From NCBI GenBank assembly GCA_002839375.1, contig PGXY01000009.1:128080-192079 (forward strand): a DNA stretch of 64,000 nucleotides. Direction: 5' to 3'. The notes beneath the pieces are model-generated. The model did not search any database. It saw only the letters and a program-made list of their open reading frames with translations, and was not told the origin of the DNA. Within the stretch, counting starts at the first letter, position 1; every line of letters begins with the position of its first letter. This DNA comes from Spirochaetae bacterium HGW-Spirochaetae-1 (GTDB lineage: Bacteria > Spirochaetota > UBA4802 > UBA5550). A program made the position numbers and the translations under genes. Positions 1 through 64,000 of the stretch are shown here, one piece after another.

Positions 1-90
1 ATATAGTATATTTGTTCAGGAAAATGAGTGAGTACTCGTTTTAGTAGATCGAATGTGTGCGGCGGGGAAAGTCATATAGGGTCGGGCGGT

Positions 91-127
91 TGTTGTTGGG
101 TCGGGTTTCAAACCCGACCCAACAACA
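91..127. repeat. Long perfect inverted repeat (hairpin)
   Basis: Two 18-base arms (91-108 and 110-127) are exact reverse complements around a single central C. GC-rich flanks (GGGCGG before, CCGCC after) could extend the stem imperfectly. It lies downstream of the stop of the minus-strand gene ending at 164, so it could end that transcript, but no T-run follows on that strand. It could instead be one copy of a dispersed palindromic repeat; no other copy was seen in this window. Bases 1-90 show no supported gene. Confidence 0.6.
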
Positions 128-163
128 CAACCAGCCGCCTATTTCCTGAATATGTAGTAAAAA

Positions 164-826
164 TTATTCCTTATCCGGTCCTACCCATGGTGTTGTGTCA
201 CCATAGAGAATGAAGGGTGCCGGGTTGATGGCGCCGCCACCGGCGGCCATATGGCCCATGCAGATAAAAAGCCGGTCATTTATCTTCCGCACTTCGTCGT
301 GCATGGATTTTACCAGGCCGCCGTTATAGGGGCTGTAATCCAGGTGAAAGGAATCGCGGTCGTCCATGGTGGATTTGCCTACCCAGTTGTTCATCTTTCG
401 CGTGCGGGCGATCCGTGTGGTGCCGTCGCTGTTTTTTACTGTAAAAAGATTGTATCCCCATCCTTTGTCTTTTTCAAAAGGAAAGAAGGCCTTACCTTCC
501 CAGTGTCCGGGGCCGAAAAAATGATGGGTGAAGTAGTCGGCACTGGCTGCCATGACGCCGACAGAAATGGTTTTTGCTTTATATTCTCCCTTCATCGTGC
601 CGAAGGCCGGAGCCGGGGCCGCGTAGAAGAGCTGCATGACTTCCGATTTGGAAAGTTTTTCGATATCGGCCGGTGTGGCCTTTTCAGCCGAAACGCCCAG
701 TATCTGATCAACAGTGCGACCATCCCATCCGCCAATTCCGTTCTGAAGAATGTTTACGCCCGTAACGAGCACGTTCAATCCCACAATGACGCCGATTACT
801 ATAAGTATTTTTTTAAGTTTACTCAT
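164..826 (-). CDS. Membrane-anchored hypothetical protein
   Basis: This encodes 220 residues. Residues about 5-27 form one hydrophobic segment after a short Lys-rich N terminus, so the protein is probably an inner-membrane-anchored or exported protein with the rest outside the cytoplasm. The soluble part has a GHWEGK segment, a following NLFTV segment and a C-terminal stretch rich in Gly and Pro. This loosely recalls GXWXG/DUF4334-type small beta proteins, but that is a guess. A GGAGA ribosome binding site lies 8 bases before the ATG. It follows the short-chain dehydrogenase by 18 bases and the MarR gene beyond it, so the three are probably co-transcribed. Function is unknown. Confidence 0.7.
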   Translation of the reverse strand: MSKLKKILIVIGVIVGLNVLVTGVNILQNGIGGWDGRTVDQILGVSAEKATPADIEKLSKSEVMQLFYAAPAPAFGTMKGEYKAKTISVGVMAASADYFTHHFFGPGHWEGKAFFPFEKDKGWGYNLFTVKNSDGTTRIARTRKMNNWVGKSTMDDRDSFHLDYSPYNGGLVKSMHDEVRKINDRLFICMGHMAAGGGAINPAPFILYGDTTPWVGPDKE

Positions 827-844
827 TTTGAATTTCTCCTTTAT

Positions 845-1654
845 TTATTTTCTTCCCGTCCAGGTGTCATTGGCATCCCACATGCCCAGGGTCTTGTTCA
901 GCCAGTCCATGGCTTTGATGGGCAGGAGCACCTTGGTCAGGGGAGTGACGATGCCTACGGGAATGGCCGGCACTGCCACCATGGCCTTGTTCTTTTTAAT
1001 GGCCTTGAGTACTTTTTTGGTCACGCCTTCAGTTGTTAGCATGGAGGTTCCTGTTACCATCTGCGATCCCTGGAACATGCCCGTGTTGACTGTATTGGGG
1101 CACACCACGGTAACGCCGATATTATACTTCAATTTTTTCATCTCCTGGCGCAGGGCGTCGGTAAATCCGATGACACCGAACTTGCTGGCACAGTAGGCCG
1201 ATATCCATGGAATGGCCAGTATCCCGCCGGCTGAGGCAAAATTGACGATATGTCCTTCACTGTGTTTTTTTATCGCCGGAAGAAATGCCTTGGTGGTCCA
1301 GAATTGCGAGGTGAGGTTGATGTTAATAATTTTTTCAACGGTTTCGTCATCCATTTCTTCAACGGAACCGGCGCGGACGATGCCGGCATTATTTACCAGG
1401 ATGGCGGGCGCGCCAAGGGCCTTTTCTATCCTGGCTGCCAGGGCGTATACGGCTTTTCGGTCCGATATGTCGCATACAAATGCGCTGCATGGTCCCAGTT
1501 TGTTCAATTCGGCGGCGGTCTCGTTCAACGCTTTCTCGTTGACGTCAACGAGGGCCACGGTGCATCCTTCTTTGAGAAGGGATGTGGCAAGACTTTTACC
1601 CATCCCCATGGCGGCTCCCGTAACAACGGCAGTTTTTCCTTTCAAGTCCTTCAT
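845..1654 (-). CDS. Short-chain dehydrogenase/reductase (SDR)
   Basis: A 269-residue classical SDR, an NAD(P)-dependent oxidoreductase of alcohols, ketones or lipid-like carbonyls. Visible motifs are the Rossmann glycine motif TGxxxGxG at residues 12-19, NNAG at 88-91, catalytic Asn113, Ser141 and the Tyr154-x-x-x-Lys158 pair. Asp37 at the end of the second strand suggests a preference for NAD(H). The hydrophobic C-terminal third resembles lipid- or retinol-type SDRs that touch membranes. A strong AAGGAGGAG precedes the ATG. It sits between the marR gene (64 bases upstream on the same strand) and the membrane-anchored protein, which suggests an inducible operon. The substrate cannot be told from sequence. 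Confidence 0.92.
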   Translation of the reverse strand: MKDLKGKTAVVTGAAMGMGKSLATSLLKEGCTVALVDVNEKALNETAAELNKLGPCSAFVCDISDRKAVYALAARIEKALGAPAILVNNAGIVRAGSVEEMDDETVEKIININLTSQFWTTKAFLPAIKKHSEGHIVNFASAGGILAIPWISAYCASKFGVIGFTDALRQEMKKLKYNIGVTVVCPNTVNTGMFQGSQMVTGTSMLTTEGVTKKVLKAIKKNKAMVAVPAIPVGIVTPLTKVLLPIKAMDWLNKTLGMWDANDTWTGRK

Positions 1655-1718
1655 ATAACTCCTCCTTATATTTGTTCCCGGTTAGGCAGGACTTAAAAGT
1701 TCCGTCGTCTCCGGGGTT

Positions 1719-2159
1719 TTATTCGGTCGGCGTCTTCAGTATTTCCGGCATGGATGCGGCTGTTTTAACAAAGGCGCGGATATCGCTCAGCTTTGTCTTT
1801 TCCAGGTTTTCCATGATGACTCTGTAAGTGTGATCTTCCACTTCCTTTACGATTTTTTCCCCCTTTGCCTTAAGGAGGACGCGGATATTTCGTTTGTCCT
1901 CGGGGTCTTTTTTCCGGCCCAGGTAGCTCTTTTTTTCCAGGCGGTCGATGACCCTCGTGGCCGTGCTGATGGGGATATTCATTTCCATGGCAATGTCACC
2001 CATTCGGCACGGGGAATGGGTACGGAGATACTGGAGAAGATAGATATCCATGAAGGAAAGGCCGAATATACGTTCTTTTGCCATCTCAAACTGGTAGATG
2101 GCTCTCAGTGAATCGAAAAGAACACGATCAATTTTTTCTCTCGGGATGTCCTGAAGCAT
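1719..2159 (-). CDS. MarR-family transcriptional regulator
   Basis: A 146-residue MarR protein, a dimeric winged-helix DNA-binding regulator that usually represses its own operon and responds to small phenolic or lipophilic ligands. The winged helix spans about residues 50-105, with recognition helix ISTATRVIDRLE and the conserved wing sequence DPEDKRNIRV. The ATG at 2159 is chosen because AGGAGA lies five bases upstream. An earlier in-frame ATG at 2198 has no such site and overlaps the probable promoter. It is the first gene of a likely marR-SDR-membrane protein operon and is its likely autoregulator (inference from position). Confidence 0.9.
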   Translation of the reverse strand: MLQDIPREKIDRVLFDSLRAIYQFEMAKERIFGLSFMDIYLLQYLRTHSPCRMGDIAMEMNIPISTATRVIDRLEKKSYLGRKKDPEDKRNIRVLLKAKGEKIVKEVEDHTYRVIMENLEKTKLSDIRAFVKTAASMPEILKTPTE

Positions 2160-2176
2160 TGTTGTCTCCTGTTGAT

Positions 2177-2205
2177 AAAGTAATGATATTATTTCCAAAA
2201 TGCAA
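2177..2205 (-). promoter_or_regulatory. Candidate sigma70 promoter of the marR operon
   Basis: On the minus strand TTGCAT (2205-2200) and TACTTT (2182-2177) are separated by 17 bases, 17 bases before the marR start codon. Farther upstream an inverted repeat CCGGAAT-N9-ATTCCGG (2226-2248) could be an operator or the terminator of the diguanylate cyclase gene that ends at 2353. The call rests on consensus matching only. Confidence 0.4.
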
Positions 2206-2352
2206 GTAATATTTTTATAAAATTACCGGAATGCAAATAAAATTCCGGCAAATATCCATATTCTCCGGCGGAACGGATATGAAAAGCACTTTTTAATACT
2301 CTTTGTTAATCAGAGCCGGATGGATTGCGGGAAAAGCCGATATCATAATTTG

Positions 2353-3126
2353 TTATTTTCGGGAGTATTGATCCCGGATCGCCGCATATTCTTTTTCCCG
2401 GGACGGATCATGCAGGCAGTACCGGTTTTTGCCGAGGTATTTAGCTTCATACAGGGCATCATCGGCCTCTTGCTGCATTTTTTTAAAAAGAGCGACGGTT
2501 CCTGTTGATTCGATGACCTTGGATCCGGTAAAGTTGTAAACGGCGCTGGATATGCCGGCACTTACCGTGACACCCAGGGATTCTGCATTGTACTCCACTG
2601 TGGCGTTCCTGATTTCCCTGAATACCCTTTCAAGATAGAGCAGGGTGCCGTCCATGGAGGTCGAAGGCAGGATAACATCAAATTCTTCACCGCCGAACCT
2701 GATGACATAATCTGTAGGCCGCGAATTGTTCCTTATAATATCCGCTATGGCAATGAGGACCTGGTCTCCCACTTCATGGCCGTATTTATTGTTGAAAAGC
2801 GAGAAATCGTCGATATCAAAGCGGACCAGCGATACATTATAATCAATCGAATCGGTCCCGTAATATATCCTCGATGCCGTCTTAATAATATCGGTGAGGT
2901 AATCCTGGCGGTATTTAAGAAGATTGGTCTTTTCGTCAATATTGATCTTCTGTTCCAGGAGCTTATACTTGTTGAGCAGGGAAAAATAATCCAGCTCGGA
3001 TTTCCGGAGATTTTCCACGATTTCATCGGTGACAGCATCATGCACCAGGAGGTGCGTGAGAATTGCCACGTTTCTCAATTGAAAATCATTCAGCAGGCCG
3101 TTATCGTCTCTTTTATCAGTTGTCAT
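2353..3126 (-). CDS. Diguanylate cyclase (GGDEF domain)
   Basis: This 257-residue protein should make cyclic di-GMP from two GTP. The GGDEF domain occupies about residues 95-245. The active-site signature is the permitted variant GGEEF (145-149), with metal-binding Asp104 in FDIDDF. An RPTD motif (136-139), five residues before the signature, matches the inhibitory I-site, so feedback inhibition by product is likely. Residues 1-90 are helical, without membrane segments or a known sensor domain, so the protein is probably cytosolic. No good ribosome binding site precedes the ATG. An HD-GYP protein that could degrade the same messenger lies about 3.5 kb away. Confidence 0.9.
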   Translation of the reverse strand: MTTDKRDDNGLLNDFQLRNVAILTHLLVHDAVTDEIVENLRKSELDYFSLLNKYKLLEQKINIDEKTNLLKYRQDYLTDIIKTASRIYYGTDSIDYNVSLVRFDIDDFSLFNNKYGHEVGDQVLIAIADIIRNNSRPTDYVIRFGGEEFDVILPSTSMDGTLLYLERVFREIRNATVEYNAESLGVTVSAGISSAVYNFTGSKVIESTGTVALFKKMQQEADDALYEAKYLGKNRYCLHDPSREKEYAAIRDQYSRK

Positions 3127-3382
3127 TGTTTGTAAATGTATTTTTTTGTATTGTGTACTTCTGTTTCATATTTTCGTCAGAAAGAAAGTAAATGGTCAGT
3201 TTTTTTTGGTGTAAAAGCCTTATTTGTATAATTTCTTACATCCACCGGGATTGCCTCGTCGGGACAATGAAATTTTTTCTTGCCATATCATACATCATGC
3301 TATACATGTTCAGGACTTGTCGGCAGGAGGATTCCTGTTTCGCTTTTTGCAGCAGCCCCTGATGAGGAATATTGTTGGAAGT

Positions 3383-4393
3383 ATGAAACTATTTTTTTAT
3401 ATCAGAAAAACAACGATTATATGGATCGTGGTCATGGTCCTGTCTTCACCTGTCGCCCTGTTTGCTCTGCATCAATCTCCGATGAATACTGCCGGGGATA
3501 ACGATACAAAGGGAGACCTTTCCGTTGAAATCGCTGTAATGACCGGTATGTCATACGGTGAGCTGGGAGAGTATGTATTTACTTCGACAAAAAAACTGAG
3601 TGAGCTCAACTGGGATGTAAAGCCCGTATTTACCGCCGGGTTGTCTCTTGGTGCTGTTTATAAAGACCGGTTTACCCTGGGATTCGCCTGGCAGAGCGGG
3701 TATACGCGTAATTCCGGTATCATGGAGGATTCAGACTGGCAGGCCAGTGATCCCTCTATTAAGACCAACTATTCACGGTCCGAAGCTTTCACTGATGCGT
3801 TCCACGAGACCGATCTGAACGCCGGAGTTGTTTTTAAAATTGATGATATATTTTTTCTTTCATTCCATACGGGCTACCAGTTTAAATATTTTCAGATGGT
3901 GGCCCGGAACGGATACCTGCAGTATGATCCCTTGCCCTATGATGCGCCATATACAACCGGAAGCAAGGTGCCCATGTATGGCATGGTGATGCGGTACCGG
4001 CAGGCCTGGCACATACCTTATATGTCCCTGGACGGAAAAGTAAATCTCTTCGACGGGTGGAGCCTGTTTGTCTCTCTTGCCTACAGCCCAGCCGTATTCT
4101 GCCGGGCTCTGGACAACCATCTTCTGCTCGATGATGATTATTATGATTCCATGAACTGGGGGCAATACCTATCAGTTCAGGCAGGCATAACCTGGAAGTT
4201 GAACGCATATTTGTCTCTGTCCATGGCCGTACAGTATGAGTATATACCCATATTCAAGGGTCAGAGCACCAGGGTGGACACGGATACAGGTAATTCTACC
4301 TTCCTGGGATATGATGTGGCCGGGGCCTCCTTCTCGATGGTCCAAATCCATGCTGCTGCAATTGTTCCCTTTCGGTTCCTCGACTGGCATTAA
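3383..4393 (+). CDS. Omptin-like outer membrane aspartyl protease
   Basis: From the ATG at 3383 the protein has 336 residues: an N-terminal hydrophobic signal (about 5-29), then alternating aromatic strands typical of a beta-barrel. Segments match the omptin family (OmpT/Pla): KLSELNWD near residue 71, MEDSDW at 114-119, and RALDNH at 241-246. By alignment from memory, Asp116 and Asp118 correspond to OmpT Asp83 and Asp85, and Asp244 and His246 to the Asp210-His212 pair, so all four catalytic residues appear present. Omptins cleave peptides at basic residues on the cell surface and need lipopolysaccharide for activity. An alternative start at 3362 adds seven residues; neither has a clear ribosome site. 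The gene stands alone. Confidence 0.72.
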   Translation: MKLFFYIRKTTIIWIVVMVLSSPVALFALHQSPMNTAGDNDTKGDLSVEIAVMTGMSYGELGEYVFTSTKKLSELNWDVKPVFTAGLSLGAVYKDRFTLGFAWQSGYTRNSGIMEDSDWQASDPSIKTNYSRSEAFTDAFHETDLNAGVVFKIDDIFFLSFHTGYQFKYFQMVARNGYLQYDPLPYDAPYTTGSKVPMYGMVMRYRQAWHIPYMSLDGKVNLFDGWSLFVSLAYSPAVFCRALDNHLLLDDDYYDSMNWGQYLSVQAGITWKLNAYLSLSMAVQYEYIPIFKGQSTRVDTDTGNSTFLGYDVAGASFSMVQIHAAAIVPFRFLDWH

Positions 4394-4552
4394 GGCGCCC
4401 TTTGGCCGGGCAGGGTGACATTTTAAGAAAAAAATCAGGAAATATTCTTGCTCTATGGGCGTTTTTGTCATAGACTATAGATGCTGCTGTTTATGGCATT
4501 GGCGGTATTCAGCTTTTTCTCTGTACCGTTTGCTCTTTGTGAGGTGTTTCGC

Positions 4553-4930
4553 ATGGGTAATGAGACTGTTCATGTTATCATCATTGATGACGAGGATATG
4601 GTTCGTATCAATCTTGCCGATTTTCTCGAGGATGAGGGCTATGTCGTATCCCATGTGAAGAGCGGTGAGGAAGGCCTGGAGTTGATAAAGAAACAAGCCT
4701 ATAATGTGGCCATCGTGGATATGAGGCTGCCGGGCATCGACGGCAATACCTTTATCCTGAAGGCCTGCGCCGTGCAGCCGGCCCTGAAATATCTCATCCA
4801 TACCGGTTCTGCCGATTATACCCTTCCTGAAGAACTGAAAATGCTGGGTATCTGCCCGGCAAGCATTCTGTATAAACCGGTACAGGACATGGATATTATC
4901 AAGGCCGGCGTGGTGAATCTCCTGCGGTGA
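4553..4930 (+). CDS. Single-domain response regulator (receiver)
   Basis: A 125-residue stand-alone CheY-like receiver. The acidic pocket is IIDDED (residues 10-15), the phospho-accepting Asp is 56 in VAIVDMRLPGID, and the conserved Lys lies in LYKPVQD near the C terminus. No output domain is present, so it acts through protein contacts or as a phosphorelay intermediate. The ATG at 4553 is chosen because GAGGTG lies seven bases upstream; an earlier in-frame ATG at 4481 would add an unlikely hydrophobic leader. It is followed after 10 bases by a receiver-PAS-kinase gene, suggesting one transcript and a shared phosphorelay. Confidence 0.87.
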   Translation: MGNETVHVIIIDDEDMVRINLADFLEDEGYVVSHVKSGEEGLELIKKQAYNVAIVDMRLPGIDGNTFILKACAVQPALKYLIHTGSADYTLPEELKMLGICPASILYKPVQDMDIIKAGVVNLLR

Positions 4931-4940
4931 TGACGGCGCC

Positions 4941-6497
4941 ATGGAAAAGAAGACTTTCACCATACTCTGCATCGACGACGAACTGCTGATCCTGGAAATC
5001 ATCTCCGATTATCTTTCCGATATGGGCTATAATGTGCTGAAGGCCGCGAACGGTCGTGAAGGCCTTGCACTGTTTCGCGAGCATCATCCCCATGCCGTGC
5101 TTGTGGATCTCCGTATGCCCCAGGTTGACGGGCTGGAGGTCCTTGCCCGCGTAACGGAGCTGTCACCGGAAACGCCCGTGGTGGTCGTGTCCGGCACGGG
5201 GAATATCCGTGATGTCATTGAAGCCCTGAGGACCGGAGCATGGGACTACATCATGAAACCCATTGAGGACATGAGGATGCTGGCCCTGGCAGTGGAAAAA
5301 TCCCTGGAACGCTCGCGACTCATCAGGGAAAACCGCTTGTACCGGGAGAACCTGGAAGAACTTGTGCTTAAACGGACCCGGGAGCTCCGGGAAAGCGAGG
5401 AACGGTTCCGGCGTATCGCCGAGAACGCCAGGGATATCATTGCACGCCTGTCCATCCCCGATACACGGTTTGAATATATCAGTCCCGCTGTGTCGGCTAT
5501 CTTCGGATATGATCCGAATGATTTTTACGAGGATGCCTCTCTTTTTATAAGAATAGTCTCGGAAGAATCAAAGGAACTCATGCAGGAACTTTGGTCCGGC
5601 GTGCAGAAGGGATTGATTCCGCCCGTTATAGAATACCAGGTCCTTCACTCATCGGGAACGTCCCGGTGGATATATCAGAGAAACGTCCTCCTCAAGGACG
5701 ATGCCGGCATCCCCCTCGCCCTGGAATGCATTGCCAGCGATATCAGCGAACGCAAAAACGCCGAGACCATTCGGGAAGAGCTTATCCGGGACCTGGAGAA
5801 TAAGAATGCCGAGCTGGAACGTTTCACCTATACGGTTTCACATGACCTGCGCAGTCCCCTTGTTACCATTAAGGGATTCATCGGTATGCTGAACGAAGAT
5901 ATAAAAACCGGCCATTTCGATAATGTGGAGGCCGATATTGGCCGCATATCGGGCGCCGCGGATAAGATGAATATCCTTCTCAGCGATCTGCTGGAGCTTT
6001 CACGCATCGGCAGGGTGGTGGGCGTCAGGGAAACCATTTCCTCGGCGAAACTGGCCGGGGAAGCGGCAGAGCTTCTCCATGGCAGACTCCAGGAGAGGGG
6101 AGTCAGGCTGATCATTGATGATAACATGCCGGACCTGACTGGAGATATCCCGCGCCTCCGGGAAATTTTCCAGAACCTGCTGGAGAACGCCGTCAAGTTT
6201 ATGGGGGACCGGGAAGATCCGCTGATCCAGGTGGGCGCTGTCATGAAGGACGGCCAGCCCGTCATTTTCGTCAGAGACAATGGAGTGGGCATCCAGGGCG
6301 AGTATCATGAGAAGATTTTCGGACTTTTTAACAAGCTGGATCAGAAAGCCGAAGGCACCGGAGTGGGTCTGGCCCTGGTTAAACGTATCATCGAGGTTCA
6401 TGGTGGAAAAATCTGGCTTGATTCCATGGGGTTGGGGCAGGGAGCCACTTTTTATTTCACCATTCACGGGGAAAAAGTTCCGGAGAAAAGAGAATAA
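4941..6497 (+). CDS. Receiver-PAS-histidine kinase hybrid
   Basis: A 518-residue cytosolic signalling protein with an N-terminal receiver (1-125, phospho-acceptor Asp56), a coiled linker, one PAS sensor domain (about 150-275), a HisKA dimerisation domain with phospho-accepting His301 in TVSHDLRSPL, and a HATPase domain (about 390-512) with N box LLENAVKF, DNGVGI and GTGVGL motifs. No membrane segment is seen. The receiver-first order suggests that an upstream kinase sets the activity of this one. Its receiver and linker are very similar to those of the HD-GYP protein that follows, which points to duplication. A terminator hairpin lies 12 bases after the stop. Confidence 0.92.
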   Translation: MEKKTFTILCIDDELLILEIISDYLSDMGYNVLKAANGREGLALFREHHPHAVLVDLRMPQVDGLEVLARVTELSPETPVVVVSGTGNIRDVIEALRTGAWDYIMKPIEDMRMLALAVEKSLERSRLIRENRLYRENLEELVLKRTRELRESEERFRRIAENARDIIARLSIPDTRFEYISPAVSAIFGYDPNDFYEDASLFIRIVSEESKELMQELWSGVQKGLIPPVIEYQVLHSSGTSRWIYQRNVLLKDDAGIPLALECIASDISERKNAETIREELIRDLENKNAELERFTYTVSHDLRSPLVTIKGFIGMLNEDIKTGHFDNVEADIGRISGAADKMNILLSDLLELSRIGRVVGVRETISSAKLAGEAAELLHGRLQERGVRLIIDDNMPDLTGDIPRLREIFQNLLENAVKFMGDREDPLIQVGAVMKDGQPVIFVRDNGVGIQGEYHEKIFGLFNKLDQKAEGTGVGLALVKRIIEVHGGKIWLDSMGLGQGATFYFTIHGEKVPEKRE

Positions 6498-6509
6498 ATA
6501 CGGTAAGGA

Positions 6510-6541
6510 CCCTTGTCAAAACATGACAAGGGCTTTATCTT
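6510..6541 (+). terminator. Rho-independent terminator after the kinase gene
   Basis: CCCTTGTCA (6510-6518) pairs perfectly with TGACAAGGG (6524-6532) around loop AAACA, followed by CTTTATCTT. It lies between the receiver-PAS-kinase gene and the receiver-HD-GYP gene, so the latter may be partly uncoupled from the genes upstream. Confidence 0.7.
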
Positions 6542-6581
6542 ATCAATAAGGGTGAATGCAGGCAGGTGCTGTTTGAATATT

Positions 6582-7664
6582 ATGAATGAAACTATGAAAA
6601 AAATACTCTGTGTCGACGATGAGGAACTCATACGCCAGGTTGTGGGTGATTATCTCGAAGACGCGGGATACCAGGTGGAGCGCGCGGCCAACGGGAGAGA
6701 GGCATTGCAGATATTCCATGAGTGGAAACCCGACCTGATTCTTCTTGATCTGCGGATGCCTGAAATGGATGGCAAGGAAGTTCTGGCCGAGATACGCAAG
6801 GTATCCAATGAGATACCGGTTATCGTCATTTCCGGAACGGGCTATATCAAGGATGTGATCGAAACCCTGCACCTGGGCGCCTGGGATTATATCACGAAAC
6901 CCGTGGAGGACATGGCCATTATTGATTATGCCGTGCAGAAGGCCCTGGACCGTCTCAGGATGATTGAAGAGAACCGTCGCTATAAACAGGACCTGGAAGA
7001 ACTGGTGGGGCGGCGTACCACGGAACTCAAGGTGGCCAATACACGCCTTGTCAATATTTTGCAGGAAATCGTCCATTCCCTTTCAATTGCCACGGAGAAG
7101 CGCGATCCATACACGGCGGGGCACCAGGAGAGGGTTTCCCTGCTCGCTGCCGCAATAGCCACGGAGATGGGACTGGACCGCGAACAGATCAGCGCCATCC
7201 GTATTGCCGGTCTTCTGCACGACGTGGGGAAGATATATGTACCCCAGGAATTTCTTTCCAAGCCGACGCGTTTAGAGCCCCATGAAATGGAGGTGGTGAA
7301 GAAGCACAGCGAGGTAGGATATGAAATAATGAAAAACATTTCATTTCCCTGGCCCATCGCGGAAATCGCCCTGCAGCATCATGAGCGCCTTGACGGGAGC
7401 GGATATCCCCGCGGCCTGAAAGGAGACGATATCCTGATCGAATCCAAGATAATAGCGACGGCCGATGTGGTTGAGGCCATGTCATCGCACAGGCCTTACC
7501 GGCCGGCCATGGGTATCGAAGTGGCCCTGGCTGAGATAGTCAACAACCGGGGATTGAAATTTCAGCCTGAATGCGTGGATTCCTGTATAAAAGTGTTAAA
7601 ACGTCTGGACGGTAAAATCGAGGCAATCAAGGATTTCTATGAGGATTTTCTCAGGAGTATGTAA
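6582..7664 (+). CDS. Receiver-HD-GYP protein, probable c-di-GMP phosphodiesterase
   Basis: A 360-residue response regulator with a receiver (1-125, phospho-acceptor Asp56), a helical linker (about 126-165) and an HD-GYP domain (about 165-345). HD residues 213-214 (LLHDVGK) and the HHERLDGSGYP signature at 266-276 are intact. HD-GYP enzymes hydrolyse cyclic di-GMP to pGpG or GMP, so phosphorylation of the receiver probably sets this activity. The start at ATG 6582 is uncertain (an alternative is 6594); the only ribosome site, GCAGGTG, is rather far upstream. Together with the diguanylate cyclase at 2353-3126 it gives the neighbourhood both a maker and a breaker of the messenger. Confidence 0.92.
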   Translation: MNETMKKILCVDDEELIRQVVGDYLEDAGYQVERAANGREALQIFHEWKPDLILLDLRMPEMDGKEVLAEIRKVSNEIPVIVISGTGYIKDVIETLHLGAWDYITKPVEDMAIIDYAVQKALDRLRMIEENRRYKQDLEELVGRRTTELKVANTRLVNILQEIVHSLSIATEKRDPYTAGHQERVSLLAAAIATEMGLDREQISAIRIAGLLHDVGKIYVPQEFLSKPTRLEPHEMEVVKKHSEVGYEIMKNISFPWPIAEIALQHHERLDGSGYPRGLKGDDILIESKIIATADVVEAMSSHRPYRPAMGIEVALAEIVNNRGLKFQPECVDSCIKVLKRLDGKIEAIKDFYEDFLRSM

Positions 7665-7758
7665 AAGATATTCAATATTTTCCAGGGTAATGCCGACTTA
7701 AAAAATAGGTCAAGAAATCCTGTTCAAGGAGGAATGGGAGACCACACGGAGGTTTTTT

Positions 7759-7923
7759 ATGGATAATCTCATGAAAATGGAGGATCGTGAGATAAGACCT
7801 GCTCAACTCAAAGGAAATTCCAACAAAATTCGCGAATATCGTGAACGAATTTCCGATGAAGCATATCTGGATCACGCAATTAACAAAATCGCAACAGATT
7901 TATCTCATTATCTGACCCGGTAG
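7759..7923 (+). CDS. Small hypothetical protein, 54 residues
   Basis: A short ORF, ATG 7759 to TAG 7921-7923, preceded by GGAGG six bases before the start, which is among the best ribosome sites in this stretch. The product is charged and helical, without Cys or membrane segments. Its second half (from NKIREYRERISDEAY to the C terminus) faintly recalls the C-terminal half of the anti-sigma factor FlgM, but the match is too weak to name it. It lies 94 bases after the HD-GYP gene and just before a hairpin-rich spacer. Short length makes a spurious ORF possible, but the strong ribosome site and sensible composition favour a real gene. Confidence 0.55.
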   Translation: MDNLMKMEDREIRPAQLKGNSNKIREYRERISDEAYLDHAINKIATDLSHYLTR

Positions 7924-8016
7924 ACCTCTAGCTCTGGCTGCCCGGGAGGATATAACAGTCCTTTTCGGGAGGCAATGACAGCTGTGATGCGGTAATCACA
8001 GCAGAGAATCTCCAAA
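7924..8016 (+). other. Hairpin-rich spacer, candidate leader or small RNA
   Basis: Two stems can be drawn before the larger hairpin at 8017-8066. CCCG (7941-7944) with AGGA (7947-7950) can pair with TCCT (7959-7962) and CGGG (7966-7969). GCTGTGAT (7981-7988) pairs perfectly with ATCACAGC (7995-8002) around a six-base loop. No known riboswitch core was recognised. It could be the 3' end of the small ORF's transcript, a regulated leader of the permease gene at 8102, or a separate small RNA. Confidence 0.35.
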
Positions 8017-8066
8017 CAAGTGAATCAGTCCCTGCCCGGAAGCGGGGAGGGACTGATTTTCACTTG
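8017..8066 (+). terminator. Large hairpin, probable terminator
   Basis: A long stem joins CAAGTGAA (8017-8024) to TTTTCACTTG, with an inner stem CAGTCCCT paired to AGGGACTG and a further GC-rich part around loop GGAAGC. There is no T-run after the hairpin, so it is either a weak or rho-assisted terminator or part of a structured RNA. The permease gene starts 36 bases downstream. Confidence 0.45.
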
Positions 8067-8101
8067 ACCGCAAACCAATTCCGCTGCTAGGATTACAATA
8101 T

Positions 8102-9184
8102 ATGATACGAAATGATTTATTTATCCGCATGAAGGAGAGCCGATCTCAAAGATATCTTTTTTTTCTTCTGTTCGGCATGGTTTTCATCGGCCTCCTTTTT
8201 ATATTCCGGTTTTATCTGTGGACATTCCTTTTTGCCCTCTTTTTCTACATGGCCTTGAAACCGGTCAATGACAGGTTGAAAAAAATTGTAAAAAAGGACT
8301 TTCTCAGTGCTACGATAGTCATGATTACGCTTTTCCTGGTGATACTGATCCCCCTCTTTTTTGTGCTTCTTGCTCTCGTAGATCAATCGTTCCATTTCTA
8401 TATTTTTGTTCAGGACAGGATCAGTTCAGGTGCTCTGAGTGACCTGCAGAACAGTCATGCCCTAAAAGGACTGCTGAAGATCATGGATATGGAGCAGGCC
8501 GATCTGCTCCGTGAGATGGTTGTTCTCGTAAAGGAGACGGCTCTCTCGACATTTTCAGGGATCACATTGCTGCTGACTTTTCCCGTAACCTTTATAATTA
8601 AATTTTTTTTCATGCTTCTCATGTTATTCTTTCTTTTAAAGGATGGCGGCAACCTGGGCTCTACTATTTATAAGATATTGCCCTTCCCCGATGAAATAGA
8701 GAAAGATGTTATAGAACGACTGAAACAGGTCATCAAGGTGCTTCTGGCCGGGAACCTGCTCATTATGCTGCTCCAGGGATTCATGGTGGGGCTCGGGCTT
8801 TTTATTGCAGGATTCAGCGCTCCTCTCCTGTGGGGGACCATTGCCGGAATTCTGTCTCTTATTCCCGTGGTGGGGACCACCTTTATATGGCTTCCCGCCG
8901 TTATCTATATGGTTGCGACAAAAGCATATCTCATGGCTGTGTTCCTGGGGCTCTGGTCTCTCTTCTGGTATCTCGTGTTGGAAAATTTGCTGAAGCCTCT
9001 CATCTTTGGGGAAAAGCTGAATTTTCATCCCGTCATTTTTTTCTTTTTACTGTTGGGTAGTATCCAGGCCTTTGGCCTCGCAGGAGTTATCATCGGTCCC
9101 CTTCTTCTTACTCTTTTTTACTCTTTGTGGGAGATATATAAGCTTTTTGATGTGTATGACATGGACAGGAGGAACAGGGAATAG
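8102..9184 (+). CDS. AI-2E family transporter (YdiK/TqsA-like permease)
   Basis: This 360-residue polytopic inner-membrane protein has seven to eight hydrophobic segments: two near the N terminus (about 18-55), one at 65-90, one at about 155-180 and a dense group from 215 to 350. Order, length and the GLAGVIIGPL-type end match the AI-2E transporter family (PF01594). Some members export autoinducer-2 and others exchange ions, so the substrate here is unknown. The ATG has only a weak ribosome site. It appears monocistronic, with a hairpin before it and a 300-base spacer after it. Confidence 0.85.
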   Translation: MIRNDLFIRMKESRSQRYLFFLLFGMVFIGLLFIFRFYLWTFLFALFFYMALKPVNDRLKKIVKKDFLSATIVMITLFLVILIPLFFVLLALVDQSFHFYIFVQDRISSGALSDLQNSHALKGLLKIMDMEQADLLREMVVLVKETALSTFSGITLLLTFPVTFIIKFFFMLLMLFFLLKDGGNLGSTIYKILPFPDEIEKDVIERLKQVIKVLLAGNLLIMLLQGFMVGLGLFIAGFSAPLLWGTIAGILSLIPVVGTTFIWLPAVIYMVATKAYLMAVFLGLWSLFWYLVLENLLKPLIFGEKLNFHPVIFFFLLLGSIQAFGLAGVIIGPLLLTLFYSLWEIYKLFDVYDMDRRNRE

Positions 9185-9487
9185 GAGTCGGACCAGGAAT
9201 TATAATCAAGTAGTGGTGCATCTGTAATGTGAGCTGTAAAGAAATTAAAAAGGTACTTTAAAACTTTACCGTCTGGCGTTTCTTCTTTTTATTCAGCCTT
9301 TACTGCCCGATTATTTTTAATTATTATATTTGACAAATAGTCTTGCTGATCTCAAATGTTAGATTAAGCATAAAAAAATACATATCGTTGCCGGTATGAA
9401 TACATTAAATTCCGATAAAGATTCGGCGTATTTATACAAAAAAAAGCTCTTTAACATAGCTTAATACACAGCACAGGGAGGATGTAT
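9185..9487 (+). promoter_or_regulatory. Upstream region of the formate dehydrogenase operon
   Basis: An AT-rich 303-base spacer with no supported ORF. TTGACA at 9330-9335 is a possible -35 box, but no convincing -10 lies at the right distance. No clear FNR-type (TTGAT-N4-ATCAA) or sigma54 site was found. GGGAGG at 9476-9481 is the ribosome site of the catalytic subunit gene; its spacing favours the ATG at 9488 over the one at 9482. Confidence 0.35.
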
Positions 9488-12466
9488 ATGCCTGTTACCA
9501 GAAGAAACTTCCTGAAAATGTCGGGGACAACGGCTGCCGGCGCCTTTTTTGGCGGAACGGCGTTTCTCACCGGGTGTAAGTCCCAGGACAAACTTCAGGG
9601 AACAAAAGAAACCACAACAATCTGTCCTTATTGCGGTGTTGGGTGTGGACTCGTTGTAGCGGCCAGAAATGGCAAGATAGTAAACGTTGAAGGAGATCCC
9701 GATCATCCAATCAACAAAGGGGCACTGTGCTCAAAGGGTAATGCCATCTATCAGATAGCAGCCAATCCCATTCAGCGAAGGCTGGATAAAGTACAGTATC
9801 GCCGCCCCGGGGGAACCCAGTGGGAGGAAATATCCTGGGATCAGGCAGTCAAAATGATTGCCAGAAGAGTAAAAGATACCAGGGACAAAACTTTTGTAGA
9901 AAAAGAAGGAGCCTATACAGTCAACAGGGCTCAGGGGTTAGTTGGACTCGGCGGTGCGGCTCTTGATAACGAAGAGTGCTATGTCTGGTCAAAGTTCGCC
10001 CGTATTATGGGCATTTCATATCTTGAACACCAGGCGCGAATATGACACAGCGCAACGGTCGCCGGTCTGGCGGCTTCATTCGGTCGTGGTGCAATGACAA
10101 ATCACTGGATAGATATCCAGCATGCGGACGTTATTTTTATAATTGGAAGTAATGCCGCAGAAAACCATCCAATTTCTTTTAAATATGTTCAGAAGTCCCG
10201 TGACAAGGGGGGCAAACTCATTGTCGTGGATCCCCGTTTCACCCGTTCAGCTTCTTTGGCGGATCTTTATGCACCCATCCGTCCCGGAACAGATATCGCT
10301 TTCATAAACGGTATCATGAACTACGCATTACAGAATGACAGAATTCAGAAAGAATATGTTGTTGAGTATACTAATGCGTCACTTCTTATCGATCCCAAAT
10401 ATACTTTTAATGATGGGCTCTTTTCCGGATATGATGTGGGAAAACGCAAATATGACAAAGGCGCATGGAAGTATCAGGTAAATGAAAAAGGGATACCCAA
10501 AAGGGATAAAACCCTCAAAGATCCCAACTGCGTCTATCAGCTTCTCAAAAAGCACGTGTCACGGTATACTCCTGAGCTTGTATCATCGGTGACAGGATGT
10601 CCTGTAGACTCTTTCTTAAAGGTAGCCGAGCTTTACACGAGTACATTCAAAAATGACCGTGTAGCCACTATCATGTATGCCATGGGAACGACCCAGCATA
10701 CAGTGGGTTCCCAGAACGTCAGGTCCTACGCCATGCTTCAGCTTCTTATGGGCAACATTGGAATGGCCGGCGGAGGAATTAACGCTCTTAGAGGTGAGTC
10801 TAACGTGCAGGGTTCAACGGACCATTGCATTCTCTGGCATATTCTTCCCGGATATCTCGGCATACCCAAGACAGACAAGGATGTGAATCTTGAGGCGTAT
10901 ATTAAGAACAATACTCCCAAGAGCAACGATCCCATGAGTGCCAACTGGTGGCAGAACAAACCCAAGTATCTGGTCAGCATGCTCAAGGCCTGGTACGGCG
11001 ATGCCGCCACAAAGGAAAATGATTTCGGTTACGACTGGATACCCAAGGCAACGAAGCCCTATCCTCATATCGTATTATTTGAGGACATGTATGCGGGAAT
11101 GCACGAGGGAGCAATTCTTATGGGTACCAACCCCGTTGTTGGCGGTCCCAACTCAACGAAGGAAGCGAAAGCCCTTGAGAGACTCAAGTGGCTCGTATGC
11201 GCAGACCTGTGGGAAACCGATACTTCCATTTTCTGGAAACGTGAGGGAGCGAATCCCGGAAGCATCCAGACAGAGGTATTTCTCCTCCCTATGGCAGCGT
11301 CGGTTGAAAAGGAAGGCAGTGTTTCCAATTCAGGGCGATGGGCCCAGTGGCGGTATAAAGCGCAAAATCCTCCGGGACAGGCTATTACGGACCTTGATCT
11401 CATTGACAAGCTCTTTACTGAAATCAGGGCGCTCTATAAAAAAGAGGGTGGCAAACTTCCCGAGCCAATTCTCAAAGCCAACTGGAATTACAAGCATAAT
11501 CCCGATGAGCATGAATGCGATCCTCATCTGGTCGCTCAGGAAATCAACGGATATGCCTGGAAAGGCAATGGCAAGATGGGAAGCCTTATGGAAAACTTCA
11601 CCAAACTGGCTGCCGATGGTACCACGGCCTGCGGTAACTGGCTTTACAGTGGCAGCTATAATGGAAAAGGAAATAATATGGCGCGTCGCGGACAGAAGGA
11701 CGCCTCCAATAAACTGGGCATGTATCCCGAATGGGCATGGTGCTGGCCGGTTAACAGACGGATCATTTATAACAGAGCAAGTGTGGATACCAAGGGTGTT
11801 CCCTGGAATCCCGCGAAGGCAGTTATTAAATGGACCGGCAGTAAGTGGGTTGGTGATGTTCCCGACGGCGCGTGGCCTCCCGGATCAAAGCACCCCTTCA
11901 TTATGAACAGTGAAGGCTATGCAAGGGTATTCGCCTCCGGTATGGCCGATGGTCCCTTTCCTGAGCACTATGAGCCCATGGAAAGTCCCGTAAAAAATAT
12001 ATTCAATTCACAGAAGGTGAATCCGGCAACGGTGATTCTCGGTTCAACATTGGGAGAATTCGGCGACAGCTCACAATATCCCTATGTGGCAACATCATAC
12101 CGGGTAACAGAACACTGGCAGGCTGGTGCTATGACGCGAAATCTGCCGTGGCTTACAGAGCTCGTTCCCGATATGTTCTGTGAAATAAGCCCGACTCTTG
12201 CCAAGAAGAAGGGCATTAAAAACGGCGATAAGGTTTTTATCAGATCAAAACGTGGTAAAATTGAAGCTCGTGCCCTGGTAACTGAACGTGTTCAGGCGTG
12301 GAAGGTACAGGGTAAAGAGATTGAAATGGTAGGTATGGTCTGGCATTTCGGTCAAGGTTGTGCGGTTAGCGGTGATTCCTGCAACAATCTTACACCGCAT
12401 ATAGGTGACGCAAATACAATGATCCCGGAATTTAAAGCATTCCTGGTGGACATTGAAAAGGCGTAA
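9488..12466 (+). CDS. fdhA: Selenocysteine formate dehydrogenase, catalytic subunit
   Basis: This molybdopterin/tungstopterin enzyme oxidises formate to CO2. The gene reads through an in-frame TGA (10043-10045) as selenocysteine 186, giving 992 residues. The residues after it, HSATVAGLA, are the family's active-site context, and a SECIS hairpin follows. The N terminus has a twin-arginine motif TRRNFLK (4-10), a hydrophobic stretch and LTGC (27-30), so the enzyme is probably exported folded by Tat and may be lipidated at Cys30. The [4Fe-4S] motif is Cys46, Cys49, Cys53 and Cys81. The molybdopterin domains run to the C terminus. The start at 9488 fits the ribosome site. The fdhB gene follows after 12 bases. 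Standard gene finding would split it in two. Confidence 0.96.
10043..10080 (+). promoter_or_regulatory. Selenocysteine UGA codon and bacterial SECIS element
   Basis: UGA at 10043-10045 is followed by a hairpin: GUCGCC (10058-10063) pairs with GGCGGC (10069-10074), including one G-U pair, around loop GGUCU (10064-10068). The loop and its distance, 18 bases from the UGA, match the E. coli fdhF SECIS, whose GGUCU loop binds SelB. The reading frame is continuous on both sides and the protein sequence across it fits the formate dehydrogenase family. Confidence 0.92.
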
Positions 12467-12478
12467 GGAGGTCATAAC

Positions 12479-13291
12479 ATGTCAAAAGCATTTATCGTTG
12501 ATACAACAAAATGTCAGGGTTGCAGGGCCTGTCAGGTTGCCTGTAAACAATGGAATGGCCTTCCCGGAGAAAAGACCGATTTCTTCGCCGGCCCGGAACT
12601 CACCAATCCGGCCGAGCTTTCAGCCATTACCTGGAACTACGTTAAGTTTTTCCCTCTTGATAGGGCAAACGCAGAACGTCCAATATGGACGATCATGCAT
12701 AAAAAGTGCTATCATTGCAAGGACGCGAACTGTATAAGGGTCTGTCCTCAAAAGGCCATCAGCAAGGTGGACGGATGGACGATTATCGATCAGAGCAAGT
12801 GCATCGGATGCGGTGCCTGTGAGAACGAATGCATATACCATGTTCCGCACGTAAGCAATGTAAACCACACTAACGATGTGGGACAGCATATTGTCGTGAA
12901 GGATAAGTCTCACAAATGCAACGCCTGTACGCTCAACGAAAGAGATGTTCCGGCCTGTGTAAACACCTGTCCTTCGCAGGCGCTTATTTTCGGCGATCAC
13001 GAGGAGATGGTAAAGCATGCCATGAGGCGTCTTGCCGAGATAAAAAAAGAATTTCCCCGTGCAAGCGTATACGGACTCAACGAATTCGGCGGACTGAAGG
13101 TCCTGACCATACTGAGAGACGCACCCTCAAAATATGGTCTGCCTGAAAACGTCAAGGCCATTGAGATCACCGCTCATGACGGCATCAAGGATGTGTATTC
13201 CCTGCTGTCCTCCTTCACCTTCGGTATACCAGCTCTGAAAAGAGCGGCATATCGTGCGGCGAAGTCCATGGGTTCTTCTAAAAACGCGTAA
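12479..13291 (+). CDS. fdhB: Formate dehydrogenase iron-sulfur subunit
   Basis: A 270-residue electron-transfer subunit with four ferredoxin-type cysteine groups: CQGCRACQVAC near the N terminus, CYHC...CIRVCP, CIGCGACENEC, and CNAC...CVNTCP. These would hold four [4Fe-4S] clusters that carry electrons away from the catalytic subunit. It resembles FdnH/FdhB, but the C-terminal transmembrane helix of FdnH is absent: the end is basic and only mildly hydrophobic. There is no signal peptide, so it is probably carried through Tat with the catalytic subunit. A TAAGGAGGT site overlaps the upstream stop codon, showing tight coupling. No cytochrome b subunit gene follows. Confidence 0.93.
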   Translation: MSKAFIVDTTKCQGCRACQVACKQWNGLPGEKTDFFAGPELTNPAELSAITWNYVKFFPLDRANAERPIWTIMHKKCYHCKDANCIRVCPQKAISKVDGWTIIDQSKCIGCGACENECIYHVPHVSNVNHTNDVGQHIVVKDKSHKCNACTLNERDVPACVNTCPSQALIFGDHEEMVKHAMRRLAEIKKEFPRASVYGLNEFGGLKVLTILRDAPSKYGLPENVKAIEITAHDGIKDVYSLLSSFTFGIPALKRAAYRAAKSMGSSKNA

Positions 13292-13319
13292 ACTGCATAA
13301 TGGCGGGGGGCACTGCTTA

Positions 13320-13553
13320 ATGCCTGCAGATTCTAATCTGAAATTTATTTTCGATCCTTCCGCATCCGGGCCCATCAGAGAAATGTCGCTTGCAATGCTT
13401 TTAAATATTGTTTGCCTATTTTTTTTACTTTTACTGAATTTTCTCGCCGCCTTGTACAGCGTTTCCATTGAAGAAAAAGCATTGATCGATCATTATTCCC
13501 TTTTCATCGATGTCTTTATTCTGCGTAAAATTGTTGTGAATGCAGGATTATAA
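13320..13553 (+). CDS. Small single-span membrane protein
   Basis: A 77-residue product from ATG 13320, preceded by a run of Gs at 13305-13310. Residues about 26-48 (the LLNIVCLFFLLLLNFLAALY region) form one strong transmembrane helix, with a short soluble N terminus and a C-terminal part. It is 28 bases after fdhB on the same strand, so it may be co-transcribed and could serve as a membrane anchor or assembly factor for a formate dehydrogenase that lacks its usual cytochrome b subunit; this is inference from position alone. No family was recognised. The reading frame is open farther upstream, but those starts lie inside fdhB. Confidence 0.55.
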   Translation: MPADSNLKFIFDPSASGPIREMSLAMLLNIVCLFFLLLLNFLAALYSVSIEEKALIDHYSLFIDVFILRKIVVNAGL

Positions 13554-13584
13554 ATTAATTTCCTTGAAATTGATTCAGGACAGT

Positions 13585-13601
13585 GATACTATTATAGTAT
13601 C
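13585..13601. promoter_or_regulatory. Perfect palindrome, candidate operator
   Basis: GATACTAT and ATAGTATC are exact reverse complements around one central T. The palindrome lies 25 bases before the start of the small gene at 13627 and includes TATAGT, a possible -10 box, with TTGAAA upstream. This is the typical place for a self-repressing regulator to bind. Confidence 0.4.
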
Positions 13602-13626
13602 TTGAAACATGGGGGGAGGGAGCAAA

Positions 13627-13818
13627 ATGAGTCCTTTAAAAGAAGCCGCCATTGTCACGATAAAGCGTATGCCCGATGAATGCACCGCAGAAGACATCAT
13701 GCGTGAGGTTTCTTTCACAATCCGGGTTTTTGACAGCCTGAAGCACTCACAGCACGGTGAGAGGATTTCTTCCGCTGAAATGCTGAAAATAAATAAAATC
13801 TGGGATAATGATTTTTAA
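13627..13818 (+). CDS. Small antitoxin-like hypothetical protein
   Basis: This 63-residue product resembles, in size and pattern, the many small bacterial proteins with an ED(I/L)M-E-x-F...GL...G...S-x-E-(E/M) layout that serve as toxin partners or orphans: here ECTAEDIMREVSF, then a central helix, then GERISSAEML. ATG 13627 is chosen because GGGAGG lies six bases upstream; an earlier ATG at 13609 has none. No RelE- or HicA-like toxin gene follows within the next 180 bases; the next gene is an acetyltransferase. GNAT toxins do exist, but their antitoxins are of other types. A palindrome precedes the gene. Function is unproven. Confidence 0.6.
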   Translation: MSPLKEAAIVTIKRMPDECTAEDIMREVSFTIRVFDSLKHSQHGERISSAEMLKINKIWDNDF

Positions 13819-14001
13819 CCCTGTAACCACCATTGTCCTGATAATACAGGATGAGTGTACGTTAACAGAACAAGGTCTTTCTGCACCTCCAATTCCTCGT
13901 TGACAGCTTTATATAAAAGGGCATCATCTTATTCAGTGCATTTAAATATGCACGGGCCGTATAAAATGCAGTGAAACTGCCTGGCAGGGCTGGAGCAATA
14001 C

Positions 14002-14523
14002 ATGATTCGTGAAGCAATACTGCCCGACTCGGAATTCATGGCGGACATACTGGTGAGGGCATGGTGTACCGCCTACGCGGGGCTCATCGACTCCCGGTAT
14101 CCTGAAACCATGGAGAGGGGCAGATATGGTGATATCTTCAAATACAATATTGAGCATGGTACCGAAATGATTTTTGTGTACATGCAGGACGGCAAGGTGC
14201 GTGGTTTTGTCTCCGGTCATTTTCGAAAAGACTGGTATGACTGTGAAATAAAGGGACTCTATGTCGATCCTGATTTCCAGGGAAGAGGTATGGGTGGTGA
14301 ACTTATGGGGACCATGCTGAACTTTTTCCGGGAGCACCGGTGTCGACGCATGGTTGTCTGGACCCTGAATGGTGCGAAAAACAATGCCTTCTATGCCCAT
14401 CATGGCGGTATTGTCAGGGAAAATAAGGAACTTGATATCGGCGGCAGTAGCTATCCCGGTGTGGGGTTTCTTTTTGAGCTGACAATGGAGAAATTTCTGA
14501 AGCGTCAGGTGCAGGAAATGTAA
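14002..14523 (+). CDS. GNAT-family N-acetyltransferase
   Basis: A 173-residue protein with the GNAT fold, which moves an acetyl group from acetyl-CoA to an amine. Motif A is visible at GLYVDPDFQGRGMGGELM, where QGRGMG is the CoA pyrophosphate-binding loop, followed by NGAKNNAFYAHHG, the typical motif B with Asn and Tyr near the active site. The N-terminal half, including a AWCTAYAGLID segment, matches amino-acid or small-molecule acetyltransferases of the RimI/PhnO kind. The substrate is unknown. GGAG lies just before the ATG. The gene is alone, with a strong promoter for the next gene starting 27 bases after its stop. Confidence 0.88.
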   Translation: MIREAILPDSEFMADILVRAWCTAYAGLIDSRYPETMERGRYGDIFKYNIEHGTEMIFVYMQDGKVRGFVSGHFRKDWYDCEIKGLYVDPDFQGRGMGGELMGTMLNFFREHRCRRMVVWTLNGAKNNAFYAHHGGIVRENKELDIGGSSYPGVGFLFELTMEKFLKRQVQEM

Positions 14524-14550
14524 AATAATGATGAGTGAGTGATACAGCGT

Positions 14551-14579
14551 TTGACAGGGTGAATAAACAATGGTATAAT
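14551..14579 (+). promoter_or_regulatory. Consensus sigma70 promoter
   Basis: TTGACA (14551-14556) and TATAAT (14574-14579) are separated by exactly 17 bases, a full match to the housekeeping consensus. Transcription would start near 14586, about 30 bases before the ATG of the Lys/Glu-rich secreted protein. It is the best-matching promoter seen in this window. Confidence 0.8.
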
Positions 14580-14616
14580 TGTATTTCCCCACTACAAAAT
14601 ATGGAGGAATCCTCTT

Positions 14617-15261
14617 ATGTTGATGAGAATAATCAGCCTGGTTGTTACGTTGATGTTTTTACTGTCACCTGGCGCTTCCCGGGCTATGGCCGATTCGGAT
14701 TGCCAGGGTCTTGGCAGGGGTGCTTGCGGGGCTAAAGCCGATTGTGTCTGGGTATCGGGATATACTAAACAGGATGGTACTGAGGTAAAGGCCTATTGCA
14801 GGTCCAGGCCTTCGGGTGAAAATATGAGGAAGGCAGAGAGACCGGAAAAATCCCGGAAGGATGAAAATGCTGTTAAGCGAAAGGGAAAAGCCGACAGGGA
14901 TGAAGATGCAGTTAAGCGCAGGAAAAAGTCAGACAGGGATGAAACTGCCGGAGATAAACCGGTGAAAGAGAAACATGCAAAGAAAAAAGTCGATAAAGAA
15001 GATACTTCCCATAAAAAATCTCCGGGAGAAAAAATTAAGAAAGATCAAAGGTCAAAAAAAGCAAATAAAGACGAAAATGCAGTAAAGCAAAAGGACAAGA
15101 AAAGAAAAGAAGAAGGTAAAGAGAAAAAGCCGGCAAAGGAAAAACAGGGTAAGAAAAAGCCGGAAAATAAAAAGTCTGTGAAGGAAAAATCCGATAAGGG
15201 GAAAAATGTGAAAGAAAAAACAACAAAGAAAAAAACAAAAAGTGATAAAAGCAAGGAGTAA
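14617..15261 (+). CDS. Secreted Lys/Glu-rich repetitive protein
   Basis: A 214-residue protein with a signal peptide (1-25, cleavage likely after SRAMA), a short Cys domain with Cys29, Cys37, Cys43 and Cys61 (C-x7-C-x5-C-x17-C, containing CVWVSGY), and a long tail from about residue 70 that is almost only Lys, Glu, Asp, Arg and small residues. The tail has degenerate repeats of the type DExAVK-(R/Q)-K. The net charge is strongly positive, so it may bind nucleic acid, peptidoglycan or acidic polymers in the periplasm; that is inference. GGAGG precedes the ATG. A consensus promoter and a terminator flank the gene, so it is a single-gene unit. Confidence 0.78.
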   Translation: MLMRIISLVVTLMFLLSPGASRAMADSDCQGLGRGACGAKADCVWVSGYTKQDGTEVKAYCRSRPSGENMRKAERPEKSRKDENAVKRKGKADRDEDAVKRRKKSDRDETAGDKPVKEKHAKKKVDKEDTSHKKSPGEKIKKDQRSKKANKDENAVKQKDKKRKEEGKEKKPAKEKQGKKKPENKKSVKEKSDKGKNVKEKTTKKKTKSDKSKE

Positions 15262-15270
15262 TTCCAATTA

Positions 15271-15305
15271 AAACCGGCTTCAGGAACGCATCCCGAAGCC
15301 GGTTT
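15271..15305 (+). terminator. Rho-independent terminator
   Basis: AAACCGGCTTC (15271-15281) pairs perfectly with GAAGCCGGTTT (15295-15305) around a 13-base loop, 10 bases after the Lys/Glu-rich gene stop. The T-run is short (part of the stem end), but the stem is strong. Confidence 0.75.
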
Positions 15306-15608
15306 CTATGAGAAGGGCATCTCTGTCAGGGCTACATGACTCTTTATTTATCCTTTTCCGGGACTATAATTCCCCCGCATTATACCAAAACATTGTGAAT
15401 TTTTACTTAAAGCCTCCCGATAATCAAAGAAATCAGGTGTATTAATTTACTTGACGCGCCATATTTAAAATACTAAGGTAAGAACGCTTTGTTTATTAGG
15501 TAATGGCGGTTAAAATCCGGTCTCTGCAGACAGCCATAGGGAATAATATTTCGATGGGCAGGGATTGAACGCTGACACAATGAATCTTTATAATAATACG
15601 GGATATAT
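15306..15608 (+). promoter_or_regulatory. Spacer with a possible promoter before the amidohydrolase gene
   Basis: A 303-base stretch with no supported ORF. TTGACG near 15451 with TAAGGT 17 bases later is a possible sigma70 promoter. A GGGA-rich run lies farther upstream of the start codon than usual. Nothing else was recognised. Confidence 0.3.
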
Positions 15609-16841
15609 ATGATGAGCAATTGGTCCATTAAGGGAGTCGAAGTTTTAACACCGGATGAACATTTAAAGGATGCTGCGGTTACCATGGAAAGGGACCTGAT
15701 TGCCAATGTGGCCCGCAAGTCCCCGACCGCTGATATTGCTATGGAAATTGAGGGAGGGATACTTATACCGGGCCTTATCAACTCCCATGATCATCTTCTT
15801 GGTACGTACTATCCCAAGGTGGGTAACGGTCCCTATGAAAACTGGCTTCCCTGGGATAACGATCTGAAAAGTTCTCCATTATATCAGGAGCGCCAGCAGA
15901 TTGAAAACCGCGACCTTTATCTCCTGGGAGCCTACCGGAACCTGGTTTCGGGCGTTACCACCGTTTCAGACCACATTCCGCATTTTGTAGCTCAGCCATA
16001 TTATGATATGCTTCCGGTTAAGGCCATACGTGAGTATTCGTTGGCGCATTCCATTGCCAGCTTTGCCCTGGCCTGGGGTGGTGAGATATCCGACGAGTAC
16101 AAGAAAGCCGTTGAAGAAGGGCTTCCTTTTATTACACATATAGCCGAAGGCTTTGACTCTGAAACGCGAAGGGACCTGGAGACACTGATCTCCCGGGGAG
16201 GTCTGGGTGATCATTCAGTCCTGGTCCATGGCATAGCCTTCAGCGACTCCGATATGGATAAAATAAAAAAGGCCGGTGCATCGGTGGTCTGGTGCGGTGA
16301 TTCCAATACCTTTATGTTCGACAAAACGACCAATATCAAGATGCTTTTGGACAAGGGAATCAATGTATGCATCGGTACCGATTCGCCCATGTCAGGAGGT
16401 TTGAACCTCCTAAGTGAAATGAGGTTTGACAGGGATCTGTATAAAAAACTTTACAGCAAGGATCTCTCTGACGCAACAATACTGAAGATGGTGACGACCA
16501 ATCCTGCAAGGGCCTTCTGGCTGAAGAACAATGGCAGGGTGCAGAAGGGCTGTATCGCAGACATGGTTGTTTTCAGAAACAAGGGAGGCAAACCCGAGAG
16601 TTCGGTTGTAAACGCGGAGCTGAAAGATGTTCTTCTCATTGTGATAGACGGACTTCCCGTGTACGGTTCGGCCCGGTATGCCGAGACGTTTGATGAACTG
16701 GGGATACTATATCAGCATATAAATTTGGACGGGGAGGATAAGATCATCATCGGCGATCTTATCGGGCTGTTGAAACGTATCAGCCGCGCCGTGGGATTTA
16801 AAAAGACATATCCATTCCTGCCGGTGGAATTCGACTTTTAA
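15609..16841 (+). CDS. Amidohydrolase-superfamily protein
   Basis: This 410-residue metal-dependent hydrolase belongs to the cytosine deaminase/chlorohydrolase-like branch of the amidohydrolase superfamily. The metal ligands expected for a mononuclear enzyme are visible: His60 and His62 in INSHDHLLG, His177 in FITHIAEG, His207 in VLVHG, and Asp258 in IGTDSP. The small N- and C-terminal parts form the usual composite beta-sandwich. Such enzymes deaminate or hydrolyse ring nitrogen compounds such as S-adenosylhomocysteine, guanine or hydantoins; the substrate is not readable here. The stop is 18 bases before the cyclic-nucleotide-binding TPR gene, so the two may be transcribed together. Confidence 0.85.
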   Translation: MMSNWSIKGVEVLTPDEHLKDAAVTMERDLIANVARKSPTADIAMEIEGGILIPGLINSHDHLLGTYYPKVGNGPYENWLPWDNDLKSSPLYQERQQIENRDLYLLGAYRNLVSGVTTVSDHIPHFVAQPYYDMLPVKAIREYSLAHSIASFALAWGGEISDEYKKAVEEGLPFITHIAEGFDSETRRDLETLISRGGLGDHSVLVHGIAFSDSDMDKIKKAGASVVWCGDSNTFMFDKTTNIKMLLDKGINVCIGTDSPMSGGLNLLSEMRFDRDLYKKLYSKDLSDATILKMVTTNPARAFWLKNNGRVQKGCIADMVVFRNKGGKPESSVVNAELKDVLLIVIDGLPVYGSARYAETFDELGILYQHINLDGEDKIIIGDLIGLLKRISRAVGFKKTYPFLPVEFDF

Positions 16842-16859
16842 GCTGTTGGGGGATTTTTA

Positions 16860-18041
16860 ATGGCAAATGGTTCAGCAAATCAGAGTGGTATCGTTACCCG
16901 GCAATATAAATCCGGTTCAATCATATATTTCGAAAATGATAAGAGCGAATATATCTATATCCTGAAAGCAGGCAGGGTCATTCTCACTTCCATCAAGCTC
17001 GACACGGGTGAAGAGGTGAAGGAGGATGTGCGGCACGGTGAATTCTTCGGCGTGAAATCCGCCCTGGGGCGCTATCCACGGGAGGAAACTGCCCAGACCA
17101 TCGGAGAGACAACGGTCCTGGTGCTCAGACTTGCCGATTTCGAAAGGCTGATCTTAAAAAATGTTAATGTAGTAAGGAAAATGCTCCGGGTCTTCAGCAA
17201 TCAACTCCGGAAGATACACAAGATGGTGCGGTCTGCACTTGGCGAGGGAGATAACGTCAGTCCCGCCCAGGAGCTTTTCAGAATCGGCGAATATTATTAC
17301 CATGCCGGTGTGTACAAGCAGGCAATGTATGCGTACAAGAAATATATGGAGCACTATCCCGACACAGAATATGCGGCCCAGGCAATGCAGCGTATAAAGG
17401 AGATCAGTTCGGGACAGGTTTCCCCGGGCAGTGTTAATATGGATTTTTCCGAAACTGCTGTTTCCGCTAAAAGCGACTCGCATGATATGAGTGATTTTAC
17501 CCTGGAATCGGAGCACGAAGAGGCTCCTGATTTTAATGGCGACGTGGAAGACGGCAAAGCGTCCATCTCCGATGAGATGGACGACTTCCTTTCCGATGAC
17601 GCAGGCCTGGGTGATCTCGATGATTTTTCATTTGATGAACCAGCGGGTAAAAAAGGGGCTAAGAGCGCAGAGCAGAAGTTCGCAGAAGCGGATTCGCTTT
17701 TCAAGAACAATAAACTGGCTGAAGCCCTGCAACTGTACGAGGATGTTCTCAATTCAGGGCAGGCAACTGATGACAACATTCTGGGGCGTGTCTACCTGGG
17801 GATGGGAAAATGTCACGGCAGGCTGGGGCAGCAGAAGGCCGCCATGGAAAATTACAGCACTATCATAAAACAATATGGCAGCTCCCCATATGTGAAAAAC
17901 GCTTTTTTTGAAATAGCGGCAATGTTTGAATCGGCTCGTCAGAAGGACAAGGCGGTCATGTATTATAAAAAAGCGGCATCAATGTCACCCAGGGACGCTG
18001 TGAGTGAACAAGCCATGATGAAAGTCAAGCAACTACAATAG
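16860..18041 (+). CDS. Cyclic-nucleotide-binding domain protein with TPR repeats
   Basis: A 393-residue protein: a CRP-type cyclic-nucleotide-binding fold (about 12-125), a first TPR-like pair (about 138-185), an acidic low-complexity linker rich in Asp, Glu and Ser (about 195-262), and a C-terminal TPR array (about 265-390). It has no DNA-binding helix-turn-helix, so it is probably a scaffold or sensor. GxxGE-type phosphate-binding residues are only partly kept (RHGEFFGVKSALG), so ligand binding is uncertain. It lies 16 bases before a full Crp-like regulator gene with a similar sensor domain, suggesting shared signalling. This domain pairing is seen in spirochaetes. Confidence 0.85.
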   Translation: MANGSANQSGIVTRQYKSGSIIYFENDKSEYIYILKAGRVILTSIKLDTGEEVKEDVRHGEFFGVKSALGRYPREETAQTIGETTVLVLRLADFERLILKNVNVVRKMLRVFSNQLRKIHKMVRSALGEGDNVSPAQELFRIGEYYYHAGVYKQAMYAYKKYMEHYPDTEYAAQAMQRIKEISSGQVSPGSVNMDFSETAVSAKSDSHDMSDFTLESEHEEAPDFNGDVEDGKASISDEMDDFLSDDAGLGDLDDFSFDEPAGKKGAKSAEQKFAEADSLFKNNKLAEALQLYEDVLNSGQATDDNILGRVYLGMGKCHGRLGQQKAAMENYSTIIKQYGSSPYVKNAFFEIAAMFESARQKDKAVMYYKKAASMSPRDAVSEQAMMKVKQLQ

Positions 18042-18057
18042 GGCAGGTGGATCCTAC

Positions 18058-18702
18058 ATGATACTGGATGATAATTTTTTCGAGAAATTCGGTGTGGAAT
18101 ACGCCCCTAACGAGATCATTTTCTGTGAGTTCGAACCAGGAAATGAATTCTATTTTGTCCAGGCCGGACGGGTGAAAATCGTCAAAGTTATCAATAATCG
18201 GGAAAAAACCCTGGATGTCCTTGGAACCGGAGATGTCTTCGGAGAGATGTCTATTCTTGAAGAGGAGCCCCGCTCCGCTACAGCCATCGCCATGGATAGG
18301 GTAAAGCTCCTGAAGTTTCATCGGGATAATTTTGATACGCTTTTACAGGGCAATCCGCAGCTTGCCTATAAACTGCTCCTCATATTCTCCAAGAGGATCT
18401 ATGATGCCAAGAGAAGGCTCATGATACTCCTCCTCGAGGAACCGCAGCTGAAAGTCATGGATGTGCTTATTATGCTGGCGGAACAGGATCCGCATCTGGA
18501 TGTGCAAAACGAGATTTCCCTGCCTGTAACCGCCCAGCAGGTTGCCAGTTGGGCCGGTATGGCTGATACGGAAGTTCAGAAACAGTTGAACCATCTGAAC
18601 CAGATCGATAAGATAGTTCTCTATGCAGACAGGATAGTGGTGCGAAACATACGGGATTTTCAGCGCATGGTGACCTCAAGACGTAAAAATATGTATTCAT
18701 AA
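18058..18702 (+). CDS. Crp/Fnr-family transcriptional regulator
   Basis: A 214-residue regulator with an N-terminal cyclic-nucleotide-binding domain (about 10-125, with VLGTGDVFGEMSILEEEPRSATA matching the CRP phosphate-binding cassette, including GE and RSA), a dimerisation helix (about 110-140) and a C-terminal winged helix (about 150-205, LPVTAQQVASWAGMADTEVQ as the HTH). The Arg-Ser-Ala triplet suggests that it can bind a cyclic nucleotide. No Fnr-type Cys cluster is present. A GGCAGGTGG site precedes the ATG. It follows the cyclic-nucleotide-binding TPR gene, and tRNA-Arg lies downstream. Confidence 0.9.
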   Translation: MILDDNFFEKFGVEYAPNEIIFCEFEPGNEFYFVQAGRVKIVKVINNREKTLDVLGTGDVFGEMSILEEEPRSATAIAMDRVKLLKFHRDNFDTLLQGNPQLAYKLLLIFSKRIYDAKRRLMILLLEEPQLKVMDVLIMLAEQDPHLDVQNEISLPVTAQQVASWAGMADTEVQKQLNHLNQIDKIVLYADRIVVRNIRDFQRMVTSRRKNMYS

Positions 18703-18787
18703 TGCACCTGTTCTCATTTTTTTCTTGCTAAAATACACGCAAAACTTAGTTTGATCCTCGGACGGAATAGTTGCCGTCCATACTTAC

Positions 18788-18861
18788 GCTCCCGTAGCTC
18801 AGGTGGATAGAGCAGTGGTTTCCTAAACCATGTGTCGGTGGTTCGAGTCCTCCCGGGAGCG
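18788..18861 (+). tRNA. tRNA-Arg(CCU)
   Basis: A full cloverleaf: acceptor GCTCCCG (18788-18794) with CGGGAGC (18854-18860), D-arm GCTC/GAGC, anticodon arm GTGGT/ACCAT with loop TTCCTAA (anticodon CCT at 18822-18824, decoding AGG), five-base variable loop, and T-arm with loop TTCGAGT. The T-stem has a central T-T mismatch (GGTGG/CCTCC). CCA is not encoded; the discriminator G is followed by CA and a T-run that may end transcription. Confidence 0.93.
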
Positions 18862-18985
18862 CATTTTTTTAAAATAACCGGTGAACGGTTTTCTTTGCTC
18901 ATTTTCGGTGTATATTTATAACAAGGGATTTATGACAGTAAATAAGCGGTAATCACCGCTATTTTTTTTATCCGGAGCATGGTGT

Positions 18986-20056
18986 ATGGAAGACAAACTG
19001 CGTCGATTGCATGAACGCTTCAAAAATCTCGATGAAGAACTGGTAAGACCCGAAACTATCGGGGATCAGAAAAAATTCAGAGATCTGAACAAAGAACGAT
19101 CGCACCTTGCCCCTATCATCAATACCTACGAAGAATATCTGAAGGCAAAAAAGGAATTGGCTGATTCGTCGGAACTTCTCAAGATAGAGGAAGACGGCGA
19201 AATGGCATCCATGCTTGAGGATGAAATAATCGGGTTGAAAGAGCGCATTGAAAAAATGAAAGAAGAGCTGATTCTCCAGCTCCTTCCCAGGGACCCTAAT
19301 GATGGAAAGGATGTGATCATGGAAATCAGGGCCGGCACCGGCGGCGAGGAAGCTGCACTTTTTGTATCCGATCTGTTCCGAATGTACAACCGGTATGCTG
19401 ACGCGAAGGGATGGAAGGTAGAGTTTATCGAGGGCAATTCCACGGAGATCGGCGGTTACAAGGAGGTCATTTTTTCGGTCCGCAGTGAAGAAGCCCATGG
19501 AAGACTCAAATTCGAGTCGGGGACCCACCGGGTCCAGCGTGTTCCCACCACTGAATCGGGAGGGCGGATACACACCTCGGCGGTAACCGTGGCCGTAATG
19601 CCCGAGGCCGAAGAGGGTGAGATAACCATTGATCCCAACGAAATAAGAGTCGATGTCTATCGTGCCTCCGGCCATGGCGGGCAGAGTGTTAATACTACGG
19701 ACTCGGCTGTGCGGATAACACATATCCCTACGGGTATGGTTGTGACATGTCAGGATGAAAAATCGCAGCTTAAAAACAAAACCAAAGCATTGCGTGTGCT
19801 CAGGGCGCGCCTGTATGAGAAGGAAATGTCTGAGCGGATGAAAAAGGAATCGGACATAAGGAAATCACAAATAGGATCCGGGGACAGAAGCGAGCGCATT
19901 CGCACATATAATTTCCCGCAGTCGCGGGTCACCGACCATCGGATCGGGCTTACGCTGCATTCTCTTGAAAGCTTTCTCGCCGGAGAGATCGATGAGGTTG
20001 TGGATGCTCTGCAGAAGCATGAAATCGAATTACTCCTGAAAGACGTGAACAATTGA
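18986..20056 (+). CDS. prfA: Peptide chain release factor 1
   Basis: This 356-residue class I release factor recognises UAA and UAG in the ribosomal A site and triggers peptide release. The tripeptide at 187-189 (PTT, the PxT form) marks RF1 rather than RF2, which has SPF. The GGQ catalytic motif is at 231-233, in GHGGQSVNTTDS. The length is as usual. It is followed after 10 bases by prmC, the methyltransferase that modifies the GGQ glutamine, the standard gene pair. RF1 does not read UGA, which matters here because a UGA is used for selenocysteine in the formate dehydrogenase gene. Confidence 0.98.
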   Translation: MEDKLRRLHERFKNLDEELVRPETIGDQKKFRDLNKERSHLAPIINTYEEYLKAKKELADSSELLKIEEDGEMASMLEDEIIGLKERIEKMKEELILQLLPRDPNDGKDVIMEIRAGTGGEEAALFVSDLFRMYNRYADAKGWKVEFIEGNSTEIGGYKEVIFSVRSEEAHGRLKFESGTHRVQRVPTTESGGRIHTSAVTVAVMPEAEEGEITIDPNEIRVDVYRASGHGGQSVNTTDSAVRITHIPTGMVVTCQDEKSQLKNKTKALRVLRARLYEKEMSERMKKESDIRKSQIGSGDRSERIRTYNFPQSRVTDHRIGLTLHSLESFLAGEIDEVVDALQKHEIELLLKDVNN

Positions 20057-20066
20057 GGGCTTACTC

Positions 20067-20894
20067 TTGATACTTGCCGATGTGCTCAGGGAATCAATTG
20101 AAAGGCTGAAATCAGCCGGACTGGAAAATCCTGTTGTTGACGCCGAGGTGCTCATGGCGTACGTTCTCAAAACAGAAAGATTCAAACTCACAATTAACAA
20201 TAAAGAAGAATTGTCCCCCCTGGATATCAAAAAAATCAGGTCTGCCGTTAACCGAAGAATGCAATATGAACCCGTTGCCTATATCACCGGTGTTAAGGAA
20301 TTCTATTCTCTGGAATTCAAGGTAAATCCCGGTGTATTGATACCACGCCCCGAAACCGAACTGCTCGTGGATCTGGCCATATATTACGCTCCCCAGCAGG
20401 GTGTGGTGCTTGACATTGGTACGGGTTCAGGTATTATTGCCGTATCCCTGAAATACTGCAGGAGAGATCTGACTGTGTTCGCGACGGACATTTCAAAAGA
20501 CGCCATCTCCGTGGCCAGAAAAAATGCCAAGGCCATACTGGGCAGGGATCTTCCCCGTTTTTGCCAGGGCGATATTTTCACTCCTGTACAGGGAATGACG
20601 TTCGATCTCATCGTTTCCAATCCTCCCTATGTCGATCCGGGAATGAGGAATGCGCTGCAGAAGGATCTTGCTTATGAGCCCGAGATAGCTCTTTTCAGTG
20701 AAGACAGTGGGAGGGCGGCCATTACGGGCATCATTCATAATAGCAGGCCATTCCTATCCGCGGGCGGAAAACTGCTTCTTGAGATTGGATCAGAGATGAA
20801 AGACTTTGTCATAAAAGAAGGCCGGAAAAAGGGCTTTGCCGTTTCGGTTCTCAATGATTATGGCGGAATGCCCCGTGTTGCCGTACTGCAGTAA
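20067..20894 (+). CDS. prmC: Release factor glutamine methyltransferase
   Basis: A 275-residue AdoMet-dependent methyltransferase that methylates the Gln of the GGQ motif in release factors. Motif I DIGTGSG is at 116-122 and the substrate-binding NPPY at 185-188. The N-terminal helical domain (1-85) contacts the release factor. The start is a TTG at 20067, supported by GAGGG overlapping the prfA stop with seven bases spacing; there is no ATG near the expected N terminus. It is co-transcribed with prfA. Confidence 0.96.
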   Translation: MILADVLRESIERLKSAGLENPVVDAEVLMAYVLKTERFKLTINNKEELSPLDIKKIRSAVNRRMQYEPVAYITGVKEFYSLEFKVNPGVLIPRPETELLVDLAIYYAPQQGVVLDIGTGSGIIAVSLKYCRRDLTVFATDISKDAISVARKNAKAILGRDLPRFCQGDIFTPVQGMTFDLIVSNPPYVDPGMRNALQKDLAYEPEIALFSEDSGRAAITGIIHNSRPFLSAGGKLLLEIGSEMKDFVIKEGRKKGFAVSVLNDYGGMPRVAVLQ

Positions 20895-20911
20895 AATACC
20901 GGGAGGAATGG

Positions 20912-22246
20912 ATGACCATTTTACTCGACCAGCTTAAGAAAATCTCCACTTTTGCCTTTTTATTGGCGATTCTTTTTTTTGTCAATATCCTGTTTAATGT
21001 CAATTTTAAATGGAGCGGTATATCGCTCATTGTTCGTGTTTATATTTTTCTATTTTCCTTTTTCATGATATACAATTTTTCCCTCATCGAAATTGAAGAA
21101 AAAAAGAAGGAGTATCGTGAAAAATATGGCCGCCTGGGGGCCTACTATCTGTTTGTCGCAGCCAGGCTTGTTCCCTTTGTTATCATCTATGCCATAACGG
21201 TCATATTCACCCTCATTGATTATATAGGCCGCCCCGGCTGGTTTATAAATTCAATCATCGATCTTCTAAAAGGCAAGTACGCCAACATGGTCATTTATTC
21301 ATTGATCCTGCTTATCATTTTGAAGATACGACGGGACCCCTTGATAACCATACCCCTGTTCCTGGCGGCGTCCATGTTTTACCTGTTGGTCCTGGACAAG
21401 ATGATATACAATTATTCTTCCGAAGGAATAGCCATCTCTATAATAAAAATAGTCAAATATATTATGTTCGTGTTCCTTCTCATATTTGAATTTTTTTTTG
21501 AGAAAAAGAAGATAAAGATTCCCGCTATTGTCGGTACTATTTTCGGTATATTAATCCATTGCATTGTTACTGTGCTGATATATCTATTTTATATTTTTTC
21601 ACCGGCCGGATCTCATGCGCAGTTAAAATCAGCGCGGCTTCTTCTTCATTCAGGTTTTTCCTTTCCCTTTACCACGATGGTTGATGAGGCAAGAAAACAA
21701 AAAGCCCCCTATGTCGTAAGGGATGTCATTACCTACTCGGAGCTCTATAAACTAAAAATAAACATGAGTGATGGCGAATGGGAAAATATAATAAGTGAAT
21801 CTTCCCTGGCAACGGTAGAATTAATCTGCACTTATCTCATGGACATGAATAAACTCCTGTCCTATGAGGTACTGATGGCATATGCGGAAAAAAAATCCAG
21901 CATTCATGACAAGCAGCTGGCAATATCGGAGCATTTTGTGAAATATATGGCTCTGTATGTGCCCGATAAAAGGGAGGACTTTCAAAACAGAATCAGCAGG
22001 GGAAATATAGTTCTCATGCTCTGGGGTATACAGGTTCTTGGAGAAGCCAGGAGTAGAGAGTCCATGCCCTTCCTTATAAACTGCCTTACGGATATGAACA
22101 CCGAGATTTCTGTTGCCGCATACAGGACGCTTACTGAGATTACGGGCATAGATCCTGCGCAAAAGGAAAATTTTCATGCCAATATCCCGGCCGTAATCGG
22201 GAGATTCAGACAGTTTTATCTGGACTACCGCAAAGGTCTTCAATAG
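20912..22246 (+). CDS. Polytopic membrane protein with HEAT-like C terminus
   Basis: A 444-residue protein. About six hydrophobic segments lie in the first 235 residues (around 10-30, 32-50, 80-105, 128-142, 148-170, 177-195 and 205-230). The rest is soluble and helical, with a HEAT-repeat-like stretch near the end (VLGEARSRESMPFLINCL). HEAT repeats usually serve as protein-binding scaffolds. No known family was recognised. It starts 17 bases after prmC with a GGGAGG site, so it belongs to the prfA-prmC operon. Its 3' end overlaps the 3' end of the opposing nth gene by 41 bases. Confidence 0.8.
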   Translation: MTILLDQLKKISTFAFLLAILFFVNILFNVNFKWSGISLIVRVYIFLFSFFMIYNFSLIEIEEKKKEYREKYGRLGAYYLFVAARLVPFVIIYAITVIFTLIDYIGRPGWFINSIIDLLKGKYANMVIYSLILLIILKIRRDPLITIPLFLAASMFYLLVLDKMIYNYSSEGIAISIIKIVKYIMFVFLLIFEFFFEKKKIKIPAIVGTIFGILIHCIVTVLIYLFYIFSPAGSHAQLKSARLLLHSGFSFPFTTMVDEARKQKAPYVVRDVITYSELYKLKINMSDGEWENIISESSLATVELICTYLMDMNKLLSYEVLMAYAEKKSSIHDKQLAISEHFVKYMALYVPDKREDFQNRISRGNIVLMLWGIQVLGEARSRESMPFLINCLTDMNTEISVAAYRTLTEITGIDPAQKENFHANIPAVIGRFRQFYLDYRKGLQ

Positions 22247-22838
22247 GGCACACGGAACACCGGGGATTCCTTGCGGTACACGTTCTTCTTCCGTGAGCAA
22301 TCAGGATCAAATGGGTTATTTTCCAGCATTTTTCCGGTATGAGGGCCGTAAGTGATTCTTCCACCCTGAAAGGATCTTCCGATCTAATATATGCGAGCCT
22401 GTTGGCAATTCTCATCACATGCGTATCCACGGCCAGGGCGGGGATATCAAAACCCATGGAAAGAATTACGTTGGCTGATTTTCGTCCTACTCCCGGCAGA
22501 GACTCGAGAGCATCTCTTTCGGCCGGGAGGGTACCGTGGAACCGCTCCATGACGGCCCGCGAAAGGGTGATGATGTTTTTTGCCTTATTCCTGTAAAACC
22601 CCGTACTTTTAATGATTGTTTCCACGTCGGGCAGCCTGGCACCGGCCAGGCTGCTGAAATCAGCATATCTGTCGAAGAGCACTGGCGTTACGGCATTGAC
22701 CTGCTTATCCGTGGTCTGGGCTGAAAGGACAACGGCGATGGTCAACTGGTAGAGATTGCCAAAGTGCAGGTCCGGTGTGACCTCACCATACCATGCACGA
22801 AGTCTTTTCTGAATAAGATTTGATTTTTTTCTGTCCAT
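22206..22838 (-). CDS. nth: Endonuclease III
   Basis: This 210-residue DNA glycosylase/AP lyase removes oxidised pyrimidines in base excision repair. The helix-hairpin-helix is LPGVGRKSANV (114-124) with catalytic Lys120, and catalytic Asp138 lies in AVDTHVMR. The [4Fe-4S] ligands Cys187, Cys194, Cys197 and Cys203 have the standard C-x6-C-x2-C-x5-C spacing. It follows rdgB by 12 bases on the same strand; both limit damage from abnormal nucleotides. The end overlaps the convergent membrane-protein gene by 41 bases. Confidence 0.97.
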   Translation of the reverse strand: MDRKKSNLIQKRLRAWYGEVTPDLHFGNLYQLTIAVVLSAQTTDKQVNAVTPVLFDRYADFSSLAGARLPDVETIIKSTGFYRNKAKNIITLSRAVMERFHGTLPAERDALESLPGVGRKSANVILSMGFDIPALAVDTHVMRIANRLAYIRSEDPFRVEESLTALIPEKCWKITHLILIAHGRRTCTARNPRCSVCPIEDLCGSPDKTV

Positions 22839-22850
22839 AGGTGGCAGATC

Positions 22851-23450
22851 TTACTGCTCTTCAGTGAGATTTGCCAGGATTTCCGCGGCCTTTTCCAGGG
22901 CCAGGGCCCTGTGACTGATTTTATTTTTCTCCGACAGGGGGATCTCGGCCATGGTTTTACCATACTGCGGGAGATAAAATACCGGGTCATAACCGAATCC
23001 CTGGTCCCCCGATGGCTCTTGGGCTATAATGCCGCGGCAGATACCCCTCGTCGTGTGACATGTCCCATGGGGGATGGCAATTGCTATGGCGCAGACGAAC
23101 TGTGCATTTCTGTCATCTCCCGAAGATTCCATTTCATGCAGGAGTTTCATATAGCGATCTTTGTCCGTGGTGTTATCTCCGCCGTACCGGGCCGACAACA
23201 CTCCGGGTCTTCCATCCAGTGCATCGACACAGAGACCCGAGTCATCGGACATGGCGGGGAGGCCTGTAAATTCGGCTATTGCCCTGGCTTTTTTTTCTGC
23301 ATTTTCTTCAAAGGTGCTCCCATCCTCATCCACTTCGGGAGGGGACTGAAACTGGTTCAAAGTCAAAAGCTCCAAATTTTCAATATGGGAGAATTTTTCC
23401 TTTATCTCCCTGATTTTGTTTTTATTATGTGTGGCCAGAACAAGTTTCAT
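22851..23450 (-). CDS. rdgB: dITP/XTP pyrophosphatase
   Basis: A 199-residue Ham1/RdgB protein that hydrolyses dITP, XTP and related deaminated nucleoside triphosphates to monophosphates, keeping them out of DNA and RNA. The N-terminal LATHNKNKIREI and the SDDSGLCVDAL...SARYGG motifs are typical. The ATG at 23450 gives the family length and has GGGAG eight bases upstream; a longer in-frame start at 23552 would add 34 residues not found in the family. It forms a two-gene operon with nth. Confidence 0.96.
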   Translation of the reverse strand: MKLVLATHNKNKIREIKEKFSHIENLELLTLNQFQSPPEVDEDGSTFEENAEKKARAIAEFTGLPAMSDDSGLCVDALDGRPGVLSARYGGDNTTDKDRYMKLLHEMESSGDDRNAQFVCAIAIAIPHGTCHTTRGICRGIIAQEPSGDQGFGYDPVFYLPQYGKTMAEIPLSEKNKISHRALALEKAAEILANLTEEQ

Positions 23451-23685
23451 GCCATTATCTCCCGGGGAGCAAGGTAGATGGGAAAGTTGCCGCCCCATGA
23501 TTTTTTCGTAAATATATAAAAACAAATTGAAAATTATTACTGAATATGGCAATAATTATTTTAATTGATCGGTAGTGTTGCGTAGCAAGGCAGAAACGGA
23601 AATTATGAGTATATTGATTGTATAATCACTTGCTCATTTGACTGACTGAAGCGATGAAAATTTACCGGTCCATGAAGTTAAAACA

Positions 23686-25758
23686 ATGAAAATAAGCAAA
23701 TCGGCTCTCAGCGGAATCATTATTTTTCACATACCGGATCTTCTTCTCATGTTCCTGTTTTTTTATCTGCTCTTCCACTGGCATGTCTACATTGTCAGCA
23801 TGTTTCCCTATATTCTGGGTGGTATTATATTTTTCGTAATTCTCCGTATGCTGATAATCGTTGCCACAGGGAGATATTTTTATTCCAGCCGGGTCGGCAT
23901 TATAAAAGATATAATAAATGAATTCAAAAAGGGACGGTTTGTTTCGCAGGATAAATACAAGGAAATAGCCGGTGATGATGAGTTCGCCCTGGCCCTGAAA
24001 GAACTGGTCATGGTGGGGAAGCATCTGGATAATATCGTTACGTCCCAGCGCGATGAGATAGATAAATTTCATGAGCTGTACAACAATATTGTTTTCTCTA
24101 TCAGTTCTTACTTCATTGTCATGGATGACGACAATACCATCATTTTCGCCAACGAGGGTTTTTGTAAAAAATTTCAGCTCGATGTGGATGAAATGGCGGG
24201 GAAGAGCATCGAGGATATTTTCTATTTCGTAAACGCACGGCTTAAGGGCGGAATCGTAAAAGCAAAGACCGACGGTACGTCGGTGATACTGGAAAAAACG
24301 CATCTACTCTCGGTGAATAAGGTGTCAATTATTGCCGATATAAAAATTTCCAACATCTATATCCAGGGCAGGAATCAGATCATGCTCATCATAGATGATG
24401 TGACCAATAAGCTCCGCAAGGATTACCAGATTTCGCTCATGAGCCAGATTTCCGAATCAATACAGAGTGATGTGGAAATAGAACGGGTCCTCTATACCAT
24501 TCTTACCGGCGTAACCTCAGGCTCCGGCCTGGGATTCAACCGAGCCATGCTTTTTCTTGTCGATGAGGATGAGAAGGCCCTGGTGGGGAAAATGGCCGTA
24601 GGTCCCGATTCCTTTGAGGAGGCAATACAGATATGGAGCACCACGCCGGCTGCCGGTGTGCTTCCGGTCAAAGATGATATCCTCAACATCGAGAGCGGGA
24701 AAAGTCTCATGGATTCTGTTTTGAAATCAAAAATATTGCTCAATGAGAATAATATATTTATACGCACACTGATGAAAAAGGAGTTTGTGCATATCTATGA
24801 TGCCTTCACCGATCCCGGCGTGGATGATGGAATCAGAAAGATGATGGATGTGAAGGAATTCGTCGTGGTCCCCATCATTGCCGTTAACAGGGCCATAGGC
24901 ATAATCATTGTGGATAATAAGTTCAACCAGGTGCCAATAGGAAACGACAGTATCGAGCTGCTGAGCATATTCGCGTCACAGGCGGCGCTCTCTATTGAAA
25001 GTTATAATAATCTTGTTTCGGTCAAGAAGGAGATGCAGAAGATTTCACGCCGCCAGGATGCAATTGTTGAATCGGAAAAAATGGCAGCCGTTGGCCGTAT
25101 CGCAGCACATATCGCCCACGAGATTCGGAACCCCCTGGTCACCATGGGCGGTTATGCCAGGCGGATATCCCAACAGACCAGGGATATCCCCAAGGATGGC
25201 GTGAAAACCGGGGACAATATTAAAAAGGCAGCCCATATAATAATAAAGGAATCTGAACGGCTGGAAAAAATTCTTTCCAATGTAATGGACTTTACCAGGC
25301 CGTCAAAGTATATCAAGGAGTTCAATAATGTCAACGAGGTGGTGGTGGATACGGTGGAACTGCTGCGCAACCTCTTTCTTGAAAAGAAAATCATAATTGA
25401 TATTGATATGCAAGAGAATATTCCCCTGGTTAAATCCGATTTCAACCAGATGAAACAGGTCATGCTCAACCTGATCCAGAATGCCATTGATGCCACGCCG
25501 GCAGGGGGCAGTATAAACATCATCACCGAGAATGATTCACAGTTTGTCGCTATCAGAGTTCAGGATACGGGCATCGGGATCGACCAGGAGGATCCCGACA
25601 TAGTCTTCGAACCCTTCTATACAACGAAGGTCACCGGCGTGGGACTGGGACTTGCCAATGTGAAAAAAATCATTAAGGACCATAACGGCTCCATCGAGGT
25701 GAGTAACCGTGAAAATTCCGGTGCCGAATTTATCGTGAAGCTGCCCATTCCCTTGTAA
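23686..25758 (+). CDS. Membrane-associated PAS-GAF histidine kinase
   Basis: A 690-residue sensor kinase. Two transmembrane helices lie near the N terminus (about 10-32 and 38-62), followed by a HAMP-like linker, a PAS domain (about 135-240), a GAF domain (about 255-440), a HisKA domain with phospho-accepting His478 in HIAHEIRNPL, and a HATPase domain (about 575-690) with LIQNAIDAT, DTGIGI and GVGLGLANV motifs. The TM hairpin has almost no periplasmic loop, so the input is probably intracellular or within the membrane. The response regulator 215 bases downstream is the likely partner. A TATAAT at 23621-23626 may be the -10 box. Confidence 0.92.
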   Translation: MKISKSALSGIIIFHIPDLLLMFLFFYLLFHWHVYIVSMFPYILGGIIFFVILRMLIIVATGRYFYSSRVGIIKDIINEFKKGRFVSQDKYKEIAGDDEFALALKELVMVGKHLDNIVTSQRDEIDKFHELYNNIVFSISSYFIVMDDDNTIIFANEGFCKKFQLDVDEMAGKSIEDIFYFVNARLKGGIVKAKTDGTSVILEKTHLLSVNKVSIIADIKISNIYIQGRNQIMLIIDDVTNKLRKDYQISLMSQISESIQSDVEIERVLYTILTGVTSGSGLGFNRAMLFLVDEDEKALVGKMAVGPDSFEEAIQIWSTTPAAGVLPVKDDILNIESGKSLMDSVLKSKILLNENNIFIRTLMKKEFVHIYDAFTDPGVDDGIRKMMDVKEFVVVPIIAVNRAIGIIIVDNKFNQVPIGNDSIELLSIFASQAALSIESYNNLVSVKKEMQKISRRQDAIVESEKMAAVGRIAAHIAHEIRNPLVTMGGYARRISQQTRDIPKDGVKTGDNIKKAAHIIIKESERLEKILSNVMDFTRPSKYIKEFNNVNEVVVDTVELLRNLFLEKKIIIDIDMQENIPLVKSDFNQMKQVMLNLIQNAIDATPAGGSINIITENDSQFVAIRVQDTGIGIDQEDPDIVFEPFYTTKVTGVGLGLANVKKIIKDHNGSIEVSNRENSGAEFIVKLPIPL

Positions 25759-25973
25759 TCAGGGGAGCGGTTCTTCATGTATTTTCAAAAAAAGTGTTGA
25801 AATAATCAAACTTTTATGTCACAATTTTTATCTATACCGGTATTGTGAAATTTTAAAATTACTAAAAACGGGACTGAACCCTTTTGTGGTTTTAAGGCAT
25901 AAATTCTCGGGAATGAAATAAAACGAATCATATGAAAATGTCCCGGTCAAATCACCAGGGAGGTGTGTCGGCA

Positions 25974-26336
25974 ATGAGTAAAATATTGATAGTCGAAGAT
26001 GAACAGCATCAGAGAGAACTCTATGCCATGGAGTTGCAGGATGAGGGTTATGAGGTGGAACAGGCTTCTAACGGTAAGGAGGGCGTGGAGAAAGTAAAAT
26101 CCAATAAATATGATCTGGTTATAATGGATATCAGAATGCCCGAAATGGATGGTATTGAGGCCCTGGGGAAGATATTATCGCGCGATAAAAAAATCCCCAT
26201 TATTATTTATACCGCCTATTCAAATTATAAAAGCAATTTCATGACCTGGACAGCCGATGCCTATATCACAAAATCATCCAACCTTGATGAGCTGAAAGAC
26301 AAGATCCGCGAGATATTATCAACACGTTCAGCGTGA
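25974..26336 (+). CDS. Single-domain response regulator
   Basis: A 120-residue CheY-like receiver. Its acidic pair is in VEDEQHQ, the phospho-acceptor is Asp51 in VIMDIRMPEMDG, Thr lies in IYTAYS, and the conserved Lys in YITKSSN. No output domain. ATG 25974 is supported by GGGAGG ten bases upstream; an in-frame ATG at 25932 lies too far from any ribosome site. It lies directly downstream of the PAS-GAF kinase, separated by a 215-base spacer, so it is the probable target of that kinase. It faces the queD gene tail to tail. Confidence 0.9.
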   Translation: MSKILIVEDEQHQRELYAMELQDEGYEVEQASNGKEGVEKVKSNKYDLVIMDIRMPEMDGIEALGKILSRDKKIPIIIYTAYSNYKSNFMTWTADAYITKSSNLDELKDKIREILSTRSA

Positions 26337-26386
26337 CGAATTCGGAAGAATGAATCATTTTATAACCTGACTGGTTAGACGAAGCA

Positions 26387-26761
26387 TCATGGGATATAGG
26401 TGCAACGTGACGTATCTGATTCCCAGACCGTCAGGGAATGAAGCTGGATCGGCGGTGATATTTCCGCAAGTTTTTCCAAGATCAATCCCGCAATAAATTC
26501 TGCAAGATTCTCCGAACTGGGATTTTCTTTGTCAAAGGGAGGCACATCATTTATATTTTTGTGATCCAGGATGGAGAGTATTTCTTTCAGCATTTTTTTC
26601 AGATCATGAAAATCAATGAGAAGTCCTATACCGTTGAGCGTTTCACCCTTCACCGTCAGTTCAACCTTCCAGTTATGGCCGTGAAGATTTTCACACTTTC
26701 CCCGGTATCCCCGAAGCTGATGCGCCGATGCGAAACTGTCTTCAATGGTTAAGAGGTACAT
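26387..26761 (-). CDS. queD: 6-carboxy-5,6,7,8-tetrahydropterin synthase family protein
   Basis: A 124-residue member of the PTPS/QueD family. QueD converts 7,8-dihydroneopterin triphosphate to 6-carboxytetrahydropterin in the making of the modified tRNA base queuosine. The zinc ligands His14, His27 and His29 and catalytic Cys23 are visible in FASAHQL...C-x3-HGHNW; a Glu in the C-terminal TVWESD segment completes the site. No other queuosine gene is close by, so a biopterin-type role cannot be excluded. It sits 34 bases downstream of the DegT-fold gene on the same strand, which suggests joint transcription. Confidence 0.88.
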   Translation of the reverse strand: MYLLTIEDSFASAHQLRGYRGKCENLHGHNWKVELTVKGETLNGIGLLIDFHDLKKMLKEILSILDHKNINDVPPFDKENPSSENLAEFIAGLILEKLAEISPPIQLHSLTVWESDTSRCTYIP

Positions 26762-26795
26762 TGATTTCTCCTTATCACAAGCCTGTCTGCAGATG

Positions 26796-27830
26796 TTATA
26801 TGAAACTCGCTAACAGCCGGGCTATTCTTTCTATCTCTTTTTTTGTTAGTGTAGGATAGAGGGGGATAGTATACAATTTTTTTGATAAACGGTCACTGTT
26901 GGGATAATCGAGTCCCCGGTATCCCATGAGAGCGTGGAGGGGCGTTTCAATGGGGCGTATGGTTTCGATGCCGTTTTTTTTCCAGTATTTGACAACTTTC
27001 TCACCCGAGGAGTCAAACAAGACCGGGAAGGACTGGTACGCAAATCCTTCATTGAAGGGCATTGGTGCCTTGTGGGATGTGATGCGTAATGCATCACTGT
27101 ATTTTCGGGCAATTTCTCTTCTTCTTTTAAGGAACTCTTTTAGTTTCATCATCTGAGATATGCCCATGGCTCCCTGGATATCCGTCATGGCATATTCATA
27201 GTTGACGGTGGTTTCATTGTTACCTCTGAAATCTCTCATGGTTGAAAAATACTTGGTGTTATTGGTGAGGATCATACCACCGTTTCCCGTCGTTATTATC
27301 ATGGAAGGTGCAAAAGAAATAACCGCGAAAGAAGGGGTCGATCCTGCGGGGTGTTCATTGTTTTCCGTGCCTATGGCATGGGAAATGTCCTCAATGATGG
27401 GGATGGTCAGATCTGCCAGCTCGTCAAGGGGGAAATGGAATCCGAAGGTATGCCCTACAATTATTGCCTTTGTGTTTTCAGTTATACAGGCTTTGATTTG
27501 TGCGGAAGAGGGGAATAGGGAATTTTCGTCGTTGTCCACCAGAACCGGTTTACCGCCCAGGATGGACAGAGCATTGTAAGGTGCCATGTAAGAAAAGGAA
27601 GGCATGATGACCTCACTGTTTGCATCTATCTGGAGGGCCTGAAAAATGAGGTGATATGCTGCTGTCACGGAACTGGTGGCCAAGGCAAATTTAAGGCCTG
27701 TCATTTCACTCATGGTCTGTTCAAATGTTTTTACCGGCCCTCCCGTGTTTAACTCGTCATGAATAAGGCAGTCGAGAACGCCTTCAAGCTCACGGCGCGT
27801 AATAGTCGGTTTGTTTGATACTATCTTCAT
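26796..27830 (-). CDS. DegT/DnrJ/EryC1/StrS-fold protein without the PLP lysine
   Basis: This 344-residue protein has the fold of the sugar aminotransferases that make amino sugars for surface polysaccharides. Conserved landmarks are ATSSVTAAYHL near 51-61, MPSFSY at 76-81, and the PLP-ring Asp148 with His151 (IIEDISHAIG). The motif that should hold the Schiff-base lysine (S-F-x-P-x-K-x-x-T-x-G-x-G-G) reads SFAPSMIITTGNGG: Met177 replaces the lysine, encoded by ATG at 27302-27300. Normal transamination is therefore unlikely. ColD-type dehydratases have His at this position, not Met. The start at 27830 is favoured over 27878 by homologous length, but no good ribosome site is seen. It is upstream of queD. 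Confidence 0.85.
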   Translation of the reverse strand: MKIVSNKPTITRRELEGVLDCLIHDELNTGGPVKTFEQTMSEMTGLKFALATSSVTAAYHLIFQALQIDANSEVIMPSFSYMAPYNALSILGGKPVLVDNDENSLFPSSAQIKACITENTKAIIVGHTFGFHFPLDELADLTIPIIEDISHAIGTENNEHPAGSTPSFAVISFAPSMIITTGNGGMILTNNTKYFSTMRDFRGNNETTVNYEYAMTDIQGAMGISQMMKLKEFLKRRREIARKYSDALRITSHKAPMPFNEGFAYQSFPVLFDSSGEKVVKYWKKNGIETIRPIETPLHALMGYRGLDYPNSDRLSKKLYTIPLYPTLTKKEIERIARLLASFI

Positions 27831-28035
27831 GTTTTTTAACTCTGTCCCCTTCCTGGAATCTGAATTCTGAATTCTCAATTCTTCTCGCGTGAGGTCAACA
27901 ATTTTTGATCGACCCCGGGTATTTATTTGCGATTTCCATTGATCTGATTTATTAGCTATACATTAATTTAGTATTAAAGTCTCATGAAAATATATCCGAT
28001 AACAAACATATAGAAATCGGTTGGAGGTTACTCAG

Positions 28036-28953
28036 ATGAATAAAATGCTGAAAGGAATGGCAACAGTAATAATGATCGTTTTTGCCATGGTGATCCTTAC
28101 GGGATGCACGCCGGGAAAAACACAGTTAAAGAAAACTGTTAATAATAATAATCAGCAGCGGGAATACGCTAAGGTGGATGAGTTGGGCTTTGACGAAGAG
28201 AATTCTTCCTTCGGAGATGATATGCCCGTGGTAAATGAATCCAGTGTTGATAAAGGGAAAAACAATGACTATGACGATCCTGATGCTTCAGCGCGGAGCA
28301 GGCAGGATTCGGAAAAATATTTCCAAAAGGGACTTGCTTCATGGTATGGCAGGGAATTCCATGGGAAAATAACCGCTTCAGGTGAGCGGTTCAATATGAA
28401 TGAATATACCGCTGCGCACAGAACACTTCCCTTCGGAACCATTGTTCAGGTAAAAAATCTGGAAAACGGTAAAACAGTAAAAGTAAAAATCAATGACCGT
28501 GGTCCCTACAAGGGAAACCGAATTATTGATCTTTCCTACAATGCCGCAAGAAGTTTAGAGATAGTCAGACAGGGCCAGGGCATGGTGGAAATAACCATAC
28601 TTAAAAAAGGTATGGAAAATCCCAGGGATAATGCGTATATCCAGGATCAGAAAGCAAATTCCAATGTTGAACCCGTTGTCGATGAATATTATGACAATGA
28701 TAAGTCCGGAAGGGACCAGTATTCAGGAACCGGTAGTGGAAATCTGTCACTTCAGGCCGGTGCTTTTTATTCCAGAAGAAATGCTGATAAATTAAAAGAA
28801 AAGATCGAGTCACTGACTAATCTGTCCGTTATTGTCGAATCCGATGGCGATATGCATAAAGTTCGAATTAATGGTGTTTTGGATAGAAGAGAAGCCAATA
28901 AATTGAAAAAAATACTTGCCAACGAGAATATTCCTTCCTTTATAATTGAGTGA
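28036..28953 (+). CDS. rlpA: RlpA-like lytic transglycosylase lipoprotein with SPOR domain
   Basis: A 305-residue lipoprotein with lipobox LTGC at about residues 22-25. An acidic, Asn-rich linker leads to the double-psi beta-barrel domain (about 95-190: GLASWYG, then the ASGE and TAAHRTLPFG motifs and KINDRGPY), typical of RlpA, which cuts peptidoglycan strands lacking stem peptides. The C-terminal SPOR domain (about 230-305) binds such naked glycans at division septa. GGAGGT seven to eight bases upstream sets the ATG at 28036. It is divergent from the DegT-fold gene and ends before a terminator hairpin and tRNA-Thr. Confidence 0.94.
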   Translation: MNKMLKGMATVIMIVFAMVILTGCTPGKTQLKKTVNNNNQQREYAKVDELGFDEENSSFGDDMPVVNESSVDKGKNNDYDDPDASARSRQDSEKYFQKGLASWYGREFHGKITASGERFNMNEYTAAHRTLPFGTIVQVKNLENGKTVKVKINDRGPYKGNRIIDLSYNAARSLEIVRQGQGMVEITILKKGMENPRDNAYIQDQKANSNVEPVVDEYYDNDKSGRDQYSGTGSGNLSLQAGAFYSRRNADKLKEKIESLTNLSVIVESDGDMHKVRINGVLDRREANKLKKILANENIPSFIIE

Positions 28954-28996
28954 TTCAAAAAAAAGGAATTATCTCAATAAACTATCATCGAAATAT

Positions 28997-29030
28997 CGGG
29001 GGAATGACATGATGAGATGTTATTTCCCCG
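28997..29030 (+). terminator. Hairpin terminator after rlpA
   Basis: CGGGGGAATGACAT (28997-29010) pairs with ATGTTATTTCCCCG (29017-29030), 14 pairs including two G-T wobbles, around loop GATGAG; TGTTT follows. It separates rlpA from the tRNA-Thr unit. Confidence 0.6.
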
Positions 29031-29088
29031 TGTTTAACCGCTATTAAAAAGGTGGGCCGTATTAATTTGTCAATAGCTGAAAATTTCA

Positions 29089-29117
29089 TTGACAAAAAAA
29101 GGGTTGTTTCAAATACT
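29089..29117 (+). promoter_or_regulatory. Promoter of tRNA-Thr
   Basis: TTGACA (29089-29094), 17 bases, then AATACT (29112-29117). The tRNA begins 22 bases after the -10 box, the spacing expected for a stable RNA promoter. A GC-containing stretch lies around the predicted start. Confidence 0.6.
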
Positions 29118-29139
29118 TCACCCTGCTTTTCCCACACAG

Positions 29140-29212
29140 GCCCACGTAGCTCAGTCGGTAGAGCATTTGCATGGTAAGCAAAAGGTCACCAGTTCGATTC
29201 TGGTCGTGGGCT
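29140..29212 (+). tRNA. tRNA-Thr(GGU)
   Basis: A 73-base cloverleaf: acceptor GCCCACG (29140-29146) with CGTGGGC (29205-29211), D-arm GCTC/GAGC, anticodon arm TTTGC/GCAAA with loop ATGGTAA (anticodon GGT, decoding ACC and ACU), five-base variable loop and T-arm CCAGT/CTGG with loop TTCGATT. Discriminator T; no CCA encoded. Confidence 0.95.
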
Positions 29213-29454
29213 CATCCTTGTATTGTTTTTGTAATATAAGGGAGCCGCTATAAATTACATTTTAGATATTCCCTGGTGGGCATGAAGAGGATAAAATCAG
29301 ATTTTCCCATTATTCTAGAAATGAAAGATCTGATATAACGGCAGCCATATGATTAATATGGTTTGTAGATATTATTTTTAGCAAAAATGCTTGACTGAAA
29401 TCAAGCAGGTTATAGTTTGCACTAGCTTTATAATGGTATAAGGTAGGGAACGGT

Positions 29455-29607
29455 ATGCGTGACATAATATTATTGGCCTGTCAGGACTGCAAGAGAAGGA
29501 ATTATTCTGTTACAAAGAATAAAAAGAACCAGACCGGTAAACTTGAAGTGAAAAAATACTGTAAGTTTTGCAACAAACATACAAATCATAAGGAAACGAA
29601 GGCATAA
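29455..29607 (+). CDS. rpmG: Ribosomal protein bL33
   Basis: A 50-residue large-subunit protein of the zinc-binding type: Cys9 and Cys12 (CQDC) and Cys36 and Cys39 (CKFC) form the ligand pairs, and the sequence between them is basic. GGTAGGG lies before the ATG. The product has the usual length. It starts the rpmG-secE-nusG-rplK series, the common bacterial order; secE follows after 36 bases. TTGACT at 29391 with TATAGT downstream may be promoter elements, but their spacing is short. Confidence 0.95.
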
Positions 29608-29643
29608 AAGCACTCCATTCTACTAATATACGGGTAAAATCTG

Positions 29644-29826
29644 GTGAAAAAAGCAATACAGTTTGTTAAAGAAGCAAAAGATGAATTAAAAAAAGTAACC
29701 TGGCCTGAAAGGGATGAGGTGACCAGTTTTACCGGTGTTGTAGTTGTCACAGTTGTCGCTATTTCGCTTTTTTTGTGGTTTGTAGATTCTGCCTTGATGG
29801 TACTGATTAAAACGGTGATGAAATAA
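29644..29826 (+). CDS. secE: Preprotein translocase subunit SecE
   Basis: A 60-residue single-span inner-membrane protein that clamps the two halves of SecY in the translocon. The amphipathic N-terminal part with the conserved ELKKVTWPERDEV motif is followed by one transmembrane helix (about 31-52). This is the minimal form, without the two extra helices of E. coli SecE. The start codon is GTG. nusG follows after two bases. Confidence 0.95.
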   Translation: MKKAIQFVKEAKDELKKVTWPERDEVTSFTGVVVVTVVAISLFLWFVDSALMVLIKTVMK

Positions 29827-29828
29827 AT

Positions 29829-30470
29829 ATGGCAAAAGAATGGTATGTTCTGCATACGTTTTCCGGTTACGAGAACAAGGTAAAACTTGCTCTTGAAAAA
29901 ATGCTCGAGGCTTCCAGAAATCAGCAGCAAATTGAATCATCGGGAGGGCAGTATTCCGGCGAGAATTACAGAGACAAGAGCAGCCATTTTTTGCATGACA
30001 TCCTGTTTCAGGGAAGAATACCGACTATTGATGTGCCTGAAGTAAAAGATGGTAAAAGAAAGGTAAAATCCAAGAAGTTTTTGCCTGGCTATATCCTCCT
30101 TGAGATTGACCTGATTGATAATGAATCATGGGTTCTTGTCTGGAGCAAGATAAAAAAAATTCAGGGTGCCACGGGATTTGTAGGAACATACGGAACTGAA
30201 TTGAAAAGCACCTTGCCGAAATCGCTCACGCGGGAAGAGGTAAATTCCCTCTTCGATCAGATGGGAGAACAGAAAACAAAAGAAAAGGCCTCCCTTGTTA
30301 TGGATTTCAATGTGGGAGAGCATATAAAAGTAATTGACGGTCCATTCAACAATTTCAGCGGCATCGTTGAGGAAGTATTTCCCGAGAAGGGTCGGTTGCG
30401 GGTAAAGGTTGAAATATTCGGGAGAGGAACTCCTGTTGAGCTTGATTTCGTACAGGTCGGTAAGATATAA
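29829..30470 (+). CDS. nusG: Transcription termination/antitermination protein NusG
   Basis: A 213-residue NusG with the N-terminal NGN domain that binds RNA polymerase (WYVLHTFSGYENKV at the start, FLPGYILLEID in the middle) and a C-terminal KOW domain (about 155-213, VGEHIKVIDGPFNNFSG) that contacts NusE or Rho. Compared with the usual 175-185 residues there is an added segment at about 33-75, Gln-, Ser- and Lys-rich, inside the NGN domain. NusG proteins with insertions in this domain are known in several phyla. It is in the standard secE-nusG-rplK order. Confidence 0.96.
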   Translation: MAKEWYVLHTFSGYENKVKLALEKMLEASRNQQQIESSGGQYSGENYRDKSSHFLHDILFQGRIPTIDVPEVKDGKRKVKSKKFLPGYILLEIDLIDNESWVLVWSKIKKIQGATGFVGTYGTELKSTLPKSLTREEVNSLFDQMGEQKTKEKASLVMDFNVGEHIKVIDGPFNNFSGIVEEVFPEKGRLRVKVEIFGRGTPVELDFVQVGKI

Positions 30471-30496
30471 CGTGAATTTTTAAATTGAGGATTATT

Positions 30497-30937
30497 ATGG
30501 CACCCAAGAAAAAGAAAAAAAAGATAGTAACAGAGATTAAACTGCAAATACCCGGTGCACAGGCAAACCCTGCTCCCCCGGTTGGTCCTGCCCTTGGACA
30601 GCATGGTCTTAATATAATGGATTTCTGTAAGGCTTTTAATGACAGAACGAAGGATCAGCAGGGGACCATTCTTCCCGTTGTTATCAGCGTATACGAGGAT
30701 AGAACATATACTTTTATTATTAAAACACCTCCGGCGTCGGTATTGATAAAGACGTCTCTGAAGCTGGAGAAGGGATCCAGTGAGCCGCATAAGGATAAGG
30801 TGGGTAAAATCACCAGAGCGCAGCTTGAGGAAATTGCTAAAACAAAAATGCCCGATTTGAACGCCAATGATCTGGATGCCGCAGTTGCCATTATTGCCGG
30901 TACCGCTCATTCCATGGGCGTGGATGTGGCTGAGTAA
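30497..30937 (+). CDS. rplK: Ribosomal protein uL11
   Basis: A 146-residue component of the GTPase-associated centre on the 50S stalk base, which binds 23S rRNA and is needed for RelA and factor function. The N-terminal domain has the [20 protein letters not shown] signature with the prolines that form the thiostrepton pocket; the C-terminal domain binds rRNA. An extra Lys-rich stretch lies at residues 3-9. ATG 30497 is preceded by GAGG with a six-base gap. rplA follows. Confidence 0.97.
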
Positions 30938-30985
30938 GCTTGATATTATAAATACGTTCCGACTTATTGAGAAGAGGTTATTAAA

Positions 30986-31669
30986 ATGAAACGCGGGAAA
31001 AGAATTAAGGAAGCAAGGACACACGTTGATAAAACAAAGCTCTACAACCTTGATGAGGCCGTTGTCCTGATGAAGGAACTGAAATTCGCTAAATTTGACG
31101 AATCAATCGATGTTGCTGTAAAACTCGTTCATAAAAGCTATCAGAATGTTCGTGGTTCCGCCGTACTTCCTGCGGGAACAGGTAAAGAAAAAAAGGTTCT
31201 GGTAATATGCAAGGGTGACAAACAAAAGGAAGCTCTTGAAGCAGGAGCTGATTTTGTCGGCGGTGAAGAAATAATTGAAAAAATCCAGGGCGGATGGGTC
31301 GACTATCAGGCAGTCGTTGCAACTCCCGACATGATGAAGCTTGTGGGAAAATTGGGACAAGTACTGGGTCGTAAAGGACTTATGCCGAAACCCAAGGCTG
31401 GCACGGTAACGGATGATGTAAAAGGTATCGTAAAGGAACTGAAAGGTGGCCGGGTTGAATACCGGGCCGATAAAACCGGTGTAGTTCATATGATTGTCGG
31501 CAAGGTTTCATTTGAGGATAATTCCATCATGGACAATGTTAAGGCAATTTTTAATCAGATAGTAAAGGATAAGCCTTCCGATGCGAAGGGAAGCTATGTT
31601 AAATCGGTGCATATCAGTTCCACCATGGGTCCTGGTATAAAAATCAATCATAAGGGGATTGAACGATAA
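30986..31669 (+). CDS. rplA: Ribosomal protein uL1
   Basis: A 227-residue protein of the mobile L1 stalk, which helps move deacylated tRNA from the E site. The two-domain structure is clear, with the conserved [14 protein letters not shown] segment near the middle. In many bacteria L1 also represses translation of its own operon by binding the rplK leader; no clear binding site was identified here. A GAGAAGAGG site precedes the ATG. Its stop codon overlaps the rplJ start by one base, which implies translational coupling. Confidence 0.97.
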
Positions 31670-32184
31670 TGGTTAAGCAATATAAAATAGATGAAGTTGG
31701 TGTCCTTGTTTCTCAACTGAAGAATAAAAAAGACATTTTCCTTACTAATTATTCGGGAATAAAAGTGAAGGATCTCGGCGTTCTTCGCAGGAAACTTCGT
31801 GAAAAAAATGCAGACTATAAGGTTGTGAAAAACAGTCTTTTTAAGCGCGCACTTACCGATGTCGGTTATTCGGGAGTAGATGATTTTTTAAAGGGCCCCA
31901 TCGGTGTTGCCTTTGTTTCGGGCGATGTGGGAGAAATAGCCAAGATTCTCAAGGAATTCGGCGATGAACACGAAAAGTTCTCATATACAGCCGGTGTCAT
32001 TGATAACGTTGTGTACGGTACGGACCAGGTTAAGAAAATTGCGTCACTTCCTTCAAAAGAGGTGCTGCTTTCACAGACTATGTCAATGATAAATGCTCCT
32101 GCTTCTTACATAGCCATGGGCATGAATCAGATAATTGCCTCGTTGGCCAGGGGAATTAAAGCAGTTTCAGAAAAAAACAGCTAA
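31669..32184 (+). CDS. rplJ: Ribosomal protein uL10
   Basis: A 171-residue base of the ribosomal stalk; its C-terminal helix carries the L7/L12 dimers and its N-terminal domain binds 23S rRNA. The NYSGIKVKDLGVLRRKL region and KNSLFKRAL are typical. The start ATG overlaps the rplA stop (TAATG). The next gene, rplL, is 164 bases away, a wider gap than usual, which may hold a separate signal that lifts L12 output above L10. Confidence 0.96.
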   Translation: MVKQYKIDEVGVLVSQLKNKKDIFLTNYSGIKVKDLGVLRRKLREKNADYKVVKNSLFKRALTDVGYSGVDDFLKGPIGVAFVSGDVGEIAKILKEFGDEHEKFSYTAGVIDNVVYGTDQVKKIASLPSKEVLLSQTMSMINAPASYIAMGMNQIIASLARGIKAVSEKNS

Positions 32185-32348
32185 GGCTTGTTTATATAAT
32201 TAACAATATAAGGGTGTATTAAAGGTATCTTTTCCAGAAACGATGTAATTTTCACAATGGAATAAGTAACTTTCGATCCCTTTATAGGTTTTTACAGCTA
32301 AGACTGTATTAACTTGAAGAAATTCACTAAGTATAAAGGAGTAAAAAA
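32185..32348 (+). other. Spacer between rplJ and rplL
   Basis: 164 AT-rich bases with no supported ORF. No clear consensus promoter or hairpin was seen. The ribosome site AAAGGAG of rplL (from 32335) lies at its end. Confidence 0.3.
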
Positions 32349-32726
32349 ATGGCAAAACTTTCTATCGAAGAACTGTTGGATGCGATTGGCAGTTTAACTC
32401 TTGTTGAAGCTGCTGAGCTCGTAAAAGCGATGGAAGACAAGTTCGGCATTTCCGCTGCCGCTCCCGTCGCAGTCGCTGCAGGCGCACCTGCTGCTGCTGA
32501 AGCAGAAGAAGAAAAAACCGAATTCGATGTAATTCTCAAAGGTTTCGGTGATGCTAAGGTTGCTGTAATCAAAGAAGTTAGGGCGATTACCAATCTCGGT
32601 CTTAAAGAAGCAAAAGAGCTTGTTGAAGCCGGAAACAGTCCAGTAAAAGAAAAAGTATCAAAAGCAGAAGCTGAGGAAATCAAGAAGCAGCTTGAAGCTG
32701 CCGGAGCTACTGTTGAGATTAAGTAG
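32349..32726 (+). CDS. rplL: Ribosomal protein bL12
   Basis: This 125-residue acidic stalk protein is present in several copies per ribosome and recruits EF-G, EF-Tu and IF2. The N-terminal dimerisation domain (1-33), an Ala-rich hinge (34-55) and the C-terminal factor-binding domain ([12 protein letters not shown], then [14 protein letters not shown]) are all present. A strong AAAGGAG precedes the ATG. A terminator hairpin follows 50 bases after the stop and may act as an attenuator that makes less rpoBC than rplL. Confidence 0.98.
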
Positions 32727-32775
32727 TTTGTTTGAAATAAAACATACAGTTTTTAAATTGTCCTACTTAACCACG

Positions 32776-32820
32776 AAATCAATAGTTTTGGCTGGTACAG
32801 TCAAAACTATTGATTTTTGT
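32776..32820 (+). terminator. Terminator/attenuator between rplL and rpoB
   Basis: AAATCAATAGTTTTG (32776-32790) pairs perfectly with CAAAACTATTGATTT (32802-32816) around an 11-base loop and runs into TTTTTG. The stem is AT-rich but long. At this position the family precedent is an attenuator that reduces transcription into rpoBC; readthrough is expected unless rpoB has its own promoter in 32821-32957. Confidence 0.75.
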
Positions 32821-32957
32821 ATTTAAAATATGTAGATATTTTCTAAAATAATTTGTACCTTATTGAATGCAGCAATATCTGACTAGAAATAATACAAAAG
32901 CAGTTTCTTTGACCAAAATTCCCTTTAAATAAAATCTCATTTAAGGTTTGAAAGTCC

Positions 32958-35900
32958 ATGCAAGAAGGAAAAAAAGTCGTTAATTTTGGTAAAATTAACT
33001 CGAATATTGACCTGCCCAATCTGATAGAGATTCAGCTCAAATCCTATGAATGGTTTTTACAGCAGAATGGAACAAAGAGAAAGAATGAAGGGTTGCAGGC
33101 CGTATTTGAAGAAATTTTCCCCATTGAAAGCCCCCATGAAGATGTGGTCCTTGAATTTATTAATTATGATATAGGAAAACCAAAATATTCCGAGTTGGAA
33201 TGCAAGGAGCGGGATGTTACCTACGCAGCTCCTTTAAAAGCGACTATACGACTGATCCGAAAGGATACAATGGAAGTCCGTGAGCAGACAGTATACATGG
33301 GTGACGTTCCTCTTATGACAAGAAGAGGAACTTTCATTATCAATGGCGCCGAGCGGGTTGTTGTCAACCAGCTTCATCGTTCGCCAGGTATTTTCTTTTT
33401 CTTTGAAGATGTTGAGAGGATATATAACGCGAGGGTTATTCCTGACCGTGGCTCATGGCTGGAATTTGAAATGGATTCAAAGGGGCATATCATAGCCAGG
33501 ATAGACAGGAAGAAAAAATTTCCTGCAACCCTGCTTGTAAAGGCGCTTGGATTTGAATCTAATGAGGAAATTACAAAACTGTTTTATGATACACATATTA
33601 TCAAGCTGAAGACAGAAGAAGATTTCGATGCACTTAATGGCAAAAGAGTGGCACGGGATGTTGTCAGCAAAGAGACCGGTGAAATCGTAATTGAGGTAGG
33701 CGATAGAATCAATATCGACAGTATCGACAGGTTGAAGGAAGAAAAAGTCAAGGAAGTTGAGGTCATTAATTTTCCCAATAACAAAGAAGATTCTTTTCTC
33801 AGTTCAACCATGGAGTTCGAAAATGATTTCATTAAAAAGAACCTGAAAATTGAAGCAGGTCATGAGTTCAGTAATTCAGAGCTTGCTCTGCTTACCATCC
33901 ACGCCATAATGCGTCCCGGTGAACCGACAAATCTGGAAAATGCTAAAGCTGAACTAGAAAGACTGTTCTTTAATCCCAGGACATATTCGTTGAGTTCCGT
34001 TGGGCGTTACAAAATAAATAATAAATTTGGTTTCCTTGAAAAATCAGAGGTTCTTACCAAAGATGATATAATTGCCACTGTAAGATATATTCTTTACCTC
34101 ATAGCAGAAGCTGAAGGCTATGAATGTGAGGTTACTGATTCTGAAGGAAATAAGAAAAAGAAATTTGTCACTACTATCGTCGATGATATTGACCATCTTG
34201 GCAACAGGAGGGTCAGATCCGTTGGCGAGCTGATCATGAATCAGATTAAAGTGGGATTTCAGCGAATGGAGCGGGTTATAAAAGAGAGAATGACTATTCA
34301 GGATCTCGATGTAATTACACCGCAGGCCCTTATCAGTATTAAACCTATATCCGCTGTTATTAATGAATTTTTCGGTTCGAGTCAGCTTTCCCAGTTCATG
34401 GATCAGACCAATCCTCTGGCCGAGTTAACGCACAAACGAAGACTGAATGCCCTTGGTCCCGGTGGTCTCTCCCGAGAGAGGGCAGGGTTTGAGGTGCGTG
34501 ACGTTCATCCCTCTCACTATGGAAGGATGTGCCCCATTGAAACGCCCGAAGGTCCCAATATCGGTCTCATCGTTTCATTGAGTACCTTTGGAAGAATAAA
34601 TGAATTCGGATTTTTAGAAACGCCATACCGCGTTGTTGAAAATGGTCGTGTAACGGACAAAATACAATATCTTACCGCTGATATAGAAGATGATTATTTT
34701 ATCGCTCAGGCAAACGCTCTGCTTGATGAAAATGGTAATTTTAAAGGAACCTTGATCCCATGTCGTAACAGAGGTAACTTCCCTTACAAGAAACCGAAGG
34801 AAATCCAGTACATGGATGTTTCCCCAAACCAGGTATTCTCTGTTTCCACGGGACTTATCCCGTTTCTTGAGCACGATGATGCAAACCGTGCTCTCATGGG
34901 ATCAAACATGCAGCGTCAGGCCGTACCGCTCATGGTTGAAGAGGCTCCGCTGGTAGGGACGGGCATGGAAAAATATGCTGCCTATGATTCGGGAGTTCTT
35001 CTCATCTCTGATCGCGGTGGAGAAGTCGTTTATGTCGATGCCGATACGGTAAAGGTGAAAACCTCCAGTGATGCGATAGATGAATACAAGTTGATGAAGT
35101 TCAAACGAACAAACCAGGGAACATGTTTTAATCAGAAACCCGTTGTTAAAGCAGGACAGAAAATAAAGACCGGTGATGTTCTTGCCGATGGTCCCGCTAC
35201 GGACAGCGGCAGACTTGCATTGGGCAAAAACATACTCGTTGCATTTATGCCCTGGATGGGATATAACTTTGAGGATGCTATTCTTATATCAGAACGTCTT
35301 ATAGAAGAAGATGTTTATACTTCAATTCATATCGAGCAGTTTGAGGTTGAAGCGCGGGAAACAAAACTCGGACGCGAGGTAATCACAAGGGATATTCCTA
35401 ACCTGAGCGAAAAAGCCTTCCGGGATCTTGATGCTGATGGTGTTGTTCGTGTCGGTGCATATGTTCTACCCGATGATATTCTGGTAGGGAAGGTTACTCC
35501 CAAGGGCGAACAGGACCTGACTCCGGAATATAAACTGCTTCATTCAATTTTCGGTGAAAAGGCTCGTGAGGTGAGAGATACATCTCTGCGGGTTCCCAAT
35601 GGTGTTGAAGGTATAGTTGTTGATGTTAAAAGATTCAGCCGTGAAAACGGTGATGAACTCGCACCAGGAGTAGAAGAACTGGTGAAGGTATATATTGCCG
35701 ATAAACGTAAGATTTCTGTCGGTGATAAGATGGCTGGACGTCACGGGAACAAAGGCGTTATATCAAAAATTGTTCCCCGATATGATCTTCCCTATTTGCC
35801 CGACGGGACTCCTGTTGATATAGTGCTTAATCCGCTGTCGGTTCCTTCTCGAATGAACCTGGGACAGCTTTTGGAAACAGAGCTTGGTTGGGCTGCAGGA

Positions 35901-36488
35901 GAATTGAATTATCTTGCAGAAACACCTATATTTGATGGTGCCAAAGAATCGGATATCAGGGATTGTCTTAGAAAGGCCGGTCTGCCTGAAGATTCAAAGT
36001 CAGTACTTTATGACGGAAGATCGGGGGAGCCTTTTGAAGATACGGTAATGGTTGGGCAGGTTTACATGTTGAAACTGGCCCACATGGTTGATGATAAGAT
36101 ACATGCCCGTTCAACCGGTCCATACTCGCTGGTAACTCAGCAGCCTCTGGGTGGTAAGGCCCAGTTCGGCGGTCAGCGGCTTGGAGAGATGGAAGTATGG
36201 GCCCTGGAGGCTTATGGAGCTGCATATACGCTTCAGGAATTACTCACTGTCAAGTCCGATGATATGCTCGGCAGAGCGCGTATTTATGAAGCTATTGTAA
36301 AAGGTATCAATACAACATCTCCTGGTATACCTGAATCGTTCAACGTCTTAATTCAGGAACTACGGGGTCTTGCGCTGGATGTTCGTATCTTTGATGATAA
36401 GGGTGATGAAATCAGCCTTTCGGAATGGAGTGAAGGATTCAGTAAATCGAAGAGACGGATTAAGATTGATAGCCTTGAGAATGTCTAG
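32958..36488 (+). CDS. rpoB: RNA polymerase beta subunit
   Basis: A 1176-residue catalytic subunit. The rifampicin cluster (about 470-510) keeps the residues equivalent to E. coli Gln513, Asp516, His526 and Arg529, but Asn497 (codon 34446-34448) stands where E. coli has Ser531; Asn here is the spirochaete-type residue associated with natural rifampicin resistance. Other landmarks are [18 protein letters not shown], the active-site [13 protein letters not shown] and a C terminus that wraps into beta prime. The length is shorter than in E. coli because of missing lineage insertions. rpoC follows after 89 bases. Confidence 0.98.
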
Positions 36489-36577
36489 TTCTCTCAAATA
36501 TGATTCAAATATGTTCCTTTAGGTATCAGTATTAGTACTGAGTAAAAAATAATTTTAGGTAATACAAAGGGAAAAAC

Positions 36578-39500
36578 ATGAGGGACTTTAACGATTTCAG
36601 TTCTATGCAAATCAAACTGGCTTCTCCTGATCTGATCAGAGAATGGTCCTATGGTGAGGTTAAGAAACCGGAAACCATTAATTATAGAACGCTGAAACCC
36701 GAGCGTGACGGTCTGTTTTGCGAAAGGATCTTTGGAACGACCAAGGAATGGGAATGTTACTGCGGTAAATTCAAGTCCATCCGATATAAAGGTGTTGTGT
36801 GCGATCGTTGCGGTGTTGAGGTTACGCACTATAAAGTCCGCCGCGAGCGGGGCGGTCATATCGAGCTCGCAACGCCGGTAGCGCATATCTGGTATTACAG
36901 ATCAGTTCCGTCAAGAATGGGACTCCTTCTCGATTTGACGGTGAATTCGTTGAAATCTGTTTTGTATTATGAAAAATTCATTGTCATCGAACCGGGTGAT
37001 GCCGCCGAGGAAGATGTTAAACGCGGTGATATACTCGACGAAGATGCATTCTACAATTATTATGAAAAGTATGGTGATACCTTCATAGCCAGCATGGGGG
37101 CGGAAGCGATAAAGGAACTTCTTATCAGCATTGATCTTGATGAAGAATCAAGAATTCTCAGGATGGAAATTCATGCCAAATCGGCAAAAGAAGTTAAAAT
37201 AGATAAAAAACTTATCAAACGTCTCGAAATAATAGAGGCTTTTAAAGAATCGGGAAATCGCCCCGAATGGATGATTCTCGATGTTGTCCCTGTTATACCG
37301 CCGGAATTGCGACCCATGGTACAGCTCGATGGCGGCAGATTTGCCACATCGGACCTTAATGATCTGTATCGGAGGGTGATAAACAGGAATAATCGATTAA
37401 AACGTCTCTTGATGCTCAGAGCTCCGGAAATTATCGTGCGCAATGAAAAGAGGATGCTCCAGGAAGCGGTTGATGCGCTTTTCGATAACAGCAGGAGAAA
37501 ACGGGCCGTAAAGGGGAAAGGAAACAGACCTCTCAAATCTCTCAGCGATATGCTCAAGGGAAAACAGGGTCGCTTCAGACAAAATCTTCTGGGAAAACGG
37601 GTTGATTATTCAGGCCGTTCAGTAATTGTCGTCGGTCCTGAACTCAAGCTGTATCAGTGCGGTCTTCCCAAGAAGATGGCCATTGAATTGTTTAAACCCT
37701 TTATCATGAAGCGGCTTGTCGACAAGGATTATGTACAGAATATTAAATCCGCTAAAAAAATGGTGGAGAACGAAAGACCGGAAGTATGGGAAGTTCTGGA
37801 GGAGGTTATCGCAGAACACCCTGTTCTTCTTAACCGTGCTCCGACCCTTCACCGTCTGGGTATCCAGGCTTTTGAACCGATTCTTGTTGAGGGAAAAGCC
37901 ATTAAACTTCACCCGCTGGTCTGTCATGCGTATAACGCTGACTTCGATGGTGACCAGATGGCCGTCCACGTACCGCTCTCACCCAGGGCGCAGTTGGAAT
38001 GCTGGACGTTGATGTTGTCTTCACATAATCTTCTTTCTCCGGCCAACGGACATCCTGTTGTAACACCAAGCCAGGACATAGTACTCGGTATATACTATCT
38101 CACCGCGATGGTTGAGGGCAGCACCGGAGAAGACAAGTTTTTTGACGAATATGAGGATGTACTGAGGATACTTGAATATAGCGGAATAAGACTCAGAACT
38201 AAAATAAAGTTTTTGCAGGGCGATGAATTTATAGAGACCACTCCGGGACGATTGATTTTTAACAAGCTGCTTCCCGTTGACTTCCCTTTTGAAAACAAAG
38301 CTATCACTGATAAGGATATTTCACGGATAATAGCAAGTGTTTTGAGGCAGTATGGCCCCAATGTAACAGTAAAGATGCTCGATGATATCAAGGAAACCGG
38401 TTATCATTATGCGACACATTTTGGTCCCACTATCTCCATGTCAGATATAATAGTTCCTGAGGAAAAAAGAGGAATCATCGAGGCAGAAGATAAGAAGGTT
38501 GAGGCAATCGAAAATGAGTATCGAAACGGTTTTATCACCGATGAAGAGCGCTATAACCGGGTTATCAATCTATGGACAAATGCCAATGAAATGATCGCGA
38601 ATAAAATGTTCGAGCAATTCTCCAGAAGCAGGGGTGGCATGAATCCGATATTTGCCATGGCCCAGTCGGGTGCCAGGGGAAGCAAGCAGCAGATTAGGCA
38701 GCTGGCGGGTATGCGCGGTCTTATGGCAAAACCTACCGGTGAGATCATTGAGGTCCCCATCAGGGCCAACTTTAAAGAGGGTTTGACGGTACTGGAATAT
38801 TTTATTTCAACAAACGGAGCACGGAAGGGTCTTGCTGACACTGCCCTGAAAACAGCCGATGCAGGGTACCTGACCAGGCGGCTTGTTGATATAGCTCAGG
38901 ACGTCGTCATTAACATTGAGGATTGCGGTACATCCGTCGGTATCGATATACACGCAATTAAAGAAGGTGATGATGTTATAGAATCACTGGGCGCACGAGC
39001 TCTGGGAAGAACGCTTTTGTACGATCTTATTCATCCCGTTACCGGTGAAGTTCTCCGTAAATCCGATGATATTGTCGATGAAGAAGTCGCTGAGTTGATT
39101 GATCAGTTAAACATAGATGCAATAGAAATACGTTCGGTACTCACCTGTGATGCAAGGCATGGTGTGTGTGCCAAATGTTATGGAAGAAACCTGGGAACAT
39201 CGCGACATGTTGAACTGGGTGAGGCAGTTGGTATAATAGCTGCTCAATCGATCGGCCAGCCGGGAACCCAGCTGACCATGAGAACATTCCATATCGGCGG
39301 TATCGCATCACGTTCCGTTGAAGAAAGTGAAATTAAACTGAACTATCCGGTGTACATAAAGGAACTTACTTCCAAAACAATTAAAACTGATGATAAGAAG
39401 ACCATTTCAGTTCGTCGTGGATATCTGATTGTACAACGCGTAATTTACAAACAGACCGTTAAGGGTGAGATAGAATTCAATCACAATGACGGTGAAAAAG

Positions 39501-40873
39501 TTTATGCCGGAACTGTCATAGCAAAGTCTGAAGACAAGGATATCATTGCCAAAAACTCCGGTATCCTGAAAATTGTTAAAAAGACATTTTATATCCTGGG
39601 CGATCCGCACTCCATACCCATCAATGTGGGAGCCGAGATGCAGACCAAAACCGACAAGTTCCATGAACGGGGAGAAATCATAGCCTCCTTTGATCCATGG
39701 TTTGAGCCGATTCTTACGGAAATCAGCGGCCAGGTTGAATATGTTGATATAGAACTGAATAAGAGTCTTCGTGAGGAAATTGATCCTCAATCGAATGTTA
39801 CCAAAAGGGTAATTGTTGAGTATAAGACTGAAAAACTGCAACCCCGAATAAATATCACCGGTACTTCAGGTGAACCCCTTACTTACTTGCTGCCAAAAGG
39901 GGCACACATCATGCTGGATGATAAGATCAAGGTCGCAGCAGGTACCGTATTGGCGAAAATTCCACGCGGTGCTGCTAAAACCAAGGACATCACCGGGGGT
40001 CTTCCACGGGTAGCAGAACTCTTTGAGGCCCGGACACCGAAGGATGCGGCAACACTTACGGCCATCGATGGTACGGTTACCATCGGCGATACAGTAAAGA
40101 ATAAGCGTAAGATCATTGTCGAGGGTTCGGATGGAACTCAGAAGGAATATTCCATTCCCGTATCAAAATTTCTCCGGGTTCAGGATGGTGACTGGATAGT
40201 AAAAGGTGAAAAAATAGATGATGGCCCGGTAGATCCCCATGAAATACTCAGGATCAAGGGACCCAGGGATCTGCAGAAATTCCTTGTAAATGAAATACAG
40301 GAAGTATATCGCTTGCAGGGTGTTGTAATCAATGACAAGCATATTGAGATAATAGTACGCCAGATGCTTCGAAAAGTTAAACTTGCCGATCAGGGCGATT
40401 CACAGTTTGTAATAGAGCAGATAGTAGACAAGTTTGATTTTATTGAAGAGAATAATCGTGTTCTCAGCGAGGGAGGAAAACCTGCCACGGCCATTCCTGT
40501 TCTCATGGGTATAACGAAAGCGGCACTCAATACTGAATCATTCATATCAGCCGCATCGTTCCAGGAAACAACACGCGTACTCACAGATGCGGCAATTAAA
40601 GGTAAAGTTGATCAGCTGCGGGGATTAAAAGAAAATGTCATCATCGGGCATCTTATCCCGGCAGGAACCGGTGTAAGAGATTATAATCGTGTTGAGGTAT
40701 ATCAAAAGACTCCGGGCGACCTGGAAGGGTCATTTGAAGATGAAGAAGGACAGGCTGAAATTGAAGAAGCTCTGCCCATGGAAGAAGCCCCGGTAGTAAA
40801 AAAGCCGATTAAAAGTGATACGGATTCCGTAGACGATATGAAAGATGAGGATGATGACGAAGATTTTGATTAG
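36578..40873 (+). CDS. rpoC: RNA polymerase beta prime subunit
   Basis: A 1431-residue subunit that holds the catalytic Mg2+ through the NADFDGDQM motif at about residues 453-461. The N-terminal zinc site is CYCGKF...CDRCGVEV (about 60-80), and the second is the C-x6-C-x2-C group [11 protein letters not shown], about residues 862-872. The bridge helix and trigger loop regions are present ([12 protein letters not shown]). The last 45 residues are very acidic, ending in a Glu/Asp-rich run. The start has only a weak ribosome site. It closes the rplKAJL-rpoBC block; a new promoter probably precedes rpsL. Confidence 0.98.
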
Positions 40874-40918
40874 AAATTAGATTAATCGGAGTCAATTATC
40901 CGGTTACAGCAAAATTAC

Positions 40919-40950
40919 TTGACAAAAAAGTGATCAAATTAAGCATATCA
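40919..40950 (+). promoter_or_regulatory. Candidate promoter of the str operon
   Basis: TTGACA at 40919-40924 followed after 18 bases by GCATAT (40943-40948). The -10 box is imperfect. It lies about 90 bases upstream of rpsL and 46 bases after rpoC. Confidence 0.4.
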
Positions 40951-41037
40951 TGAAAAGTATTTTTGGGAATCAGATATGACTAAATTGAGACAAGACAAGT
41001 ATCGATAAAATATTTTTGATAAGGTGCAGGAAAGGAA

Positions 41038-41412
41038 ATGCCAACAATCAATCAACTAATCCGCAATGGGCGGGAAGCAAAGAAGAAAAAATCTAAATCT
41101 CCGGCTTTACAACAATGCCCCCAGAGACGAGGTGTATGCACCCGTGTCATGACTTTTACTCCTAAAAAGCCTAACTCTGCGTTGAGGAAAGTTGCCAGGG
41201 TGCGACTGACCAATGGTATAGAAGTTACTGCGTACATTCCCGGGATTGGACACAACCTGCAGGAGCACTCTGCGGTGCTTATAAGGGGTGGCAGGGTAAA
41301 AGACCTTCCCGGTGTAAGATATCACATCATTCGTGGTACGCTTGATTCTCTTGGTGTTGAGGATCGAAGGAAAAGCAGATCGAAGTACGGTGCAAAAAGA
41401 CCGAAAGCTTAA
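41038..41412 (+). CDS. rpsL: Ribosomal protein uS12
   Basis: This 124-residue protein of the decoding centre monitors codon-anticodon pairing. The conserved [15 protein letters not shown] (with Lys at the position of E. coli Lys43) and KDLPGVRYH segments are intact, so the sequence is of the streptomycin-sensitive type at these sites. GCAGGAAAGG lies before the ATG. rpsG follows after 34 bases, opening the str operon order rpsL-rpsG-fusA-tuf. Confidence 0.98.
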
Positions 41413-41443
41413 GATATAACATACGATATTAAAGAGGAAATGA

Positions 41444-41914
<471 letters not shown>

Positions 41915-41948
41915 CACGAGAACATCTTTCTTTAAAGAAATGGTCTGC

Positions 41949-41980
41949 AAATACCAGGTATCTTACCTGGTATTTGGTGT
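41949..41980 (+). terminator. Rho-independent terminator after rpsG
   Basis: AAATACCAGGT (41949-41959) pairs with ACCTGGTATTT (41965-41975) around ATCTT, followed by GGTGTTTATT. Located 34 bases after the rpsG stop. Confidence 0.7.
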
Positions 41981-42030
41981 TTATTGCGCAATGTATCTAA
42001 AGAACTCCTTAAAATAACTCTTTATACTTG

Positions 42031-42069
42031 AAAACCCCTGTGTTCCGTCGCTGATTTTAAGGGGTTTTT
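42031..42069 (+). terminator. Second terminator between rpsG and fusA
   Basis: AAAACCCCT (42031-42039) pairs with AGGGGTTTT (42060-42068), 20-base loop, ending in a T-run. Two hairpins in a row suggest that the operon is split here. A TATAAT at 42122-42127 may be the -10 of a fusA promoter, but no matching -35 was found. Confidence 0.6.
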
Positions 42070-42173
42070 GATAATATCTGTTCAACGGATTTTTTTCGCG
42101 CCATTTTTTTTGAAATCAGTTTATAATGAATCTGCAGCTATAAATACATTTATCAACAGTCAAAGGTCTGGTC

Positions 42174-44264
42174 ATGGGCAGAGAATTACCGCTTAATAGA
42201 ACAAGAAATATCGGCATAATGGCTCATATCGATGCCGGGAAGACAACTTTAACAGAACGTATTCTGTTTTATACTGGTAAAACCCATAAATTGGGAGAAG
42301 TCCATGATGGAAATACGGAAATGGACTGGATGGTCCAGGAAAAAGAGAGGGGCATAACCATTACGGCAGCCGCCACTACCTGCTCATGGAAACATACCAG
42401 AATAAATATTATCGATACTCCCGGTCATGTTGATTTTACCATGGAGGTAGAAAGAAGTCTCCGTGTCCTTGATTCATCTATTGCGGTTTTTGACGGCGTA
42501 GCAGGTGTTGAACCCCAGTCAGAGACCGTTTGGAGGCAGGCCGATAGATATCATATCCCCCGCATATGTTTTGTCAATAAGATGGATAGGATCGGCGCTG
42601 ATTTTGACAGGTGTCTTTTAATGATCAGAACAAAGCTTTTTGCAATACCGCTTCCCGTGCAACTGCCTATTGGCGTAGAGGATACCTTTGAAGGTGTTAT
42701 CGATCTTGTAACCATGAAGGCTCTATACTGGATGGATCTGGAAGGGCGCGAAATGCAGGAGCGGGATATTCCGGAAACAATCAAGGATAAAGCCGAACGT
42801 GCCAGGAGTGAAATGATAGAACTGCTGGCTGAACATGATGATTCGATTATGGAAAAATATCTCGAGGGAATAAATCCCGGGATTGAGGAAATCAAAGAGG
42901 CAATCCGCCGTTCGACTATCAAGACGGATCTTTTCCCTGTATTTTGCGGATCGGCCTTGAAAAATAAGGGAGTGCAACCGATTCTGAATGCAATTATTGA
43001 ATATCTTCCTTCTCCCCGTGATGTAAAACCCGTATCTGGTCACGATGTGAACAATCATGATATAATACTGTCTCGTGAAGCAAGCGACAAGGAACCTATG
43101 AGCTGCCTGGTGTTTAAAATCATGTCAGATCCCTATGTGGGGAAATTGACATATATTCGACTGTACTCGGGTCACATGAAATCGGGCGATTCGATTCTCA
43201 ATGTTGCAACAAATAAAAAAGAGCGTATAAATCGGTTTCTCCGAATGCATGCAAATGATCGCGAAGATGTTGCTGAGGTCTATACAGGAGACATCGTGGC
43301 GGTAGTGGGACTCAAAAACGCAAGGACCGGGGATACTCTGGCCGACGAAAAACAACCTATTCTGCTTGAAAGAATGGTATTCCCGGATCCGGTAATATCT
43401 GTTGCCATAGAACCGAAGACTAAGGCTGACCAGGAAAAATTAATTACTACACTGCACAGACTGGAAGACGAGGATCCGACATTTAAGTTATCAACTAATC
43501 CCGATACGGGCCAGACGCTTGTATCCGGTATGGGCGAACTCCATCTTGATATTATTATAGATCGGCTTACAAGAGAATTTAACGTTAAGGCCAACGTGGG
43601 AAGACCTCAGGTCACCTATAAGGAGACAATTACTGCCAGTGCACAAGCGGAGCAGGTTTATGAGCGTCAGATTGCGGGGAAGGATCAATTTGGGCATGTT
43701 AAATTATTTTTAGAACCTTCTGAAAGAGGCGCCGGGTTTATTTTTGAAAATAAGGTTGCAGACAGTGTTATTCCCGCTCAATTTATTGGTGACATTGAAT
43801 CGGGAATACGTGATTCTATGGAAGCGGGAGTTATCGCCGGCTATAAGATGGAAGACATAAAGGCTGTTTTGATTGGGGGCTCTTTCAATGAGAATAAGTC
43901 AGTTGATGTGGCATATAGGATCGCGGCGAATCAGGCTTTCCGAGAAGCGGTTAGGAATGCATCCCCATTGCTTATGGAACCACTTATGAAACTGGAAGTT
44001 GTTACTCCCGATGAATATACCGGCGACATTATTAATGATCTCAACAGCCGTAGGGGGAAAATTGAGAATATTGATATGCGCGGACAATTAAAAATAATTG
44101 ATGGTGTTGTACCGTTGTCTGAAGTCTTTGGCTATGCAACCAGTATACGTTCCATGAGCCAGGGTAGAGCCTCACATACGCTGCAGTTTTCACAGTATGA
44201 GATTGTGCCCCAGAATGTGACAGAAAACATAATTGCGCGGATGCGCGGGTCGATTTATAATTAG
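42174..44264 (+). CDS. fusA: Elongation factor G
   Basis: A 696-residue translocation GTPase. The G1 motif AHIDAGKT (17-24), switch [10 protein letters not shown] and NKMD guanine-specificity motif are intact, followed by domains II to V; the domain IV region with the long loop runs from about 480. Some spirochaetes have two EF-G forms, one for translocation and one for ribosome recycling; the str-operon position suggests the main one. It has a modest AAAGG ribosome site. A 316-base AT-rich spacer follows before tuf. Confidence 0.97.
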
Positions 44265-44580
44265 TTATGAAAATTATTATATTTTAATTCATTTTCAATT
44301 ATTTTATAATGTTTATGCCAGTCTGGATCATTTTTTTTTGAATTAATATTCTATTTAAAATATTTTTGTATTAATTACTTGACAGAATAGGCAGTTTTTT
44401 TTTTTATTCATAGACCCGCAGGAACAATGCTTGCGTGTAATATGCCTGTGTTCTGACAAATTATATCTCATTTTTTTTGTGAATTACATACAATTTTACT
44501 AACTATTTCTATTTTGGAATAATAAAGAATAAAAAGGATATTTTTGTTTAATAAGGAAAATCAATTAAGGAGTTATCCAA
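44265..44580 (+). promoter_or_regulatory. Long AT-rich leader upstream of tuf
   Basis: 316 bases with no supported ORF. TTGACA at 44379-44384 followed by a T-run and TATTCA (44405-44410, 20-base spacing) is a possible promoter, leaving a transcribed leader of about 160 bases. A strong AAGGAG ribosome site precedes tuf. No known riboswitch or attenuator fold was recognised. Confidence 0.4.
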
Positions 44581-45795
44581 ATGGCAAAGGAAAAATTTAA
44601 TAGGGCGAAACCGCATGTAAACGTTGGTACCATCGGACATATTGACCATGGTAAGACTACCTTAACCTCCGCTATTACCAAATGTTTCCACCTGAAATAT
44701 GGAACGGGTAAGGCAGTCAGTTTTGATCAGATCGACAACGCTCCGGAAGAAAAGGCTCGTGGTATAACGATTGCCACTTCCCACCAGGAGTACGAAACTC
44801 CTAACAGACATTATGCTCATGTGGACTGCCCGGGGCACGCAGACTATATAAAAAACATGATCACTGGTGCTGCTCAGATGGATGCGGCGATCCTTGTTGT
44901 TGCCGCTACTGACGGTGCAATGCCTCAGACCAGGGAACACGTTCTTCTTGCAAAACAGGTAAACGTACCATTTATGATCGTGTATCTCAATAAAGTCGAC
45001 ATGCTGGATCCCTCTGACAGGGATGAAATGGTTGAACTGGTAGAAATGGAGATCAGGGAGCTTCTTTCCAAAAACGATTTCCCTGGTGACGAAGTACCAA
45101 TAATTTCCGGATCCGCTCTGAAAGCTCTTGAAGCTGCTGATGCAGGTAAAACGGATGATGAGTGGTTTCAGACTGTTCTGAAGCTGGGTGAAGCCCTCGA
45201 TTCATATGTTCCGGAACCACAACGTGAAGTAGACAAGCCCTTCCTTATGCCGATTGAGGACGTTTTTTCAATTACCGGCCGTGGTACTGTTGTAACCGGA
45301 AGGATCGAGCGTGGTGTGGTTAAAACAGGTGAAGAGGTTGAAATTATTGGTTTCGCTGAAACCAAAAAGAGTGTTTGTACCGGCGTAGAGATGTTCAGGA
45401 AGATTCTTGATGAAGGTAGGGCCGGTGATAATGTCGGATGTCTTCTGAGGGGTGTTGGCAAAGATGATGTAATGCGTGGACAGGTTCTCGCAAAACCGGG
45501 TTCGATCACTCCCCATAGAAAATTCGACGGTCGTGTGTATATTCTCAAGAAAGAAGAAGGCGGACGACATACTCCTTTCTTTTCAAATTACAGACCTCAG
45601 TTTTACTTCCGAACAACTGACGTTACGGGTATTATTGAACTTCCTGCGGGAGTTGAAATGGTTATGCCAGGTGATGACATTGATATGAAGGTCGAACTGA
45701 TCACTCCTATAGCAATGGAAGAAGAACTCCGATTCGCTATCCGTGAAGGTGGTCGTACGGTTGGAGCTGGTGTTGTTGTTAAAATAAATGAATAG
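44581..45795 (+). CDS. tuf: Elongation factor Tu
   Basis: A 404-residue GTPase that brings aminoacyl-tRNA to the ribosome. G1 is GHIDHGKT (19-26 region), switch [10 protein letters not shown] with the catalytic His, and NKVD is the guanine specificity motif; domains II and III are complete. The length and the extra residues in domain I ([11 protein letters not shown]) are as in many spirochaetes. The strong ribosome site, long leader and trailing hairpin suggest a separately expressed, abundant transcript. rpsJ follows after 108 bases. Confidence 0.98.
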
Positions 45796-45833
45796 TTTTT
45801 ATTGCTCGTAAGCAAATTATTAAAAAATATAGT

Positions 45834-45869
45834 GTGATTCAGGCCATCTGTTATGATGGCCTGAATCAC
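45834..45869 (+). terminator. Strong hairpin between tuf and rpsJ
   Basis: GTGATTCAGGCCAT (45834-45847) pairs perfectly with ATGGCCTGAATCAC (45856-45869) around CTGTTATG. No T-run follows, so it may slow or partly end transcription, protect the tuf mRNA 3' end, or mark the start of the S10 operon transcript. Confidence 0.6.
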
Positions 45870-45903
45870 CAATATAGCATAAAATAGGAATGGGAATAAA
45901 ACA

Positions 45904-46221
45904 GTGTCAAAGCTAACAGGACAAAGAATTCGAGTAAAACTGAGATCTTTTGATGCAAAACTATTGGATCAGTCGGCAGAAAAAATTGTCGCCACAACAA
46001 ACAGAAGCGGCGCCAAAGTTGCTGGTCCTGTGCCGCTACCCACAAAAATAGAAAAGTTTTGTGTATTGAGATCTCCTCACGTAAACAAGAAATCTCGCGA
46101 ACAGTTCGAGATCAGGACACATAAGAGATTGATTGATATTATTGACCCAAATTCTGATACAGTTGAAGCTTTAATGAAGCTTGAACTTCCAGCTGGTGTT
46201 TCTGTTGACATTAAATCATAA
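45904..46221 (+). CDS. rpsJ: Ribosomal protein uS10 (NusE)
   Basis: A 105-residue 30S head protein that also acts as NusE, the partner of NusB in antitermination. [17 protein letters not shown] and the [19 protein letters not shown] loop are typical. The start codon is GTG. It opens the S10 operon, and the following genes run in the conserved order to rplQ. E. coli S10 operons are regulated by L4 binding a leader; no such structure was recognised, though a hairpin precedes the gene. Confidence 0.97.
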
Positions 46222-46321
46222 CGTATAAGTAACTGATCAATTATTATACAAAATATATGAAGATTAACTACTTTCGCAATAAAGTAGAGAGTGATATTAT
46301 TGGTATATACAGGTGAGCGGA

Positions 46322-46939
46322 ATGAAAAAAGCACTGATTGGAAAAAAAATAGGAATGACGCAATATATTGATGAAAACGGAACTATGGTGCCGGTAACTG
46401 TTTGTGAATTGGGCCCCTGTGTAGTGGTGCAGAAAAAATCAGTGGAAAAAGACGGATATAGTGCATTGAAACTGGGGTATCAGGATGTAAAAGAAAGCAA
46501 GTTGACGATGCCCATTGCTAAAGATCTGAAGAAACGAGGAATCGCACCTAAAAGAATATTCCGTGAAGTTAATCTTTTTGATGAAGCACTTGATGTTGGA
46601 ACTATTGTTGATTGTTCAATTTTCGCTGAGAATCAGGTTGTTAATATAATCGGCACATCAAAAGGAAAAGGTTTTGCTGGTGTTGTAAAGAGACATGGAT
46701 TCAGTGGTGGTCGAATGACACACGGTTCTCACTTTCATCGTGCGCCAGGTTCAGTTGGAGCATGCGCCTATCCAAGCGAGATATGGAAAGGTAAAAAAAT
46801 GCCTGGAAGACATGGATCTAAAAAAACTACGATTAAGAATCTTAAAATAGTGAAGATTTTTAAAGAGAAAAATTTAGTTTTAATTTTAGGTGCTGTTCCC
46901 GGAAGAAAAAATTCGTTAATAACGGTCAGTGAAAAATAA
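46322..46939 (+). CDS. rplC: Ribosomal protein uL3
   Basis: A 205-residue early-assembly protein whose long loop reaches the peptidyl transferase centre. [14 protein letters not shown] opens the protein, and the loop contains [25 protein letters not shown] 46322 is chosen over a GTG at 46313 because AGGTGAG ends five bases before it. It is 100 bases after rpsJ, the second gene of the S10 series; rplD follows after 18 bases. Confidence 0.97.
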
Positions 46940-46957
46940 GTTAAACAGGTACCGAGC

Positions 46958-47584
46958 ATGAAAGTTGATAAATATAACATAGAAGGCAAAGTGGTTGGTC
47001 AGGTTGATCTGGCTGATGAAGTGTTTGCATCGGAAATCAATGATGTACTGATATACGAATTAATAAAAGCGGCCAATGCAAACAAAAGGCAGGGTACACA
47101 CAAGACCAAGGAAAGAGCTGAGGTCAGAGGTGGCGGTATAAAGCCATGGAGACAAAAAGGTACAGGTAGGGCCAGAGCTGGTTCCTCGCGTTCACCAGTG
47201 TGGGTCGGTGGTGGAACGATTTTTGGTCCTCGTCCTCGTGATTATAGAATTGAGCTTCCTAAAAAAATAAAAAAAGCGGCATATAGGTCACTTTTTTCAT
47301 TAAAAGCAAAAGAAGGAAGCATTAAAGTAATCGAGGATTTTGAGGCAACGGGGAAAACAAAGGAAGTCGCTAAAGTTGGTAAAGCGTTAGCGGTAAAGAA
47401 AGGCGTACTTGTAACGCAAAATGATAGTATCAATCTGAAGCTTGCAATCAGAAATTTACCATGGTTTGTATACAATAATGTGTTAAGAATTTCCAGTAGA
47501 GATATTTTTTATTCAAAAGATATAATCATTACAGAGAGTGCGGTTAAAGTACTTAATGAAAGATTATCCAAGGTGGGACAGTGA
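46958..47584 (+). CDS. rplD: Ribosomal protein uL4
   Basis: A 208-residue 50S protein whose extended loop lines the exit tunnel; the loop is visible as KPWRQKGTGRARAGSSRSPVW. In E. coli L4 is the autorepressor of the S10 operon. The body resembles other bacterial L4 proteins and ends in RLSKVGQ. The stop codon overlaps the rplW start, implying translational coupling. Confidence 0.97.
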   Translation: MKVDKYNIEGKVVGQVDLADEVFASEINDVLIYELIKAANANKRQGTHKTKERAEVRGGGIKPWRQKGTGRARAGSSRSPVWVGGGTIFGPRPRDYRIELPKKIKKAAYRSLFSLKAKEGSIKVIEDFEATGKTKEVAKVGKALAVKKGVLVTQNDSINLKLAIRNLPWFVYNNVLRISSRDIFYSKDIIITESAVKVLNERLSKVGQ

Positions 47585-47868
47585 TGAATCCTAATGATAT
47601 TATACTAAGGCCGATTATTTCAGAAAAGTCAACAGGGCTTATGGAACTGAATAAATATGTCTTTGAAGTTCCAATGAAGGCTAATAAAGTTATGGTCAAA
47701 CAAGCGATAAAGGCACTGTTTGGTGTGCAGCCTGAAAAAATCAATATCATAAGAGTGCGTGGAAAGATTCGAAGAATACGATATAAATACGGATATACCT
47801 CTGCATGGAAAAAGGCTGTTGTTACTTTAAAAGATGGCGAAAAAATAGATATTTTTGAAGCACAATAG
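47584..47868 (+). CDS. rplW: Ribosomal protein uL23
   Basis: A 94-residue protein at the tunnel exit, docking site for trigger factor and signal recognition particle. [20 protein letters not shown] and the [13 protein letters not shown] loop match the family. ATG 47584 overlaps the rplD stop (TGATG); a GTG immediately before it is the less likely start. Confidence 0.96.
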
Positions 47869-47915
47869 ATTTTGTTAATTTTGCAGAAGATGAAGAGTAT
47901 AAAGAAGGTACTGAA

Positions 47916-48740
47916 ATGGGAATCAAAAAATTTAGACCAGTAACACCGACAGCCCGGTACAGAACCGTACTTGACTTTAATGAAATTACTACCGATAAGC
48001 CGTACAAACCGTTAACAGTCGGCAAAAAGGATTTCGCGGGTCGTGGTTATAAAGGACAGGTTTGTGTACGTCGTAAGGGTGGTGGACACAAAAGAAAATA
48101 CAGAATCATTGACTTTAAAAGAAATAAATTTGGGATTACCGGTAAAGTTGTAACAGTTGAATATGATCCGAATCGTTCCTCTTTTATTGCTTTAATCAGC
48201 TATATGGATGGCGAGAAAAGATATATTATCGCACCGCAAGGACTTGCAGTGGGTGATACGATAGAGTCCGGTGAATCTGTCGAAATAAAACCTGGCAATG
48301 CAATGCCGCTTAAAAATATTCCTCTGGGTGCAAGCATATACAATATCGAACTCACAAGAGGTAAAGGCGGTCAGCTGGTTAGATCGGCAGGAACGTCGGC
48401 TGTTTTGGCAGCAAAGGAAGCGAGCTACTGTCTTATTAAACTACCTTCCGGAGAAATAAGAAAAATTCATAAAGAATGTTTTGCTACCCTGGGAGAAGTT
48501 GGTAATAAGGATCACGGGAATATAACGATCGGAAAGGCTGGACGTTCTCGATGGATGCATAAAAGACCTAAAGTGAGAGGCGTTGCCATGAACCCTGTTG
48601 ATCACCCCATGGGTGGTGGTGAAGGAAAATCTTCAGGTGGACGGCATCCCGTATCACCCACGGGTTTGCCGACTAAAGGATATAAAACAAGGAAGAAACA
48701 CAAGTATAGTGACAAATATATCGTGAAGAGAAGGAAGTAA
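47916..48740 (+). CDS. rplB: Ribosomal protein uL2
   Basis: A 274-residue 23S rRNA-binding protein that is needed for subunit joining and peptidyl transfer. The [19 protein letters not shown] segment and the C-terminal [13 protein letters not shown] loop, with the His important near the catalytic centre, are intact. AAGGTA lies before the ATG. rpsS follows after four bases. Confidence 0.98.
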
Positions 48741-48744
48741 ATTT

Positions 48745-49032
48745 ATGGCTAGATCGGTTAAAAAAGGTCCTTTTATTGATATAAAGCTCTTCAAAAAAAT
48801 TGAAGAGATGAATGCAGGTAATGAGAAAAAGACAATTAAAACCTGGTCGAGAAGGTCAACCATATTTCCTGAAATGATTGGGCATACAATAATGGTTCAT
48901 AACGGTAAAAATTTTATACCGGTATATGTATCAGAAAATATGGTGGGTCATAAACTTGGTGAATTTGCACCTACCAGAACGTACAGAGGGCATACAAGTA
49001 AGGATGACAAAATTGCAAAGAGGAAGAAATGA
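48745..49032 (+). CDS. rpsS: Ribosomal protein uS19
   Basis: A 95-residue 30S head protein that contacts the 50S subunit and the A-site tRNA together with S13. [11 protein letters not shown] opens it and [17 protein letters not shown] closes the folded part. Its stop codon overlaps the rplV start by four bases (ATGA), so the two are translated in a coupled way. Confidence 0.97.
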
Positions 49033-49370
49033 TGGAATCACTGGCATTTTCCAAACAAAATCGAATATCCGCTTCAAAAGCGCGGCTTGTTGCCAATGAG
49101 ATACGAGGGTTTTCATTGCCCGAGGCAATAGATGTTTTAAAAGCAATGCCTCAAAAATCAGCGTCCCTTATTTTGAAAACTCTCTATTCAGCTGGCGCTA
49201 ATGCAAAATATAAAAACCCTAATATAAACGAAGATAAATTATATATAAAAAAAATTACGATTGACGGCGGTCCTACTATCAGGCGTTTTAGTCCTCGTGC
49301 TCGTGGCAGGGCTACTCGTATCAGAAAGAGAACGAGCAGTATTTTAATCGTATTATCAGACGAAAATTAA
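49029..49370 (+). CDS. rplV: Ribosomal protein uL22
   Basis: A 113-residue 50S protein with a long beta-hairpin in the exit tunnel, site of some macrolide-resistance changes. [16 protein letters not shown] and the basic [14 protein letters not shown] region of the hairpin are typical. Either ATG 49029 or ATG 49032 could serve; the first overlaps the rpsS stop. Confidence 0.96.
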
Positions 49371-49385
49371 ATAAAGGATATATTC

Positions 49386-50066
49386 ATGGGTCAGAAGGTA
49401 AATCCAATAGGTATTAGACTTGGCATAACCAGAACATGGGATTCAATTTGGTATGAAGATAAGAAGAATTATGCCAACAATTTACATGAAGATTTAAAGC
49501 TGAAAAAGTATATCAGTAAAACCAGAAAAAGTGCAGGTATAGCACGAATAGCTATTGAAAGATTTCCAGACAGGGTTAATGTGAATATACATGCAGCACG
49601 TCCCGGTGTTCTTATCGGGAAGAAAGGTGTTGATATTGAAGCACTGAAAAATGAGTTACAGAAGATCGCTTCAAAGAATGTTTACATTAACATAATAGAA
49701 GTAAAAAAACCTGAGAAAAACTCAAAACTGATCGCCGAACAAATTGCCGGACAGCTGGAAAACAGGTTCCCTTATAGAAGAGCTGTCAAACAGGCTATTA
49801 CCAATGCAATAAGAAGTGGTTCACTGGGAATTAAGGTTATGGTGTCAGGACGACTTAATAACGCAGAAATGGCAAGGACCGAAGTCTATAAAGAAGGCAG
49901 AATTCCACTACATACTCTTAGAGCTGACATAGACTATGGATTTGGAGAGGCATTGACAACATTTGGAATGATAGGTGTAAAAGTTTGGATTTACAACGGA
50001 AACATCATGTCAAATGCTCAGGAAAATGAAGAAGATAAATATACCGTCAAAAGAAAAACAAAGTAA
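49386..50066 (+). CDS. rpsC: Ribosomal protein uS3
   Basis: A 226-residue protein at the mRNA entry tunnel with helicase-like activity together with S4 and S5. The N-terminal MGQKVNPIGIRLGI, the KH domain with GVLIGKKGVDIE (about 70-82) and the C-terminal VMVSGRLNNAEMARTE are visible. The last 15 residues are a charged tail. rplP follows after 32 bases. Confidence 0.97.
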   Translation: MGQKVNPIGIRLGITRTWDSIWYEDKKNYANNLHEDLKLKKYISKTRKSAGIARIAIERFPDRVNVNIHAARPGVLIGKKGVDIEALKNELQKIASKNVYINIIEVKKPEKNSKLIAEQIAGQLENRFPYRRAVKQAITNAIRSGSLGIKVMVSGRLNNAEMARTEVYKEGRIPLHTLRADIDYGFGEALTTFGMIGVKVWIYNGNIMSNAQENEEDKYTVKRKTK

Positions 50067-50098
50067 TTAATAAGAAGAAAAGGTGAAGGACAACTGCC

Positions 50099-50509
50099 AT
50101 GTTAATGCCAAAACGGACTAAATATAGAAAAGTACAACGCGGTAGAATGAATGGTGTAGCAAACAGAGGAGCAACTATTGCTTTCGGCAGCTATGGATTA
50201 AAAACTCTTGAAGCCGGTAAAATTACGAGCAGGCAAATTGAAGCAGCAAGGGTTGCTATCACTAGAAAGGTAAAAAGAGGCGGGAAACTCTGGATAAGAA
50301 TATTCCCTGATTTTGCATTTACAAAAAAACCTGCTGAAACCCGAATGGGAAAAGGAAAAGGAAATCCTGAAGGTTTTATAGCAAGAGTTTATCCAGGCCG
50401 TGTTTTGTTTGAAATCGATGGTGTTGACGAAGATCTTGCAAGGAAGGCATTTGAAAGTGCCATGAACAAACTTCCAGTGAAATGCAAATTTATTTCAATA
50501 AACCAGTAG
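50099..50509 (+). CDS. rplP: Ribosomal protein uL16
   Basis: A 136-residue 50S protein near the A-site tRNA elbow, among the last to join during assembly. [17 protein letters not shown] is the usual start, and [17 protein letters not shown] is the conserved loop near the peptidyl transferase centre, which includes the Arg that is hydroxylated in E. coli. AAGGTGAAGGA precedes the ATG. Confidence 0.97.
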
Positions 50510-50527
50510 TAAATAGAGGATCGGGAA

Positions 50528-50728
50528 ATGAAAGGTAGATTAGAGGAATTATCAATTGATGATCTGGATAAAAGCCTTCTTGAATCAAAAGAAGAGCTCA
50601 GAAAAGAAAGATTTAAAGCAGTGACCAGTAAAGTAGATAATCCTAAAAAAATTCGTGAGCTTAAAAAGCATGTAGCACGTATTAAAACTATTAAGCGGGA
50701 ATACGATCTTGGATTGCGAACGAAGTAA
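50528..50728 (+). CDS. rpmC: Ribosomal protein uL29
   Basis: A 66-residue, two-helix protein at the tunnel exit beside L23, part of the docking surface for nascent-chain factors. The ELSIDDLDKSLLESKEELRKERF helix region is typical though divided by Lys- and Glu-rich stretches, and KKHVARIKTI forms the second helix. AGGATCGGG lies before the ATG. rpsQ follows after 38 bases. Confidence 0.94.
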   Translation: MKGRLEELSIDDLDKSLLESKEELRKERFKAVTSKVDNPKKIRELKKHVARIKTIKREYDLGLRTK

Positions 50729-50766
50729 CAAATGCAATTTAGAATAATTGGAGAACTGACTGTAAA

Positions 50767-51018
50767 ATGAAATCTAACAGGAAACAGATAATAGGGAAAG
50801 TCGTTAGTGATAAAATGGATAAAACTATTGTTGTCGAGATAGAAAACCTGGTTATGCACCCATTATATAAAAAGTCGGTTCGCAGGACTAAAAAAATAAA
50901 AAGTCATGATGAAAAAAATGAATGCCAGGTTGGTGATATAGTACGTGTTGAGGAAACGCGGCCATTATCGAGAGAGAAACGTTATAGAATGGTTGAGATC
51001 ATAGAAAAAGTGAAGTAG
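50767..51018 (+). CDS. rpsQ: Ribosomal protein uS17
   Basis: An 83-residue OB-fold protein that binds 16S rRNA early in 30S assembly. [19 protein letters not shown] and the conserved [19 protein letters not shown] strand are present. The length is normal. It starts a tight run with rplN 10 bases downstream. Confidence 0.96.
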
Positions 51019-51028
51019 AGGGTCACCA

Positions 51029-51421
51029 ATGATACAAGTAGAAACAATGCTTGATGTAGCTGATAATAGTGGTGTTAAAAAAGTCCAATGTATTAAGATA
51101 CTTGGAGGGACTAGAAGACGATATGCCTCGGTTGGTGATATTATCGTGGTTGCTGTTAAAGACTCACAGCCATCATATGGCCTTAAAGATTCGACCGGTA
51201 AAAAAGTTCATGGCAAGGCTGTTCTCAAAGCCGTTATTGTACGGACAAAAAAACCGGTAAGAAGGAAAGATGGTACATATATAAAGTTTGATGATAACGC
51301 AGTGGCTATAATTGATGCAAAAGGCGAACCAAAAGGTTCACGTATTTTTGGACCTGTTGCACGAGAACTGCGGGATAAAAATTTTCTTAAAATTGTATCA
51401 TTAGCTCCTGAAGTATTATAA
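51029..51421 (+). CDS. rplN: Ribosomal protein uL14
   Basis: A 130-residue 50S interface protein that contacts 16S rRNA helix 44 and the silencing factor Rsf[21 protein letters not shown] and [24 protein letters not shown] are typical; about eight extra residues in the middle ([15 protein letters not shown] region) explain why it exceeds the usual 122. It opens the spc operon section. Confidence 0.97.
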
Positions 51422-51434
51422 TAGGTGAATAGAT

Positions 51435-51752
51435 ATGAATACCAAACTGAAAGTTAATGATAATGTTGTGGTTATATCGGGATCAGAGCAGGGCAGAAGA
51501 GGTAAAATATTACACCTCAACAGAGATAAGAATAGAGTTATTGTTGAAGGTGTTAATAAACGACAAAAATTTGTAAGACCTTCTCAGGAAAATCCTAAAG
51601 GTGGATCTACTACAAAGGAATTCCCGATTCACTTATCTAATGTTATGTATTTTTGCGACAAATGCAAAAAAGGTGTTAGGTTAAGTATTGCTGTTACTGA
51701 TAAAGATAAAAGCAGAGTATGTTCGAAATGCGGAAAGAGTTTAGATAAGTAG
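51435..51752 (+). CDS. rplX: Ribosomal protein uL24, zinc-motif form
   Basis: A 105-residue assembly-initiating 50S protein. The KOW motif is DNVVVISGSEQGRRGKIL (about residues 8-25), and PSQENPKGG follows. The C-terminal part keeps two cysteine pairs, CDKC and CSKC (about 73-101), a probable zinc site that many bacterial L24 proteins have lost. Confidence 0.96.
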   Translation: MNTKLKVNDNVVVISGSEQGRRGKILHLNRDKNRVIVEGVNKRQKFVRPSQENPKGGSTTKEFPIHLSNVMYFCDKCKKGVRLSIAVTDKDKSRVCSKCGKSLDK

Positions 51753-51762
51753 GTAATGTGAA

Positions 51763-52305
51763 ATGGCTGCACGATTAAAAGAAGATTTTTCAAATAATAT
51801 TAAACAAAAATTGTTTAAGGAATTTAATTTTAAGTCAATCATGCAAGTTCCGAAGCTTGAAAAAATAGTTTTAAACGTCGGGATGGGGGATGCACATGCA
51901 AATACAGCAGGCCTCAATGCAGTGATTGATGAACTTACAATGATTACCGGGCAGAAGGCTATAAAAACAACTGCTAGGAAATCAATTGCTAACTTCAAAA
52001 TACGAGATGGATATGATGTAGGATGCCGTGTTACTCTTCGTGGTGAAAGGATGTACGAATTTCTCGACAGACTTATTAATATTGCATTACCGAGGGTTCG
52101 TGACTTCCGTGGGTTATCTCCAAAATCATTCGACAATTTCGGCAATTATAATTTTTCTGTTAAAGAACAGATAATATTCCCAGAGATTGATTTTGATAAA
52201 GTAGATAAAATACATGGTATCAATATTACCATAGTAACAACAACGGACAACAAAGATGAAGCTTATGCTTTATTGAAAAACTTTAATATGCCTTTTAGAG
52301 AATAG
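51763..52305 (+). CDS. rplE: Ribosomal protein uL5
   Basis: A 180-residue protein that binds 5S rRNA and contacts P-site tRNA from the central protuberance. The IEKIVLNVG-like segment ([14 protein letters not shown]) and the C-terminal [19 protein letters not shown] are diagnostic. AGGTAATG lies before the ATG. rpsN follows after 13 bases. Confidence 0.97.
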
Positions 52306-52318
52306 TAGAGGTATCATT

Positions 52319-52504
52319 GTGGCTAAAAAGAGTATTATTGCTAAACAAATCATACCGAGGAAGTTTCACGTTAGACAACACAATCGGTGTAAAATATGTG
52401 GCAGACCCAGAGGGTATTTGAGAAGATTTGAAATGTGCAGAATATGTTTCAGGAAGCTTGCTAGCGAAGGGCAAATCCCTGGTGTAACTAAATCTTCTTG
52501 GTAA
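52319..52504 (+). CDS. rpsN: Ribosomal protein uS14, zinc-binding type
   Basis: A 61-residue short S14 of the zinc (type Z) form: Cys24 and Cys27 (CKICGR), then Cys40 and Cys43 (CRIC). The start codon is GTG at 52319. The short C+ form differs from the 100-residue zinc-free paralogue that replaces it in zinc-poor cells elsewhere; no second copy is seen here. Confidence 0.97.
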
Positions 52505-52538
52505 TTTTGCATAAATATACTGGAGCAGGAAAAATACA

Positions 52539-52943
52539 ATGAGTGGCATTACAGATCCAATTGCTGACATGCTGACAAGAATAAGAAATGCCCTTAAGGC
52601 AGGTCACTTGAAAGTAGATGTCCCTTCATCGAAACTTAAAGTTGCAATTACTAGAATTTTAAAAGATGAAGGATTTATAAAGAATTATAAACTTCTGGAT
52701 TCCCCTAATAAACAGAAGATTTTGCGTATTTATTTAAAATATCCTTCAGTAAATGAATCGTCTATCGTAAGTCTTACCCGGATAAGCAAACCCGGACGAA
52801 GGGTATATGTAAGTGCAGAAGATCTAAAACCTGTATATAATAATATTGGGATCTGGATATTATCGACTTCCAAGGGAGTTATAACAAATAAAGCCGCCAA
52901 AAAGCTGAATGTAGGCGGTGAAGTAATTTGCGAAATTTCATAG
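52539..52943 (+). CDS. rpsH: Ribosomal protein uS8
   Basis: A 134-residue primary 16S rRNA-binding protein, in E. coli also the translational repressor of the spc operon. DPIADMLTRIRNA opens it, and the C-terminal GIWILSTSKGVITNKAA segment contains the rRNA-contacting STSKG loop. AGCAGGAAA precedes the ATG. Confidence 0.97.
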   Translation: MSGITDPIADMLTRIRNALKAGHLKVDVPSSKLKVAITRILKDEGFIKNYKLLDSPNKQKILRIYLKYPSVNESSIVSLTRISKPGRRVYVSAEDLKPVYNNIGIWILSTSKGVITNKAAKKLNVGGEVICEIS

Positions 52944-52971
52944 CAGAATATAGTGGATGAAGTGAGTAATC

Positions 52972-53508
52972 ATGTCAAGGATAGGAAAAAAACCAATTCA
53001 ATTACCCAGCAACGTCACCGTTGATGTTAAGGACCGGGTCGTAAATGTCAAAGGCCCGCTCGGGGAAGATAACCTGGAAGTTCTTGAAGGGATAATTATC
53101 AAACAGGAAAATAATGTTGTCCTGATACAGCTTGAGAAAGAAGAAAAACAGCAAGTTGCGTTTCAAGGACTATATAGATCTCTGATTAGTAACATGGTTG
53201 TGGGTACCTCTCAAGGTTTTGAAAAGGACCTGGAAATAGTTGGTGTAGGTTATCGGGCAACTCAGCAAGGAGCTAATATTCAATTCCAGCTTGGATATTC
53301 ACATCACATAATTTTTGAAGCGCCTGACGGAATAAAGCTGGAAGTGGTTGATCCCACAAAAATAAAAATCAAAGGTATTAATAAACAGCGAGTCGGACAA
53401 GTTGCTGCGAATATCAGAAAATTAAGACCACCTGAACCATATAAAGGCAAAGGAATACGATACAAGAATGAACAAATTAGGAAAAAAGCCGGGAAAGCAG
53501 GTAAATAA
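52972..53508 (+). CDS. rplF: Ribosomal protein uL6
   Basis: A 178-residue two-domain protein near the sarcin-ricin loop and factor-binding site. SRIGKKPIQLPSNVTV opens the protein, and the C-terminal signature LRPPEPYKGKGIRY is intact. Two bases separate its stop from rplR, indicating coupled translation. Confidence 0.97.
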   Translation: MSRIGKKPIQLPSNVTVDVKDRVVNVKGPLGEDNLEVLEGIIIKQENNVVLIQLEKEEKQQVAFQGLYRSLISNMVVGTSQGFEKDLEIVGVGYRATQQGANIQFQLGYSHHIIFEAPDGIKLEVVDPTKIKIKGINKQRVGQVAANIRKLRPPEPYKGKGIRYKNEQIRKKAGKAGK

Positions 53509-53510
53509 AC

Positions 53511-53876
53511 ATGGATAAGCTTACTGCAAATAAAAAAACCGTTATTCGAAGAAAATTCAGGATAAAGAAAAAAATTCGAGCTCATAAGGGAAAACTGAGA
53601 CTATGTATTTCCAGGAGCAACAAGAACTTTTATGCCCAAATAATAGATGATGAACAGAGTAAAACATTATTAGGTCTTTCAACACTGGCGCCTGAATTCA
53701 AAAGCCAAAAAAACACGGGAAATAAGGAAGCAGCAAAGGCACTTGGAAAGGCAATAGCCGAAAAAGCGGTTGCCCTGGGAATTAAAAATGTTGTGTTCGA
53801 TAGAAATGGAAATCTCTATCATGGTAAAATCAAAGCATTTGCTGATGCTGCCCGTGAAAATGGATTGGAATTTTAG
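53511..53876 (+). CDS. rplR: Ribosomal protein uL18
   Basis: A 121-residue 5S rRNA-binding protein of the central protuberance. The basic N terminus (RRKFRIKKKIRAHKGK) and the conserved LCISRSNKNFYAQIID and FDRNGNLYHGKIKAFADAAR segments match the family. It is 12 bases before rpsE. Confidence 0.96.
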   Translation: MDKLTANKKTVIRRKFRIKKKIRAHKGKLRLCISRSNKNFYAQIIDDEQSKTLLGLSTLAPEFKSQKNTGNKEAAKALGKAIAEKAVALGIKNVVFDRNGNLYHGKIKAFADAARENGLEF

Positions 53877-53888
53877 GAGCGTTTTAGT

Positions 53889-54401
53889 ATGAAAATAAAA
53901 AGAAAGAAAATGAACACTGAAGGCCTTGAATTAAGTGAAAAAATCGTCACAATAAATAGGGTTGCAAAAGTAGTAAAGGGTGGTAGACGATTTTCATTTA
54001 ATGCTTTGGCAGTTATAGGTGACGGGCATGGACATGTTGGCGTTGGTTTTGGAAAAGCTAACGAAGTTCCCGATGCCATCGACAAAAGCAAGGAAGATGC
54101 AAAAAAGAATGTGTATAAAGTTAACGTTCGAAAACATACGATCCCTCATGAAGTTGTAGGAAAATATAAATCAGCAAAAGTTATTTTGAAACCTGCAGCA
54201 CCTGGAACAGGGATCATTGCCGGCGCCTCGGTAAGGGCAGTAATCGAACGGGTAGGCATATCAGATATACTTACGAAAGCACAGGGCTCAAGGAATCCTG
54301 TTAATCTTGTTAAAGCAACTCTTGATGGATTGCTGCAATTAAGAAGTCTGGAAGAAGCTGCTCGTGCAAGAGATATTTCCATATCAAAACTCTGGGAATA
54401 A
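53889..54401 (+). CDS. rpsE: Ribosomal protein uS5
   Basis: A 170-residue 30S body protein that with S4 affects decoding fidelity; its loop is the target of spectinomycin-resistance changes. The double-stranded-RNA-binding-like domain has [18 protein letters not shown], where the KGGRR loop is of the sensitive type, and [14 protein letters not shown]. It ends in a helix typical of the family. Confidence 0.97.
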
Positions 54402-54413
54402 CAGGAGAGGGAA

Positions 54414-54602
54414 ATGGCAAAGAAGCTTTTAATAAAACAAGTCCGAAGTATCATAACAGAAAAGCCCAACCAAAGGGCAACGGTCAGAGCACTCGGCCTT
54501 AGAAAGATGAACGCAGAAAGAATTCATGATGATAATTCTGTAATACGCGGAATGATTGAAAAAGTAAAACACCTTGTTGAAGTCAAAGAAATCAACGAAT
54601 AG
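54414..54602 (+). CDS. rpmD: Ribosomal protein uL30
   Basis: A 62-residue 50S protein. KKLLIKQVRSIITEKPNQRATVRALGLRK-type sequence (about 2-30) and the VKHLVEVKEI end fit the bacterial short form. It has the AGGAGAGGG site before its ATG and lies 11 bases before rplO. Confidence 0.95.
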   Translation: MAKKLLIKQVRSIITEKPNQRATVRALGLRKMNAERIHDDNSVIRGMIEKVKHLVEVKEINE

Positions 54603-54613
54603 AGAGAATTTCT

Positions 54614-55063
54614 ATGGAACAATATGAAATAAAAAGACCTGAATCCTTCAAAAAAAGAAAAAGAATTGGATGCGGTACTGGAAGCGGTCATGGTAAAACC
54701 AGTTGTCGTGGTCAAAAAGGACAGATGAGCCGATCCGGCAGTAAGCATAGGGCCTGGTTTGAGGGCGGTCAGATGCCTCTGCAAAGAAGGATTCCTAAAA
54801 GAGGATTCAATAATATTTTCAAAGCAGAATTTCAGCTGATCAATGTGTCACAGCTTAATAAGCTGAACGAAAATGTAATTGATGCTGAAACTCTATTGAA
54901 AGCAGGATTGATTAAAAAAAGTGAGACTCAGATCAAGATTCTTGGCAACGGCGAGTTAACTAAGTCAGTAAAGGTTATTGCCGATGTGTTTTCCAAGTCA
55001 GCCCAGGAAAAAATTGTAAAGGCTGGTGGAGAAGCGGTGATCAGGACAGTTGAACTCAATTAG
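54614..55063 (+). CDS. rplO: Ribosomal protein uL15
   Basis: A 149-residue late-assembly 50S protein. The glycine-rich, basic N terminus with GCGTGSGHGKTSCRGQKGQ is typical, and a globular C-terminal domain follows (ETLLKAGLI and the KVIADVFS region). secY follows after 37 bases, the usual order in the spc operon. Confidence 0.97.
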   Translation: MEQYEIKRPESFKKRKRIGCGTGSGHGKTSCRGQKGQMSRSGSKHRAWFEGGQMPLQRRIPKRGFNNIFKAEFQLINVSQLNKLNENVIDAETLLKAGLIKKSETQIKILGNGELTKSVKVIADVFSKSAQEKIVKAGGEAVIRTVELN

Positions 55064-55100
55064 TTTCGTCTGGTCATTAATCGGCTAAAAAGGGAATAGA

Positions 55101-56438
55101 ATGTCAAACGTCGTTGTTAATATTTTTAAGATACCGGAACTCAGAAAGAGAATACTGTTTACAATAACGGTATTAATTATATACCGGATAGGGGCACATA
55201 TACCGATTCCTGGAATAAATGTTGATGCCCTTAAAACGTATTTTGAAGAGGCACAGAGTGCGGGATTTTTAGATTTTTTCGATTTGTTTTCAGGCGGAGC
55301 ATTGAAGAGATTTACGATTTTTGCTCTTGGGATCATGCCTTACATATCAGCTTCAATTATCATCGACTTGTTGAAAGTTGTATTTCCTTATCTCGATAAT
55401 TTATCGAAGGAAGGAGCAGAGGGACATAAGAAATTAAGTCAATATATAAAATACGGAACAGTCTTACTTTGTACAATACAATCTTTTAGCCTCACATTCT
55501 GGATGAAATCCATGAAAACCAGAGCGGGAGGATCGGTTGTTCCCGATGATGCAGGAATAGCCTTTATAATTGTTTCAGTGATTGCAATTACGACCGGTAC
55601 CATGGTACTTATGTGGCTTGGTGAGATAATAACAGAAAGAGGGATCGGAAATGGTATCTCTCTTATAATTATGGCTGGTATTATAGTTAGGGCGCCTCAG
55701 GCAATGATGCAGACCGTGAAAAAGATAAATGATACAGGTGAACCTATAGTCTTAATCATACTCATAGGTATTTTTCTACTGGTTGTAGCGGCATCAATTT
55801 TGTTGACACTGGGAGCTCGCAGAATACCCGTACAGTATGGGAAGAAAATGGTGGGAAGGACTATGACCCAGCAAACGACCCAGTTCATTCCATTGAGGGT
55901 CAATGCAGCAGGTGTAATTCCAATTATTTTTGCATCAGCGATATTGATGTTTCCTTCTCAGATCATAAATATGCTGGGTGGGAGCAAATTCGCAATATTG
56001 AACCAAATACAATATTGGCTTTCTCCAGGACAGATTCCTTATATGCTTGTGTATGCGGGGTTTATTATTTTCTTTTGCTTTTTTTATACAGCAATCAGGT
56101 TTAATCCGACTGATATAGCAGATAATTTAAAAAAATATGGTGGTTTTATTCCCGGGATAAGGCCCGGACAAAATACTGCTGAATATCTGATGGGAATACT
56201 GAACCGGATAACACTATCGGGATCAATATTCCTGGCTTTAATCGCTATTGTTCCCGATTTTATCATAAGAATATGGCCAGAACAGGTTGCACCGGAAATG
56301 GCATATCTTTTTGGCGGAACTTCTCTTTTGATTATCGTTGGTGTAGCACTTGATACATTGAAGCAGATTGAGTCACAATTACTGATGAGACATTACGGTG
56401 GATTTATAAAGAACAAACAGATCAAGGGCAGACGATAG
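55101..56438 (+). CDS. secY: Preprotein translocase subunit SecY
   Basis: A 445-residue polytopic channel protein with ten predicted transmembrane helices. It forms the Sec pore together with the SecE encoded at 29644. RIGAHIPIPGIN near the start, GIMPYISASIIIDL at the plug region and GERGIGNGISLII-like and NPTDIADNLKKYGG segments in the cytosolic loops are visible. In many bacteria adk and map follow; here infA comes directly, 22 bases later. Confidence 0.98.
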   Translation: MSNVVVNIFKIPELRKRILFTITVLIIYRIGAHIPIPGINVDALKTYFEEAQSAGFLDFFDLFSGGALKRFTIFALGIMPYISASIIIDLLKVVFPYLDNLSKEGAEGHKKLSQYIKYGTVLLCTIQSFSLTFWMKSMKTRAGGSVVPDDAGIAFIIVSVIAITTGTMVLMWLGEIITERGIGNGISLIIMAGIIVRAPQAMMQTVKKINDTGEPIVLIILIGIFLLVVAASILLTLGARRIPVQYGKKMVGRTMTQQTTQFIPLRVNAAGVIPIIFASAILMFPSQIINMLGGSKFAILNQIQYWLSPGQIPYMLVYAGFIIFFCFFYTAIRFNPTDIADNLKKYGGFIPGIRPGQNTAEYLMGILNRITLSGSIFLALIAIVPDFIIRIWPEQVAPEMAYLFGGTSLLIIVGVALDTLKQIESQLLMRHYGGFIKNKQIKGRR

Positions 56439-56460
56439 AAATTTAAAGGATTACTAAAAA

Positions 56461-56679
56461 ATGGCGAAAGAAGAACCCATTGAAGTTGAAGGCACAGTAC
56501 TAGAACCACTTCCAAACGCAATGTTCCGGGTAAAACTTGACAATGGGCATATGGTGTTGGCGCATATTTCTGGAAAAATGAGAATGCATTATATCAGAAT
56601 ACTGTCAGGAGACAGGGTTACCATTGAACTTTCACCCTACGATTTAAGTCGTGGAAGGATTACATACAGGTCAAAATAG
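56461..56679 (+). CDS. infA: Translation initiation factor IF-1
   Basis: A 72-residue OB-fold protein that occupies the A site during initiation. [21 protein letters not shown] and [19 protein letters not shown] are diagnostic; the end with LSRGRITYR is typical. It follows secY directly. rpmJ follows after 77 bases, with TTGACA at 56713-56718 in between that may be an internal promoter element. Confidence 0.98.
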
Positions 56680-56756
56680 TAAATTCAGATTTATATATCA
56701 TTTTTATTAGGATTGACATTATCACCATACTTTCAATATACGGATAGAGGCAATAT

Positions 56757-56891
56757 ATGAAGGTCAGAGTATCGGTTAAAAAGATTTGCAGTGATTGTAA
56801 GGTTATTAAGCGGCACGGTGTTGTCAGGGTGATATGCACAAACCCGCGACATAAGCAGCGTCAGAAAATAAGAACCTTAAAAAAACATTAA
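56757..56891 (+). CDS. rpmJ: Ribosomal protein bL36, zinc-binding, extended
   Basis: A 44-residue product with the zinc ligands Cys11, Cys14, Cys27 and His32 in the CSDC...CTNPRH arrangement. Usual bL36 proteins have 37-38 residues; this one has about six more basic residues at the C terminus (KIRTLKKH). GGATAGAGG precedes the ATG. It is in the standard infA-rpmJ-rpsM order. Confidence 0.95.
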
Positions 56892-56905
56892 GATAAAGAG
56901 GGCAT

Positions 56906-57277
56906 ATGGCTAGGATTTCGGGTGTTGATTTACCTAATAACAAGAAAATTGAAACGGCATTGACCTATATTTATGGTATTGGTGTGTCAATGTCTCAGAA
57001 AATTTTAGCACAAACCAGTGTTGACCCCACTAGTAGAGTAAAAGATTTAACTGATGAAGAGATTAACCAGTTAAGAAAAGCCATTGATACTACCACTAAG
57101 GTTGAAGGTGATCTTAGAACGGAACAGGCAATGAATATTAAGAGGCTGATGGACATTGGATGTTATAGAGGGATTCGTCATCGACGAGGCTTACCTGTCA
57201 GAGGTCAAAATACTAAAAATAATGCCAAGACAAGAAAAGGAAATAGACGACAGCCCATGGGTAAGAAAAAGAAATAA
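56906..57277 (+). CDS. rpsM: Ribosomal protein uS13
   Basis: A 123-residue 30S head protein that contacts the P-site tRNA and the 50S central protuberance. [15 protein letters not shown] opens it, the helix-hairpin-helix-like [14 protein letters not shown] follows, and the [14 protein letters not shown] segment and basic tail are typical. It opens the alpha operon section. Confidence 0.98.
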
Positions 57278-57287
57278 GGAGTGAGCT

Positions 57288-57674
57288 GTGAAACAGAAAA
57301 AGACTAGGAAAAAAGAAAAGAAAAATATACCAGTCGGTAAAGCATTTATTCGTGCAACTTATAATAATACTATAATATCACTGACTGATATGCAGGGGAA
57401 TGTAATAGCCTGGGCAACATCGGGTGGAGAGGGATTTAAAGGCTCACGAAAATCAACCCCGTTCGCCGCACAGATGGCCGCCAAATCTGCCGCTATGAAG
57501 GCTATGGATATAGCAGGCCTGAAAAGTGTAGAAGTATATGTTAAAGGTCCCGGAATCGGGCGAGAGGCGGCAATACGATCATTACATCAGACCGGATTAA
57601 ATGTAACCAAGATAAAGGATGTAACACCGGTACCACATAATGGATGCCGACCCAAAAAACGCAGAAGAGTGTAA
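57288..57674 (+). CDS. rpsK: Ribosomal protein uS11
   Basis: A 128-residue 30S platform protein near the E site and mRNA exit. [20 protein letters not shown] and the [13 protein letters not shown] segment, with the C-terminal [18 protein letters not shown], are diagnostic. The start is GTG with GGAGTGAG upstream. Confidence 0.98.
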
Positions 57675-57689
57675 CGGAGAGAATGAACT

Positions 57690-58322
57690 ATGGCGAAGTA
57701 TACGGGCCCAGTTTGTAAATTGTGTCGAAGAGAAATGCAGCAGTTGATGCTTAAAGGTCAACGATGTCTTACGGATAAATGTCCTATAAAAGGAAAGAAA
57801 AAATATCCTCCAGGACCACCCAAAAAACGCAGAACAAAAATGACTGACTATGCTGTTCAGCTCAGGGAAAAACAAAAAATAAAAAGGAGCTATGGATTGT
57901 TGGAAAAACAATTCCGTATTCTTTTTGAAAGAGCGAACAGGATGAAAGGCGTAACCGGCGATAACATGTTGTCGTTATTGGAAAGACGTCTTGATAATGT
58001 TGTTTTCAGAATGGGTTTTGCATCATCAAGAACCCAGGGCAGACAACTTATCCAGCATAATCATGTGACAGTTAATGGTAGGGTTGTAAATATACCATCA
58101 TTTACAGTTAAAGAAAGTTCTGTTATTGAGATTCGTGAAAAATTCAAAACCAATGTCTTGCTGGAAGATTCAATCAAACTGGCCAAAGCTGTAGATTCAA
58201 TACCTGAATGGGTTGATGTTGATTTTGATGTCAAGTCTGGTAAAATCGTCAGACTTCCTGTTCGTTCAGATGTAGTTGCAGATTTTAATGAGCAGCTTGT
58301 TGTTGAATTATATTCCAAGTAA
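57690..58322 (+). CDS. rpsD: Ribosomal protein uS4, zinc-binding form
   Basis: A 210-residue primary 16S rRNA-binding protein, autogenous repressor of the alpha operon in E. coli. The N terminus has Cys9, Cys12, Cys26 and Cys31, a zinc site found in the C+ form of S4. The S4 RNA-binding domain (about 95-160) has RLDNVVFRMGFASSRTQGRQL and HVTVNGRVVNIPSF. rpoA follows after 94 bases. Confidence 0.98.
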   Translation: MAKYTGPVCKLCRREMQQLMLKGQRCLTDKCPIKGKKKYPPGPPKKRRTKMTDYAVQLREKQKIKRSYGLLEKQFRILFERANRMKGVTGDNMLSLLERRLDNVVFRMGFASSRTQGRQLIQHNHVTVNGRVVNIPSFTVKESSVIEIREKFKTNVLLEDSIKLAKAVDSIPEWVDVDFDVKSGKIVRLPVRSDVVADFNEQLVVELYSK

Positions 58323-58416
58323 TAAGCAGTTTTTATATAATGATCATTGTGAATGAAATTAATTTTACGATTTCAGTTCTGCTTTTTGTTGTTCTAAATG
58401 AAGTACGGAGGTAGAG

Positions 58417-59382
58417 ATGGCCCCAAGAAATTTATTAAAGGGCTTTAAAAGACCTAATAAGATTGTGTTTGAACATGCTGAATTACAGCCTAATTATGGC
58501 CGTTTTGTTGCAGAACCATTCGAAAAAGGATACGGTCTTACAATTGGTAATTCACTGAGAAGAGTGCTTCTCTCGTCTATTGAAGGAGCGGCAATAACCG
58601 CCATAAAAGTTGAAGGTGTTCCTCATGAGTTTTTTGCCATTGAGGGTGTATACGAAGATGTTACCAGAATAATTCTCAATCTGAAAAAGCTTTGCTTCAA
58701 ATATGAAAGCGAAATGCCTAAAGTTATCCATATAATCAAAGACGGTCCCGGCGATTTAACGGGAGCTGATTTTGATGTTGATCCTGATATACAGGTTATG
58801 AATAAGGATCTGGTTATAGCCAAGATGAATGAAGCTGCAAAGATCGATATGGAAGTACAGGTCGAACGAGGCAGAGGTTATATACCCGCGGAAATGAATA
58901 AGTCTAATACTGAGGCTGTTGGTGTAATCCCAATTGACTCAATATTTTCGCCCATCAAGAAAGTTAATGTACGAGTTGAAGATACCAGGGTTGGGCAGAG
59001 AACCGACTATGATAAACTGATTCTCGAAATATGGACCGACGGCTCAATTTCTCCTGAAGATGCACTGGCTCATGCGGCAAAGATTATAAAAGATCACATG
59101 ACGATCTTTATAAATTTTGAAGAAGAGGTTGAGGAGGAGATTGAAGTAATCGATGAAAATATCGAAAAAATGAAATCTCTTCTGGCAAAATCTATTGATG
59201 AAGTTGAACTTTCAGTCAGGGCGTACAATACACTCAAGAGCCTTGATATTTCAACTCTTGAACAACTGGTGAGAAAAACTGAAGATGAATTAAGAAAATC
59301 AAAACACTATAGTGATATAGTCTTGAAAGAAATCAAATCAAAACTTGAGGTTCTTCATCTCAGTCTTGGATTAAAGGACTAA
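58417..59382 (+). CDS. rpoA: RNA polymerase alpha subunit
   Basis: A 321-residue subunit. The N-terminal domain (1-235) dimerises and starts core assembly, with GRFVAEPFEKGYGLTIGNSLRR as the signature. After a flexible acidic linker the C-terminal domain (about 255-318, VELSVRAYNTLKSLDISTLEQLV) binds UP elements and activators such as the Crp-type protein at 18058. GGAGG precedes the ATG. Confidence 0.98.
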   Translation: MAPRNLLKGFKRPNKIVFEHAELQPNYGRFVAEPFEKGYGLTIGNSLRRVLLSSIEGAAITAIKVEGVPHEFFAIEGVYEDVTRIILNLKKLCFKYESEMPKVIHIIKDGPGDLTGADFDVDPDIQVMNKDLVIAKMNEAAKIDMEVQVERGRGYIPAEMNKSNTEAVGVIPIDSIFSPIKKVNVRVEDTRVGQRTDYDKLILEIWTDGSISPEDALAHAAKIIKDHMTIFINFEEEVEEEIEVIDENIEKMKSLLAKSIDEVELSVRAYNTLKSLDISTLEQLVRKTEDELRKSKHYSDIVLKEIKSKLEVLHLSLGLKD

Positions 59383-59395
59383 TACGAGGTTTGTA

Positions 59396-59905
59396 ATGAG
59401 AAATAGAAACAGTGTTAAACAATTAGGAAAAACATATTCCCATAGAAAGGCAATGTTTAATAATATGGTAACATCTTTGTTTAACCATGAAAGAATTATA
59501 ACAACTAAGCAGAAAGGAAAGGAATTAAAAAAGATTTCTGAAAAAATGATTACAAAAGCAAAAAGAAATCTTGATCTTACCGATTCTGAAGCTGAAAAAA
59601 AGCTTCATAACAAGCGTGAAATAATGAAGCACATTAAAAACAGGGACATTGTTAAAAAACTCTTTGAAGATATTGCACCTCGGTTTAAAACTCGCAACGG
59701 AGGATACACTAGAATGTATCTCCTGGGAAGAAGACCTGGCGATGCGGCTGAAATGGCCATTGTAGAACTGGTTGAGAGAGTACATAAGTCCGAGAAAAAA
59801 GAAGCAAAAACCGAAGGAAAAGAGAAAGAGAAAGAGAAAGAGAAAGAGAAAGAGAAAGAGAAAGAGAAAGAGAAAAAGAAAAAGAAGAGCAAAGAAGACA
59901 AATAG
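59396..59905 (+). CDS. rplQ: Ribosomal protein bL17 with repetitive EK tail
   Basis: A 169-residue protein; the first about 125 residues are a normal bL17 (KQLGKTYSHRKAMFNNMVTSL, and GGYTRMYLLGRRPGDAAEMA near the end). The remaining about 45 residues are a Lys/Glu tail coded largely by nine perfect copies of the hexamer GAGAAA (59822-59875), each giving Glu-Lys. The unit length keeps the frame whatever the copy number. It is the last gene of the alpha operon, before a terminator. Confidence 0.97.
   Translation: MRNRNSVKQLGKTYSHRKAMFNNMVTSLFNHERIITTKQKGKELKKISEKMITKAKRNLDLTDSEAEKKLHNKREIMKHIKNRDIVKKLFEDIAPRFKTRNGGYTRMYLLGRRPGDAAEMAIVELVERVHKSEKKEAKTEGKEKEKEKEKEKEKEKEKEKKKKKSKEDK
59822..59875 (+). 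repeat. Nine-copy GAGAAA tandem repeat inside rplQ
   Basis: 54 bases made of nine exact GAGAAA units, in frame as GAG-AAA (Glu-Lys). It lies in the dispensable C-terminal tail of bL17. Slippage would change tail length by two residues per unit without shifting the frame. Confidence 0.95.
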
Positions 59906-59923
59906 AAATTGATACTATAAAAT

Positions 59924-59955
59924 AAAAAAGGTGACTATAACGGTCACCTTTTTTT
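59924..59955 (+). terminator. Rho-independent terminator of the alpha operon
   Basis: GGTGAC (59930-59935) pairs with GTCACC (59943-59948) around a short AT loop, flanked by an A-run before and seven or more Ts after. It works in both orientations, so it can also end the convergent gene at 59974. Confidence 0.9.
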
Positions 59956-59973
59956 GTGCCTTGGTATATATTG

Positions 59974-60837
59974 TTATTTGTGCTCTGACAGTCTTCTTTG
60001 CTCTACCGTGTATAGCAGATTGAGATTGTCAATAGCATCAACCTTGAATTCCTTAGGTATTCTATCATCAAAAATCGGGGTAAGCTGTCCCTGTGTCAGG
60101 TTATATTTTCTGACGATGTCCCCCAACTCATTAATCTTTCTAATTTTATGTATCTCAATGCCATACTGCTTTGCCTGGCGGCAGAAGATAACCACATCCA
60201 TATATCGGTCTATTATATAATCCATATTTTGAGATGTTATTTTTTTCTTATTTTTTAGTATGACAATTTCAGGATCTTCATATAATCGTTTTGAATAATG
60301 ATAATTCTGGTATCCGCTTTTTATATATCGCTCAATAGTTTCACGGTCTCTGAAGAAGTGGTAATCAAGATGAGTGTATTTGTCAGTATATGGCTGGACT
60401 CCATTGAGAGGATCAAAAGGTTTATGAAAATATTTAGCAAAACTGCTGTCCTTGCTGAAATCAATTATAATATCGAATGATTCCTTGGAGGTTGAATCGA
60501 GTATACTTTTTGTTCTTTCAAGATAGTCCTTTGCAATCTGTTCCATGAAAACCATCAGATCGGCTTTAAGTGCCTTGAACTTAAGAACTGAGGAAGTGAA
60601 GTCCTGACCGTAATAATCTTCTCCCGCCGCCTGGAATTGAGCCTTGATTTTTTCATACGATTTTGTTTTTTCCTCGGTTGGGAAATTCTCAACGATGGTT
60701 CTTAATTTACGTAAAATATCAATAGTAAATTTATAATCTTTTGCAGCCTTTACAGAGGCTGAAATAGCCTGCGTATCATGATGTATAAAGCAGATGGTAG
60801 GTATAAGAATTGAAATTAAAATTATTTTAAATTTCAT
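59974..60837 (-). CDS. Exported hypothetical protein
   Basis: A 287-residue protein with a signal peptide (about 1-24, cleavage likely near DTQA). The mature part is helical and charged, with many Lys, Asp and Tyr residues and few Cys, suggesting a periplasmic soluble protein. The segments FSKDSSFAKYFHKPFDPLNG and VIFCRQAKQYG were not linked to a known family. AGGAGA before the ATG supports the start. It is alone, convergent with rplQ, and shares its terminator. Confidence 0.75.
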   Translation of the reverse strand: MKFKIILISILIPTICFIHHDTQAISASVKAAKDYKFTIDILRKLRTIVENFPTEEKTKSYEKIKAQFQAAGEDYYGQDFTSSVLKFKALKADLMVFMEQIAKDYLERTKSILDSTSKESFDIIIDFSKDSSFAKYFHKPFDPLNGVQPYTDKYTHLDYHFFRDRETIERYIKSGYQNYHYSKRLYEDPEIVILKNKKKITSQNMDYIIDRYMDVVIFCRQAKQYGIEIHKIRKINELGDIVRKYNLTQGQLTPIFDDRIPKEFKVDAIDNLNLLYTVEQRRLSEHK

Positions 60838-61217
60838 GATGTCTCCTTACAGGTCATGGCTCAATCATGCAAAATGTTTCCCTTTATTATGCTTATACCG
60901 TGGAAACAGGTGTACAATATTTTATCGGAATTTGTTTTTAATATCTTGATATTAAAGCGTCTTTGAAAATGATTATATCAAAAAGATAATTGATTTTTTA
61001 TGGTTATTCATCGTAATGTACTAACTTATTGTTTGTAATATTTCCGTGAAATGTATACTTGATATAAATGATGCTGATAGTTGAGATTCATATTAAAAAC
61101 AAGTAATTTGCACAATGTATTGTTCCCTCGTGATAAATTGAATGGCAGTAATCCAAGTTTAGTATTTAAAATTGATCCATGGATTTAATGGGTCCCGGGA
61201 ATAAATGGAGATTTCTG
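60838..61217. other. AT-rich divergent spacer
   Basis: A 380-base spacer between the exported protein gene and the DUF2225 gene, which point away from each other, so promoters for both must lie here. No clear consensus promoter, hairpin or ORF is supported. An in-frame ATG at 61179 upstream of the chosen DUF2225 start lacks a ribosome site. Confidence 0.35.
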
Positions 61218-62093
61218 ATGGAAGCACAAAAGAAAATATCTTTCAGGCAAAAGAACTCGACAATGTGCCCTGTATGTTCCTATGAATTTTACCGTGAAGA
61301 GCTTTTTTCGGGGGGAGGGCGTCTTATCGCGGGGAAACTAACCGATGAGCTTCGACGACTCTATGAGGATAATAAAAAATTTGGCAATATCATTCCGATG
61401 GTTTACCAGGTTACAGTTTGTCCGAGTTGCTTATACGCCGCATACCCCAGGGATTTTAACACTCTCGAGATCCAGGAAGTTGATAAACTTCGTGAGTTGA
61501 TTCCCGCAAGGAAAAGTGCAGTGGCTAAATTTTTTGGCAATATAAACTTCAATCAGGATAGAAACCTTGTCCTTGGAGCTTCCTCGTATATGTTGTCAAT
61601 GGATTGTTATAATGTAAGAAACAAAAAGGTGGCCCCGACGTTCAAAAATGCTGTTTCAGCAATCCGCGCAGCATGGCTTTTCAATGATTTAGCGCTAGAA
61701 AATCCGGAAAAAGATTTTAAAAAGATATCCCTCTTTTTTTACAAAAAGGCCTATCAGTACTATATGCGCATTCTTGACCTGATACAAACCGGTGAAGAGC
61801 CTACGGATGCGGCTGGAAATATGGGTCCTGATACGGATAAAAACTGGGGATATGACGGTATTCTTTATGTTTCCGCGGTTCTGACCGTTAAAATCGGTGC
61901 CAGGGAAAAGGAAATAGCCAAAAGAATTGAAAATTTTGAGAAAAGCAAGAGATATTTAAGCAGGCTCTTTGGCATTGGAAAACAATCCAAGACAAAACCA
62001 GGAGAGTTGCTGGATAAAACAAGACTTCTTTATGACAAGATTAATGAGATGCTGGAAGAATGGAATCAGGAAATAGGGAAAAGCGACGTCTAG
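61218..62093 (+). CDS. DUF2225 family protein
   Basis: A 291-residue cytosolic protein with two CxxC pairs, CPVCSYEF (about 16-23) and CPSCLYAAYPRDF (about 73-85), a probable zinc site, and a helical C-terminal part resembling TPR-like repeats. This combination matches DUF2225 (PF09986), found in Firmicutes and spirochaetes, with no known function. ATG 61218 is favoured by GGAG about seven bases upstream. Its 3' end overlaps truA by 34 bases. Confidence 0.85.
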   Translation: MEAQKKISFRQKNSTMCPVCSYEFYREELFSGGGRLIAGKLTDELRRLYEDNKKFGNIIPMVYQVTVCPSCLYAAYPRDFNTLEIQEVDKLRELIPARKSAVAKFFGNINFNQDRNLVLGASSYMLSMDCYNVRNKKVAPTFKNAVSAIRAAWLFNDLALENPEKDFKKISLFFYKKAYQYYMRILDLIQTGEEPTDAAGNMGPDTDKNWGYDGILYVSAVLTVKIGAREKEIAKRIENFEKSKRYLSRLFGIGKQSKTKPGELLDKTRLLYDKINEMLEEWNQEIGKSDV

Positions 62094-62872
62094 CGCTTGT
62101 CATTCAGTATGATGGAACCGCCTTCAACGGACTACAGGTGCAGAACAACGGCAGGACGGTGCAGGGAGAACTGGAAAATGCTCTGCATATTCTAACTAAG
62201 GAAAATGTTCGAATCTATGCATCGGGAAGAACGGATGCGGGTGTTCACGCCCTGGGACAGGTTGTCCATTTTGACTGTGAAAGCGATTTGAAGATTGAAA
62301 GGCTGTGTATTGGTCTCAATGGAATTCTTGACAGAGATGTGTCGGTGCGGAAAATATATGAGGTAGATCACAATTTTCATGCACGATATTCAGCGCGGGA
62401 GAGGGAGTATATGTATAAAATATATAATCACCCGCAGAGAAGTCCTTTCATGCAGTACAGAGCTATGTGGGTCAACCATCCCCTTGATACCGATTATCTT
62501 TCTGAAACGTTATCCTATCTTGTGGGTGAACATGATTTTGCCTCCTTCTGTAAGAAAAAGTCACGCATGGAAAATACCGTAAGAAAGATAAATGGCATAT
62601 CAGTGCACCGGGATGGGGATTATGTTAATATCATCATCAACGGTAACGCCTTTCTGCATAATATGATACGGATAATTATCGGTACCTCTCTTGAAATGTT
62701 CAGGCAAGGTAAGAACCCATCGTTAATGAAGAAGATTCTGGCGCAGAAGGATCGGGATCTCGGGGGAGTAACGGCACCTGCTTATGGATTGTATCTGAAT
62801 AGAGTCATGTATGATCCGGATCTATCTTCGATAAAAGCTTCATTTGGTGATTTTCAGGAATCTTCTAAGTGA
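62060..62872 (+). CDS. truA: tRNA pseudouridine(38-40) synthase
   Basis: A 270-residue enzyme that makes pseudouridine at positions 38-40 of the tRNA anticodon stem-loop. ALVIQYDGTAFNGLQVQ and GRTDAGVHALGQVVHF, which holds the catalytic Asp, are diagnostic; FLHNMIRIIIGT is the C-terminal signature. The ATG at 62060 lies within the end of the DUF2225 gene, with GGAAG just upstream, so translation is probably coupled. Confidence 0.96.
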   Translation: MESGNREKRRLALVIQYDGTAFNGLQVQNNGRTVQGELENALHILTKENVRIYASGRTDAGVHALGQVVHFDCESDLKIERLCIGLNGILDRDVSVRKIYEVDHNFHARYSAREREYMYKIYNHPQRSPFMQYRAMWVNHPLDTDYLSETLSYLVGEHDFASFCKKKSRMENTVRKINGISVHRDGDYVNIIINGNAFLHNMIRIIIGTSLEMFRQGKNPSLMKKILAQKDRDLGGVTAPAYGLYLNRVMYDPDLSSIKASFGDFQESSK

Positions 62873-63128
62873 TGTAAAACAATGCGTCATTCTCAGCCGT
62901 AATATGTGCCCTGTCATGTTAATTAATGTATTTGACATATATCGTGAGTTGCCGATCATTAGCGCTTAATTATGTAACAAAGTGCTTATGCGGGTCTCAA
63001 ACCAAATGTATGCTGTCGAGTCACATGCGCATGTTGCTGCTTTGAGCTCCGGATATTTAAAATACTGCAAATCAAATATGGCTGTAATGTCAGGATGTGA
63101 GATGAATTTACAAATCAAGAGAAATGTT

Positions 63129-63701
63129 ATGAACTATAATAGAATATTGTCTGTTTTTGCAGGTCTTTGTCTGCTGTTCATGTCCTCACAGGTTTTTGCC
63201 TTTGAAAGCAGAAAGGATTATTTTCTGAGACCGCAAATAGGCGGATGGTTCGGACCTATCACCCCCATATATAAAACCGCAGATCTTGTGGATGCAAGTA
63301 TCGGCGGCGGATTGTTTTTCCGTTACAATACTCCTTATAGACCGATAAAGGTCGGTGTTGATTCATCATACCAGTTTTTCCCTTCAAAGGGGGTAAACAG
63401 GATGCATTTTATCCCTCTGTATGCCAGCGCGATTTATCTTCTACCGATCAACCTTCCGGTGAAACTGCAGGTCAAGGGCGGTTTCGGCGGGGCATATATT
63501 CATATTTTTCCCGATGATCGGGGCCGCTGGGACCCCTTGTTCATGACTGGTATAGAGATGTCCTTTCCCGCTGGAAGGGTCATCAACATCGGGGCACGCA
63601 TAGATTATATTTATGTGTATGAAGGATATCTCAACGGGGCGAAAATGGGAGGACACTTTCTTAATACGGGAATAGCACTTTTTTTCAATGTTAATTTTTG
63701 A
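63129..63701 (+). CDS. Small outer-membrane-like beta-barrel protein
   Basis: A 190-residue protein with a signal peptide (1-24, ending SSQVFA) and then short alternating strands rich in aromatic and Gly residues (GGGLFFRY, GVDSSYQFF, GGFGGAYIHIF, RIDYIYVY), ending in FFNVNF with a terminal Phe, the usual signature for insertion by the Bam complex. It is probably an eight-stranded outer membrane protein of unknown role. The ATG at 63129 gives the cleanest signal peptide; ATG 63102 is an alternative. A lipoprotein gene follows after 55 bases. Confidence 0.75.
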   Translation: MNYNRILSVFAGLCLLFMSSQVFAFESRKDYFLRPQIGGWFGPITPIYKTADLVDASIGGGLFFRYNTPYRPIKVGVDSSYQFFPSKGVNRMHFIPLYASAIYLLPINLPVKLQVKGGFGGAYIHIFPDDRGRWDPLFMTGIEMSFPAGRVINIGARIDYIYVYEGYLNGAKMGGHFLNTGIALFFNVNF

Positions 63702-63756
63702 TATTTTTAATTGATTGATCTCCAGTGAATAATTTCAATATGGCGGAAAGTTTAAT

Positions 63757-64000
63757 ATGATGACCAGGATAATAAAAAATACATTATTACTCGTAGCTCT
63801 TGGGGCTGCAGTTCCGGGTTGCTGGGACAGGCCGCTCTTTACTGAGCTGGCCACTAACAGGCTCGAGGTGCGGCTTAAAGGTACCTATGCATCTAATGAT
63901 GAAAGAGCATGGCAGGCACCCGTAAATGTCAATGATGGTTCGATTGATGATTATCCACCGACTGACGTTACTACTATTGCTGATTTGCCAGATTCTTTTA
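63757..64000 (+). CDS. Lipoprotein, partial (cut by window edge)
   Basis: An open frame from ATG 63757 to the last base (81 codons, no stop). The N terminus is a lipoprotein signal: MMTRIIKN, a hydrophobic stretch, then lipobox VPGC at about residues 19-22. The mature part begins WDRPLFTELATNRLEVRL and is rich in Asp and Thr. GGCGGAAAG lies before the ATG. The family cannot be named from this part. It may be co-transcribed with the outer-membrane-like gene before it. Confidence 0.7.
   Translation, partial: MMTRIIKNTLLLVALGAAVPGCWDRPLFTELATNRLEVRLKGTYASNDERAWQAPVNVNDGSIDDYPPTDVTTIADLPDSF

Follow-up and report, generated by a model that had tools for sequence, protein, structure and literature searches.

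The fdhAB locus

We analyzed a stretch of 64,000 nucleotides (the window; G000:C9:128080-192079) from a genome of 5.2 Mb in 14 contigs, whose lineage, judged from named relatives, is Spirochaetota. The gene pair fdhAB in this window encodes the catalytic and iron-sulphur subunits of a formate dehydrogenase (FDH; Table 1). An Rfam scan of the window returned only two tRNAs, neither of them at fdhAB. We placed the start of fdhA at the ATG at 9488. The in-frame ATG at 9482 is a poorer candidate because the ribosome-binding site AGGGAGG directly abuts it.

Table 1. Features of the fdhAB locus and of related loci in the same genome. Plain coordinates are window positions; L143 and L145 are extracted loci.
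Feature	Position	Strand	Basis
Ribosome-binding site AGGGAGG, 6 nt ahead of ATG 9488	9475..9481	+	sequence
fdhA, Mo/W-bisPGD formate dehydrogenase alpha subunit, 992 aa, Sec at residue 186	9488..12466	+	TIGR01553; PDB best match D. vulgaris FdhA
FdhA Tat signal peptide, residues 1-29: TRRNFLK 4-10, hydrophobic 11-26, lipobox L27-T28-G29	9488..9574	+	PF10518, TIGR01409
Cys30 codon TGT, predicted lipidated N-terminus of mature FdhA	9575..9577	+	clade conservation, lipobox rule
In-frame TGA, codon 186, active-site selenocysteine of FdhA; Cys in some clade members	10043..10045	+	sequence
fdhB, iron-sulphur subunit, 270 aa, no signal peptide, no transmembrane helix	12479..13291	+	
FdhB C-terminal helical hairpin, helices 231-244 and 251-267; second basic and amphipathic (FGIPALKRAAYRAAKS)	13169..13279	+	
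NiFeSe-type hydrogenase small subunit, Tat motif and lipobox LQGC	L143:4257-5264; own genome G000:C3, about 329756-330763	-	
Small multihaem c-type cytochrome adjoining the hydrogenase, Sec-type lipoprotein-like signal (LISTAC)	L143:5761-6144	-	
Qrc-like menaquinone reductase operon	L145:1946-6576; own genome G000:C7	+	QrcA-D best NCBIfam matches, below cut-offs

FdhA matches TIGR01553, the model for the alpha subunit of FDH-N type enzymes, with 1301 bits over residues 3-991 (curated cut-off 814.2). It has the features of an FDH-N alpha subunit, namely a Sec or Cys ligand (here the TGA at codon 186) and an N-terminal [4Fe-4S] motif, ICPYCGVGC, and the position of Sec186 is occupied by TGA or Cys in relatives. 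FdhB scores only 124 bits against TIGR01582, the FDH beta equivalog (cut-off 334.7), and lacks the C-terminal transmembrane helix of the FDH-N (FdnGHI) beta subunit.

The N-terminal sequence of FdhA, MPVTRRNFLKMSGTTAAGAFFGGTAFLTGCKSQDKLQG, is followed by the [4Fe-4S] motif. It reads MPVTRRNFLK...AFLTGC30KS, combining a near-consensus Tat motif with a canonical lipobox; the twin-arginine motif, the hydrophobic stretch and LTGC at 27-30 agree exactly with an initial annotation made from the letters alone. When the N-terminal 61 residues are searched alone, both Tat models pass: Pfam TAT_signal (PF10518) with 24.1 bits (cut-off 22.7) and NCBIfam TIGR01409 with 23.6 bits (cut-off 16.7). The whole protein scores 18.8 bits against TAT_signal, under its cut-off. 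Cys30 also satisfies a PROSITE-style lipobox rule, by which a cysteine at residues 15-35 must follow six uncharged residues. However, shuffling residues 11-38 produced a lipobox in 5.2% of 200,000 trials, so the single sequence is only suggestive, and it is conservation within the clade of close relatives that makes the case strong.

Conservation of the lipobox cysteine

FdhA N-termini were collected from loci of the family, from 80 named genomes and from the phylum Spirochaetota. A FastTree tree of 104 non-redundant FdhA proteins was built from the mature part only, which kept the signal and lipobox columns out of the tree. The window FdhA falls in a clade of 28 rows with support 100. All members come from Spirochaetota with the exception of L042, and those of known kinship belong to one order and several families.

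The cysteine at the lipobox position is present in 26 of these 28 rows. Counted by alignment column, Cys occupies column 30 in 28 of 30 clade sequences, with one more shifted to position 32. The strict lipobox rule is satisfied by 25/31 clade proteins as against 2/76 outside (Fisher p about 1e-16, a descriptive value that ignores shared ancestry). Diverged members of the clade (L023, L128, L130 and L032; 44-56% identical) retain the cysteine, and the poorer lipoboxes lie on long branches (FTRC in L032, LNSC in L128, LEGC in L023). Outside the clade, FdhA signals mostly end in AxA-type signal peptidase I sites. The check proposed for Cys30, its conservation among close homologues, did not refute the lipoprotein reading: the residue is kept across several families of the order.

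These patterns bear on whether Cys30 is incidental, with signal peptidase I cutting nearby, so that FdhAB would be soluble in the periplasm, as it is in Desulfovibrio. The frequency of chance lipoboxes given above (5%) would allow this, FdhAB enzymes that have no membrane subunits do exist (PMC4215793), and two clade members, L019 (FLSARES at this site) and L042 (YLSALET), lack the cysteine. On the other hand, the Cys column has been kept among the diverged sequences through both codons (TGC 15, TGT 13) while positions 14, 21, 24, 25 and 33 vary, the window FdhA offers no convincing AxA site around residue 30, and AxA-like sites are found mostly in the relatives outside the clade instead. We consider an incidental cysteine very unlikely. 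The absence of Cys from L019 and L042 represents two losses, and since the fdhAB gene pair persists in both, the lipid is not indispensable to the enzyme.

Both strict matches outside the clade belong to Desulfacinum (LGGC) and are independent of the window clade on the tree. In these two loci (L103 and L107) the lipobox ALGGC is at FdhA residue 24, and the enzyme is a two-subunit FdhAB with no transmembrane tail. The L042 sequence (PDZT01000302.1) is filed as Deltaproteobacteria although its FdhA lies inside the Spirochaetota clade, so it is either misbinned or transferred. Two genomes, G005 and G014, have two clade FdhA copies each (L025 and L026 versus L010 and L013). One copy of each pair is a Sec protein and the other is a Cys-type protein with no in-frame TGA, and the lipobox Cys is found in all four.

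FdhB and the absence of membrane subunits

The window FdhB has no C-terminal anchor, as the initial annotation had stated. The most hydrophobic 17-residue segment of its tail has a hydropathy of 0.94, compared with 1.72 for E. coli FdnH, which served as the yardstick. A transmembrane-like FdhB tail occurs in none of 19 clade members but in 50 of 62 proteins outside. Similarly, a polytopic ORF lies downstream of fdhB in 40 of 51 loci outside the clade that have enough sequence, whereas no gene for a cytochrome b or NrfD-type gamma subunit was found beside fdhAB in the window or in the clade loci.

The only polytopic ORFs downstream in the clade are at L039 and L066. We rejected both as membrane subunits of the enzyme: the 505-aa ORF at L039 is 2.4 kb away, and the one after fdhB at L066 reads as a transporter. 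A partner encoded elsewhere in the genome was likewise rejected. The single match to PF01292 (cytochrome b) sits in a 6-haem protein, and the three NrfD matches are all away from fdhAB, one of them in a Qrc-like operon. That the enzyme has no cytochrome b subunit had also been claimed from the window, where the next ORFs do not encode membrane subunits of the enzyme.

In place of a hydrophobic tail, clade FdhB proteins end in a conserved basic amphipathic helix (FTFGxPxLKRxAYRxxKS), a feature that the first reading of the locus overlooked. An AlphaFold model of FdhB (36 sequences, mean pLDDT 91.5) contains helices at 231-244 and 251-267, the latter predicted with fair to high confidence, and the modelled fold agrees with those of FdnH and of D. 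vulgaris FdhB (over 233 alignment columns for the latter). The second helix may provide a second membrane contact. It could even be the main contact, with the lipid in an accessory or regulatory role, given that the tail is conserved in the clade, that helix 251-267 is predicted at that confidence and that L019 and L042 retain it while lacking the cysteine. However, L032 keeps the cysteine and has no such FdhB tail. Furthermore, FdhB of L103 and L115, which have no transmembrane tail, likewise end in a basic amphipathic segment, so the helix could instead dock a cytochrome or FdhA. A primary role for the helix is therefore rather doubtful in our judgement, and we favor the FdhA lipid as the principal anchor. 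The anchors have apparently been exchanged between subunits, from the FdhB tail in relatives to the predicted FdhA lipid in the clade.

Comparison with related enzymes

The nearest solved FdhA is that of the D. vulgaris W/Sec-FdhAB (6sdr), which matches over its full length with about 1110 bits. The two enzymes share a two-subunit composition, selenocysteine, a Tat-type signal and the absence of a cytochrome b subunit. However, the D. vulgaris enzyme is soluble, its FdhA signal has no Cys aligned with the lipobox Cys30 of the window protein, and its FdhB is about 215 residues long and has no amphipathic tail. E. coli FdnGHI (1kqf) is similar in belonging to the TIGR01553 family and in having a Tat signal on the alpha subunit with a hitchhiking beta subunit. 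It differs in that the FdnG signal ends in ALAQA, an SPI type, that FdnH has a transmembrane tail (1.72 on the scale above) and that FdnI is encoded next door; the window fdhAB has neither tail nor neighboring gene.

On the tree, the neighbors of the clade are Geobacteraceae-type FdhAB enzymes with an NrfD-like subunit, whose FdhA proteins are 55-58% identical. These have an SPI-type signal, a more hydrophobic FdhB tail and a downstream polytopic subunit, unlike the clade. The layout had been called unusual for a respiratory formate dehydrogenase, and this holds in that sister lineages carry a transmembrane tail on FdhB and usually a polytopic subunit. The missing cytochrome b is not odd in itself, because Desulfovibrio FdhAB also does without one, its acceptor probably being cytochrome c3 (PMC4215793). 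Together with the two clade members lacking the cysteine, this anchor-free enzyme indicates that a lipid tether is no strict requirement. Nevertheless, the proposal that a lipid on FdhA tethers the complex to the membrane is supported by the sequence patterns described here.

The closest parallels to such a tether are hydrogenases. As described in PMC7349357, D. vulgaris HysAB is a two-subunit periplasmic redox enzyme in which an N-terminal lipid replaces a membrane subunit, as we propose for FdhAB. It is, however, a hydrogenase, and it is described there as having no typical lipoprotein signal, while the FdhA lipobox is canonical. A predicted [FeFe] hydrogenase (PMC10924467) also resembles FdhAB in having a catalytic subunit with a Tat signal and an SPII site and a hitchhiking Fe-S partner, but that partner is tail-anchored and accompanied by a HybB-like quinone subunit, both of which are gone from FdhAB. 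We found no report of a lipoprotein formate dehydrogenase in the open-access papers searched. An FdhAB of the FDH-N family in which a predicted lipid on the catalytic subunit replaces the transmembrane anchor would be a new layout, with hydrogenases as its precedents.

A hydrogenase and a cytochrome with similar signals

The same genome encodes a NiFeSe-type hydrogenase whose large subunit matches NF033181 with 672 bits (cut-off 600). Its small subunit begins MSLNRRDFLKIMGGTTAAFAFPGVILQGCKK, and a Tat signal with a lipobox Cys is found in all 30 hydrogenase small subunits examined across the order. A lipid anchor on a NiFeSe enzyme has a precedent in D. vulgaris, whose hydrogenase is reported to be held through an N-terminal lipid (PMC7349357, citing Valente 2007), and a Tat-lipoprotein [FeFe] hydrogenase was predicted earlier (PMC10924467). 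In addition, the cytochrome encoded beside the hydrogenase has, by eye, a Cys after the hydrophobic stretch in nearly all homologues. From these signals it looks as if the hydrogenase of the same organisms is lipid-anchored in the same way, and FdhA is in keeping with a broader pattern there.

Export, lipidation and electron acceptors

TatC, Lgt and Lsp are each encoded by one copy in the genome. No electron acceptor genes adjoin fdhAB. However, cytochrome c3-type proteins are encoded in the genome, as is a Qrc-like operon for six-haem, molybdopterin-like, Fe-S and NrfD-like subunits. QrcA-D are the best NCBIfam matches for all four, each scoring under its curated cut-off. In Desulfovibrio, the use of formate and H2 depends on Qrc, which supplies menaquinone with electrons taken from type-1 cytochrome c3 (PMC4215793). 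The window enzyme has two subunits like the soluble Desulfovibrio-type FdhAB, with the c3-type cytochromes and the Qrc-like complex encoded away from fdhAB. By analogy, electrons would pass from FdhB through cytochromes to the Qrc-like complex. A second FdhA-like protein containing a TGA codon is encoded in the same genome (L002; G000:C5:236047-238077) and has an N-terminal ferredoxin-like extension. It probably stays in the cytoplasm, in which case formate may be handled on either side of the membrane.

We consider it quite probable that Tat exports FdhAB in the folded state, that Cys30 is lipidated, and that c-type cytochromes link the enzyme with a menaquinone reductase of the Qrc-like kind. 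FdhA would be synthesized in the cytoplasm with selenocysteine and its Mo/W cofactor, FdhB, which has no signal of its own, would join it there, and Tat would export the folded pair. Lgt would then diacylate Cys30, and Lsp would cut ahead of it. The lipid would seat the complex on the membrane, perhaps with a contribution from the amphipathic, basic helix at the FdhB C-terminus, and would substitute for both the FdhB transmembrane tail and the polytopic quinone subunit of the sister enzymes. Electrons from formate would flow through FdhB to c-type cytochromes, the Qrc-like complex and menaquinone, along a route parallel to that of the hydrogenase with the same anchoring. The sequences themselves show the signal and lipobox, their conservation throughout the clade, the missing tail and partner, and the genes for TatC, Lgt, Lsp, the Qrc-like subunits and the cytochromes; from these we infer the acylation and cleavage at Cys30, the attachment to a membrane, be it the inner or the outer one, and the direction of electron flow.

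Which membrane it is bears on a different fate for the lipoprotein. In E. coli, Asp at position +2 retains lipoproteins in the inner membrane and Lys at +2 directs them to the outer membrane, and Shewanella has molybdoenzyme lipoproteins at its cell surface. Residue +2 is Lys, not Asp, in most clade FdhA proteins, so FdhA could be sorted to the outer membrane or cell surface, where formate oxidation would feed outward electron transfer and not menaquinone. However, the sorting rules of spirochaete lipoproteins differ from those of E. coli, the genome encodes the Qrc-like route to menaquinone, and the surroundings of fdhAB showed no porin-cytochrome genes. Outward electron transfer thus seems improbable to us, and we prefer the route to menaquinone.

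In an entire order of uncultured spirochaetes, a selenium formate dehydrogenase appears to be held at the membrane by a lipid on its catalytic subunit. A broader proposal is that the order shares a lipid-tethered periplasmic circuit, in which a Tat-lipoprotein FDH, a Tat-lipoprotein NiFeSe-type hydrogenase and lipoprotein c-type cytochromes, with no membrane-spanning anchors, meet at the Qrc-like menaquinone reductase; we regard the chances of this as evenly balanced. A natural lipid-tethered enzyme interconverting CO2 and formate would be of interest for work with electrodes and liposomes. The apparent exchange of anchors takes place inside one enzyme family, with relatives using a tail and a quinone subunit and the clade a predicted lipid on the other subunit, and this makes it testable why enzymes bind membranes when their partner is a mobile cytochrome. 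The design would be common to the formate dehydrogenase, hydrogenase and cytochromes of anaerobic spirochaetes, in which the metabolism of formate and hydrogen has been little studied.
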